In this document: positions 1-64,000 of the stretch, in pieces | Layout of the letters: each line of letters begins with the position of its first letter | How positions within the stretch are numbered: the first letter of the stretch is position 1 | DNA from: Adineta ricciae | Lineage: Eukaryota; Rotifera; Eurotatoria; Adinetida; Adinetidae | NCBI GenBank assembly: GCA_905250025.1 | Contig: CAJNOJ010000135.1 | Span: forward strand, 186,001 to 250,000 | Length of the DNA: 64,000 nt | Direction of reading: 5' to 3' | Notes under the pieces: generated by a model | Told to the model about the DNA's origin: nothing | Databases searched by the model: none | What the model saw: the letters and a program-made list of their open reading frames with translations, nothing else | Program-made: the position numbers and the translations under genes

Positions 1-947
1 CATTCCTAATCAAACGACATTCTTGGTCTACTAATACAAATATTCACACAGAAACGAGCGTTTTCAGTGATTCAACAAGTTTATCCGAATACAGTCCATC
101 GGAGCTCAGCACGAATTATTCGAAACCAATTCGCCATTTGTTTCTTGTTCGTCATGGACAATATCAACGCTATCGAACAGAAGTCGATGGTCATTTAACA
201 GACAAAGGACAGGAACAAGCGTGGTATGCAGCGAATTTTCTCGTCTCTCAATTACCGGAAAATGTTCTTTTTGATTCGTTAACACATTCAGATAGTAAAA
301 TGTGTTGAATTCAATTGAGATCAAATGAAAGAATTCGTTGTATTCTAGTGATACGAACACGAGAAACTGCGACAATCATTTATAAACAATTGAAATTAAT
401 GAATAAAATCGATATCGAATACTTTTCCATTGATACTGATTTTCGCGAACATAATTTACTTCTTGGATTTCTTATTGAAGGTATTTTACTTCTGATTTTC
501 TCGAAATATGATGAAAATTTCTTGTAGGAAACTGGCGTGCACTAAAACGTGATTATTTTCATTTAAAAAACAGTCAAACAACATTTGAAATCGTCGTTGC
601 ACATCGAAACATCATTGGTCATTGTATTGAACTATTAACAATGATTCAACCTGATAAATCTATTTCATTCAACGCATCAGTTACAGTTAAAATTACTTAA
701 TCGTATTTTTCTCTTGTTCATTCGACTTTTTTAGCATATCATCGTTGATGAAAAGGGTCCAACTGTTGATTATGCGTACAAACATGATTTTATTCCTGAA
801 GAATTCTTAACTATGTGGGAAATTTACCTTCCAATCACCAAATCTCATCATCGAGAACGGCAATACGTCCATTCGAACGTCGATGCCGTTCAAGGTCGAG
901 AGAGAAGAGGTTGTTGTATACGTTTAGTTATCTCATGTCTTCGTTAA
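1..947 (+). CDS. PGAM5-like histidine phosphatase, 3' part
   Basis: The 5' end lies outside the window. The first visible exon reads into a phosphatase core with the catalytic RHG motif in LFLVRHGQYQR (about 144-176). A ~50 nt GT-AG intron near 293-344 then joins to IRTRETATIIYKQ, the family's R-x-E-T-A motif. A second short intron starts near 481. The next exon carries VVAHRNIIGHC (about 591-626), the position of the second catalytic histidine, and a third intron precedes the last exon (about 736-947). The RHxF-hydrophobic-RHGQY start resembles PGAM5, a mitochondrial Ser/Thr (His-based) phosphatase of the phosphoglycerate mutase superfamily. Localisation cannot be judged without the N-terminus. 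The last exon is less conserved, so the stop near 945 is less certain. The gene ends about 13 bp from the convergent BCS1 gene. Confidence 0.75.
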
Positions 948-959
948 GTTTTATTGAAA

Positions 960-2437
960 TTATAAACGAAAGATTTGTTTAACATTATCAAAAACATCGT
1001 TTAAGGAATCTTTATTATGCATAAAATATCCTTGTAATTGCGCTGCACTTATTGGTTGTGAATAATTTGCAGTTAAATCTTCGATTTGTTTTGCAAATCG
1101 ATTGATTTCTTCGCTGGTGGATTGAGGATAGAAACGAATTAGCATCTGTTCGACTTGATAGGGTGTTAATGGGCCGATATATTGTTTGAAATCAACTCGA
1201 CCGGGACGTATCAATGCAGGATCGAGACTAAATTCATTCTTTCAGATAATTTCATGAAAAAATCAATCGAAAATGTGTTACCGTTCGATGTAGTTTGTTG
1301 TCATGAAGATAATTCGACCTTCAGTTGATATAACACCATCGAGAGCATTTAATAATCCACTTAGAGTTAATGGTTTCATACCTTGATATCGAATCGCATC
1401 TGTTCAACGAAAAGAAATCAAATGACAAAATGAAAAAAATCAAAGAAATGTTAACCTTCTTTTTCGTAATGTCTTCCAACTGTTGCAGCATCGATATCTT
1501 CTAGTAAAATAATACTTTCTTCAGGAACATTACTTAACAATTGTTGAAGTCGATCATCGGTCATTGTGCCTTGACTCAAATTAAGTGTGCTGATACTTAA
1601 ATCAAAATGTCCTGAAGAAAACAAAATGAAAAAGTTCGATGAAGAACAATTTAACCTGCGAGTGCCATGATAGCGGAAGTTTTTCCTGAGCCTGGTGGTC
1701 CGTAGAGAAGATAACCACGTCGATAAGGAATTCCTCGATCGATATACCAATATGGATTGGAAAGGAAGTGTTCAACATCGTTTATTAAACTTTGAAGGAT
1801 TCCCTTGTCAAGAATAACAGAATTCAATGGTCTTTTTCGTCTTGGATGACCAAATAAACGCCATTCATTAACTAAATTGATCTTGGTCAATAGGAAAACA
1901 AACTAAAAGTCAAGTTGACTCACTTGTTGGACTATAAACAAGCGTTTTGCCTTCGTTTGCTAACAGAGCAGCATCACGTGCTTTTTCTAACATATCGATA
2001 TAAATTTGTCGATCTTGACCAAATGCAGTTAACTGTACGGACTCAAATGGTACACCAGAATTGATCATTTGTTCGCGTGTACGTTCAACTTTAATAAATT
2101 TTCCTTTATAACGAAAGTAATGCGTACCAACCGACGGAACAAATGAATACGACGCTTGAATACGTGATGATGGATCATCGTTTTTAATTAATGTCGTTCG
2201 AGCACTCAAATGACGACTAGAATCACGTAATTGATGAGATATCCATTGTAATAACCATGAATAACTGATATCATTGTTCGGTACTTCGAGTGTGATCATA
2301 TATTGACGACGAAAAAAGATTAATCCATATTGGGATGAACGACGAAGAACAGCCAGAGCAGTACCAATACCAATTAGACCAGCACCAGCACCAAAATATG
2401 GATTTGAGGAAAGAGATGATAGTAAATCTGACAACAT
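960..2437 (-). CDS. BCS1L: Mitochondrial chaperone BCS1 (AAA ATPase)
   Basis: BCS1 is the inner-membrane AAA protein that inserts the Rieske Fe-S subunit into respiratory complex III. Exon 1 (2437 down to about 1917) begins with ATG. It encodes a short N-terminus with a glycine-rich membrane segment ([17 protein letters not shown]) and the BCS1-specific domain ([24 protein letters not shown]). The next exon carries Walker A GPPGSGKT (about 1670-1700), and the following one Walker [11 protein letters not shown] (about 1490-1520). A further exon has the second-region-of-homology sequence [11 protein letters not shown], followed by [14 protein letters not shown] in the terminal exon (960-1214). 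Introns are about 50-60 nt. The usual order of domains is complete and no catalytic residue is missing. The GTG three bases upstream of the ATG is in frame but is not the likely start. Confidence 0.93.
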
Positions 2438-2440
2438 CAC

Positions 2441-2703
2441 TGTTTTGGAACAATTTCATCAGCCGGATTACATAAAATGAATGAAGACATTTTATTGGAT
2501 GAAAAATTGACCAATCGAATAGAAGAGAAAATCAAAAGCAAACCTCGTTTTATTATTTTTATAAACTCGAATATAAAATATACAACATATGAGAAGAATT
2601 TCTGTTATTTCTTTTTGAATGGATTGAAGCGTGAGAAAAAACTATGCAACCGTGATCTGGAAAAGAAATTTGAAGAGTATTAATGTTGAAGCAGTTTTAT
2701 CTC
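2441..2703. other. Short intergenic stretch between BCS1 5' end and gene A 3' end
   Basis: This region holds the BCS1 upstream sequence and the 3' flank of gene A. An open frame on the plus strand (2477-2683) is Lys/Asn-rich with no recognisable motif, and I do not call it a gene. Confidence 0.4.
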
Positions 2704-5004
2704 TTATTTACTTGAGAGTCTTTTTCTCTGGGACATTTCTCGATTGATTTCGGTTCCTGGTGTTCGCGGATTGTATTGAGGTATTTGGAGCTGAAAAATA
2801 TAACAAATAATTGCAAAAAAAATGCAAAATGATGTTACTTCTTCGTTCCTGTTCGACATGATTTGGTTTCGGAATAGCTGAAAAGAAAAGATTGTGAAAG
2901 TTTATCAAAGAACTTCACTTTTGATAAATACCGGGAGTTGAAACTGAACGCGTTAACGTTAAAGGAGGTTGACTTTCAAACATATTGAATGGATTGCATA
3001 AACAAGTAGCCTTAAACAGACATGACCCTCCAAAAATGAGTAAATGAGAGAAAGAGAAATCGTACCTCGTGGTCATTGAGATTATTAATTAAACAATTTC
3101 GTTGACAATATTGACAAATAACTGTTGTAACATCTCTTTCATTTTGAATTTGTCTAGAAATTGGAATGAAATAAACAATGTAAAGCCAAATTCGATACAT
3201 ACAGTCTGATACTTTCAATTCGATTTTGATCACGTCGAACACATTCAGCCTAAAGGATAGGGTGAATCATTTTATGAGATAATTCTTAATTAGTACTTGA
3301 TGCTGTGAATATTCCGATGCGGGAAATAGTTTGTTACATATTTCACAGGGAAGTTCTTCCGTCCTACGAAGATTTTGATACCAACTAGAATTTGAATTAC
3401 GGAAAAAGATTATACCGAAGATTTTCGATTGGATGAATCGGAACTACACGTGCAGATTTCATTCTCTTGTCAAATGTATCTAAAGAATAATATTTGGTAA
3501 TTTTTCATAAAGTTAATATTGACTTACTGATCGAAATTTCACTCGTATATCGTAATGGTGGGCGATCATCAGGTCGATCGAATGACGACAAACGAGAACT
3601 ATCGTATCCATAATGTTTATACATTCCTACAAACGAAATCCAATAGGTTTTAATATTCGAAATGAACTCTCACTTGAGTTTGAACGTGACTTGTTAGATG
3701 AATATCTATTTGTTCGTTGATTTTTGGGATTTTGCAAACAATTGTTCTAAATAGACGCAAAAGTACAACTGAATTGTTAAAATTCATATGAGACACAATA
3801 CTTCATGAATATTTATTTGACCGGTCGAAAACTGTTGATGACAGAAATTGCAAAGATCGAATTCGTTATCGTCTGATTCATATCTACATGAACAAAAGAG
3901 ATGCATTTATTTTTTATGGTAGAAACTAACTCGGACGACGACAAAGAGTATCGATGAGAATTTGCTTCCACTGAGTTACCTCGTCCAAAGTCACCCTGTA
4001 ATTCATAATTGGATCTGTATAAACTTGTCTGACGTCCATCGAAGCTTAAATTCCTTTCAAAATAGAGCAAAACTCAACCAATCCGAAGATTTTTTAGTTG
4101 TTTCGACTTACATCATACTTGATGATCTTTCAGTCTGTTGAATCTCTAATAATTGTGTGTGTATAGATTTGAAATCTGGTCGATCGTCTGCTCTCTCCTT
4201 CCAACATTCGAGCATTAACGCCCAAATATCCGCATCACATTTTGGTGGTTTCGGTAATAATTCTCCTTGTCGTTTTCGTTGAGCAACTTCATTATCATCA
4301 AATATTGAGTCGTACGGATAATTTTTTTCCGATGAATACGCTTCCCACATTAAAACAGCGAATGAATAAACATCCGATGCTTGTGAATATCCAAACAGTC
4401 CACCACTGGCAATGATTTCTGGTGCTGCATAACGTATCGGATAGATAATTTCAGTCATTGACGAGTTTGACAGATCTTGTGTTAATCCAAAGTCGATTAA
4501 TTTAACTAAATTTCCTTTCGGATCTGTCGGATGAGATCTAACGACTAAAACATTTCGACAAGCTAAATCACCATGAATGATCTGATGATCGGAAAGATAA
4601 ATCATTGCACAACATATTTGAATAAATATTTCCAGTAGTACGCGCGAACTTGGAATAAAAACTCGTCCATTCAAAAGTCGCCAAAGATCTCCATCTTCAG
4701 CATATTCTTGTAAAAGTAGAACAGATTCTCTAAATCGTTCTCGTTCAGGATTTGGTGTAATTGTTCCATGAGTTTTGATAATATTTGGATGATCAAGTGA
4801 AATATAACGAATAATTTCCACCGCTGCACCCTCACCTGTCATTTCCAAGACAACGATCGGTGAATTTCGACCATTTAACCATCGCGCTCGATAAAAAATT
4901 TTCCCGGATGCTCCCATTAATTTCTCTCCTATTTCGATATCAACATCTTCTTTGTATTGACTTTGACTTCGTAATGTGTTTAGCGATATTCGATATAAAT
5001 CCAT
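2704..5004 (-). CDS. Gene A: kinase-like domain fused to C2HC (XAF1/TRAFD1-like) zinc fingers
   Basis: Exon 1 (5004-4111) encodes a complete kinase-like fold. It has LLLQEYAEDGDLWRLL, the catalytic loop IHGDLACRNVLV (residues about 143-154), DFG at 171-173, APE in RYAAPEI, and DVYSFAVLMWEAY. The lobe closest to the family is the tyrosine/TKL type. Two key residues deviate: the VAIK-lysine position reads VVLEMTG (Glu54), and HRD is HGD. Exon 1 ends at a strong donor (GTAAGTCG). The acceptor near 4061 keeps the frame into a linker, and short exons then give three zinc fingers: CNFCHQQF with His and Cys, CEICNKLFP with HQ and C, and CQYCQRNC with HE and C. A basic tail ends at about 2704. Paralogous to genes B and C, but without a U-box. 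Loss of the lysine suggests a pseudokinase. The last exon's frame is the least certain part. Confidence 0.72.
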
Positions 5005-5302
5005 GTTCGAATTCTAATGCAAAACAGTTCCTATTCACTCGTACTCATTTGTCACTTAATTCGTTTCTTCCGTACGAAAAGTGTTGTCGAACTGACACGG
5101 GACACGTTTTAATTATTGTTGACTATAAAACTTTCATAGTTTTACTCACTTTGTGGATGTTCGTCAAAAGAAAAAAAAGACTTTTTTCCAACAAAAAATC
5201 ACCATAATAAACAAAAACGTCATGTAAAATGTGTATATTTACTTTTCTCTTCCTGATTCTTTCTTTTACTGTTTCTTATCAACTTCGAATCTCAGGTTAA
5301 AT
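5005..5302. other. Gene A upstream region and 5S rRNA upstream flank
   Basis: This is non-coding sequence between the divergent gene A (-) and the 5S gene (+). No coding signal is visible and no TATA-like element stands out at the usual distance. Confidence 0.4.
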
Positions 5303-5420
5303 GCTTACGGCCATACCACGTTGAATACACCAGTTCTCGTCCGATCACTGAAGTTAAGCAACGTCGGGCTCGGTTAGTACTTGGATGGGTGACCGCCTGG
5401 GAATACCGAGTGTCGTAAGC
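5303..5420 (+). rRNA. 5S ribosomal RNA
   Basis: The 118-nt gene starts GCTTACGGCCATA and ends GTCGTAAGC. The two ends pair to form helix I (GCTTACGGC with GTCGTAAGC). The internal RNA polymerase III control region is intact: AGTTAAGCAACGTCGGGC (box A region) and GGATGGGTGACCGCCTGGGA (box C region). An eight-T run directly follows (5421-5428), which is the expected Pol III terminator. It appears as a single copy here, not part of a visible tandem array, lying between gene A and the Ski homologue. The length and sequence look functional. Confidence 0.97.
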
Positions 5421-5428
5421 TTTTTTTT
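5421..5428 (+). terminator. Pol III T-run terminator of 5S rRNA
   Basis: A run of eight T residues immediately after the 5S 3' end is the standard RNA polymerase III termination signal. Confidence 0.85.
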
Positions 5429-6078
5429 CTCTCTCCCTCTCTCTCTTCAATCATTCGAACACTTTAAATTTCACTACAAATAATTCGTGTTTTATTTCAT
5501 CCTTTAATTTGTCTTCTTCTTTTTTCTTGCCAAAAACAAATGCAATAGACACAAATAAACAAACATATACACACTTATATATGTATATATATATATATGC
5601 ATATACTGTTCAAAACAAACGAAAACAAAAAAAAATGAACGCGGGTGGTCTTGTGTTTTTTCCTTCAAATAATAGATCATAATTAAGTTACGAACGGTAA
5701 CAATAGAGCGCACATCACACACGCACACCACAGCAAGAATAAGTCAAACAAACATGTGTCGGCTTAGGGATTTGCCTAACATCGTTTGCGTGATATTGAA
5801 ACAAATAACAGAAAAGAAAAGAAAAGAAAAGAGAAAATCTTTCAAGCCCATACGTATAGATACAATGCTGATAAACAAATGTCAAAACAAAAGAAAAACC
5901 TTGTAATAGAAGAAGAAGACCAAGACGAAGAAACATACAAAGTTTGATGTTACTGTTCAACATAAAATGACAAGAACAACGAAAAATACCTGAGCAAATC
6001 GTATATATATATGTGTGTGTATGGATTTTCTTTCGTACAAGATAGAAACAAAAATAAAATGGCACACATCATTTCCAC
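5429..6078. other. Ski 3' flank / UTR with TA microsatellite
   Basis: This is AT-rich non-coding sequence downstream of the Ski homologue. It contains a TA-type microsatellite (about 5576-5606) and a shorter TA/TG run (about 6001-6020). Long open frames on the minus strand here are low-complexity (Phe/Tyr/Cys-rich) and are not supported as genes. Confidence 0.5.
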
Positions 6079-9000
6079 TTAGTGGTGATCATCAATGGTC
6101 AATTTGACATCATCAATGTCAATATCTTCATCTTCATCAATATCTTCTCGCTCCGTTGATGTTGATGGTGGAGTGGAAGTTAGAGGATTCGTTTCTGTAT
6201 TCATTTCTTCCTCATCAATCACTTCCTGTTTGATCCGATATTCATCAGTGATCTCGTCTTCTTGTTCATCATCATCTTCATCTTGTTCAGCTTGTGCTTT
6301 TTGATTTAATGTATCGACAATATCATCTAAGCAAGCCTTTTTATGTGGACTGGACTTTTTCGGTAATGATCCGTCGACGTCCGACGTGCAGATTTGCTGT
6401 TCAGCTGCTAATAAACGGCGTTTTCGATCGAAATACTTCGGCTGTTCAATTGTTGTTTCATGTGCGATAAGTGATGATGTACTCTGAGATGAGACATTCG
6501 AATCCATATCATCTGAATCTCCGACGAGACATTCATGTGGAGCATTTGGATCATTGGATAAAAATTTACTTCGATTACTACTTGTACTGGCATTTGATGA
6601 TATTTGATTACTTTCGAGTTTAGATAAACGTTCGCGAAGCGATTCGTTTTCACGCTTGAAGAAAAAGAATAACATTAAGATGAAATCTCAAATTCTATTC
6701 AAATATTTACTCGTAGAAGATTTAGTTCATTGTCACCGCTAGTTGATATTGATCGTGATGATTGAGTATATGTATGTAATTGTAATTGAGAGATATAAGT
6801 GATTAATTGTTGACGAGCGCGAGGAGATGACACCGTTGATTCAACTATTTGTCGAATACCATCAGTTGAAAAATCTATTTATAGATAACAATAATCAAGA
6901 AAAGATACAGAAGAAGTCTAATTTTTTTACCATTGAAGTTTGTAATCGATGGATTAGCGAGTTCATTTGGTGGAGGAGAATTTGACTGAACTACACGTAA
7001 TGGTGAAGGCCGTGGGCAACTAAATAAAACAAAAAAACAACATCAGGAAAATAAATATTAGAAAAATTAACAAACCTGTTCGACGTCTCAACAGGTAATG
7101 CTAATGGCAACGGTGGGGGAACTAATGATGGGCGTGGTAAACCTGTTCCAAATGAATAATCTCCGTAGGGATTATCTCGTTTTATTTGATTGTATGGGTG
7201 TGGCCATGCAGTATCAGCTGAGGATGATGGAACTAGTTTAGCTCGTTTCTCATTGGATATTAAACAATCCTAAGAAGAAAAATGAAAATGCTGCCAATAT
7301 TAAAAGATTATTCGACTTACTGATGGTTGAATGAGACGTTTCTTCTGTTGTGGATGATTATTATTTGTATGAAGAAATCTTTCTTTAAATAATTCAAATT
7401 CTTCTCTCGCTTTCATGTCTTCAGTCGAACGTATTTTCAAATAAGATCGCCAATTATCCGAATTGAATCCCCAATGACAAATACGATTTTCTTCCGATTT
7501 ATGTCCATGTGAAACGAAGGTTTTAGGAGAAAATAATGCTTGACATGTGTCACATTGAATACATTCTGCTTGTGTTGCTATATATAAAGTCGGATACAAT
7601 GTTCCGGAGCATTTACCGAAACATTTATGTTGAACTTTGATTGAATATAATCGTTCATATGGATTTGTCGTTGATGAATTGATTGTATGCAATTGTCCTT
7701 TGTAATGTAGTTGTAAAAGACTTGCACATAATCGTTCGGCATCTGTTTGAGTGATTAAACCGCATGATGGAGCAGTCAGTGGCAAAACTTGAGTCTTTTT
7801 AAGAATATCTAATTGTTCATTTGTACATCGCGAACAGTAAATATGTAAACGTTCACATGCAGCATTGATTTCTTGTAAGGAGAAATCTTTCAAAACGGTA
7901 TTTAGAATCTCCGGTAAGCATAAACGTTTCTCTCCGCCAACGACGAAGCATGTGATTCGCTCGCCTAAAGAAAAAAAAAACTCATCATCATCAGTTCTAA
8001 TAAACACAAGAGAACGTTCTTTTAGATTTAAGAGACTATTTTTACTTACAAGAATAGATCGATGTTTTTCTCATTCGTATCTCGAATTATTTTCATGAAT
8101 ATACAAAAAACGGTTTTTGCATACATGTCACGCTCGAATGCGTCTACATATTTTCTCGATTTCGAAATTCTACTTGACTTTGTCTTTTATTTGTTCGTAG
8201 TTCAAGTTGCAAGGTAATGAAGTATATTTCGTTTCTCGATAAGAGAGATCGAGTCTCTCAATATAATTCTCTTTCTTCTTTCTCTTTTGATGATAATAAA
8301 AAGACATGACCTTAGAAAAAAGCATTTCAAGTAGCAAAAAAACAACAGAAAATTTCAACGTTTGCAGTTGCTATACGCAATCCAGACTATTTTTATCTTT
8401 GACGAACAAAGAGAGATAAAGAAAGAGACTTATAATAAACAAATCGAATAACTTGATGACGTCTATGATTGATAGATAGACAGACAAAAGAAATATAATA
8501 TTTTTTGATTCACGCATGGATAAAATGAATCGATGTGTGCAGACAGATATGTTCTTTTGTATCTTATCTTTTTACATAGTCTTCATATTTTTTAGTCGAA
8601 AAACATGCAGACCAAGTGCACGGAGTGTCTATAACAAATGTTCCTTTCATAACATCGATTGTTACCGGCTGTTTTTTCTTTTTACGAATGGTAAATGTTA
8701 AAGTAATTTGAGATTTACACCAATCAAGCGATTGAAATCAAATAACCGTACGAATAGAATCGTTTACTTAGCGTTATTCGATGTCCTTCGTTCGAGATAC
8801 AAATGTTTAATCTTCGATCCTGTCGTAGAGAATCAATATTTACAAATAATTGTTATTCGGAAAGAATCCTTCGACGTATATTCAACAATGTCCACGTTTC
8901 ATCTTCTTTGTGTGAGGAGAAGAAAAAGAGATAAGATTGTATCTTACCTGATGATAATGTTGTCTCACATTTTGAACCCGCTGTTGCTGATGATGATGAC

Positions 9001-9437
9001 GTCGTTGATGCAGCATCAGCTTGAATGCAGGGTGGACCCTGTATAACTGAACCCAGGGGCGGTTGAAGCCATTGATCGAACGGAGGTGTTTCTTTGCTTT
9101 GTTGTTGATTAATCGCTTTTTTTAAAGGAGTATTAGTTGGTGATATTGTTTGTTGTTGATCAAGTTTGCCATTATTAGTCGATAATTTTAGACTGGGTGT
9201 TGAGTTTTCCGTATTCAATTTCGATAAACCATTGCTAAGATGATGTCGTGGCGAGAGGGTAGCGACGGTGTTTGGTGGAGCATGGTTGAAATAAAACGCA
9301 TGTTGAAGAAATTCTTTTGCACCGGATTGTTGATTGAAATGATGATGATGTCGTGCAAGAAGTTTGAGTAATTGAGGATCAAATGAGGATATCGGAGGTA
9401 CTACTGAACTTGTTGGGGTCGACGTTGTTGTCGTCAT
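6079..9437 (-). CDS. SKI: Ski/Sno family transcriptional co-repressor
   Basis: Ski/SnoN proteins bind Smads and repress TGF-beta signalling in the nucleus. Exon 1 (9437-8948) is Ser/Thr/Gln-rich and disordered. It ends in CETTLSSG and splices across a ~980 nt intron to exon 2 (7964-7321). Exon 2 has the whole Dachshund/Ski domain ([42 protein letters not shown]) and the SAND-like Smad4-binding domain ([29 protein letters not shown]). Exons near 7270-7077, 7019-6932 and 6877-6710 give a Pro-rich linker. The C-terminus (from about 6655) begins with a heptad-like segment, [19 protein letters not shown], and ends with a strongly acidic tail at TAA 6079-6081. The zinc-binding Cys and His residues are retained. 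SnoN is the alternative name; the single copy probably represents the ancestral gene. Confidence 0.93.
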
Positions 9438-12381
9438 TCGGTTCAAGAAAAAGAAAAATTGCAGTTGTAAAGAGAGATGGTCTACAATAAACGAATGTAT
9501 GGGAAGGAGGGAAGGAGAGAAAAAAAACCCGAAGAAATGAAGACTATGAGCAAATATGTCTCTTTCGGAGCGACGACGACGACTGCCCCCTGAGTTGTAT
9601 AAGAGAGGGGGAGAGAGAGCGAGATGGAGAGTGACGGTCCGGGCAGCACACGTAATCCTCTATTCTCTCTTTTTCTTTTCTCTTCTTTTTCTCCGTCGGT
9701 CGGTCGCTTTCGGATGGTTGAACTTATGTATGTGTATGTATGTTCAATAAGGGAGGCGACGACTGGCGAGGCGAAGAAAGGGCCAAATACAATACTAGTA
9801 ACATTCGCCAACACAGAAAAATAGACGAGGAGGGAAAGAAGCAACGAGCGCGAGAGGTGAAGGTTGAACAAGCGAGAGCGGGCAAATAGTAGCGAAAGAG
9901 GGTGGTCGTTTCATAACAACATATACATTCATATATATATACGTATATGTGCATCATACTGGACAAACAGAAAGAGAAAGAAAGAAACACGTCGTGCCAA
10001 ACTACGTAATTCTTTTGCGTAAAAGTGTCCATAATAGTTAACAGAAAGTGTGGGCATCGTCGAGCTCAGTGAAGTAATTCTGTTGATTTTGTTATCAATG
10101 CAATATCAGAAAAAAACAAGAAAACAAACTTTCTTCATCAGCTTCTTGTCCAAAGAAAGAAATAACAAATCGAGGACCTGATGATCGTCGATAAGTACAT
10201 AAAGAAGAAAATTTGTCCTCATCAGGAAAATCTCTCTACGTTCTAACCCCAGACAGTTCTATCTAGTGAATGGCGAGACACATCGATGTCTAAGAATCGT
10301 CTAATGACGATATGTTTTGTCTCATATTTTTTTCTTTTCGTCAGGCACAGAACCGGAGGAACATACTTTGTTCTTTTCTTATGTCACGCAAAACTCAAAG
10401 TAGATGAGAGACAGAGAAAAAACGAGAAGCCAAGGATTGGCGATAGGGGAGGACAAAAAGAAAAGTAAAAAGCGAAAAAAAAAGAAGAAAAACGAGAGGC
10501 AAAAAAAATGCGTGTTATTTGCTGTCGCACTGCCTACATTTATGGTTTTACGGACTAAGATATGATGAAAACATCGCTGATGAGAAAAAAATACAAGCTG
10601 TCTCGATTCTTCTTCTTCTATATTATGCGTTTTACTAGGGAATCCGAAAAGAAGAAAACGAGAAGGAGAAAAAAACAAGATTAAATGTGTTTTACTGTCT
10701 GCTGCGTTTTTTGCGTGTGCTGCAATGACGATGTCGATCGTCTAGTCAACGAAAACGTCATTATCGAGTGCTTGTTGTTTTTCTGTTTGCGCCCAGTTAT
10801 ATATATTATCTTGCATAGAAAAGACATTTTTGCTCTTTATGGGTCCATACACACTGATCTAATAGATGACGATATCATTGATTTTATTAACCCATTCAAC
10901 TAAGAAGAGAAGTTTTCTCTCGAAAAGAAAATCAAACTTTCATCTTGTTTTCTACATTTGTGAAAACAATGTTTGCTCAGTTCCAATTGGTTCAAATGAA
11001 TAATCCAATGAGAAAAAGATCGACTTCTTTTTCCTACTAGAATGATTCAAATGTACTTTTAGACTTTAGATTAAATTTCAAACGTGTTTTGGCTTAGGCA
11101 AATCAGGTTATTATGTCCCTTCAGTTGATAAGGCGATCACAGGAAGAGAATTTCTCATAGTGAAAAACAGTTTGATTAACAGTATATGATGACGTAAATT
11201 CAAAGGCAAACATCAAGGACAATCTGATAAAATCATATTAGTGTACTTACCTGTCAGAGTCCAAAAAACAACGGTAAGTGTGTTATTATTTAACAAGTTG
11301 AGAAGAGAGAGAGAAAAAAAATCCACACAATTCTGCGTGTCTCCTAGAGACATGTATCACCAGGTTTTTCTTTCGTCTATACAGACGTTATTAGAAGAGA
11401 CGGCGACGACGACGGCGACGATGACGGCGTGTTGTAGTCTTCGTTAACGTTGTTTTTTTACCTACATTTTTTCTTGATGAAAAAAAATGCACCGGGAAAA
11501 AGCAAATGCAAATAATATTAATTATCTTTTTCTTTTTCTCTCTCTATGAATATTTACTTAGGTAAAAAATGTCCTAGATGAAACAATGAGGGCGAACAGG
11601 AATTACTTCTAATCTCGTGTTCAGAAAATCGAAATGAAAATATTGTTGTGGTATTTTTTTTTCTTGATTGTTGAGAACGGATTACACTTTTCGGATCAAT
11701 TATTGGAAATTGGTATAAGATTTTTACTGGCAAAGTAGAATAACAAAAAGTGTTTTTCTTGATTGCCACTGACATTCACTAATTTCTCAACTAAGGTCAC
11801 AAGGACACGAGTAGGGTGAAAATTGAAGAGGATAAAAACTTTTTGAAACAACGTCGCAATTTTTTTAATGGAAATATATGAATAATTCACGATTAAAACA
11901 GTCCTTATGGATTCCGCAATAGTATGAATAGTCATGTCTCGTTTTGCATTTTGTTGTGATGATTAACAAAATCAAACTGCCTTTGTTATTGTGAAATCTA
12001 GCAAAGAAGAGTTAGACGAGCGTAAAGTAGAAATAATATCCGTGAAGTGTTTGTTCACAGAGAATTTTGTTCTGACAAGAAAATTTTTGTTTTGATCGAA
12101 TAGGAGAGTCATACGACTGATTTTGTTGTGTAACGTCGTGATAAATATCGATGAAATTCACCATAACAAAATATTAGCTTAGGGTTTGTTGTTTTTAGAA
12201 GATTTGCTGTCGACGAGTAGGAACGCAAAGGTGATGATTTGAAAATGAGAAACGAATGCAATCATATTTCATATTTTTTGATTCGTAAGGTTTCACAGCT
12301 TGAGAATGATTGTATGACAAGAAAAAAAAACATGTATTTGGAAAGAAATATGAAGGTGTTTTCGACAAAATCGCGAAAAAA
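9438..12381. other. Gene-poor region upstream of Ski
   Basis: About 2.9 kb lies between Ski and the membrane-protein gene. It has purine-rich tracts (about 9600-9700 and 9820-9900, GAGA-type), T-rich runs and short TA repeats (about 9930-9955). Open frames on both strands are low complexity and overlap each other. I see no protein motif. It probably holds the Ski promoter, untranslated leader and regulatory DNA. Confidence 0.45.
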
Positions 12382-13704
12382 TCAATGTTCTTGGGTGTTG
12401 GTCGAAGTGAATTTCTAGAGAAACAAAATGTTGTTTTTTTTGGAAATAGAAAATATTTCATATTTACATTTTCTTTATGATGAATACGTTTGAAATTGAG
12501 TCGTTTTGATCGGAGAATGAAGGAGTTCCGATTGGTAGAGGTCTTGTCGATTTTCAAAGGTTTTGATGTGACTGATTCGATGGGATAGAGTTCATCATAA
12601 TTGTCGTCATCAGAAGAAGAAGGATTTGTTTTACATTGAGGAACGTGTGGCATTGGAATATTCTTCGTTTCGGAATCTTTTGAACTTTTTTTCGCATGTT
12701 GATTTGACAAAACATCGGTCTGGGGTTCAGTTGATGATATTTCTGTGTTAGACAAGGAAATTAGAGTGTTCTTCGGTTTGTGAAGGATAATTACTTGAAG
12801 TGGAATGATTTTGAAGTTTTTCGTGTAATTGTGACGACGTGTTTTCTTTTAGATTAGGTTTGGAACCTGTTGGAATGATGGAAACTAATGGACTTTTACC
12901 GATACCATGTTGACCAGGCGAAGTTAATTCGTCGGCTGGATTATGACCTTTAAAACAATGATGAAGAGACTGTCAGTCCTTTTTTTCGATAAATTACCTA
13001 TTGATGTTGGATTCGTGACGTCCTGTTTCGCTTTGCTTGATTTGAAATATTTGTCCACATTTGGTTGGTTCTGATCTGCGATAGTTGAGGTTTTCGAAGA
13101 TGCGGTAGTGTTGGGTGATAAAGGTATTAGATTTTTTGAATGACTCAATCCTATTTCACGAGAAAAATGAAGAGATTTTCGATTGGAATATTCGCAGTGT
13201 CTCGTTTCGGGATAAACTTTGATCAAATATAAAGTCATACCTTTTTTGGCAGATAATGCTGAGATTGTTTTCTTCTGTGCGTTTGGGAATCCGTTTGATT
13301 TTATGTCTTTCAAGGATATATTTCCATCACGATTTTCTTCACTATTCTTATCCTTATTCTCCGAATCATTTTGTTTCTTTTTCAAATAAGCAAGAGCACC
13401 AACAGTCATGACTGCAAGGACAGCTAATAATGGACCAATAATCCACCAAGGTGAAAAACCGCTTCCGTTAGAACTTAAAGGAGCTGCTACGGGAACGTTG
13501 TCTATCATTGGAGATGGAGCCATTGCTATACGAGCTGGTGGTGAGTGAGAAACTGGTAATGGACGATTTTGTGGTCGATATATGGAATCAGGATGAGCTG
13601 GAATCGGTTCATTTACTGGACCACTGGAGAAAGATGTGCAGGAACTGTGAAGACAATATGAAAAGTACAAACCTATTTCGTTTAAATCGATACTGAATGG
13701 ACAT
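12382..13704 (-). CDS. Unrecognised single-pass membrane protein with long charged cytoplasmic tail
   Basis: I do not recognise this gene. A start ATG at 13704 (MSIQYRFKRN) joins, through a short intron, to a Pro/Ser-rich segment (about 13640-13470, APSPMIDNVPVAAPL). A clear membrane span follows, WWIIGPLLAVLAVMTVGALA (about 13445-13390), then a Lys stop-transfer sequence (YLKKKQ) and a long polar region rich in Ser, Asn, Lys and Asp. Further exons read TASSKTSTIADQNQPNVDKY, then KENTSSQLHEKLQNHS, then SSDDDNYDELYP. Introns are about 45-60 nt. No signal peptide is visible, so a type III topology with a short Pro-rich ectodomain is possible; a missing upstream exon is the alternative. The 3' end is uncertain: splicing at the last plausible intron gives a stop near 12382, and reading through gives one at 12195. 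Confidence 0.5.
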
Positions 13705-14114
13705 GAATGAAGAACTTCACGTACATTGGTCTAACGATTGTTTTAATCCACGAAAATCAAATATAAGTTAAACGAAATCGAGATTAAACTAGAGATAATG
13801 ATAGACGAAGTTTGAACATATTTCAACTGATTTATTTTTCACAAATTATAATAAAAGAAAAAATATTCGATTTTCTCGTTTGAGATTTACCAAACGAATA
13901 CATAAAAGGCGCGAATGGGATTCACATACGGCTAAAGTAATTGTTCATCAAAATAAAAAAAAACAATATTTAATTACCAAATCATAGACATAAAATTAAT
14001 CATACTTTACAAATGAAAAATTATTGTTGTATCCCATACATTTTTCAAATAACTTAGAGAGAAAATTGAGCATAAATGAAGCATTGTTTACCACTGACAA
14101 GGTTTCTGAGCTTT
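13705..14114. other. Intergenic, AT-rich
   Basis: Non-coding sequence between the membrane-protein gene start and the 3' end of gene B. Nothing beyond AT-rich simple sequence is visible. Confidence 0.4.
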
Positions 14115-17100
14115 TTAGTCTTTAACACCAGTTTTTGCAACTCCAAAGAACTTTTCCAGTCTGAAACATAACAAACCAATTCAACCAATTACATCCTAAA
14201 AACTATGCTGCATATTCACCTCGATAACTTTTTATTCTTCTTAGTTGAAGGCGTATGCTCATCATTGTTAATCCTTTCATAACTCTAAACAGATAATAAA
14301 TAATCTCGTTCTCAGTGTCAAATGAAAATACATACCCCACTTTTCTTTCCAATTTTGTGTGCACCTTTTTGGTTCTTCTGGCTTGAAGATCCATTGTCTC
14401 TAACAGGCGCTCGCCGATCGTCGCTTGATCCAAAGTTTCTTAATTTTTCCATTGAATATCTTTGATCAGACTTCTGATTTTCTATGACAAAATATCTTCA
14501 CAAATACATATGAGAAACAAGAGAAATCTTACTTGGCAATACACGTCCTTCGGCTTTGATAGGCGTTTTCTCTGAACGATCCTGACTTCTTGATCGTCTC
14601 TGATCATTTTCGTCTGGTGCAGAATCAGTACTGCATGAACGACGTAGCAACGGAGCTTTGCCATGTGCTCTTTGATTAACTTGTCCATCGTTAGATAGAC
14701 CATTTGCTATACGTGTCTGCTTGTGATCGATCTTTTCATAAGAAGCTTCGCCATATGGTGACCGAGGACCTAAAGGTAAAATAAAGATTTTCATATCGAT
14801 TGAACCATAGATTTGTCTATCCGTGCAATTCACTTCGTCGTGCTCTCTGATCGTTATTCGGAGTGCATTGGGCTTGCAAAACAATATCTCGGCGCGAAAA
14901 TCCGTTCTGTGCTTGTTCTTTCATATTATTTGGATTTCGTTGACAAGCTCGCTTTAAAATGAAAACAGGAAAGTGAAGAGAACTACGATAATGGACATCA
15001 AGTTACTTGATGTAGTTGAAGTTGTCTAGCAGAAAATGATTGGTCACAATATTCACATGGAAGTCCTTCGTTGATCGGTTCAGCATTCATCGATCTACAA
15101 ATAAACATAACATTACGATTAGTTCCTATCATTGACGAAAAGCATACCGAGCGCGGTTCTTGATTCGTTCGTTGTCTCGTTCTCGGCAGCTTCGCTTCAA
15201 TAGATAGATCATTAGCACGAACGAAAAAAAAGAATGAAATAATCTTACCACATGATTCGACCAATTCGGTAGATCGATAGATGCATTGCATATTTCACAC
15301 GGAATACGAGCAATGCTATCCGAAGGAGTACGATTCTGATTTGCTGGTCTCCGAAGACAATTATTCTATCAAAAATATTCTTCACAATAGATCAAAACTG
15401 TTGTTCGAAATACAATTTAACCTTATGTCGTTCATAGTCATTTTGTGGACATGATTGCTGACAATATTCACATCTTATGATCGGCTGACTGCGTCCTACA
15501 AGAGAAATATCATTTAAGACTATAGAAGGAAATGAAAAAGGTACCTTTGTTCGATCTTACTGATCGAACGCTTGGTTCTGGATTAACAGGTGAACGTTGT
15601 GCTATTTGAAGTCGACGTTGATTTGGAGGTGTTTCGATACTACTCACAAGAGCACAGTTGTTTTGATAATGATAAGCGGAATGTGAACGTCGTATGAATT
15701 GTCGACACTTTGGACACTCGTCAGTTTTATTTCCACATAAGATGAGATGTTCTCGCAATGCATTGGATGTTGGAAAAGTTTCTTCACAAAAAGAACATTC
15801 GACGGATCGATTTCGACAATTGGTTTGCTAAAGAGTAAAAAAAAATGAATGAAGAATGAGTAGGTAGAAGAAAGATGTACTTGATGTTGTTGGAGATCTC
15901 TGTCATTGGTACATTGATGTCCACAATCACAAGCATAGATCGATTGTTGTCTTGAGAGTGTAGTCGTCAGAGTGGGTTGATGAAAACTGTCATAAGTGGT
16001 TGAAATACTGCGAGCTTTTAGAGTTCTTGAAGATGAAGCCAAATTATTCAACCTGTCAGTGCTAAAATGAGAAGAAAAAGCGTAGGATGAAATCTTATGT
16101 TCCTTTGACGCAGAATCGGTTACAATCCCGCCGAATTTTTGTGCTTGAGCAGCCGGATCGAACGAGTTATTTTGAAGGCTGATGAATCCTTTCATTTATC
16201 TAATTCTGAAGACCCTTGAGAGAACTCATGATAAGCTGAAGCATATTGACATACTACAGTCAAATAATTATATAATGACCATACTGGAGAACAATGAAAG
16301 ATATAATAATGAATCACCGAAAATTTACGGATGGGTATTATATCCCACAAAAATTAGCTATGTATCGAATAGACATATAATGGCTTCGGATATTCGCGAT
16401 GTATATTTAATAGTAGGCTAAATGACTTAGATTATAGTATTATTGTTATAAATCCACGTAGGAATATATCTTCGAAATGCAAATGAGAAATGTTAGAGCA
16501 CTTACTTGACTTGTTTAGCAACATCCAAGCTTGATAAAGACCGTTTTAATCTTTGAAAGTTTGGTCGATCTTCTGGACTTTGCTGCCAGCAGTCGTTCAT
16601 AAGAGTCCACAGTTGATCGTTGCATCTCGATGGTCGTGATAATTTTGTACCACTTAACTTTATTCTTCGAACTTCATTTTCATCATCTATCGATGAATAT
16701 GGTATTTCACCATATGAACAAGCTTCCCACATGAAAATACCCATCGAATAAACATCAGACTGCACGGATAAAGTTGGTTGTGTTACATTTTGTAGCACTT
16801 CTGGAGCTGTATATCGTATCGGAACCATCGATATGACGGAACTAGTTGGTGCGCCAACCATCGAATATAATGAACTACCTCTTGTCAAACCAAAGTCGGT
16901 TAGTTTAACTAAGTTTTCATCTGGTTTAGAGTGGTTATACTCAAAAACGAGAACATTTCGACACGCTAAATCACCGTGTACAATACCATTATCAGCAAGA
17001 CATACCATCGCATCACAAATCTGTTCGAATATTCTCCATAAAACTCTTTCTGTAGGTTTAAATCCATTTTCACGTAGCAATTCGCAGAGGTCACCATGTG

Positions 17101-17581
17101 GCGCACATTCTTGAAGTAACATAACTGAATTGGGATTACTTTGAACAAAACCAAATGTTCGAACAACATGCGGATGACAACTCAATTTAACATAAAAAGA
17201 AGCCTCTCGCTTCGCTTTTGCTCCATCTATTTTGAGAAGAATAATCGGTGGTCCTTTTCTATTGACCCATTCGACCTCATAAATAAATTTCCCAAAACCT
17301 TGGAATAATGGTCTTGCTTTTGTCCTTCTTATATCTATATCAAGACGATATTCGCATTGAGGTTGTGATCCTTGTGAAGCAATTTTCAATTCCTCCATCA
17401 TTTTCTTGACTGTGTAATTTGTTCGCAGAGAATTTATGTTCATTGGCTGTTGAGTCATTGGACTTGTTCCACTCCTTTCTAACCATTCAGTGATCGCTTT
17501 GCGTTCATATGTATGACCATCATCGCCTGTCACCGGATCCTCAAATATTTCCCCTGTGATCGGGCACACGCATGAATCCAT
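14115..17581 (-). CDS. Gene B: U-box + protein kinase + six XAF1/TRAFD1-like zinc fingers
   Basis: The start ATG at 17581 opens exon 1 (359 codons). Residues about 5-50 are a canonical U-box (CPITGEIFEDPVTGDDGHTY then ERKAITEWLE), the E2-binding fold of ubiquitin ligases. Residues about 80-345 are a kinase domain with LLKIDG (Lys117), HGDLACRNVLV (HGD at 202-204), DFG at 229-231, RYTAPEV and DVYSMGIFMWEA. Exon 1 ends at a GTAAGTG donor. A ~325 nt intron (16501-16177) leads in frame to FDPAAQAQKFGG. Short exons then give fingers CDCGHQC, CSFCEETF, CPKCRQFI, CEYCQQSC, CEICNASI and CEYCDQSF, each with the trailing His and Cys of the XAF1/TRAFD1 type. The tail is basic and ends at TAA 14115-14117. 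It probably combines ubiquitin ligation and phosphorylation; substrates are unknown. A separate finger-only gene starting after the long intron is the alternative, but the frame continuity argues for one gene. Confidence 0.78.
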
Positions 17582-18389
17582 CTCAAAGTTGGAAATTATA
17601 CTTCCTACCACACAAGACACAAGAGTAAAAATGAAGAAAACTTTGCGATAAAGTCTGAGTGTTTTTGTCCTATTCTTTACTTATTTTCGACAGAATTTTC
17701 TTACCTTTTGAAAGATATCTCTACTTACAGAAGAGAACCATTAAAGATGTTTATAAGTCACTGCATTATATCGTTCTGCAGCGACAAATGACTAATACTC
17801 TTCTATAATATATACATCAGTATTCGATAAAACCGGAGTAAACATGAACATTCCAACGATAGAATATCTTTTCTCCTTATTATATCACTAAATACAAATT
17901 TATTTTCACACCTAAATAAACAACTAGTCAACACTTTGCTTCTCAGGCAATTCTTTGTCAATTACAAAAACATCGAATATCTTTCTTTGTACTTTTTACA
18001 AGGAAATCTACGATGTACAATAATCTCGAGTGATGATTAGCAAGGATACAACTTGTTCATCACGTACACACACATCGAACACATTCAGAAGTAATCACTC
18101 ATATGATTCGCGTAGGTACTTTTTTTCTCTTGAATTTATTATGAAATTAATTGTTTACAAAATGGGAAAAGTGTTACATATTTATCATATATATGAAATT
18201 CAATTGATGGAAAAAATAAACATTGTACAATGCGAAAAAATAAACAAAAAAAGACAATTCGATCACAGTCTTTATTTTTATCAGCGATACAAAAAATATC
18301 AATGCATAATATGTTTATTTCGGACAAGTCGTAACAGAAATCAAATATAATGGAAGTATTCTTCCATTTAAACCACTTTTCAAACTGTT
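17582..18389. other. Intergenic between genes B and C
   Basis: About 0.8 kb of AT-rich sequence contains the gene B upstream region and the gene C 3' flank. No motif-bearing frame is visible; the plus-strand frame at 18030-18350 is low-complexity Ile/Tyr/Lys. Confidence 0.4.
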
Positions 18390-20301
18390 TTAGTCTTCAA
18401 CACCAGTTGTGGCACATCCAAAGAATTCTTTTATTCTGAAACATAGCAAATCAATTCAAACAGTTGCATCCTAAAAACCATGCGTAATATTCACCTCGAT
18501 GGCTTTTTATTCTTCTTAGTGAAACGCGTATGCTCATCATTGTTAATCACCTGATAACTCTAAACAGATAACAAATAATCTCGTTCTCAGTGTCAAATGA
18601 AAATACATACCCCACTTTTCTTTCCAATTTTGTGTGCACCTTTTTGGTTCTTCTGGCTTGAAGATCGATTGTCTATAACAGGCACTCGTCGATCGTCGTT
18701 TGGTCCAAATTTTCTTAAATTTTCCATTGAAGATCTTCGATCAGACTTCTGATTTTCTATGACAAAATATCTTCACAAAGATATGAGAAACAAGAGAAAT
18801 CTTACTTGGCAATACACATCCTTCTGCTTTTATAGGCGTTTTCTCTGAACGATCCTGACTTCTTGATCGTCTCTGATCATTTTTGTCTGGGACAGAATCA
18901 GTACTGCGTGAACGATGTAGCAACGGAGTTTTATCATGTATTTTTTGATTAACTTGTTCACCGTTAGATAGACCATTCGCTACTCGTGTTTGCTCGTGAT
19001 CGATCTTTTCATAAGGACCTTCATGACATGGTGACCGAGGACCTAAAGGTGAAATAAAGATTTTCATACCGATCGAACCATAGATGTGTCTATCCGTGCA
19101 ACTCACTTGGTCGTGCTCTCCAATCATTACTCGGAGTGTTTTTGACTGGCAGAAGAAAACCTTGACGTGGACGTTCTTTCTGTACTTGTCTTTTCATATT
19201 ATTTGGATTTCGTTGACAAGCTCGCTATGAAATGAAAACAGGGAAGTGAAGAAAACTATGATAATGGACATCAAGTTACTTGATGTAGTTGAAGTTGTCT
19301 AGAAGAAAATAATTGCTCACAATATTCACATGGAAGTCCTTCGTTGATCGGTTCAGCACTCATCGATCTACAAATAAACATAACATTACGATTAGTTCCT
19401 ATCATTGACGAAAAGCATACCGAGCGCGGTTCTTGATTCGTTCGTTCTCTCGTTCTCGACAACTTTGCTTGAATAGATAGATCATTAGTACAAATAATCA
19501 AAATAACCAAAATATCTTACTACATGATTCGACCAATTCGGTAGATCAATCGGTGCATGGCATATTTCACACGGAATATGAACAATACCATTCGAAGGAC
19601 TACGATTTTGATTTGCTGGTCTGCGAAGACAATTATTCTATCGAAAATATTCTTCATAATAGATCAAAACTGTTGTTCGAAATGCAATTTAACCTTATGT
19701 CGTTCATAGTCATTTTGTGCACATGGCTGTTGACAATACTCACATCTTATGATCAGCTGAATGCGTTCTGCTAGAAAAAGTATCGTTTCAAAATCGTAGG
19801 AAAAGTCGAAAGGAGGATACTTCTATTCGAATCTGCCGACTGAGCTCTGTTTTTTTGTCGTGGAGCTTGGTCATCACTGGGAACATCTATCCGTGCAACT
19901 GGTAGATTTGGGTTAACAGGTGAACGTTGTGCTATTTGAAGTCGACGTTGATTTGGAGGTGTTTCGATACTACTCACAAGAGCACAGTTGTTTTGATAAT
20001 GATAAGCGAAATGTGAACGTCGTATGAATTGTCGACACTTTGGACACTCGTCAGTTTTATTTCCACATAAGATGAGATGTTCTCGCAATGCATTGGATGT
20101 TGGAAAAGTTTCTTCACAAAAAGAACACTCGACGGATCGATTTCGACAATTGGTTTGCTAAAGAGTAAACAAAAAAAGAATGGAGAATGAGTAGGTAGAA
20201 GAAAGATGTACTTGATGTTGTTGGAGATCTCTGTCATTGGCACATTCATGTCCACAGTCACAAGCATAGATCGATTGTTGTCTTGAGAGTGTAGTCGACA
20301 T
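18390..20301 (-). CDS. Gene C: zinc-finger-only partial tandem duplicate of gene B
   Basis: Gene C corresponds exon for exon to the finger part of gene B. The ATG at 20301-20299 starts MSTTLSRQQSIYACDCGHEC, and homology to gene B stops within a couple of bases of this start codon. The next exon (near 20159-19830) carries CSFCEETF or its equivalent, LREHLILCGNKTDECPKC and RQFIRRSHFAYHYQNNC. Later exons give CEYCQQPC, CEICHAPI and CEYCEQLF, then a Lys/Ser/Arg-rich tail ending at TAA 18390-18392. No U-box or kinase is present. All finger cysteines and histidines that I checked are retained and the splice sites match gene B, so it is probably expressed, perhaps as a finger-only competitor or adaptor (inference). 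The exon near 19900 differs in length from gene B. Confidence 0.68.
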
Positions 20302-22182
20302 ATTCGACCGTTGGCAGAAGAATGACAATTATTTAATCGAAATCTAAAGAAGGAACGAGGAAAACGAGTAAGATTCTTGTTCATTGAGTGAGTGTTAAGC
20401 CCTTATTTGACCTTTATCTTTATGATTGAATCACACCTGTGTTCGGAGTCGTATTTGACATTTTGCTACAATTTATTCAGATGAAGATATTCAAAATATA
20501 TTGTCGAATTCTGGAAATAAAAGGAACTGTTCCTCTAAACTACAGAAAACATGACTTTTAGTTGTGGAAGGTTTAGATAAAGTAAGAGAAAGAAAAACAA
20601 GTTGAAATTATGTCTGGAAAGAGAACGGAAGAAACGAGATTTTACTGTGCATCTGTATGTCTGCAATACACCTTCGAACTTCTATGGGCCAGTAGTGGCG
20701 TAATAAAATCCAATTGAAAGAATTTTTGTCGTGAGTAAATATAACTCAAAAAAGAGGTCACTCCTTGTCAAAAATCTTTCATATTGATTATAATCAAATC
20801 AATACATGGATAAAACGTTTCTTTCCTTCATTCACGAAGAACGTCGTGATCGGAAATGATGTTCATAAGTATTTTAGGTACATTAAACGACATGAGTGAT
20901 GGTCCTGATGTGTTTTAAATTTTGTTAATGTAAACATTATGTGTGACATCTCGATCAATATGGTTTAATACTCAATTAAATTCGTCCAGTTCGGTCTATA
21001 CAGAGAAGGTAAACGAATGCTAATGACGAGCGAGAAGAAGGTTGGTGTGACTTACGAAGTTATTTCAAGTAATTAGAAGACTTGTTTTTAAGAGAAAGTT
21101 CTATTGAGTTAATAGAAACGAACATATATTTCGAAATAGCAGAAGAACATTGTGTACAACAAATGCAACTTATTGATCTGATATGATAAAACTGTATTTA
21201 AAGCAAGGAAGTAACACTCGCTTGAGAATTCATTCGATTCTTTCTCAAAGAAATCTTGTTTTGAAATTATCAGCAAAATTGTTCTCTACAAAAAAACGAG
21301 TGTTAGAAATGATCTTGGCAAGAACATTGTCAGTTGTTTTGAAAATGATGAATTCGATTTGCGTCACGTACTATGATTTCACATTGATGGATTTGAGCGA
21401 TAAACTTCATTGCACAATCTAGAGAAGTGAAATATCAATGAAATCATTCTATTGATTTGATCACTTACGACAATCTCCACATATACGAAGATTTTTCGTG
21501 ATCTAGATTAGAGTTGAGCGCGGCTGTTGGATGAAATTTCAGGCGATCGTTAATTTTTCGCTATGTCCACATTAAAACCGATTCAATGATTTCACTGTTT
21601 TTCAATGAAAGAGTTATCCAACTCGAATCGTAACTATGATCATGTTGAAATATTTCGTTCGAAATTCGATTGAGGATGAGAACGATCATGAGCTTTGAAT
21701 TGCTGAAAGGAATGTTTACTAAGATTTGTCTGTTGGCTTCTGTCCATGATAAAGCAAGTTTGACTCGATTTCTATAACATTTTATTCGACTAGATCTGAC
21801 TTCACTCGCTTGTTTCTCTTTCCTAATAGATAAATATGTATTTCCATGCAGAATTGATGCAGTGGCAAGATAATTTTCTCGATCAGAAAACAAAGATTGC
21901 ATTCGATTATATGTTTCTGCCGATAAAGTAGTATTTCAACAATTTCGTGCCCCAGACAAAATAGCCACTATAAACTTATTCTTATTAAAGATAAAACAAG
22001 TTCAAAAAGACTTCCTATGCATTGGTATATGTGATGGATGAGATTTCTCATAGATGTCAATCACTTGTTACACTTCATCGAATAGAAATAGTCGATTCAA
22101 ACAATCGACCTGAAAGATTTCGTATATCATAGTTCAAAAACTTCAATTAGACAAAACAAACCACTGCTGTTGTAATCTTTTT
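20302..22182. other. Gene-poor region with possible coding relics
   Basis: About 1.9 kb holds no gene I can support. Short protein-like pieces on the plus strand (about 21000-21060, then 21120-21180, then 21245-21420) may be remnants of a spliced or decayed gene, but they do not join cleanly. A 113-codon minus-strand frame (21561-21902) has mixed composition and no recognisable motif. Everything else is AT-rich. Confidence 0.35.
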
Positions 22183-23560
22183 TTATTTTGATTGGAATTT
22201 CATAAAAAGAATCTTCCGAGCTTGGTGAAGAAGATCAGAATATGAACACGCCTTCAATACAAGAACATGTGAAATATCATTACGAAGATCTGCAGGCATT
22301 CGTTCATGTAAATGAATCGCTTCCAAACCCATACCGTTGATTTCATAGGCATGAACTTAAAAATAAATCGAAATTTGTTACTCATCACGGTCGTCGTTAT
22401 CACATCATGTTTTCGGACTAATTGAAAAATCTTTTTCGCATTGTCTATTGACCCAACCTTACTCTAAAAAAACGAAAAATACTCCGAAAGGAATGTATAT
22501 CATTCAACACTTATCCACATATCAACCAATGCACAATGTACATACGATTTTGTAAATAAATTCTCTGGAATTTGATTAAAGATGAATTGACATTTAGAAA
22601 TCATAACAATTTGTGCACATGTGTTGATGATTATGGTAAATAATGTTTCATCAGGAATTATTTGGTTTTGTTTTATTTCATAGAAAATCTGTAAATCTTT
22701 CAATGGTTCATCTTTCAAATTGTAATTGTTGATCATAATACTGTAAGTCATGACATCTTTATTCTTGTTTTGCTTGAATAAACGTTCAACATATTCAATA
22801 TCGTTGAGAAGTTTCAATGAAAATTTCTCGTCCAATTTGTATTGCTCGTTTATCAACAAGTTGTCCACATGCACTCAAAATCATTGTATGCATTACATCA
22901 TTTGACGGAAATGGAAGTTCTTCAAATAGATTTAAGGCTTTTTCAGACATATTATTTTGCACATAAACTAAATGATATTTCAAAATTCGAATTACTTATT
23001 ATAAATAACAATTCGATGTTATTAATTATCTTTAATCATTGAACCATACATGAAAATATCCTTCTTTTGCATCCGTTCAACTTGTTGAACATGAGAAAAT
23101 GTCATTAACATATCGATTGCATTATTTAGTAAGTATTTTTACTCTTAACCAAATTTGTACATCGTGATCGTCGTTTGATTGCCTAGATGCCTTCAATACC
23201 AACGTTAAATTAATTGGATCTAGTTCAATTTCCATTTGATTGAACAACTCAAAAACTTTCTCGGCTTGATCATTGAACAGAAAACGTAATCACTAATCGA
23301 GAGAATTTTATTTCTAAAAACGACGATTCAATGTACCTTTGAACATTGTTCAGTTTCTTATGAATTCCTATTTCAGATTGATAATCAGATGATCTTCACA
23401 ATCGATAAACTTTTCTGTTGTATACTTCGATACAGTCAACAATCAAAAGTGATTCATCAAATACATACGATTATTTCGTCGAAACAAATTCGGATAAGAT
23501 CGACTGATCCACCAATTCATTCTCAATAATATTTTCAATCAGAAAAATACTAAAAATAAA
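22183..23560 (-). pseudogene. Broken pentatricopeptide-repeat (PPR) gene
   Basis: Several PPR units are readable but in different frames. They include DQAEKVFELFNQMEIELDP (about 23265-23205), KKDIFMYGSMIK (about 23065-23030), EKALNLFEELPFPSNDVMHT (about 22950-22890), NKDVMTYSIMINNYNLKDEP (about 22760-22700), GSIDNAKKIFQLVRKHDVIT (about 22455-22395) and INGMGLEAIHLHERMP (about 22345-22300). The last frame ends at TAA near 22183. A frameshift is needed near 22820, where the unit after RAIQIGREI changes frame. Two places where an intron is expected begin with AT instead of GT. PPR proteins bind organelle RNA, and large plant-like PPR sets are unusual in animals. Decay is the simplest reading; non-canonical splicing is the alternative. 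Confidence 0.65.
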
Positions 23561-24050
23561 AAACAAATTTTGAACATCAGCTTCCTTTCGTTTTCTTGAT
23601 ACTTTATTTCGAATCATTTGTATACATCTCAATTGCATTCTATGTAAATGAACTTATCAGAAGAAAAATTTCTCACAATGATCAACAGATATGTGAAAAA
23701 TCTATACTCTTCGATGACTCCGTTCTAAAAGAACTTCTTAACTTGAATCTCCAATTATTCTTCCAGAGAAATCAAAATTGGTGAATCAAACATTCGCAAG
23801 CCACTGATGTGCTTTATTACAAAAGTTTTAGTATTACAATAAACACTGACATCAGTAAAAAAAAAAGAGAGAAAACAAATACACACACGCGCACACAGAT
23901 TATTTGTGTTATTTAACAATGATATGACAATGTGAGTTTATTGAACAACAACGAATAGGGGCTTTTTTGTAAGAAGAAGAAGAAAGAGAGAAAAAAAGAG
24001 ATTAACTTAGAAGAAATGAGAACGTGAAAGAAAAAGATTTGAGAATTGAT
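23561..24050. other. Intergenic, 3' flank of RasGAP gene
   Basis: Simple-sequence-rich DNA: an A run and CA repeat (about 23860-23900) and GAA-rich purine tracts (about 23975-24035). A 62-codon plus-strand frame (23596-23784) shows no motif. Confidence 0.4.
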
Positions 24051-27000
24051 TTATGTTATCTCATGTTCTAGATGTGAAAGTATAGATAAATGATCAATCT
24101 CTCCGTCTGCAGAGACCGATGGTTTACTATACAAAAAAATAAAATTGTTTTCACCATGATCATCAAGGCAAAAATTCTTTTCAATCGGTTGACAATCATC
24201 ATCATCATCATCATCGAAATAATCAATTCGATTCAAATCATGAAGGTTTGTTGGCAAATTCTTTTCATTGATTAAATAAATTAAATGACGATATTCTTCG
24301 ATTTGTTCATTCGATCGATTTAATTCATCACGAAGTCTAAAGACAAAGCGATTAACGTTGAGAAACAAAAATGTTAAAAAAGAACAAAACATGCAAATTA
24401 ACGAAAAACACAACATTAATGAAAAACATGCAATTGAAAGTGTAAACCCACCTGATTGTTAAACAACTGTCTCATGTGAGCAGAGCCTGAGAGGAGAAAG
24501 AGGAAAATCATGCGAAATTATTCAAGATTAGAATAAAGAAACTAAAGTTTTATTTTTTTCCCCAATGAACCAAATTCATCTAAGTTCGTTTTAACTTACC
24601 GTTCAGCTTGTTTCTCACATTCCATTCGACGACATTTCTCTTCTTGATATAAATTCAACATTGGTGAACGTTGAGGAAGCATTAAATCCTAAAAATCAAC
24701 AAAGCCCACAATGTGTGTCGTGTTCTTTAAATGAAAATTACTTTATTTGATGAACTATGACTCAATGCTTTGATTCCCATTTTCGGTGGTGGTGGTGGTT
24801 GGGATGAGAAATGTGTCGGTCGTTTTGTTATACCATTGAGTTCATCATTGGTTTTCACACAATAATAAGTTGGTGAATTTTTGCTCGTCATCGGTGTTGA
24901 TATGTTTGATGAGGCTAAACTTTGTGTACTTCGTGTCATGTAACTATTATTTAAAACAAACAATGGTTGTTGTTGTTGTTGTAGAGATTGTCGACTAGTT
25001 GAATGAGCTAAAGGTTGATGATGAGAAGAGTTGGGCTCTGGAAGAGATTCAATGCAAAGATTGTTGACGAAATAAAGTGCTTTTGTTGGATCTGGTTGAG
25101 ATTGATTGAGATGTTTTGAATGAGGAGTTCGTTCGTCATCATCATCATCATCATCGGATAGATCACTTGGAAGATGTTCATCTCGTTTTGATAATTGATG
25201 ATTGAAAAGAGGATTTTTGAAAGACAATGGTGTACGAAGATTTTCTTTATTGAGATTTTCAACAGTTGTTATCGTTGGAGATGTTGATATCGAATGATAA
25301 CCTTGAGATGAACCATTTGTCGTACCTGTACCTGTTAATGATAAAGAGATTTGACTACCATATGGAGATGAACGATGATCGAGAAATTGTTTATCTGAAC
25401 GAGTGGAATATTGATCGGAAGAAGTTGAATGATGGTAAATATGATGATGATGATGATGTAAATGAATTTGTGTACCATTGTTTGTTGTTGATGATGATGA
25501 TGAATAGAAGAGTTTGATATTTGTTAATTCGTGAAGAACGTATTCTAATTCGTTTAATGTTCGACGAGTAGATAAATCGATTTGTTCGAATAGATCAGCA
25601 AGTGTTGAGTGAAGAATTGAGTATTCTCGACCTAAATCGATATCACATTTATCGTCGTGAGAAATATTATTCAGATGAGATGAACGTGGTTCGTCATAAT
25701 CGTGATCGATTGTCTAAAGACTGAAAATAAGTTTAAGGACAATACGAAGAAATCGAAACTTACGGAGATATTCGCTAAAAATCGTCGCATGTTGTCTGAT
25801 TCTTTTCCAACAAAATCATTCATGAATTTCATATACGATTCTTTCGGACCAAATCTTTCAAACGAAACAAATGACAAAGAATTTTGAATGAAAAGAAACT
25901 TACTTGGAGAAATTGGCTAAAGTTTGCAATGTTTTCGCGATTAACGTTAATTTTCTCGAAGATTTTTCATTTGGATATTCTATTTCAAAGAAATTGATTT
26001 CTTTTTCATTCGAAAACACTTTCACTTACCTTGAGTTAAACCAAATAGATTTGGTGATAAGATTGCTGGACAAAGAAAACGAAGAAAAACCGAACCACTA
26101 ATCAAATTAAACATCGTTTCATCCGACGATGACAATTGACGAAGTTTCCAAAAGATTCGTTTTAATTCCCTAAAATATTCTCTATTCAATATCCATTATT
26201 TGTCAAAGTAACACGAACTTACTGAGGAAAAAGCAAATGTGATTGTTGAATTTCCAGCCAAATTTTTTCACATAATAATCTCAAGGTGATTTGATTACGT
26301 TCCAAATTTTGTACATTTGATACTCGACCTGGATCAACTTCTAAATCGATATCATTGGACGTTTTCGACGACACGATATCAGTGACGAATCGTGTTAAAG
26401 TTTCACGTAGATAAGTATCACCAATTAATTTCATATAAGCTTCCATAGATTTTGTCGCGATTGAATTACCGCGAAAGGTTAAAGTGTTATCAGGTGTCGA
26501 GAGGATTTCTGCTTGAACGATATCAACAAGAAATGAAGTGGAAAATGACAATGATTGAGCAATACGAGTTAATGATGTTGCTAAAATAAATAAACATTCA
26601 ATCAGAAGAGATGATTATCTTGAAATAACACTCGTCGCGTGACCCTCGACTCAATAATTAATGTTTTGGCAAAAGGATTACCAGTAGTGTCGAATGGGTT
26701 TATTTTCTTTAGTAACAAAGGTTAAATATGTATTCCTGGATAGAACAATCTTTTATTCGGATTCGTTAGATGCGATAATTGACTTAGCACTCATCAGATT
26801 TGTCAAGTTATTGAAACTTGTAAAAGTAAAAGAATTCGAAATCGACTTACCTATTTCGTCTTTATCTCGTAGACTAATATGTGGTTCCAAAATGCGAATT
26901 AATCGAAGATAATCTCGTCGAATATACTAAACAAATGCAAAGTTTTCTAAGAAAAAAACTTTTCCTCCAAAGTTTACTTCTTGTAGATGTGAATAGGATT

Positions 27001-30000
27001 CAATAGGCAAAATTTCAATGGCTTGATATTTTGCTTTGATTCGAATACTAAATGAACCATCTTGTAATCTTTGTGATTTGTCTTTTCCAGTTACAGTTGA
27101 ACCCGAAGGAATTTGTAATGGATACCATTGTTCAATGAATTGATTTCCTGTGATTGTTGATAAAGGAATATCAACATAACCGATTAAATCAATGTCGTGT
27201 CCATTGATTTGCTTTTGCTTTCGTCGTTCCGTTTCTCGATAAATTTTACAACGAAGTTTCGAACAACCTGAAATTTTGTTTTTCAAAACATAGAAACGAG
27301 AGCAATTCGTTGGATTTACCTTCTGGAATATCTTTGAAGGTAAAATTTTCTCCCCAGAAAAGAATCTCTCGTCGTTCTTTACTCGTCGTTTTGCCATAAA
27401 TATCATCATCGAGAAAGATTTTTACATAATATCTACGAAGAAGTGCGAAAAGACAGATAAATAAAAAAGAAATAGTTCTTATTCAACAAACTTTTTCTTC
27501 ATGGGTAAACCTTTTGCTTCTAAAATCCAAATATCTAATGAATTGTCGGTTCTTAAGCCACGTAATTTTGTCATTGTATCCAGCGATGTTTGTCGCAGAT
27601 TATTAACCACTAAGGAACATTCCGGTGAATATTGTTTTGAACGTAAATAATAATTTCTCTTTTCATTTTTATTTCGAATTTCAATACATTGATAAGATGG
27701 AAAATGTTCATCATTATGTTCATATGAACTTGGTAAAATACTCGTATGTAAACGACGAATATGACAATTATCTAACATGATTTGATTAGGAATTGTTGTT
27801 GACACAGATCCTAAGGAATTATTAGCAGATGAACCATTGAGAACAAAAAGAGATTCATGGGAACGAGATCGATTTGTTGGAATGTTACTAAAAGAAAGAG
27901 AAATGAAACGACAAAGAAATGTTAAAATGATTATTTACTGAAGAGATGGAGATGTCTGTGGATTAATTGGGGTTATTAATGGTTGTTGAAGACGTTTTTG
28001 TCGTTCGAGTTTCGTGACACTTTTTGTACGTTTTAATGAGTCAAGATTGATATTTGGTGATGGTAATGATGTTTGATTTTGACTGGATTTATTATGAGTT
28101 GACGAACGACCGAAAAAATACGAAAATTTCGTTTTCGATTGTCGAGTCGAAGCCGTGGTTATGTTTGTTGTAGATAAACGATCAGACAAAGAATCTAAAC
28201 ATATTCGAATATCAAATCGAAATTTTCGACGAGATAAACAAAAAAAAAAAGAGAGCGACCCTGGCAGGAGTTGAACCTGCAATCTTCCGATCCGAAGTCG
28301 GACGCCTTAGCCATTAGGCCACAAGGCCGACATGAATGATAGAAAAAGAAATCAACTTATGAATAAACAGTGAACATATTCAAAGGAAAGAAAAATATAT
28401 AGGGCAAAAAAAAAAGAAACGCGACCCTGGCAGGATTCGAACCTGCAATCTTCTGATCCGAAGTCAGACGCCTTAGCCATTAGGCCACAAGGCCGGTGTT
28501 ATACATAAGAATAAATGTAGAAATCATCTCGAAAAATTCTCTCCAAATGATTTAAAAATAAAAATTGTCTTTTGTTATTTAAATGCGTTGATACTTTTCT
28601 CAATGAAATGCAGTATCAAATGACTGATTAACATAGGTCATTTGATGAACTTCTCAACTAACGCTAATCTTTTCCTCGAAAAAGAAATCGGATTAATGCG
28701 AAGAGAAAACGAAACAAGTGAGTCTTTACTACCTTGATTGACGAAATCAAATAAGAATAAGGTGAAAAATGAATGTAGATTTACCTTGAACGAGCATTTG
28801 TTCACCTTCTTTAGTCATTTGTTAAAGAGTTAAAAAGACACGAATGTGACAAATAGTCTTTGTTAAAGGTGTGTCATTTCTTATCAAGAGCGGAAGTTCA
28901 AATGTACAGAAGAAAACGCCTTCGATCTATCCTTTCGATATTGAAATCAAACGAACCTTGATCATCATCAATATTAAGATCAAATTCTTCTTCTTCTATA
29001 ATTGACACTCGTTGGTGATAAATCGATGTTGAAAAAGAGAGTTTCTCATTAGGATTTGTCGATGATATCATCAATTGATGATTCGATGACCATTTCTTAA
29101 ATAAATGTCGCATTTTATCGAATTTTTTATTGTTGGACAACAATAGCGCATTGAACAATCGATCGTATCTCGATGTTTTTTCTTCTTCTTTAATACAAAT
29201 CGAGACAATACGAGGGAGAGTGCGAATAAATATTCTTTTTTTCTGTTCTTCTCTCGATATGGTGGCTGTACAGTAATTGAAATGTAATCGGAACCGATCT
29301 GTAACATCGAACAATTATTATTACACATATAGGCACGCGTATGTGCATACACACACACGCCGATGGGCTCCTAGTGGTTATCATTCGACGCATATTGCGA
29401 GTCGGTCGTCGTTTTTCTTCTTCTTCTCTCATTTTTTTTCTTTTTCTAGACGACCATATATTTAGATATGTATGTTTGGATAGACAAGTGGGATGAAATG
29501 CGGAACGATGTTGTCTCTATCGAGAAAGAAGAAAGAGAAAGGATAATTTCTATTTAGATAACAGATGTTGAGATAGAAAAATATTGTTGAAATTGGTCGA
29601 ATTGATTTAGTTATTAATCAAATCAAAGGTTTCCAGTTCGAAACTCATATTCAGATTGCAATGATTCAAATATTCGAGTTCATGTCTGAGCTTGTATTTC
29701 ACGACGGAGTATGTCCTATATGACATATAAAACCCACCGTTCGTGGTACAAAGCGAAGGATCGATGACATGCCGAGAACGGTTTTATGAGCAATCTTTTC
29801 TTTTATGTCGTAAATCTTATCTAAGCAATGAACATCTTCGTGTGATATTTCTCATGTGTAAATTCTCTCACTTGTTATTTTCTCGTTCGCCTTGATCGGA
29901 TTATCAAATCTTTCGTTCGATATGAACAAGAAGGCTGATATCTTCAAAGGTCAGACTGATCATTAGATGGGATCTATTTTTATTAAAGTTTGCCTCATTA

Positions 30001-31195
30001 GTATCTTACCCGTGAATGATGCATTACGAATGGGATTCGATTGAATTGGATTATTATTCAATGGAGTTAACGTCGCTGTTTTATCCTCATTAGTTGTTGA
30101 TGAGGAAAAAATTGCCTTAGATAATGATGGTGACATATATTCTGATAATGATTGTAACATATAACTTGGCCGAAGAACGTTAACTGATGAGCGACCAACA
30201 GGATTATTTGTTAATACTGATGAAGCACAAAGTGATGATGATGAGGAAGATGATGTTGCTGATGATGATAACGAGATCATCTCGCTGTTTAAATCAACGA
30301 TCGGTGCTTGTTTTATTGATCGAACACACTAAAAAGTATTATTTGATAATTTAGAGGGAAAAAAAGTAGAAAGAAAAGGTCAACTCGTTCATCTGTTTTT
30401 AAAAGAATTCTCTCGCTCTCCCCTTTTTTTTCGATTTCGTAATCATCAAACAAATAAAAAAGAAAATGAACGGAAGTTCAGATCGATTTAGTTTCTGTCC
30501 ATTATTTTTCTTTCTCTCCCCTGTTCTTTTATTGAGCAGTTCAATTTACCATTTGGTACTCATTCCAATCGTGCGCAGATATACAAATGAATAGAAGAAG
30601 AAGAAGAACAAGAAGAAATAGAAGAAAAGAAACGGTTCCATCATAGAACACATACGAGCAAACATTCTATTTGTGTGTGCCTATGTCTCCCACGCACTTA
30701 CGCATGTGCAAACTGCTTGATGCGATGATATGTAGCATAGCACACGGATGAAATATCGACATCAGTTGATGGACATACATAACAGAGGAAAAAAGAATTT
30801 CGGGAAGGTCAATTTACTCGTACTAGTTAGTTGATGAGCTCAGTCAGTCATTCAATGCTTATCCAAATAACCAGGGAAGAAAATTATTCTTACGTCATTG
30901 GAATAAAATGTCAATGTACGTTTACTGCGGTCGAATTCCACGTATTTTCGAATCCAATTGCGTTCATCATCGAGATTATCTAAGAAAAGTGCGAGAAAAA
31001 GATCATGAATGGTTTTTCTCCAGGAATCGACTTACTGGAAACATCGAACCAGGCATAAATGTGTTGAGATGAATCATTCTTCATTGTTTGCTTTATCAAT
31101 CGAGATCGATTAGAACGAATAAAACATATCTGACGTGATTTGGATGGAAGAAGGGAATTTGAAGATCCCAAAAAACCGAAAATGAAGACAAACAA
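24051..31195 (-). CDS. SynGAP/DAB2IP/RASAL2-type Ras GTPase-activating protein
   Basis: The protein stimulates GTP hydrolysis by Ras at membranes. N-terminal exons (31035-31195 region, 30894-30980, 30010-30328) encode the start of a PH domain ([29 protein letters not shown]). Exon 27939-28194 has the family's basic linker [13 protein letters not shown]. The second half of the PH follows (27479-27805), then the C2 domain (27409-26927, [17 protein letters not shown]). The GAP domain spans about 26640-25670. It has the arginine finger in [20 protein letters not shown], then [16 protein letters not shown], then [12 protein letters not shown]. The C-terminus is disordered, Ser- and Gln-rich with His/Asp runs, and ends in a coiled coil ([20 protein letters not shown]) at TAA 24051-24053. 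Several alternative first exons join with the same phase. The 5' end is uncertain; no ATG begins the outermost exon, so another exon may lie near 31200. Confidence 0.88.
28256..28328 (-). tRNA. tRNA-Arg (anticodon TCG), copy 1
   Basis: A 73-nt cloverleaf on the minus strand. Acceptor GGCCTTG pairs with CAGGGTC (one G-U and one U-G). The D-loop is TAATGGCTAAGG, the anticodon stem TCCGA/TCGGA encloses CTTCGGA with anticodon TCG, and the T arm is GCAGGTTCAACTCCTGC. The discriminator is G. An A-run on the plus strand at 28241-28250 provides the Pol III T-terminator. The gene lies within an intron of the RasGAP gene in the same orientation. Confidence 0.95.
28422..28494 (-). tRNA. tRNA-Arg (anticodon TCG), copy 2
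   Basis: A 73-nt cloverleaf nearly identical to copy 1, about 93 nt away. The anticodon stem is TCTGA/TCAGA, a compensated pair change relative to copy 1 (TCCGA/TCGGA), around the same CTTCGGA loop. The T-loop is TTCGAAT, closer to consensus than copy 1. A T-run on the minus strand (plus 28406-28415) is the terminator. It lies in the same RasGAP intron. Confidence 0.96.
28785..28818 (-). other. Candidate alternative first coding exon of RasGAP (short)
   Basis: ATG begins [11 protein letters not shown], preceded by an in-frame TAA two codons upstream, so this would be a true start. The donor (CAAG|GTAAAT) leaves phase 1 and joins the common exon at 28194 as GAT (Asp), keeping the frame. It would produce a RasGAP without the N-terminal PH part. 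Confidence 0.55.
28957..29113 (-). other. Candidate alternative first coding exon of RasGAP (acidic)
   Basis: Reads [17 protein letters not shown] and then an acidic stretch [15 protein letters not shown]. It ends with a donor (CAAG|GTTCGT) in the same phase 1 as the other first exons, so it can also splice to 28194. The start is inferred; the frame is open further upstream. Confidence 0.45.
29114..30009. other. Large RasGAP intron / possible internal promoter region
   Basis: About 0.9 kb between the PH-encoding exons and the alternative first exons. It contains CA/CG-rich simple sequence near 29345-29365 and pyrimidine runs. No coding motif is recognised. Confidence 0.35.
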
Positions 31196-31925
31196 CGAAT
31201 GAAAAGAGATTACATATCTACAAAAGTGTCGTGAAACGAAAAAGTTATCGATTTATGCGAAGTATGTGTCAATATGTAATCGATATGCCTGTCACTTGAA
31301 TCAAATGATTCTCTTTCTCTTCATTCTGATTTCCACATAATAAACAAAGAGAAAAAAAAACGTCATAGTTAAGAAATGAAAAGCAAACATTTAATGAAAA
31401 AACGCAATTTTATGTTAATAAAAGTTTTTTTCAAACTTCAAATATTGGTAAAGTTACGTGTTTTCTTTTTTCTTAACTAAATAGAAAGGAAATATTTGGA
31501 CAATATTAATGCTTGGTTGATCAGAGGCAAGAAAAACCTAAATACACATCGAACTAATTTGATTCATTGGGCATAGAAGAGAAAGAAATGCAGACAGTCA
31601 TCAACGTTCTGTGTTCTGTTTTTTCTTTTCTTTTTTTGTATATGTACAAGCCTGTTTATTTATTCTGTTTTTTATTTGTCTTGAACAGACCAATTGAAAA
31701 CGAGATGAAAACCTTCGAAAGATAAATTCATTTTCCAAATCGAAATCAATTCGATAAAAAAACGAACTTTGCGGACATTTTCTTAGAAAAGAAATTCGAA
31801 TTGTGTCACATGATGTCGCTAGTAGTTATGTGAGAAAGGATCGGATACGTAATGCTGGTTTTTACCGAAAGATTTCGTTTGGATGAAAGAGAATTCATTT
31901 AGTAGAAAAACGTCTTTCGATAGAA
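31196..31925. promoter_or_regulatory. Divergent intergenic region between RasGAP (-) and midasin (+)
   Basis: About 0.73 kb between two head-to-head genes, so it probably carries both promoters (inference). AT-rich with T and A runs. No specific element is recognised. Confidence 0.4.
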
Positions 31926-34900
31926 ATGGATATTGATTGTGAACATCATCGAATTTTACTTTCAATTATTCAGCAGATTCCTGATTTGAATGAAGATATA
32001 CAACCATTTCTTCAAACGGTAAAACATCACGCTAATGTTCATTGAGAAATCTTTGAGCTTTTTAGGAGAAATGGTCTCGCGATAAACGACATTTGTTGAT
32101 TAATCTTCTTGTTCAACGATTGTTGCAAAGTGATTCGTTAACATCGACGTTTTGTGAACATGTTCAAAGATTATTTCCGAAATATTTCGTTGCATTTATT
32201 CATCGACTTTATACTGCGGTGAATTTTTCCAATAAAGTCACAAATCACGTCTCAATCAAACAGAGATTTCTGGTTTTACTTTCTCAAATTCTCCAAACGT
32301 ATCCTTCACTACACACGTAAGGCATTCATTTCTCCTCTTCTTCATTGAATGTCTATCGAATAGAATAACGGAAAACCATCTTCTCTCCGTTGACACCTCG
32401 TTAATCGATTGGAAACAAGAAAGTCCAAAGAAAAAGTCGAAATACGTAAGTTTCACTCGAAATTCTTCACTTCATCCATTTACCTTTTGCCATTAGAGAA
32501 TTGATCATATAAACGATGATGTTTACTTACTTCTTGCTACACTTCGTTTGTTGTTATTACCGAATTCTAAAGTTCAGTTCATGCATTCATGGAAATGGAA
32601 TTCACTCATTTATTTGTTAACAAATCACGAGGATGAAAACATCAAATGGTTTGTTGAATGAACTTCAAATGAAGATTTTTTTGTGAAGAGAAATCTGTTT
32701 AGGTTGGCATTTCTTTGCTTATCAATTGTGTTTAATATATCAATGAATCAACAAGATACCTATCGACCTGCTGTTTCCAATCAAACGATATTTAGGTGAT
32801 TGTCCGTGTGCTTTTCTTCACAATTAACGAGAGATTAAAAGATTTTGTTGGCTAATTGTATGGAATAACGAAATCGAAACTGACTATTTTGTTTTATTTA
32901 GAATCAATGATTTACTGAATTCGAAATATTCGCATTCATTTTCAACATTTTCATGTGATAGATTATTTTTGGATGATGATTTCAAAAAGCGCACCGTATT
33001 CATCGGTGGTATTCCTCTCGCCAAATCTAATCCGAATAAAAATTCAAACGAAATTGTCGCAACTCCAACATCAATTCAATTGTCTCATACTTCAACTATC
33101 GATAAATGCTTACGTGAAATTGCCTTGAGTATCTCACTTGCCTGGACGACGTTGATCTACAGTTCGATTAGTAATGGGAAAACATTAATTGTCGAGTATA
33201 TTGCCGAACAAGTTGGAAAACGATTAATCAAAATTCAATGTTCAGATCATATGGATAGTAAAGTAAGGAATCTATTGGAAGATAATCGATCGATCGTTTG
33301 GTTTGAATAGGTTTTGTTAGGGACGTATCAATGTACGGATAAACCGGGGGAATTTTTGTGGACATCTGGTTTACTCGTTGAGGTAAGGAATGACCTGAAG
33401 AGAAAAGGAAGACATTTGGGTTTGTGAGGAATGTTTAGGCAACATCAGAAGGTCATTGGTTGTTAATGGAAGATATTGATGCGGCGAGTTCAGATGTGTT
33501 ATCGACAATAAAGAGCTTGATTGAAATGAAAACTATTGGACACGGAGCGATTTCACCTGAATTTCGATTGTTTTTGACACAACGGTTTGGAGAGTAGTTG
33601 AAGATCTTTCGATGATTGATTTTGTGACTTTTTAGTGATACGGGTATCCCTGTGCAATCGAATGAACTAATTCATTTGTTGAAAAGTGTGTTTTGTGTTG
33701 TGATTCCGTCGTATCCTGATTCGGAAATCATTCAGGTAGAATTTCTTGAGAGAGAATCTCAGGAAAAACTTGTTTTGATTTAGATTATGGAAAATCTTCC
33801 AATATGGAATAATGATTTACAATTATTTCAATTAAAAATCTTTCAGCTGTACCAATCGTTCCAAAACATCAAAGGATCGATTCATACACGTTTAGTTACT
33901 TTACGGTAAATATCGACAATGTGAAAAACGATGGATCGTCCAGATTTATTTCTAGAGATTTACTGAAATGTTGTCGACGACTATCGAGTTTATCATTATC
34001 ATTGTCTGTTCATCGACAAATGGCTTTTTATGATGTATTAGATTGTTTTGCATCGTTTTTGACCAAAGCAAATCGTTTAGGACACATTCAATCCATAGGA
34101 GCTTTATTCAATATGAATAATCAGGAGGTAAAACAAATGAAAACGAAGATTTGCTCTTAAGATAATTTTTCAGGCGGAATTTTATGCATTAAAATCAATT
34201 GCAGAACTCGATGATCGTGATCCGCAGTTTTTCTTAGTTGGAAACGTCAAATTAGAAGTTCAAAAGAAGTGAGAAAATGGCAATTAAAGTGAATTTCACT
34301 TTTCAAAACGATTTTCTATTAGAAACACGTCCGTCCAACAACAACAACCACATTATTGTTTTGCCAAAACGCGAACTGCAATGTTTACTCTCGAACGCAT
34401 TGCCCGTTGCGTTCAAATGAACGAACCTGTGTTACTCTGTGGTGAAACCGGTAAGACATTTCTTTCGAATATTCTCTTTTAAATCATTGATTTTTGTCAT
34501 CCAGGTTGTGGAAAAACAACATTAGTTCAATATTTAGCTCAAAAAACTGGAAATCGTCTTCATGTGATCAATCTTAGTCAACAAAGTGATGCCGTAGATT
34601 TACTCGGTGGTTATAAACCATTCGATTCATTGTTGTTATTGAAGCAAATCTATCGAGATTTTACCATCGAACAAACAACGAATGATTATATTGAAGAAAT
34701 TCAAGTAAAACGAAAATTTCCAACTTCTTTTTTTAAAGAAAACTTCTGTTTGTGAAACGTAGAAATCAATTCAATCGAAACGGTACAAAGAAGCGATCAA
34801 ATCCATGATGAAATATACGGATAAAGCATCGCCATTGAGAACACAATTGATCAAATTAAGAGATTCGTTTAAAGTCAAGTCGAAATCTTCGTTGATCTTT

Positions 34901-37900
34901 CGATTTGTCGAAGTAAAGTTCAAATAAAGAAAGAAATTTTCATTTCTTGTTGGTTTAGGGTTCTTTGGTTCAAGCGTTACGAAATGGAGACTGGATTTTA
35001 CTAGATGAAATCAATTTAGCTTCGTCGGAAACACTTCAATTACTCAGTGGAATCTTAGAAAGTGAACATGGAACCATATGGCTTGCAGAACGAGGGTAAG
35101 AAGAACCGAACGGGCATTGTTTTCTTTTGTATTAAAAATCATCGGACTTTTAGTGATAAACAACCAATTGTTCGTCATCCGAATTTTCGTTTATTTGGTT
35201 GTATGAATCCCGCATCTGATGTTGGTAAACGAGACATTCCCATTGGTATTCGAAATCGGTAAGTTTGCATTTGATATGTGAACATTAATTGAAATAACTT
35301 TCTTGTGTTAGTTTTACTGAATTATTTGTTGACGAATGTGAAGATCGATCGGAATATACGATTATTGTTGATAAATATCTCAATCAAACCAATATTCCTA
35401 AGGAATATATCGATCGGATTGTCACGTTTTATATTGATATTCAAATGAAAGTCAAGAATTTCTTCTTAACTTCATCATCAACATCAAACAATCGAATCGC
35501 AGTGACTTATAGGTTAGACAAAACAGGATTTTATTTTTGAAAAATTTTCTATTTCTTCCGCGATTTTAGTTTAAGAACATTGTGTCGAGCATTGAGATAT
35601 ATCGCCACGACAAACTGGTCGGGAAAATCCTACACTCGAGCTTTATATGAAGTAAAAATATTCCTCGTGAATATCCTGAATAAATTTTGATTATCTTAGG
35701 GATTTTGTCTAAGTTTCTTTAGTCAATTAGACCGATCGTATTACCATGAAGTACAAAAACTGATTCATCAGATTATTTTAAGTACGTTGATGGATTCAAC
35801 TCTTCAATCGAATGTTTCGTTGTGATGTTTAGAAGATAAATCATCGATTGAAAGTTTACTAAAAACCACTCAAATGGTTCTTTCTCATGACAATTCGAAA
35901 AAATACATCGAAATTGAAAAGTACTTCGTTCTCAAAGGTGATCAAACATCTTATCGTAACGAAAACTACATCTTCACTCGTACCGTCACCGAAAATCTCA
36001 TCAACATTATTCGCGTCCTTTCCGCGAAATCTTATCCAATTCTTCTCCAAGGTGAAACCTCCGTTGGTAAAACCTCTCTGATCCATTGGTTGGCCGCCGC
36101 AACCGGAAATAAATGTCTCCGAATCAACAATCACGAACACACTGATCTCTCCGAATATCTCGGCACCTACACATGTTCGTCAACAACGGGTCAATTGGTA
36201 TTTCAAGATGGTCCATTAATCAAAGCGATGCGTTTTGGATGGTGGATCATTCTTGATGAACTCAATTTAGCATCGAGTGATATCTTAGAAGCATTGAATC
36301 GTCTATTGGATGACAATCGACAATTATATCTAAGCGAAACGAATGAATTAATCAATGCGCACGAACGTTTTCAATTGTTTGCAACGCAAAATCCTGCTGG
36401 TGAACAATACGCGGGACGAAAACGTCTCTCCCGAGCATTTCGAAATCGATTTATCGAATTACATTTCGATAATTTGCCTCAAAATGAATTGGAAATTATC
36501 ATCGAAAAGAAATGTAAATTGCCGAAATCTTATTCGAAATTGTTGATTCAAACGATGATTGATCTACAGAAATATCGTTCGCAAAAAGGTGTTTTTTCCG
36601 GTAAATCGAGTTTAATCACTTTACGAGATTTATTCCGTTGGGCACAACGATATACAAAATATGAGAATCAATGTGAGAATTACAAACAATTCCTGGCGGA
36701 ACATGGATATCTGCTATTGGCGGGACGATCGAGAAATGTCGAAGATCGAAATTTCATTAAAAATGTCATTGAAAAGCATTTCTGTGAAAAGAAAACGACA
36801 GTTGATGAGAATGTTCTCTTCGGTGAAGAAGGAAGTCCGTTTTCCACCGGTGAAATATGGAAACGAATTCGAAATAATAACCATTTGAAACACATCGTCT
36901 GGACACAACCATTGAGACGGTTCGCAATTCTTTGTGCTCTGTGCGTCCAATTCGATGAACCGGCTTTGTTAGTCGGAGAAACTGGGTAAATGAAAAACTC
37001 ATCTCGCATAACTAATCATCACGGATTTCATTTGATAGATGCGGTAAAACGACAGTTTGTGAGATCTTAGCAGAAATTAATGGACAAAAACTGTCGACGG
37101 TCAATTGTCACACAACTACAGAAAGTGCGGACTTTCTCGGAAGTATTCGACCAGTTCGGCGACATGATCAAAATTCAAATTCGGATGAAAATCAAGGCTT
37201 ATTCGAATGGCAGGACGGAGCTTTGGTTTGTTCGATGAAAGATGGAGGTCTTTTTCTCATCGATGAAATCTCTTTGGCTGATGACAGTGTTCTCGAACGA
37301 TTGAATAGTGTTCTGGAACCGGAGAAGGAATTAGTCTTGGCAGAAAAAGGTTATAATAACGATGATCAACATATTGATATCATCAAAGCACATGAAAAGT
37401 TTCGTTTGGTCGCAACGATGAATCCTGGTGGAGATTTTGGCAAAAAAGAAGTGAGATTTTGTTTGCGAGTGAAAGAAAGTTATGTTTTTTTGTGCGTTTA
37501 GCTTTCACCAGCATTGAGAAATCGTTTTACGGAAATTTGGTGTACACCCAGTGAAACGATTGAAGATTTATATTCGATTATCATTCATAATTTAACATTC
37601 AATGATGAAAATCAACGTGAACAATGCACAAAATTGATGTGCGATTTCATTCAATACCTTCGAACAATTCAAACAACAAAACGGTATAGGAAATCCTATG
37701 AAAAATAAAACTTCAATTATTTGAATATTTTAGTATTTTAATAACTGTTCGAGATGTTCTTAGTTGGACATCATTTATCAATCTAAGTTCAAACCATTGG
37801 CAGTTCTCTTACAAACACGGTGCGTATTTAGTTTTCATTGACGCAATGGATTCTTCATCAATCTTAAAACAACAAACCATTGAATTTCTCACTAATCAAC

Positions 37901-40900
37901 AAAAAGATCAAACGAATCCTTCGGACATGATTCAACTCAACGAGACTTCTTTAACAATTGGTTCATATTCCATTCCTCGTGGTACAATGGTTTATAATGA
38001 TAAAGAAGATTACAGTTTCAAAGCGCCAACAACATTAACGAATGTCCAACGACTTTTACGTGCGATGCAATTGGTGAATAAACCGATCTTAATCGAAGGA
38101 AGTCCAGGAGTTGGAAAAACGAGTTTGGTCATTGCATTAGCGAGATTAGCTGGTTATTCTTATATAAGAATCAATTTATCTGAACAAACAGATATCAGTG
38201 ATCTTTTTGGATCGGATTTACCAGATGTTGAGAGTGGACAAGCCGGAAAATTCAAATGGCACGATGGACCTTTATTAACAGCGATTAAAAACAACCAATG
38301 GATCATTCTCGATGAGGTAAATATACAATTCATCTCATGATCAATTGACCCTTAAGAAAGTCATAGTTCCAAGTTGTAAATACTCCTAAGTCTTTTTTTA
38401 TTCAGATATGAATATGAATAATTTGATCAAAATAATTCTATTCGGATTTTCATAGTAGAGAACGGATTCGAATGAAATTGTGTTTAGTTCGCGGCTATGA
38501 CAAATAGTTGAATCTTCATTTTGTTAACGATGATCAGGTTCACTATTAACTCTGTTTCTCTGTTTAGCTTAATTTAGCGAATCAATCAGTATTGGAAGGA
38601 TTGAATGCGTGTTTAGACCATCGTGGTGAAATTTACATTCCGGAATTGAATCGAACGTTTCATATTCATGATAAACAATCATCTGTGCAATTGCGTATCT
38701 TCGCATGTCAGAATCCATATGGACAAGTCAGTGGACGAAAGGGTTTACCGAAATCGTTTCTTAATCGATTTACGACGATTTATTTTTCGGTTTTGGAGAG
38801 ACTCGATTTGAAAATCATCTGTCAACAATTGCACGAAGAAATTCCTGAAGAGAATTTAGATAAAATGTTGAATTTTAACGAGAAAATTCAAGAAGAATTC
38901 AATAAAAATCAATGGGATTTCAACCTTCGTGATTTGTTAAAATGGTGTCAAATGTTTAATAAGAATAATTCGAAAGCATTTGATTTGATTTATACTAAAC
39001 GAATGAGAACAACAAAAGATCGAGAACGAATTCAACAAATCTACGAACAAACAACCGGATGGAATGTAAAACCAATCGAAATCGATTTCAAAATCACTTC
39101 AAAAACCTTACAGGTAAATCTTCTCATACATTCACTTCATTTGTCACTCTAACATTCGAATTCATTTTAGATCGGTTCAACTACTTGGTCACGCGAATCC
39201 ATTCGTCTTCCAACTTTATCGTTAACTCATCCGCTTTTATTATTACGTCATCAATTATCAAATCTTTCATCGATATTTGAATGTTTGACATTATCATGGC
39301 CAATTCTTCTCGTTGGTTCATCATCTCGTTCGTCAAAATCAAGTTTAATTCATCTTTTATCATGTCTATGTGGACATCAATGTCAAACATTCGAGCTGAA
39401 CTCTTCGATTGATACAAATGAACTTTTGGGAAATTATGAACAATTCAATTTTCAACAATATGCCAAATATCATTTGAATTTATTAAAACACGAGTATTTC
39501 CAAACAAATGAGAGAAATCTTTCTAATCAATTCAATTTTGACAATCAAATCATCACGATTGAATATCTCAATGACTTGAAAAAATATTTTCCATCGAACG
39601 AAATCGACAAATTAATTTCGAAATGTTCCCAAGAACAACATTTCGTTTGGATCGAATCGATTCTCATTCGTTCAATGAAACAAGGCCATTGGTTGATCTT
39701 AGAAAACGTCAACCAATGTTCACTAAGTGTTTTAGACCGATTAAATTCTCTATTAGAACCAAATGGAGAATTAATCTTAAACGAAGGCGGTGGACAAGGA
39801 TCGATTATCAAACCACATAAAGATTTTCGATTGATTTTGACAATGGATCCCAAACAAGGCAACGGAGAAATTTCTCGAGCAATGAGAAATCGATGTTGTG
39901 AAATATTTATTGATGATCAACAGAATGAAAACATTTTCGATATGAAAGAGTTAATTTACGCATGTCAAATTGATCAACACAAATTACAAGAAGATTTTCT
40001 ACAAATTCATCAGAAACTTTCGCAAAAAGGTTTGATTTTTCGTTAAACTACACTGATCAATACATATCTCAGAAGTATAGAATCATGAAAAAGAGTAAAA
40101 ATTATTTGCGATGTTTTTACTATTTTCATCACCTTGAAATTTCGAAATGAATTTTGAATATTTGATTTTAGTGTCGACATTTGCATATCATAATCTGATT
40201 CGTGCTTGTTTGTTATTCAATGAATTATCTCGTTCAATTACCGATCCATTTCGTTTGGCGATTAAAACTGCATATCGAACATTAAATTCTCGCTTGAATG
40301 ATGAACTCGATTTGATCATTGATGAGTTTCTCTCGATAGATATGTCATCGGATTTTCAAAATTCACCAACTCAAATCGCAAATCTTTGTTTACAACCGGA
40401 ATTAACACTTTCATTCAAACGAAATCTTCCCCTATGGAATTCTTCGATTGAAACTGATCAACGAAAATTTCAAATATTATTCTATCGTTTTCTCGAACAT
40501 CTTTCGACGTCAACGACTGAATTCGATTTGTTTTGTTCGAAACATCCTCAACATACGCATTTGATCAATCTTGCAAATGAAGTTTCTTCTCGGGAAAAGA
40601 ATTTCTTAATACGAATTTTGATTGAACATGATTCGGTGATGAAACAAACGAGAAAAAGTGTGAAAACGAAATTTATTGACGAACAATTGTTCTTTGACGT
40701 TCATCAAGGACAATTTTGGATGGCGATGAAAGAATATTTCATCAAAACGTTCAATTCGTGAGCATTTCTTAGCGAAATGTGTAATTAAAACTTATATTTT
40801 CCATTTAGATCCGATGTGTTTTTGAATGATGAATTATCCTTTTCATATTATCGTTCATGGCGATGGTTTTTATCGGTCATAGATGATTCTCCATCGGATT

Positions 40901-43900
40901 TGATTAATCGTCGTCTTCATTTGATCATTGCTTGGCCTTATATACGTTCATTGTTCTTAATTTCCACGGAAAATTCCTTGTTCATTCAACAAATTCAGCA
41001 GATCGATGAACAATACATGACAATTCAAAATGAATTTCTTCGTTTTTATCATTGGTATCAAAATCAACAACATGATTTGATCAAAACGAAGATCGAATAC
41101 GAATTCGTCTGCCGGAAACGAGAAGTCTTTCAACAAATCGATTTATTTTCTGATAACAAATCAGAAAAAAATCTCGAAAGATATTTACAATATTGGTTTC
41201 ACTATGAAAAACAACTAATCGACTCGTTTCGACGTCTTAGTCATTCTCAAGTAAGTTTACAGATGTCCAAACGATAGATTTCAACACTTTACTCAGTTTT
41301 TTAATGAAATCTGAAATGATTAAACATTCCGAGGGACTAACAAAAGTGCACGTTTTTACTTTGATAAATCAGTTGAACCTCGTGGAAACACGAAGTAAAG
41401 TCTCGCACAGTAGAACACTGTGAATGAATACGTTAAAACGAACTTTTCTTCGTTTAGACAAACGATTTGGATGTTTTCAATGAAATCGAAACCAGTTGGA
41501 ATGAATTGAAATATTCCACGACGATATTCGATCATGAAATTCTGTTTTACAATACATTTGATTCGATTGTTTATTATCAATATCAATGGATCGATTGTTT
41601 TCTTCACGGAACTTCTTGTTCACAACCCTTCATCGCTTCATCAATTCCATTTCATCCAACATCAAATTCCGATGAATATTTTTGTCAATTGATATCTTAT
41701 TCCAACTCTCCCTCGATAATTAAACTCTATATCGAGAAATGGCTTGTTCAATCTCCTTCTACATCGTTATTTCATTATTACAACATTCGCACATCGAATG
41801 TTCCATTCGGTTTATATGACAAAATTCATCAACAGATTCATTTTTGGTCGAAATTTCTTTGGTTTAACGGTTCATTTCTTCAATGTGATCGATCAACACT
41901 CGAAACATTTGTTCGAAATTGTTTGCAAGATCGTTCGGTCGAGCGAACAAATCTTTGTTTTGCACTGATCGAACAAAGTTTCAATGAAATCGAATTGATT
42001 CAACCGCGTGGCGAAATCGATCCGATTATTTACGAACAGATTCTTCGTGATTATCACGGAAAATTTCAATCGGAGATTTCCTTTGAATATCAACTACGAG
42101 CAGAATGTCAGGAGAAATATGAATATTCAATGAATTGTTCAATTCACCGATGGGAAAATCAAATGAAAATAATTTTGAATGAAATTCAAAGTGAACAAAA
42201 GGAATTTTATCGTTTAAACAATGATCAATATCAAATGTTAATTGTTTATCTGACAAAACAATTGATTGGAGAGTTGTTAAATAAGAAATTCCTTGTCGAG
42301 GAGATTTACGAGAAAAAACAAAGGAAAGTTTATGAACAATGGAGAAAAAATCTCGTTGAATTTCATCGAAATGTGATTTTATCCGAGAAATTTTATCTTT
42401 ATCGAGATATCACAATGCCTTTGATGAAACAAGTCTTTCAAATCGTTTTGGCATTTGATTATCATTTTCAATTGAAGAACGAAGAAAAGAAAAAACTCTT
42501 TCCACATTGTCTTCTACCAGTTGATACAAATCATCTCAATTTATTCGATATCGCCAAAGATTTATTCGAAAAAAGAACTTTTGTGCAACAAACAATGCCA
42601 ACAGAACAATTCAGACAGTAAGATTTTTCAATCATAACAGAAACACTTCTAAAATCCTCAGATCAGTTGCATCACAGTGGAAATTTCGAGTTCGATGCGA
42701 TCGTGATCATAAATTAATGTGAATTGAGTAGAGAGAAATCGAAATGCGAACTTTCGATTAGTTAATATTGAGTATTGAAATTTGATTCTTTTTGTTTTAG
42801 GTTCTTTGTATTGATTCTTGAATATTTGGTTGTTTATTCGCATACAGTTGACAAACATTCGAAAGAATTTCGAGAATTATTGCAAAAATATTTGGAAACC
42901 GTACATTATCTATGGTCAGAAGAACAACGACAAATCGATGAAGAAAAACGATTATCATCGAGTATTTATCGTCATGAAACAAGTGAAGTTGAAAGTGAAC
43001 AAGATTATCACGAATATCATCGTTTATTTCCATCATTCGATTTACACTTTCAAGAATTTCTTCCTCCACAAGATACAATTCCAAATGAAGAAACAAAATC
43101 TGTTGAAGAAAAACCTTCGAAATCCTCCATTCTTCCACATTATCTTCTCTTCGAATACTTATCTTCTATCATCATTCATCAAAATCTCTCCTTATCAGAT
43201 CTTATTCTTCCATTTTTCAATACCATTTATGAATTCGGTGAAGATAATCGTTTGATCACTCATATGATTCGTCTTTCCATTAAATCCAAAGAATCTTTGT
43301 CAACATATTTCTTAAATCAAAACAAACCATTTGATATTTATCAAGATTCGAAATCTTCAATGGTTATCGAATGTTTTCCAACGATTGAATCAATCGAACA
43401 ACGCACAACTTTCCTCCTTCTCTCTCATGAAAATCATCCAACTCTCACCGAAATTCTTCTTGTCATCCAACGCTTAAAATCATTTTCCATCTCCCATTCT
43501 CTAATCAAATTTCTCTATGGTTTCGACATTCTCTTCACTAAATTAACTTATTGGCAACAAACTTATGCATCGAAAACCCTTCAAACTACCTTCGATATTC
43601 AATTGGAACAATTAACTGCTTTAATCATTCGATTTCGCAAATACGAATTCAATTGTTATGAACAATCATTATCAATGATTGATTATAATCATCGTCAATC
43701 GACAATTACCAATTGGTGGTTACATTTCTTTCATTTAATCAACTCCAAACATGAAAATCTCGATGAATTGGAAAAAACTCTTCATGACTTTTTCCGCCAA
43801 TCAACTTTGGGTGATTTTTCGACTCGTTTGGAAATCTGTCAATTATTCTTTAAATATTTTCATAATGAAAATCGATTCATTCTCAATTCGATTATTCAAT

Positions 43901-46900
43901 ATTATCAACAATTCGTTGAACATATCGAACAACAGCGAATGTCACTTCGAAAACCGATCGAAACCGAAATGAAGAAATTTCTCAGCATTCAACAATGGAA
44001 AGACACGAATTATTATTCACTTAAACAATCCATTGACAAATGTCATCAATTCTTATTCAAATCAATGAAAAAATACCGACAAATTCTTCATCAACCGATT
44101 GAAAAATCTCTTTCTTCGTATCAAATCTCGTTTCAATTGACCAACGATGATTTCTTTCGTTTAATCAAACTGAAATTTAACAAGAAAATCTTTCATTTAC
44201 ATAATTTCTCTCTCACCAACGAAGTGAAATTCGATGCTCAAACGATCGTTCAACTTTCCTCGGCAATTTTCTCAATGAAAATTGAAACAACCGATCGTAA
44301 AGAACTAAAACAGTTGTACACCGAAAAACGACAACTCATTACTCAATTATTTCAGAAATTAACATCAATTGGTTTGTCCTTTCGAAAAGGTTTGATGAAT
44401 CTTCATTCTCAAACGTTATTCGCCGTTCCACCAGTCGATTTCTCATTTCATCCGATCGATTTCGAACGAAATTACGGTTTAATCGAAACGAAGAAGAAAA
44501 AATTGGTTTTGAAAGATCGAAGAGAAGTTTTCGAGCGATTCTCGAAGATTTTTCACGAAACCGATTGGAATTATTATCGAATTTTGTATCAACATAAGCA
44601 AATTGATGTTCTTTCGAAAGTGAACAAACTCGATCCGATTATTTATCAACGAATTCAAGGTTTTCAAGAACATTTAATGAAAATCATTTATCAACAGAAA
44701 TTGCTCCTTCATTCGTTCATTCAACAATACGAAGATTTCACAAAAACATTTTCTCTTTATTCTAAACGAGATTTTCAATATGAATTGAATGAAATTGATC
44801 AATTGTACCATGCGACAATTCGATTAATCGAAAGAATTTACTCGTTTTTGTTGATTATTCGATCAATTCCGATGAATTCAATTGAATCAATTCCGATTTT
44901 GGATATTCGACCGAATTATGTTCAGTTGTTGAGTTCAAATGATCTAACGAGTTTATTGGAGAAATTTTCCGAACGATTGAAGATTTTATTAACGAAATTA
45001 AATGAGTTCTATGAGAATGTTATCGATTATCATCCATTATTGAAGGAAATTTATGATTTACAACAAGAAATCTGTTTATCAAAAGAACAAATTGAAAATG
45101 TTATGGAGAAATTATTCATCGATGAACATCTCTTTCCAAATGATCATTTTGTCGGAGATTTAACAAAGAATTTCATGGAAATTTACACGGAATTCTCTCG
45201 CATAAACGTTCTCAAACAAAACAATGGTTTGTCTTTTCGAATTTCTTTAAAATCTTCATTTTTCTTTCTTTAGATTCAATTCCAACAGTAAATTCTAAAT
45301 CATTAAGACGTTATACCAAACGATTGATCTCTTCTCTGGACGAATTTTCTTCTCAATCGAATCCAACATCGATGTGGCTTGTTCATTTTTATAATTATTT
45401 CAACGGACATTTCACACGTTTCGATCTTTCATCTCTCACAAAATTAATTTCTAAATCGATCACGCCGAAATCCATTCCATTTTTTCATCAAATTCATCTC
45501 CTCATCGAACAATTATTGTACCGATTCATCTATTATCATCATTATACGTCGCAGATTTATCTGGCGCTGAGTAATACGTTCTCGGCGTTGTTACGAGATG
45601 GATTTCAAATGCCACCGGAAGAGAGCGAAGAGAACGAAGAACAGAAAACGGAAGGTGGAATGTCAGGAATGGGCGAAGGACAAGTTGGTAAAGATGCCAA
45701 AGATGTTTCTGATCAAATCGAAACTGAAGATCAGTTGGATGAAGCGAAAGCACCCGGACAAGAACAAGAAGAGACGAAAGAACAGGAAAGTGTTTCCGAA
45801 GAAAAGAACGGAATGGAAGTTTCATTCGATTTCGAAGGAGATCTGGAAGATCCATCGAAAGGTGAAGATGAAAATGAAGATGAAAATGAAAAGGAAAGTG
45901 ACGCAGATGATGACAATATGGAAGATCAAATGGGTGATGTCGATGAAGATGATCAAGGTGAAGTTTTCGATGAGAAAAAATGGGGTGACGAAGATAAAGA
46001 AGAAGAGAAGGAGGAAAAAGATGAACCAAATGAAAGTGACAAAACTACTGGAAAAGATAAAAAACAACGGGATGGTCTTTCGGCAAAGAATGAACAATTG
46101 GAATTAGATGACGAAACAATAGATGAGCAACAACAATATGAAGATCAACCACCAGAAACGACAGACAATGAAGAAATCAATCCAGAGGACAAACCTTTAG
46201 AACTTCCAGACAACATGGATTTAGATGGAAATGATGAAAAAGACGAAACTAATCAAGAAAATCCTGATGAATTGAATCCTCAAGGTGAAGACGATAGAGA
46301 TTCATGTGCTGAGCAAGAAGACGAAAATAAAGAAGAAGAAGAAACAACTAAAGACGACGAAGAGAACATTGAATCCACCCGAAATCATATTCCCGATGAT
46401 CTTCCCAATCAAGAAGACGAACAACTTGAACAATCAGCATTAACTCAAGATAAAACGTCGAATGCTGATTCGAAAGATCAACCAAACGATCTTCAACAAA
46501 GTATCGCCAATGCAGAAACATTTGAAGACGAAAAGAAAACGAAAGATCAACAACAAGAACAACTTGGCGAATCTTCATCAACAAAAACTTCTCAAACACA
46601 GCAAATGTCGTCGAATCAACAAAATCAATTAACTCAACAATTAAATCAAGACCAACAAAAAGCAGAAAACAATCCGAATAAAACTTCCAACGAACAGCGA
46701 ACATTAAGTGAAATCGCTTCTCTAATTGATCAAAATATCAAAGCGGCATTCGATCTCGAACAAAATGAACAAGTCGATGAAACTCCTATGGATGATCTTC
46801 CAACCATCGATCAATCCAATCAATCTACTCAAATCTACGCACACGCCAAAAACATTCCAAAAGATCTCGAACAACAAAAACAAATTCTCGATTCTGCGAC

Positions 46901-48268
46901 TGATCAACAAGCGAAACAACATCAGGATGATGTCGATCAACCACCAACTGAACCTGAACCGATGATCATCGATAATCAACAACAAGAAAACGAAGAAGAT
47001 AAACAACAAGCCAAACCTTCAACATTAAAAAAGGATCCAATAACAAAAAATCAATCATCATCGCATCACGATCAACAATCATCAGCAAATCCATCCGAAG
47101 AGCCGAATGAAATGATCTCCATTGACAAACCATTCATTCCAACAACAACTGTCGAACATCAATTCGATTATTCAGCACATGTCAAACCAACAAATCTAGC
47201 TGAACAAATCGAATATCAATTAGAAGAATGGTACACGAATTCCAATGAGAATTTAGCAGATGAACAACAAAATGCCGAACAACTTTGGACACAATTGGAA
47301 TATTTAACTCAACCGTACGTATTCGAATTATGTGAACAACTTCGTCTTCTTCTCGAACCTACACAACGTACGAAATATTCCGGAGATTATCGAACAGGAA
47401 AACGTTTGAATATGAAACGAATTATTTCCTACATTGCATCCGATTTTCGTAAAGATCGAATTTGGCTTCGACGATTAAAACCCTCGAAAAGACAATATCA
47501 ATTAATTCTAGCAATTGATGACAGTCAATCGATGGGAAATTTACAAGTAAAACGCTTAGCTTTAGAATCTCTGATTCTTCTTGGTCAAACTTTAAATCTA
47601 TTGGATATTGGACAATTCGGAATTGTATCATTCGGACAATACATTCGAATGTTACAACCATTAAATCAAACATTTAATCATGAGAATGGAATTGAAATAT
47701 TAAAACAATTAAAATTTGATCAAACAAAAACACTTTTAGCTGAAGTACGATGATATTCTTCTTGGAATGTTTGCTTGTCATATATTCATTTTTCTATTTA
47801 GTTAATGGAATCAGTTACACACACGTTTAGTAAAGAAAAAATTCAAATATCCAATCCATTATCTCAATTATTAATCATTTTATCTGATGGACGTGGATTA
47901 ACTGTTTCAGGAAAAGAACGTTTATTAAAAAGTGTTCGTCATGCGATCTCTCAGAACATTTTTGTTGTTTTTGTGATACTTGATAATATCAATCAAGAAA
48001 AATCCACGTCGATCTTTCAAATAAACGAAGCAATTTTCAATGGTGATAAGGTAAATCATTCACAATGATAAACAACAAGTTTTGTTTTTTTTTTGTTCAT
48101 TGATTTAATTTTGTATTTCAGGTGGAATTTCGTTCATATTTGGATAGTTTTCCATTTCCTTATTATTTAGTCATACAAAATTTGGAAATGTTACCTCGTG
48201 CTTTAATTGATGTGCTAAGACAATTTCTTGAATTGACTACAACAAACAACAACAACAGTAATCAGTGA
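31926..48268 (+). CDS. MDN1: Midasin (MDN1/Rea1), giant AAA ATPase of 60S ribosome assembly
   Basis: Midasin is a dynein-like ATPase that strips assembly factors from pre-60S particles in the nucleolus and nucleus. ATG at 31926 begins MDIDCEHHRILLSIIQQIPD and TGA at 48266-48268 ends it. Six AAA modules are readable. AAA1 (about 33080-33600) has degenerate Walker A SSISNGKT. AAA2 (about 34430) is GETGCGKT, AAA3 (about 36030-36480) GETSVGKT, AAA4 (about 36960) GETGCGKT and AAA5 (about 38090) GSPGVGKT. AAA6 (about 39300) is degenerate, GSSSRSSKSS. Walker B motifs such as IILDELNLAS are visible. A long helical linker follows (40150-45300), then a Glu/Asp/Gln-rich stretch (45600-47150), then the MIDAS domain with LAIDDSQSMGN (about 47510) that binds UBL-containing factors. 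Most introns are about 50-60 nt; longer ones lie near 38319-38568 and 41251-41458. The length fits the family (over 4,500 residues). Confidence 0.96.
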
Positions 48269-51200
48269 TTGTTGTTGATGAGTATTTTGTTATTTGTTTT
48301 TCTTGTTTTGTTTTTGTTATTAAACAAACAAAATAATTCGATTTTCCCTCGTTTTCCTTTTACCACTGCGTCGATGTTGTTTTTAGTTAACCATTTCCCA
48401 AAGGAAACTCTTCATAGTAATACTCGGAATAATTACACATTCAAGACAAATAGCGAACGATACAGAGAGAGAGAAATAATCGAGTCACCTAACAATCATG
48501 TCCTATCAAGAAGAGGAAATCATTCATTAATTCTATTCATCATCAAGACAACATTTGAGATACGTTCTTATAACTTATCAAAATACCAATTCCGTTCCTT
48601 TGTTTTCAAGATACTCTTAGGCTTGAAAATACATCAGAATAGAAAAGAAAAACATCGAGGTTTTTACGTTTCGGGGCTCTTCTATTTGTAGATAGCATTA
48701 CCATTCATTTCATCTTCTCAGCATGGTCATTATATTCTGCTTTCGTCAACGAGTCCAATGATAACATGAGGACTCACTCGCACTTTTTTCTTTCTTTCTT
48801 TCTTTCTTTGTCCCTTATCTTTTCAATAAGAGACACTTGCATGTCAATATAATCAAGACTTTCGATGTACTGAGCGTATTGTGTAGTAGAAGAAGAAAAT
48901 TTCCATAATACACGGGTTTTGTCCTCTGAGGCTTAACGGCGAATAATTTCTTATTGAAATAAATAAGTTTATTTCTTTCTTAGATGAAAAACCATTGATC
49001 TTGATTTACTATTCTATGAAAAGTCGGTTGCTTGAGCATCATTTCACTTTCAATTGGAAATAACATTTCATCCAATTCACAAAGAAACGTTTCGTTCATC
49101 GAAGACAGGCAAATCTCCTCGCGAGATTTAATCCGAATAGGTTGAAGTGTTTTGTGACAAAAGAGGAAGATTCTTTCTTTTTAATTATCTTTATCCTATT
49201 CAACGACTGTCTCTGACAGACGTATTCTTTGGATCTTTCCACGCCCGTGAAAGAAAAATAAATTTCTGAAAAAAGTTTCTAGCTTGTCACCTCTGTCTGT
49301 ATGAATAGACGCGACTAACAGTGCTAAGTAAAGGATTCTTTTTCTCTTCTGTCTTCCGGAATAAAGGGGGGTAGAAGAAAAACCACATAGAAAGATTTTC
49401 TGCGTTTTTTCCTTTATCTCTACCAAAATTCCCGTAGTTTTGTCAGTGTTCGTCTTTTGAGAAACAAACAGAACTAATAGCAATAGCAGACCGATGAATG
49501 ACGAAGAAAATATTTTTCTGTAAAGCTTAGAAAGAGAAGAAAAAGCAAAGAAGAAGAAAAAAACTTACGGAATAGAAAGAACGCGCAAATGAATGTAATG
49601 TCTAACTGATAGTTACTTGTGATGGTCGACGCGTTTTTTTCTTTTTGCTTATATTTGTTAATTAATAAACTCAGATTTCGGTTCAGCACTGTTATTTCTA
49701 AGTAGAACGTTTCATGCTCGTCTTTCTTTCTTATATTTGAATGAATCCGTTATTATTATCTCGTTTGATTCAATATATTTTTAGATAATATAACCACGCG
49801 TGATCGATCTTAGTGTGTGTGTGTTTTTCGGTAAGAAGATTTCTTTTTTTTTTCTTTTTCTCAGACATCATTATCTTCTTCAAAGAGGAGGAAGGTTTCC
49901 TTGAATGATTTTAAAGGAAAATTTTTAACGAGGACATCGAACTATTGTTATACACTGTTTACAATTAAGACGATAGATGAAGGAGAAGAAAAAAAACTAG
50001 CAAATGAGAAGTGTTGTATTAGACCAAGTTAAAGGAAACCGAATATGCTTTGTCATGCGAACAGTTGGAAGAGAATGTAATAAATAATGAAGATAATAAT
50101 ATAGCAGAAAATGCTTATTGAATTGAAATGAAATTAGAGAGATTCAGTGGACCTTGATCTCTGAACGAAATTGTTTTCAATTTGTTCAGAATGCTTCGTA
50201 ATTAAGAGACATATGAGTTCTACAAATGTCGTTTCGTTCGTCGTGTTGTTGTTGTCGTCGTCGTCGTCTTATAGATTATTTCTGATTGTTGATAAGATAT
50301 CTGAATGGAGAAATAGTTATGCCGGAAAGAAAGATTATCAATGTTTTCGACATTTTTCGTCGTCGTTGAAAGTCTTTATTCATTTGCTAATCATTTTATT
50401 TTCATCTCAATTGACTCACAAGTATTTAAACGAGCAAACGATTAAATAAAAAAAGAAGACGACGAAGAAGAAGAACGAGATCGTTAGAAAAATGAGAATG
50501 TATAACGACCAAAAAAAAAAGAAGGAAAGAATCGTTAGGAGTCATTCATGCTGCTTTCTATCAAGGGACTCTCTCACTGTAATAATATTCTTCTTCTTTT
50601 TTTTTCTCGTTTTTTTTCTCTCGGCTCTTCTTCATTATATGTATGACGTGAGTGATTTTTCTTTTTTTTTGCATACACGACACAGATATAGAGATATAAG
50701 ACGACAGCAATTGAAGTTTCTTTTCGACTTATTCAATTGACGATTCTTCCAATTCGAAATCATTGTTATTTATATTATGTTGTAAGTATTCGATGTAACG
50801 AGAAAAGGAAGAAAAGGCTCAAGACGTTATTGACAATGTGTTGATTAAATTTGTATATTCCGACCTTTGGTAATAAACTCAAAACCGGAAGCATTCAGCA
50901 TCTCCTGTCAGTTCGATCATGTAAATACACGTTGGATTGGATTAGGAAAGAAAAAACGAATAAAAATACCGATAATATTACGAGTGACACAGTAAATCAG
51001 GCGTAAGAGACAACTGTACAGGTAGAAAGTAGTAAAAAGAAAAAAAAACCATAAAGATTATACACTTGCTTAAGCCAGTCATGCCTCGATAGGTATTCGA
51101 CGTATGTAAAGTACACATAGATAATAAAAAGCGCATTTATATCTTTTTCATCTGAGCTTTAAATAATTCAATCAACATTCTTTTTCTCGTATTTTTGCTT

Positions 51201-52357
51201 CTCTCTCTCTCATTTATTTCAAATAAAAGGTAAGATATTCATTCTAGTTTCTTTTCTCAACAGCTGTTATAAAAGAATGTTAAATGAGATAACAAGAATT
51301 TGTTACTTTTCTTTCTCTCGCTGACCGTATTTATTTTTCTTGTTGACATTTGCGAAAAAAGTTCGTTGAAGATGCTTATCAACTATCTATGAGTTGTGTT
51401 TTTTTTTGACGAGCAGTGAGGTTTTTTCTTGAAACATTGACATGTATGATAATTGATTTTGAGTTGAGTGCAACAAAAATATCTTTGATTTCGTTTGCAA
51501 ATGTTTCTTTCGATATACTCGATTGAATTATTTTGCGTTGTAGAAATGTCATTTGGAAAGTTTTGTTTTATAGTAACGAAATTTAAAAGGAGAAAAGAAA
51601 AAAAAAAGAATCAACTAATGGATGTGAAGAGGTGCGTTTAGTGAAAGTAAGAGAAAATGACACTTATGCCAATGACAAGAGAAAAATGAGTTTGCCTTGC
51701 TTTTGAATTAGAAGATTTCCAAAATGACGTCTACTTCGTTTTTCTTCTTTCTTTCATCTTTCGACTAAATTTATTAGTTTTTTGTCACTTTGTGTCGATA
51801 AAAGTCATTTATTTTCTCCGCTCTTTCTCCTCTTATTCATTTTCGTCACGCTCTCATGAAAAGTTCGTCAATATCTCTTAAACTCGTGCCGATGAGAACA
51901 ACAAAAGTATTCGCATCATCATCATCAACAACAACAACAACGAAACGAGACGAAGAACACATCTAACCCGTTCCTCTCCTATCTTCTCTGTATTCCCTAT
52001 ACACTCTTGTGTCTTTTATTACTGGAATACATCGCTCGAAGCACCAGCAGTAGTTGTAGATGCAGTAGTAGCGGATATGACTGGTTTTTTTTCTGCGCTC
52101 TTTTTCTCTTGTTCGGCCTTGGTTGATTCTGTCTTTCTCACACACACGCGCGCACTATCGAGAGAAGAACATTTTTTTTTTATTGTGTTCTGTTCTATGC
52201 CGACGGTTGCCACTATCGTTCGACATACTACAATTCAATTGCGTTTTCTCCGTTTTTTTTTTTACTGTTAGTTTTTTTTTCTTCTTTTCATTAGTAAGAT
52301 GTGTGTATATATATTTTAGGCTTCCATCGATCATCACATCTAAAGAAATAACTAATC
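48269..52357. other. Long non-coding region upstream of PKA regulatory subunit
   Basis: About 4.1 kb without a supportable gene. It contains a TTTC microsatellite (48786-48809), a GT run near 49815, TTG/TCG triplet runs near 50250-50270, GAA-rich tracts and CAT/CAA triplets near 51915-51945. Open frames are low-complexity and unlike database-style proteins. A short intron-like segment (GTAAGA near 52293 to TTTTAG at 52319) just before the PKA start suggests a spliced or trans-spliced leader. Confidence 0.5.
48786..48809. repeat. TTTC microsatellite
   Basis: About six tandem TTTC units. Confidence 0.85.
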
Positions 52358-53697
52358 ATGGTCGACAACACCGCGTCGTCCGAACAGACAGTCCGCGATT
52401 GTGAAGCTTATATTGCTAAACATGATATTCAAAACTTATTACGTGATTGTATTGTTCAATTATGTTTAAAAAAGCCAGCTAATCCAATACAATTTCTGTC
52501 TAATTATTTCGATAAACTTGATAGTCAAACATCGGCAGCGTCAACAAGCAAAAAGCCCAATATGCGTCAACAACAAAGTGCATCACCAATCGAATCAACA
52601 ACTAAACAACAATCAACAAATGGTAGCACAGTCGGTGAAAACGATGATTTAGGCGATTTAAATGAACCCACAGGAGGAAATGCAAGTAGTCATCCCAACC
52701 AATCAACAAGCAATGTCAGTGTTAAAACACGTGAACGTCGCGGTGCAGTTTCTGCTGAACCTTACAAGGAAGAAGATGCAACATCGTATGTGAAAACCGT
52801 CATCCCAAAAGATTATGCAACCATGCAAGCATTGAGCAAAGCAATTCAATCGAATTTATTATTTTCACACTTGGATGATAGTGAAAAATCGGATATATTC
52901 GACGCCATGCAACCTTTTAATTATAAAGCAGAGGAAACGATCATTCAGCAAGGTGAAGAAGGAGACTTTTTTTATATTATTGATCAAGGCGAAGTCGAAG
53001 TTTATGTTAATAATAAATGTGTCACAGCGATCTCAGATGGAGGAAGTTTTGGTGAATTAGCTTTGATCTACGGAACACCACGTGCAGCAACAATTAAAGC
53101 AAAAACTGATTGTAAACTATGGGCGATCGATCGAAAAGTAAATGAAGAACATTTTCGGCAGATGACAAATAAAATTCATCTCATTTTTAGACTTACCGAC
53201 GTATTTTAATGGGTTCAACAATTAAGAAACGCAAAATGTACGAAGAATTCTTATCCAAAGTTAAAATCCTTCAAGAACTCGATCAATGGGAACGTTTAAC
53301 TGTCGCTGATGCTCTTGAACCTGTACAATTCAATGATGGTGATAATATCGTTGTACAAGGTGAAAAAGGCAATGATTTCTTTATCATCGCCGAAGGTAAA
53401 AACACGAAAATATTCTCGATTGACTCAAATTGCTTTAATGTAGGAACGGCCGTTGTTTATCAAAAACCATCGGATGATGAACCAGCTGTTGAAGTATCGA
53501 AATTAGGTCCATCTGATTACTTTGGTGAAATCGCTCTACTATTTGATCGTCCACGTGCTGCCACTGTCAAAGCCAAAGGTCCATTGAAATGTGTGAAGAT
53601 GGACCGTGGCCGATTCGAACGTGTCCTTGGACCGATTTCCGATATTCTTAAACGAAATGTTGCTCAATACAATTCGTTTATCAATTTGGCTGTCTAA
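52358..53697 (+). CDS. PRKAR1A: cAMP-dependent protein kinase type I regulatory subunit
   Basis: The protein inhibits the PKA catalytic subunit until cAMP binds. ATG at 52358 begins [10 protein letters not shown]. Residues about 14-52 are the dimerisation/docking domain ([21 protein letters not shown]). The pseudosubstrate inhibitor site RRGAVSAE (127-134) has Ala where substrates have an upstream residue before Ser-type sites, as in type I subunits. Two cyclic-nucleotide-binding domains follow with intact phosphate-binding cassettes: [19 protein letters not shown] and [19 protein letters not shown]. Introns are 53137-53189 and 53396-53443. They rejoin as [20 protein letters not shown] and EGTAVVYQK. 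The stop is TAA 53695-53697. The Ser/Gln/Asn-rich linker before the inhibitor site is about 30 residues longer than in the mammalian protein. The gene symbol marks the family; alpha versus beta cannot be assigned. Confidence 0.96.
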
Positions 53698-54077
53698 AGA
53701 CACAACTGAAACAACGAACAATACTGAAATATAAATAAATTTGTCTCTTTAGAGTGGAGCGAAAAGTAAAAAAAAAAGGCAAACATAGAAGAGTCTCTTT
53801 CTTTCCGTGGTTCACTTTTCTTCTTTTCTTTTCATTTTCATTTCGTTGTCAATCGTTCGTTTATATTTCATTTCTCGAAAACCAAACATTACAAAACTTA
53901 ACAAGAACATTTGCATGTCCTTTGTCTCTTTCACGTGCCGTTTTATTTCTCTCTCTCTCTCTTTCGTTTTTTTTGTCATTTTCAAAAGAAAAAAATTTCT
54001 TCAAATATATTTGCGTATTACTCGATGTTTGCTTCTTCGTTTTTTCTTCTTCTTCTTTCATTTCTCAATCTGTTTAG
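53698..54077. other. Intergenic between PKA-R and secreted-protein gene
   Basis: About 380 bp on the same strand as both genes. It is T/C-rich towards its end and finishes in a long polypyrimidine tract plus TTTAG that abuts the next ATG, like a splice acceptor (cis or trans). Confidence 0.5.
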
Positions 54078-54458
54078 ATGATTCTTCGAGTGATTTTTCT
54101 CCTAGTCATGATTATATTCATTGATATGACAAATTCGACAATGAATAATAAAAAATCTTCGTCTTTATCTTTCACACGTCGACGGCAATTAGATGAAAAC
54201 TTTCGTCGGATAAATCGGCAATGTGAACAAAAAGTAATATGTCAAAAACATCTTCCAAGCACTTCGGCACTTACAGATTCTTCAGTTCAACAACATCAAA
54301 AAGAATTAGCTGAAATTGACATGATTAATTGTGTACGTCAATGTATATCTTATTCATGTTATCGACAAATTTATGAAAAAGATCCATTGGAACGTGGAGA
54401 AATTGATGTACGAGCGAATCATTTCAAAACATGTTGGACGAAACAACAAAAAATCTAA
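54078..54458 (+). CDS. Small secreted protein with conserved-looking Cys motif
   Basis: A 126-codon single-exon frame. Residues 1-20 form a signal peptide (MILRVIFLLVMIIFI core), followed by a Ser/Lys/Arg-rich stretch. The mature part has cysteines in CEQKVIC, CVRQCISYSC and TCW. The central sequence is YEKDPLERGEIDVRANHFKT. The even pattern of Cys residues suggests disulfides and secretion. The DPLExGEIDVR segment looks conserved rather than random, and I believe similar small secreted proteins occur in other invertebrates, but I cannot name the family. The ATG lies directly after a strong acceptor-like TTTAG. The gene follows the PKA-R gene on the same strand, 380 bp downstream. A secreted peptide precursor is possible. 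Confidence 0.68.
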   Translation: MILRVIFLLVMIIFIDMTNSTMNNKKSSSLSFTRRRQLDENFRRINRQCEQKVICQKHLPSTSALTDSSVQQHQKELAEIDMINCVRQCISYSCYRQIYEKDPLERGEIDVRANHFKTCWTKQQKI

Positions 54459-57400
54459 AGAAAAATTCATTTGTTTATATTTCCAATGCATTATCAAATC
54501 AAAGAGAATCTCCGCATCAATGATATTTGTTGTATTATATTTGTAAATTGTTTTTCAGGCAAATAAATTTGTTATTCTTGTTCATCCTTTTGTGAACTCA
54601 TTCACAAATGTAACACAAGGAGTAAAACGTATTTTTCAAGGGTTTATTCATTTCCTACTCGTACCAAGAGATTTCCTATTTAAACAGATTGCATTGTTGT
54701 TTATATGTAGAATGTCGATGAAAATAATATCTTGGAATTGTCATTAAAGTGATTTTATTGATTAATAGTGACAAGAAGACAACAGTTGTGAATCAAAACC
54801 GTTTGTTTTCGATCAATAGAAAGCTTATTCACTATATCGAGTTAGATTTTTTTTCTACTTGTATTTTGTGTGTGTAACATTTACGAAAGAAATGAATGAG
54901 AATGTCAAAAGGTAAGTGAATATAAATAACAATTAAATCGATCAGGTATCTTTGATAAAATGATCATGTACTTTGTGATTCATTTCGTTGCAAATTTCCT
55001 TCTAAACTAGCGAAGAATTCAATTTTTTCGTCAGTTTGTTTTAACCCTCGAGCATATTTCGTCTGCAATGACATGATTCGAACAATTTCCTCATATATTT
55101 CATTTCTCCACATCATCAATACTTTCGATTTGATATCTTTACTTGTAAAAGTTTATTTATGACATGAAACAGGATTTCTCAATAATTGACAGTAATTGAA
55201 ATAACGATTATCATTGCATTGGTTAACTGATTTGTAGATAAAGATAAACATAAGAAAGACTTTTGATAAAATAAAGAGATGAAGAGTCGTTTGCTCTTAA
55301 AGTCATTTTCAAGTCGAATTTTGCCTCTATTTACAATTGAAACACTACCAACTATTGGGCAAATAATCAACTTTTTCTTCTGGAAATTGATCCATCCCGT
55401 TAATTCAGTATTCAAAATCTGGATTCATCTATGTACACATAACCATGTGCATAGTAAAAGCCACATTGTATATTCGATATATGAATGTTGACAGTTGTTC
55501 TTTTAATAATAAAGACAAATTATCTGATTGATTAAGATCAATAAAATGATTGAATGTTTCTACTAATCGTATCACAAAAGAATAAATCCATATCTTCACA
55601 AAGACTGATGATATCTACAATTAATGTTGTACCAGTCAGAATATCGAATCCTTTGTTCATTATTTTACTTAACTATTAAAATATTTAGATAAATTAAATA
55701 GAATAATGATTTATGTCGAATTCGCTGGTTGTATCGATAACAAATGTTACGTTATGATTTTTCAATCCTTTTTGCTAATTTAAATATTGGAATGACATGA
55801 TAAGCAAATATTGAAGACACAAATATGAGAATTCAGATCGATGTTCTTATAAACAACCATCTTTGTAATCAACAGAAGTCAAAATACAGAAAAAGTCTCA
55901 ATGTTTATAACTAGGTGAATTTTATCATTGTTTCATTTTGAGGAGATTTGTAACTTTCATGAAATTTTAAACACGAAATTGATGAGTTTCTAATGATAAC
56001 CTTTATTTTAATTGAAATGGAAAAGTTTTACAACAAAAGTACTGTAAGAACAAGAGATTTTTAAAATTAATATGAATGATTTCACTATGGAAATGTAAAT
56101 AATATATTTATCTATGGTACAAACCAAACAACTGATGATCTTGAAAAGATTCGACTGTTCGATTCGTTAATTTTTTCGATCTTCTTATTTCTCAGTCAAA
56201 GATTTCTCTCAATCACATAATTTTCAAGTATTTCAAATTGTCATTATAATAAATAAAATCAACCATTTTTCTCTTCAATATTATCCGAATCCATTCAATT
56301 CGATTATTACCGTACTTTATCGATGTTAACAATCGACTGTAATTCAGACAAGATCCTTTTCATACATATCTTAATCAAAAATCGATATTTTATCACAAAA
56401 TTCTTCAATTAACATGCAATTATAACTTTCAATAAAGAACCTCAAAGCCATTCAAATCTAAGCTCAATCATTCCCCTTTTTTTCAGACATACAAAATGAG
56501 CTTTTATTTCTTGTAAGGTATGTCAAATAAGTCATTTATATCACGACCTTGACATGATGTTATTTGTATTCTAAAAGTCTTTGTTTGACATTTTCCTTCA
56601 GACCGTATCATAACACGTCTAATGATATATTTTCCTAGTAAATTAATCATTATTGCAAAGACCAGATCTATTTTTTGTATGAAACTGAATTTGTTCTGAC
56701 GTTGACCTAACTCTGACTCTCTTGAAAATAATCTTTCCGGTCGTAACTACGCAGCTGGAATCGAATAAAAGATAATTATTATCTTTGAAAGCTCATCCAT
56801 TGTGCCCGAGTAAGTCGCGACTTTGTCGACAGTCGTTTCCGGATTATCCATAAAACTTAATTTTATTCAGTAAACACACGTAGAAGAAAGTTATAAACAA
56901 TTCATTGATTAATCATCGAAAGTCGCTTGATAACGTCGTTCAATTGCCCGGTAACGACGAGAAAAGATCTGATATGGCAATTTCTGAACAAGTATGTATA
57001 CTTTATTTCATCTCTTGTTGCAATGACCGTTCGATTGATCTAAATATAGTTAATGTTTGTGAGGAGAAAGAAGGAAAATGTTCATGTTGTCTATATATTA
57101 GTAGATGGCATTCGGTACGAAGAATGTTAGTGTGTTGGCAATTCTGAAACGACTCTTGAAGATGAAATTTGGAAGCTTTTTTGAATGGAAGAGTTCCAAT
57201 CATATTTCTTTTGATTCTTGGTTTAATAAGATTAAAACAATGGAGAAAAATTGAAAGAAGACATCATTGAGGAATCAGTACTGATAAACAATGATCACAA
57301 AGTCTTTTCTTAATTTGAGTGATTACGAGAAAATCTTTGGTACTGCGGAAGTTTCGCCTTCATTAAACACAAGTTGATCAAGACATGCGTTCGTTTTGAT

Positions 57401-57621
57401 TTGATCATATCGATGTTTTCTCAGTCCAATTGTTTAAAACAAAACGAATATGCTTATTTTAATCTCAAACTTTCTCGAAATATTGATAAACGTTTCGATC
57501 AAATGCCAACGCCCGAGTAGATCTGAATCAGACTAACATATGGTACCTGAAAAGCCTCAAGATATCTAATCAACATTACCTTGGATAATCCTTAGCTACC
57601 ATATGAAATTATCACTAAATA
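54459..57621. other. Gene-poor AT-rich region
   Basis: About 3.2 kb with no supported gene. Short frames (for example 55279-55491, 56905-57147 and 55179-55415 on the minus strand) carry no motif. From about 54560 onward base composition is strongly AT-rich. Sequence near 56890-56990 ends in a donor-like GTATGT and could be an isolated exon, but no partner is convincing. Confidence 0.35.
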
Positions 57622-57828
57622 TTGTTTCAAAGGTCGTCAAGTTTCGGCAAATCATTTTCAGATACTCGAATAATTAAAAGAAGTCAATCAATTAATGGAT
57701 GTGCATTCTATACCATAAAACGTCAGTCGAAAGATGTAACAAAACTAAATATACAAAATTCCTTTATTCGAAGCAAGAGTCGTGCAGCATCTAGGCTGTC
57801 TTGTAGACAATATTTATCAACTAATTGA
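57622..57828 (+). CDS. Possible short exon or gene, Ser/Arg-rich, unrecognised
   Basis: A 68-codon frame starting MFQRSSSFGKSFSDTRIIKR and ending QYLSTN is Ser/Arg/Lys-rich, as in phosphorylated basic linkers. It ends just before the inverted-repeat element at 57847. No domain is recognised. It may be the last exon of a gene whose upstream parts lie in the AT-rich region, or chance. I keep it only as a low-confidence candidate. Confidence 0.2.
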   Translation: MFQRSSSFGKSFSDTRIIKRSQSINGCAFYTIKRQSKDVTKLNIQNSFIRSKSRAASRLSCRQYLSTN

Positions 57829-57846
57829 ATATAGAATTGTTCTAAT

Positions 57847-58366
57847 GTATATGTCGTAGGCCAATGTAAGATTCAGGCCAATCCAGGATTGGCCTAGGCT
57901 ATTCTCAGATCCTGGTTTGGCCTAGTCTAAATTAGGATTAACTCAAAATCTTGGATTAAAGTTCGTTTTTGAACCCTATGATATTTTCCGATTTTCTTTT
58001 CACTATTCGAATGCTGTAGCTAAGTAGATATATTTTCGATGTATACTATCGATTCCGACACAAAATTGTTTAGTTAAAAAGTTATCGGCAGTTTTCTGCA
58101 GAACTTGTACGTTCAGAAGTCAACGCTTATAACATCTTCCGTGCACCTCACAGTGATAAGAAACTCGCTGATATAGATAATGGTAGTATATCATGAAACC
58201 TTAAAACTATTTGATGTGTAATCTGCCATTGACTTCAGGCAAAAAAATGAGTTTTGATCCAAAATTTTAAGTTCATCCTATTTTAAACCAGGCCAAACCA
58301 GGATCTGAGAATAGCCTAGGCCAATCCTGGATTGGCCTGAATCTTACATTGGCCTACGACATATAC
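57847..58366. mobile_element. 520-bp MITE-like element with long terminal inverted repeats
   Basis: The ends GTATATGTCGTAGGCCAATG (from 57847) and its reverse complement (ending 58366) form terminal inverted repeats. The outer 77 bp are identical by eye, and similarity with scattered mismatches extends to about 125 bp. Each arm contains a perfect interrupted palindrome, GGCCAATCC A GGATTGGCC. The interior (about 57980-58240) is AT-rich and has no transposase frame. Flanking octamers GTTCTAAT (57839-57846) and GCTCCAAC (58367-58374) match at 5 of 8 positions and differ only by T/C transitions, a possible decayed target-site duplication. Fits a non-autonomous DNA transposon; the superfamily is not assignable. 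Confidence 0.8.
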
Positions 58367-58957
58367 GCTCCAACACTGCAGACAGCATGATGTCTAGTAG
58401 AATATCTGCGATATCTAGTATAATAGTCAAATAAAATGAAGTGTTTACATTGTTTGAAAGGATGAATAATCTCAGAAAAATGAGGATCGTACTCTCAAGT
58501 CAAATCAACAAAGATCAGGCAGATGATTCAGAGTTTATTCATGGACTCCCCTGACTGTCATGATAGACAGAACAGTTTTCGATCTATTATATGCTTGACG
58601 AAACCAAAAGTTCTGAATTTTTTTCCTTATCGAAGGCTATACTTAAAGAGAATGATCATCTCTCCGAAAAAAACATTCATATAAACGGAGATGTTTTAAA
58701 TAACAAGTAACACTCATCCTTTGGATTCGCTGACCCTTTTCTGAAAGACTTTTCCGAATGCTGAATACATTCAGAGACTTCGAAAGAGAAAAAAACGCAC
58801 TGCGATTGCTACTAGTGCTCAACTCAATCATGGCAGTATGTCACACACTAGAGTGAATAGGATGCAAAAGTCTTTTTAGGAATCAGACCGATTAGCCATT
58901 TGTCAGTGAATAATTCTCCAGCACTAACTATGTTGACTGAAAAATTCATCGCTCATC

Positions 58958-58989
58958 GGCTAGTCAGACGGCCACTCACGGCCAACCAT
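58958..58989. repeat. Degenerate GC-rich foldback motif (partly deleted)
   Basis: GGCTAGTCAGACGGCCACTC then ACGGCCAACC. It corresponds in position to the motif at 62395-62446 but lacks the CCTCCCTCCGG centre. Confidence 0.5.
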
Positions 58990-59248
58990 TGACCTTTGTC
59001 ATCTGTTTTTCTAATTTCACATCACGCGCATGGAAATTTTCACAAATGCTTTACTAAGTCACTCATAGATGGACGATATACAGTAAACTACTTGAAAAGT
59101 TTGAACATTCGCCTGTGTCTTCCAGTGGTAACCGATTCTTTTCTCTCTTGTCAACAAAATGGTACCTTGTCGAATATTTTCATTGAGGAATATTCATTCG
59201 ACAAAATTCGTTTCAAAATTTTCGGAAGCCTGGGAATAGCATTTAAAC

Positions 59249-59302
59249 GCCTAGTCGTTCGTCGACCTCCCTCCGGTCGGTCACTAACGGCTAGCCGTTG
59301 CC
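59249..59302. repeat. GC-rich foldback motif
   Basis: Outer arms CTAGTCGTT and AACGGCTAG are an imperfect inverted repeat, and inner GACC and GGTC flank a TCCCTCC loop. It is much more GC-rich than its surroundings. Confidence 0.65.
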
Positions 59303-60428
59303 ATGCTGTCTTTGTTATTCCTTTCGCCTTTGATTAACTTTCAAACTGAATGATTGAACTTTCTTTTACTGTCGTTTCGACAGTCACGATCTTCTATTCA
59401 TTCGACTACCAAAAGAAACTAGATAAGAAAGTCTTATTGTATGATTTGCTTCGAAACGAATATCTTTCATAATGCTGCATGTATTCAGAATACTGTTTGT
59501 ATAGTCCACGCGTCTATAGTTACTAAGATGGAATTCCACCGACGGGTATATCACTTTGCGAACTACTTCTACTAAATTCCCATAAAAAGACATGATGTAT
59601 GTAGCCTACAAAGCAAAGATGATACTAAGCTCATATCACTTTTTCGGATTTCTTCAATTAGAAACATCATTATGTACAATGCATTAGATCTTTTCGTGCA
59701 AATTCTTGAGCTACTATCTTTATATACATGAGGTCCGTGAATAACGTTCAGCTCACCATCTTCTACAAAAGATTTTAGAACAGATAAGGAAAAATATCTC
59801 CTTTGTAAAGAGGAAGGAACAAGCCCATGCTCAGTGAATACGACGAAATTCACCCTCAAATTCGAATTTCCCGACGTCAGAAATCCTTCGGTCTACTCTG
59901 ACGATGGATGTTAATAAGTCGTGACTAGTTAATGAAAAACTAATAATTAATTAATCAACACTAACCTCAGATTCAAGTTCCCCGACCTCGATTACCCTAC
60001 CGGTAATCATTTTCTAACAACTATCGACCAATTTCATTGATTTTAGAAATGCTGATTTCTGATTGGATAGGACGGACAGACTGACAGACAGACAAACTTT
60101 AAGCTTTTGAACACAGCATTTAAACGTTGCATAACCCTTTCTTTCAGAAAAGGGAATATTGACATGTTTATTTTCTTTTGTGAAGTAAAAAATTATCTTT
60201 CATTCTGTCAAAGTATACGAAGCTATCGAAAATACAACTGAAAAATGGTCTTCACGATACGAAACAATTCTAAAAAGACCTTCCCAAATTTTTCACTCCC
60301 GCCTGATATCTTTCCCGCTGATCCATTCACATATCTTCGATTACTGTAGAACTAATTCAGCGGGCGAAGCTCATTCACAAATCCAAAACGTCTAGAAACA
60401 GGGTTTCGTCCAAAGCAACATGCAAAAT
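59303..60428. other. Unassigned region 3' of ART-TPR gene
   Basis: Two minus-strand frames (59384-59593 and 59572-59859) overlap and might be pieces of one decayed gene. Neither has a recognisable motif. A CAGA-type microsatellite lies near 60075-60100. Nothing else can be supported. Confidence 0.35.
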
Positions 60429-62207
60429 TTATAGTTTCTGTTTCACTCTTTCCAGGTTTCTTTTAATCAATTGAAGGTGAGGATGTGTCGATGGCAACAC
60501 TGCTTGAGCGATTTGAACCGCATTTGTGTAAAATAATAAAGCAGTCCGTTGATCACCCATGTGAGAATACGCATTACCGATGTTGTTGTAGGATGTAGCC
60601 ACATCTGGATGATTGGGAGGAAGTGATTGTTCTCGTATTTTGAGAGCTTGTTCATATGGTGAAAGTGCCTTGGGATAATCACCCATGTCAGAATACACTG
60701 CACCGATGTTGTTGTAGGATCCAGCCACATCTGGATGATTGGGAGGAAGTGATTGTTCTCGTATTTTGAGAGCTTGTTCATATGATGAAAGTGCCTTGGG
60801 ATAATCACCCATGTCAGAATACACTGCACCGATGTTGTTGTAGGATGTAGCCACATCTGGATGATTGGGAGGAAGTGATTGTTCTCGTATTTTGAGAGCT
60901 TGTTCATATGATGAAAGTGCTTTGGGATAATCACCCATGTCAGAATACGCATTACCGATGTTGTTGTAGGATGCAGCCACATGAGGATGATTGGGAGGAA
61001 GTGATTGTAGTTGAATTTTGAGAGCTTGTTCATATGGTGAAAGTGCCTTGGGATAATCACCCATGTTGTAATACGCATTACCGATGTTGTTGTAGGATGT
61101 AGCCACATCTGGATGATTGGGAGGAAGTGATTGTTCTCGTATTTTGAGAGCTTGTTCATATGATGAAAGTGCCTTGGGATAATCACCCATGGCAGAATAC
61201 GCTGCACCGATGTTGTTGTAGGATGTAGCCACATCTGGATGATTGGGAGAAGATGACATCAAGCGAAGTTCAAGAAATTTTCGAAAAAGTGTTATTGCCT
61301 CCTCGTATTGTCCTTTGTGATATTTAATGTTACCCAGGGAATTATAGACATGGCTTGCAGAGTCTGCAGAAGGCGTTTCGTCAATTAGAACTCGACAGAT
61401 TCGTTCAGCAATGTCTGACTGTGCTATGCCAGCGAGTACTAGACTCAGTCGTGACCATCCCTCTGCATTTGGAAAGCTTTCTTTTCGAATCTGTTCAGTA
61501 AGTACCATCAATTCTTCGTCATTGTCACTCGTCAATGACAACGCCACTTCGTACACTTTCTCATTTCCATCCATGGGCTTAACATCCCTTATGCGAAAGA
61601 TACTGTGCATCGAAAACAGTACCTCTTCTTCTTCGGGAAACTGACTGATGTGACGAACCGAAGCGAATGACGTTGTTGATTGCTTTGTATCAATTGTGAT
61701 CACAAATAGAACACTTATCACATCACTGTTCTTTGGATTCCCTGGAGTAAAAATAAGAGAAATGTTGCGATTCTCACTGGTAGACAGGAAATTATTGAAC
61801 GACATCAGCCCACCTTTCGTTGCCATCAATTTATCAAAGTCTTTCTTCATTAAACCTTGACCACGGTAAACTGGAAAGCATTTAGCAGTAGGTGATGCAT
61901 CACCAAACTGTTTTTTGTGCAATTCTTCAATATGTCGATGAAGGTCACTGATGAAAAAGCCCATCAATGTGATCACTTCACCATCCATCACTCGTAATGC
62001 ACGATTCAGCATACCGTATAAAAATCTTTGTGTTGTATACCACCAAATAGGTGTGTGCTGATGATATTCGTCTTCCAGTTCTTTCACTTTCTTTCGATCG
62101 ACTTCAGTATCAACGAAATTATCACAACAGTACTCCACGAATTGTTTGATGTGTTTATGCTTAAATTGAATTGTTAAAAGTATTTCCTTGATGATCTTTG
62201 TGTACAT
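60429..62207 (-). CDS. ADP-ribosyltransferase fused to kinesin-light-chain-type TPRs (5' end probably truncated)
   Basis: The 592-codon frame has an N-terminal arginine-type mono-ADP-ribosyltransferase (ART) domain. The R-S-ExE triad is visible: Arg115 in FPVYRGQGL, the STS motif at 142-144 in NNFLSTSENR, and Glu193-Glu195 in FPEEEEVLF. An ART of this class transfers ADP-ribose from NAD+ to protein side chains. Residues from about 285 to 570 form seven TPRs of 42 residues. The middle ones are nearly identical (NHPDVATSYNNIGAAYSAMG then DYPKALSSYEQALKIREQSL). Such ART-TPR fusions are known to me from rotifer gene families. There is no signal peptide. Reading upstream of the first Met stays open (RLDRLEPSF) to the ambiguous base at 62237, where a repeat begins, so N-terminal coding sequence is probably missing. 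No intron is visible. Confidence 0.85.
   Translation of the reverse strand: MYTKIIKEILLTIQFKHKHIKQFVEYCCDNFVDTEVDRKKVKELEDEYHQHTPIWWYTTQRFLYGMLNRALRVMDGEVITLMGFFISDLHRHIEELHKKQFGDASPTAKCFPVYRGQGLMKKDFDKLMATKGGLMSFNNFLSTSENRNISLIFTPGNPKNSDVISVLFVITIDTKQSTTSFASVRHISQFPEEEEVLFSMHSIFRIRDVKPMDGNEKVYEVALSLTSDNDEELMVLTEQIRKESFPNAEGWSRLSLVLAGIAQSDIAERICRVLIDETPSADSASHVYNSLGNIKYHKGQYEEAITLFRKFLELRLMSSSPNHPDVATSYNNIGAAYSAMGDYPKALSSYEQALKIREQSLPPNHPDVATSYNNIGNAYYNMGDYPKALSPYEQALKIQLQSLPPNHPHVAASYNNIGNAYSDMGDYPKALSSYEQALKIREQSLPPNHPDVATSYNNIGAVYSDMGDYPKALSSYEQALKIREQSLPPNHPDVAGSYNNIGAVYSDMGDYPKALSPYEQALKIREQSLPPNHPDVATSYNNIGNAYSHMGDQRTALLFYTNAVQIAQAVLPSTHPHLQLIKRNLERVKQKL
60535..61240 (-). repeat. 126-bp tandem repeat array encoding TPRs
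   Basis: Five to six tandem 126-bp units within the ART-TPR gene encode 42-residue TPRs. Adjacent units differ at only a few bases each, for example in the codons after YNNIG. The high identity points to recent expansion or conversion within the gene. Confidence 0.85.
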
Positions 62208-62236
62208 AAATGATGGCTCTAGTCGATCTAATCGTT

Positions 62237-62237
62237 N
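62237..62237. other. Ambiguous base (n) at ART-TPR/repeat junction
   Basis: The only undetermined base that I noticed. It lies exactly between the last base continuous with the ART-TPR frame and the first base of the right-hand direct repeat. Confidence 0.95.
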
Positions 62238-62394
62238 GATTGCTACCAGTCCTCAACTGAACCATGCCACTATGTCACACACTAGAGTGAATAGAAGACA
62301 GAGATTGTTCTTTTTCAGGAACCGAACCGATCAGCCATTTGCCAGTGAGTAATTCTCGGGAAGTAACTGTGTTGACTGAAAACCCCATCCCCCA

Positions 62395-62446
62395 ATGGCT
62401 AGTCGCTCATGAACCTCCCTCCGGTCGGTCAGTCACGACCAGCCAT
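62395..62446. repeat. GC-rich foldback motif
   Basis: Arms ATGGCTAGTCG and CGACCAGCCAT pair with one mismatch. The centre is CCTCCCTCCGGTCGGTC. Confidence 0.7.
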
Positions 62447-62671
62447 TCACCTTTTCATCTGTTGTTCTATTTTCACATTTCTCGCATGAAAATTTTACAC
62501 ATTAGCCTGTCTCTTTTAGCAAAAATTGACTCTTTTCTCTGCTTTCAGCAAAATGATCCATTCTCCAATATTTTCATTGAGGAATATACATTTGCCAAAT
62601 CTTTTTCAAAAATCGTTGAAGCCTGATAAGGCTATTCCAAGTGTACACTTTAAGATTAATCTGGAATTTAA

Positions 62672-62727
62672 ACGCCAAGTCGTTCGTCGGCCTCCCTCCG
62701 GTCGGCCACTCACGGCTAGCCGTTGGC
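62672..62727. repeat. GC-rich foldback motif
   Basis: Contains GTCGTTCGTCGGCC, CTCCCTCCGGTCGGCC and ACGGCTAGCCGTTGGC. It forms the right edge of the direct repeat. Confidence 0.7.
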
Positions 62728-62994
62728 ACATATACGATTAGTGTCTCATTCTCATACCGAACAGTTGACCCGCTCATAACCGATCGGTTTCTCATCCGAG
62801 ATATTGAAACTTTACATAACAAGTAACACGGCCTAGTGGCCGCTAAACCCTCTACTGAAAGGATAGTATTAGAGCGCTACTATTTGTCCAAAGAGAGAAA
62901 AGTTATTTCAGTTGAACGATCTGATCATTTGATAATTTGTCAGAATGTTTTACTGGGACCAATTTCCCTTCCTGAAATCTTCTGAAATTATAAT

Positions 62995-63047
62995 GCCTAG
63001 TCGTTTGCCGACCTCTCTCCGATCGACCACTCACCGCTAGCCGTCGG
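62995..63047. repeat. GC-rich foldback motif
   Basis: GCCTAGTCGTTTGCCGACCT ... CCGCTAGCCGTCGG with a CTCTCCGATCGACC centre. More diverged from the other copies. Confidence 0.65.
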
Positions 63048-63311
63048 TACCTAATAAGTGCTTAATGATATTTTCATATTAAAAAGTATCTCGTTCTTGT
63101 TGAGTCCGTCTCTAGCAAAGTTGCCGAAATTCTTCACAACTTCATGACCTACAGTATATCTTTTATTAACATTTTTAGTTGAATAAGTCGATGATCTACA
63201 TAGTTTTTTCTTGCAGCTCGAAAAGATGTCATATATATATACCTTAGAAAAATTATGGCCACTTTGCGACAGTCTTATAAACCTCACTTTTCAACTAATT
63301 TTCAAAAGAAA

Positions 63312-63366
63312 CAACTAGTCGTTCGTCGGCCTCCCTTCGGTCGCCCACTCACGGCTAGCTGTTCCC
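63312..63366. repeat. GC-rich foldback motif
   Basis: AACTAGTCGTTCGTCGGCCT, CCCTTCGGTCGCCC and ACGGCTAGCTGTTCCC. Confidence 0.7.
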
Positions 63367-63473
63367 ATGCGTACTCATTTTACTATCTTAACTTCATTCG
63401 GACGAAGACACGTTCCGAAAATGAGTACATTTCAGAAAATCAATTCATAATCAAAAACTAAGAAGCTTTACCG

Positions 63474-63617
63474 ACAAGGGGGAAAAAGCACTTTGTGATT
63501 TATGTGATTTAAATCAGTTTAAATCACCAAAATTCATTTTTTTCATATGACTTAATGTGATTTAAAGTGATTTATCTATGATTTTGCCGTGATTTAAATC
63601 AGCTTTTCTCCCCTTGT
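63474..63617. mobile_element. 144-bp MITE-like element
   Basis: Ends ACAAGGGGGAAAAAGC and GCTTTTCTCCCCTTGT are inverted with two mismatches. The interior repeats GTGATTTA and the palindrome TGATTTAAATCA in both orientations. Flanking hexamers TTACCG (63468-63473) and TTACAG (63618-63623) match at 5 of 6 positions, a possible target-site duplication. There is no coding capacity. Confidence 0.6.
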
Positions 63618-63791
63618 TTACAGAGCTATATGATTCTCTGGAAAAGGTTTCAATCTTCTCTCCACCATAAGGAACCTTAAATGGCTGCCACCTATGTTCG
63701 TGCAGAGCAACGATTAATTTCTGACCAAGAAATCTGAAAGCTCTATAAAAATCACAAAGGTTGTTCTTAAAAATATTATTCTGGAAATCGA

Positions 63792-63845
63792 CGACTAGTC
63801 GCTCGTCGACCTCCCCTCTGGTCGGCCACTCGCGGCTAGCCGTCA
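63792..63845. repeat. GC-rich foldback motif
   Basis: GACTAGTCGCTCGTCGACCT, CCCCTCTGGTCGGCC and GCGGCTAGCCGTCAC. The centre is one base longer than in the other copies. Confidence 0.7.
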
Positions 63846-64000
63846 CATGTACATTTTCACTCTTCCATTTAGTCTAGAATCATTTTTGAAAGTAATCCAT
63901 TCATTCTCTTCTATTCCCTCTTTAAAAGTCACCCTCTTTGTGCTACTGTGACTCTCGAAGACAACACCTGACAAGTGAAACATTATTTTGAATGACTGTT

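Follow-up and report, generated by a model that had tools for sequence, protein, structure and literature searches.

The question raised by this locus of the bdelloid rotifer Adineta ricciae is whether one gene encodes a U-box, a protein kinase and a series of zinc fingers, or whether two neighbouring genes have been read together. The window, which is the whole stretch of 64,000 nucleotides that was analysed, corresponds to C135:186001-250000, and the genome scanned for relatives comprises 130 Mb in 1033 contigs. In this study, we found that a gene model of 12 exons, all joined by GT-AG introns, runs on the minus strand from 17581 to 14115 and encodes 864 aa with no internal stop. The ATG at 17581 opens an intronless frame (17581-16506) that holds both the U-box and the kinase, and the TAA closing this frame lies at 16504-16502. 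The Pfam search placed a U-box at residues 5-64 (PF04564, E 8.4e-13, 48.7 bits against a cut-off of 21.4) and a PK_Tyr_Ser-Thr kinase domain at residues 124-349 (PF07714, E 3.4e-50, 171.2 bits against a cut-off of 23.1), and its listing for the window protein contains no SH2 or SH3 domain. Together with the finger count given below, these matches confirmed the original prediction of a canonical U-box, then a kinase, then six C2HC fingers. The best reading is that the locus would be one gene of a family that has expanded in this genome. The features, in window coordinates, are as follows.

16506-17581, minus strand: exon 1, intronless, with U-box and kinase; donor GTAAGT at 16505 (gene model, splice scores)
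17390-17569, minus strand: U-box, residues 5-64 (Pfam)
17212-16535, minus strand: tyrosine-kinase-type domain, Pfam residues 124-349 (Pfam)
16535-17350, minus strand: kinase with its N-lobe from about residue 78
17290-17288, minus strand: kinase K98
17233-17231, minus strand: kinase K117
16978-16970, minus strand: kinase HGD
16897-16889, minus strand: kinase DFG
16179-16505, minus strand: intron 1 as originally predicted, 327 nt
16062-16505, minus strand: intron 1 with the better-scoring acceptor, 444 nt, extending to 16062
15881-16178 (or 16061-15881), minus strand: exon 2, linker and start of finger 1
15545-15827, minus strand: exon 3, end of finger 1 and fingers 2 and 3
14943-15931, minus strand: six C2HC-type fingers (f1-f6) in exons 2-8
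14115-14951, minus strand: exons 8-12, end of finger 6 and a tail rich in Ser, Arg and Lys; TAA at 14117-14115
18388-20301, minus strand: finger-only tandem copy (copy 2), 11 exons

Whether the locus is one gene or two turns on the junction between exon 1 and the fingers. The donor at 16505 (CAA/GTAAGT) scored 10.6, higher than all 20 training donors (4.8-9.8), and the TAA that closes the kinase frame is itself part of this GTAAGT. The acceptor of the original prediction, the AG at 16180-16179, keeps the frame and scored -6.9, lower than all 20 training acceptors (6.1-14.7); as the training introns were taken from two finger copies that nearly duplicate each other, about ten of the 20 are independent. 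The AG at 16063-16062 scored 11.1, keeps the same frame, stays open and gives a protein of 825 aa instead of 864 aa. The donor and the frame of the predicted splice held, and its acceptor is the doubtful part.

The choice of the acceptor at 16062 leaves a coding-like stretch inside the intron, as 16177-16062 scored higher for codon use (+9.4 bits) than all 203 overlapping non-coding segments of similar length that contain no stop. In addition, an in-frame ATG at 16195, just upstream of exon 2, allows a finger-only gene or isoform. Two starts, one for the full-length protein and one for a finger-only isoform, or else two genes, would explain both the coding-like stretch and this ATG. Intron 1, with 327 or 444 nt, greatly exceeds the other ten introns in length (49-64 nt). 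The linker had a probability of 0.09 of being open given its own composition, and its openness alone would be no proof of fusion. An in-frame phase-2 GTAAG donor closes the kinase frame in five of the 14 loci examined out of 30 fetched, related loci that are not independent, and the same context was found at 68 of the 7153 stops in the window. Taken together, the data suggest that reading the window gene as a single polypeptide containing all three parts is both the most economical and the likelier choice, and we infer that this polypeptide would come from a single transcript.

The relatives in the same genome bear on this reading. Exon 1 has at least 97 matches at E up to 1e-5. A U-box and a kinase share one open frame at seven loci, namely in the window, on C147 (two), C11, C602, C281 and C289, and an eighth such frame on C87 has a degenerate kinase. 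Finger-like motifs lie 3' of the kinase on the same strand on C147, C11 and C112, at a second locus of the window's contig (C135b) and on C411; C135b is without a U-box, the C411 locus is broken, and C112 has three kinase exons in a row and one finger. The finger pattern used for the paralogues was loose and gave hits at each of the 16 loci, either on a single strand or on both, and the fingers named here were chosen by eye from their spacing and place. In tblastn with the window fingers, C11 was matched at E 0.007, C217 at E 0.009, and C135b and C411 near E 0.3, while up to E 10 no match was obtained at the intact C147 locus (L039). These weak or absent matches at C11, C135b, C411 and C147 indicate that, at the sequence level, the fingers of the fused genes are weakly homologous to each other.

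In four of the five finger-bearing paralogues, the frame that encodes the first finger lacks an in-frame ATG. At the intact C147 locus, 215 nt separate kinase and finger, and this gap contains a single ATG, which lies 35 nt upstream of the finger and in another frame; a separate finger gene would therefore have no start there. The order seen there by eye was kinase, phase-2 donor GTAAGA, short linker exon, CxCG finger and second finger, and an intron between the His and NNC is common to finger 4 of the window and the second finger of C147 (by eye). It had been stated beforehand that the absence of homologues with the same order would count against the fusion; such homologues were found in the same genome, on C147 and, in less detail, on C11. 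The open model of 12 exons and the recurring order therefore support the predicted three-part fusion in one protein, and the exact junction in the window, with its weak acceptor at 16179 and the ATG at 16195, is the less certain part of the prediction.

A kinase tree of 17 rows, in which C147a was labelled as without fingers, placed the four labelled finger-bearing loci inside one group of eight rows (support 91/96, below the star threshold of the tool), apart from C602, C281 and C289. C147a and the three C112 kinases also fall into this group, so that the tool counts two changes of the finger label, and 0% of the bootstrap trees give one.

Several other arrangements were observed among these relatives. 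The C135b member, at about 5013-3050 of the window on the minus strand, has a kinase and at least three C2HC finger motifs without a U-box, and a phase-2 GTAAGT donor follows its kinase. On C112 (L048, 3940-6539), three family kinase exons with phase-2 donors between them and one finger motif possibly form a triple-kinase protein. In the U-box kinase pair of C289, the frame runs on into a Cys-rich tail (CLEGPCSNQLC...CPMC...), and this tail, in the protein of locus L015, gave no Pfam match. C87:119691-120380 encodes a U-box and a kinase-like domain without HxD and DFG, possibly a U-box pseudokinase, and a finger-like motif precedes this U-box. At C147:97001-107000, a kinase frame with undetermined bases lies beside an inverted finger segment, which may be a palindrome or an assembly fault. 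The whole genome has 57 U-box matches, a count of stretches rather than of genes, and its U-box set is perhaps expanded. A bdelloid spliced-leader sequence gave 0 matches, and a telomere repeat was no more frequent than the same repeat written backwards as a control (38 against 44). Elsewhere in the window, at 23500-21500 on the minus strand, broken open frames resemble by eye a decayed repeat protein.

The tandem finger-only copy in the window (copy 2, 20301-18388) is open over 11 exons, begins with MSTTLSRQQ and has no kinase directly upstream. At the site of its ATG, the finger part of the fused gene (copy 1) has CTG. All finger ligands are kept in both copies, and dN/dS between them was 0.41 in the fingers, 0.99 in the tail and 0.68 overall. 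Copy 2 is taken to be a 5'-truncated duplicate, probably of the fused gene. Fingers 1-3 had 31 matches in the genome, consisting of four in the window copies, 11 strong finger-only homologues (six on C51, two on C273, two on C229 and one on C346; 43-56% identity) and 16 weaker matches (E 7e-4 to 0.1), some of which extend into finger 1. All 11 strong homologues match from finger 2 onward, and among the matches listed no U-box or family kinase lies within 20 kb of them. For three of these homologues, inspection by eye of some 0.9 kb surrounding the 5' end revealed neither a CxCG finger nor a kinase. The opposite history, in which a finger gene was captured by a U-box kinase, is possible.

Regarding the kinase, the best 60 of 1474 PDB matches were all tyrosine kinases, and the domain carries an LAxRN loop and a PIRYxAPE motif. 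The family alignment had 13 rows, some of them near-identical pairs, and as C87 is without the catalytic motifs, 12 kinases were compared. HGD replaces HRD in all 12, the window gene included. At the position of the third P-loop glycine there is Lys in nine and Arg in three (those of C112), and at the putative beta-3 position Lys is found in three of the 12 and R, Q, E or A in the other nine. In two of the C112 kinases, the Asp of DFG is changed to Asn. The window kinase retains K117, E126, D204, N209 and D229 of DFG, where K117 is the putative beta-3 lysine with an uncertainty of two residues, as a gapless alignment puts the beta-3 position two residues earlier. The window member has both lysines, K98 in the glycine loop and K117. 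As the putative beta-3 lysine is replaced in nine of the 12, some family members may be inactive, and perhaps a WNK-like shift of the lysine took place in the family. An AlphaFold2 model made from two window sequences (pLDDT 33.5) was too poor to help.

The dN/dS of the kinase ranged from 0.12 to 0.30 in the five of six pairs that were computable: 0.12 for window and C11 (dS 3.1), 0.27 for window and C602 (dS 1.7), 0.14 for the C147 pair, 0.30 for the C289 pair and 0.20 for C602 and C281. For the pair of window and C147, dS was saturated, and the window pairs overall are near or at saturation. The domain fusion is repeated and constrained in this genome, and both kinase and fingers are under constraint. 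Scans with the family alignment, with two short peptide patterns each, matched four viral loci and one bacterial locus. These matches span residues 109-359 at most and have 24-28% identity. The matched part contains no U-box and thus gives no sign of the fusion, and a horizontal origin was rejected.

The fingers have a regular ligand spacing, with CxC-x12-H-x4-C in finger 1 and CxxC-x11/12-H-x3/4-C in fingers 2-6, and six-residue links join f1 to f2 and f2 to f3. Six fingers were counted, whereas 5000 shuffles of residues 359-700 gave 0.04 on average and 2 at most. The fingers had been assigned to the XAF1/TRAFD1 type, an assignment that is weak, as no curated cut-off was reached. In the window protein, zf-C2H2 was the best Pfam match (E 3e-4) and lay below its cut-off, followed, also below threshold, by zf-TRAF (E 0.029), zf-C2HC_2 (E 0.034) and XAF1_N (E 2); copy 2 gave zf-TRAF at E 0.008 (17.3 bits against a cut-off of 27) and TRAFD1-XIAF1_ZnF at E 0.14. 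Neither PF21366, PF23580 nor zf-TRAF had an above-cut-off match in the fingers of the window protein or copy 2. PF21366 matched 14 places in the whole genome, none above its cut-off and six of them in this finger family. In the PDB, the FLN29 structure 2d9k was matched at E 0.021, after many C2H2 arrays. "TRAF-like" serves here as a working label, which is based on the ligand spacing and the six-residue links and not on established membership.

The UBZ4 fingers, which bind ubiquitin, have an Asp two residues after the His. The UBZ of RAD18 matched the finger profile at E 0.0076, but this Asp was seen by eye in none of the six fingers, and a UBZ reading was rejected.

The domains, their order, the open frames, the recurrence of that order in paralogues and the constraint on kinase and fingers are the observations that an explanation has to cover. 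We consider it somewhat probable that the gene belongs to a family combining a U-box E3, a tyrosine-kinase-type domain and C2HC fingers, in which the fingers would dock a target, the kinase would phosphorylate it and the U-box would ubiquitinate it. The alternative of two neighbouring genes, a U-box kinase ending at the TAA of 16504-16502 and a finger gene starting at the ATG of 16195, with a frame agreement by chance, appears unlikely. It would account for the in-frame ATG, the coding-like stretch at 16177-16062, the poor acceptor at 16179 and the unusual length of intron 1, and it is in line with the open finger-only copy in tandem and with the 11 finger-only homologues that have no listed U-box or family-kinase match within 20 kb. 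However, the stop of the kinase would then lie by coincidence inside a perfect GTAAGT donor that has counterparts in the paralogues, where moreover four of five finger frames are without an ATG. A good frame-keeping acceptor is also available at 16062, and copy 1 has CTG at the very site where copy 2 has its start.

Another alternative is a fused protein with a pseudokinase scaffold, in which catalysis is left to the U-box while the kinase fold and the fingers serve for binding only. The HGD in place of HRD, the replaced third P-loop glycine, the beta-3 replacements in nine of 12 family kinases, the Asn of two C112 kinases and the loss of the catalytic motifs on C87 all point in that direction, but the window kinase itself retains K117, E126, D204, N209 and DFG, and its dN/dS is low, so we regard such a scaffold as quite unlikely. 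An artefact of assembly or a pseudogene is very improbable: although the frame of C147a contains undetermined bases with an inverted finger segment beside it, and although several members of the family are broken, no stop interrupts the 12 exons of the window gene, every finger ligand is kept in copies 1 and 2, and the domain order recurs on other contigs.

Returning to the fused U-box kinase with fingers, a mechanism can be proposed from the domain content. The fingers would dock the protein to a target or a signalling complex, as TRAF-type fingers do, and the kinase could then phosphorylate the docked target or the protein itself. The U-box would recruit a charged E2 and ubiquitinate either the protein that has been docked and phosphorylated or, for turnover, the enzyme itself. 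In members without the beta-3 lysine, the kinase may use the glycine-loop lysine (K98), as WNK kinases do. The protein may be catalytically active and might act in stress or immune signalling, where it could couple phosphorylation to ubiquitination through its fingers. More tentatively, and as a possibility that we would not yet lean on, the family may represent lineage-specific single-chain dual writers. They would have an N-terminal U-box, a non-RD tyrosine-kinase-type domain with a glycine-loop lysine and a C-terminal reader that varies between members (six fingers in the window, two or more in paralogues, the Cys-rich tail on C289), and would select, phosphorylate and ubiquitinate one target, in a genome that is rich in U-box genes.

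Usually, kinase and E3 activities reside in separate proteins and are linked by way of a phosphodegron and a ligase. If the proposal is true, an animal protein that combines both activities with docking fingers in one chain would be a naturally occurring dual writer, on which synthetic ones could be modelled. The family also offers a comparative set, as its members differ in whether they have the beta-3 lysine, the U-box and the fingers, while all of them lack the HRD arginine; the role of each part is thus testable by comparison.

In the open-licence literature, we found no paper recognisable as describing a fusion of U-box, kinase and fingers, and nothing combining bdelloid, U-box and kinase. 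The plant U-box kinases resemble the window gene in having a U-box and a protein kinase in one polypeptide, and plant PUB12 was the best match of the window U-box among solved structures. In the plant proteins the order is kinase before U-box, with a kinase of the RLCK/IRAK type, whereas in the window gene the U-box comes first, the kinase is of the tyrosine-kinase type and fingers follow. PMC8875423 mentions a protein kinase domain among the PUB groups. By sequence, the window U-box is related to those of CHIP and PRP19. To our knowledge, the U-box ligases of the CHIP, PRP19 and UFD2 types have neither a kinase nor fingers. A table in PMC8875423 gives the number of human U-box proteins as 8.

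With the Src, Abl, Tec and EGFR types of kinase, the window kinase shares the PK_Tyr_Ser-Thr match, the LAxRN loop and the PIRYxAPE motif, but it differs from them in HGD for HRD, in Lys for the third P-loop glycine and in the U-box in front. The fingers share the CxxC-x11/12-H-x3/4-C spacing with the TRAFD1 (FLN29), XAF1 and TRAF-type fingers, although all family matches are below the curated cut-offs. As described in PMC4718504, a lysine of beta-2 takes the part of the beta-3 lysine in WNK1. The present family resembles WNK in that nine of 12 members have a lysine in the glycine loop and nine of 12 are without the beta-3 lysine, whereas it belongs to another kinase group, its window member also has a lysine at the putative beta-3 position, and its likeness is read from sequence.
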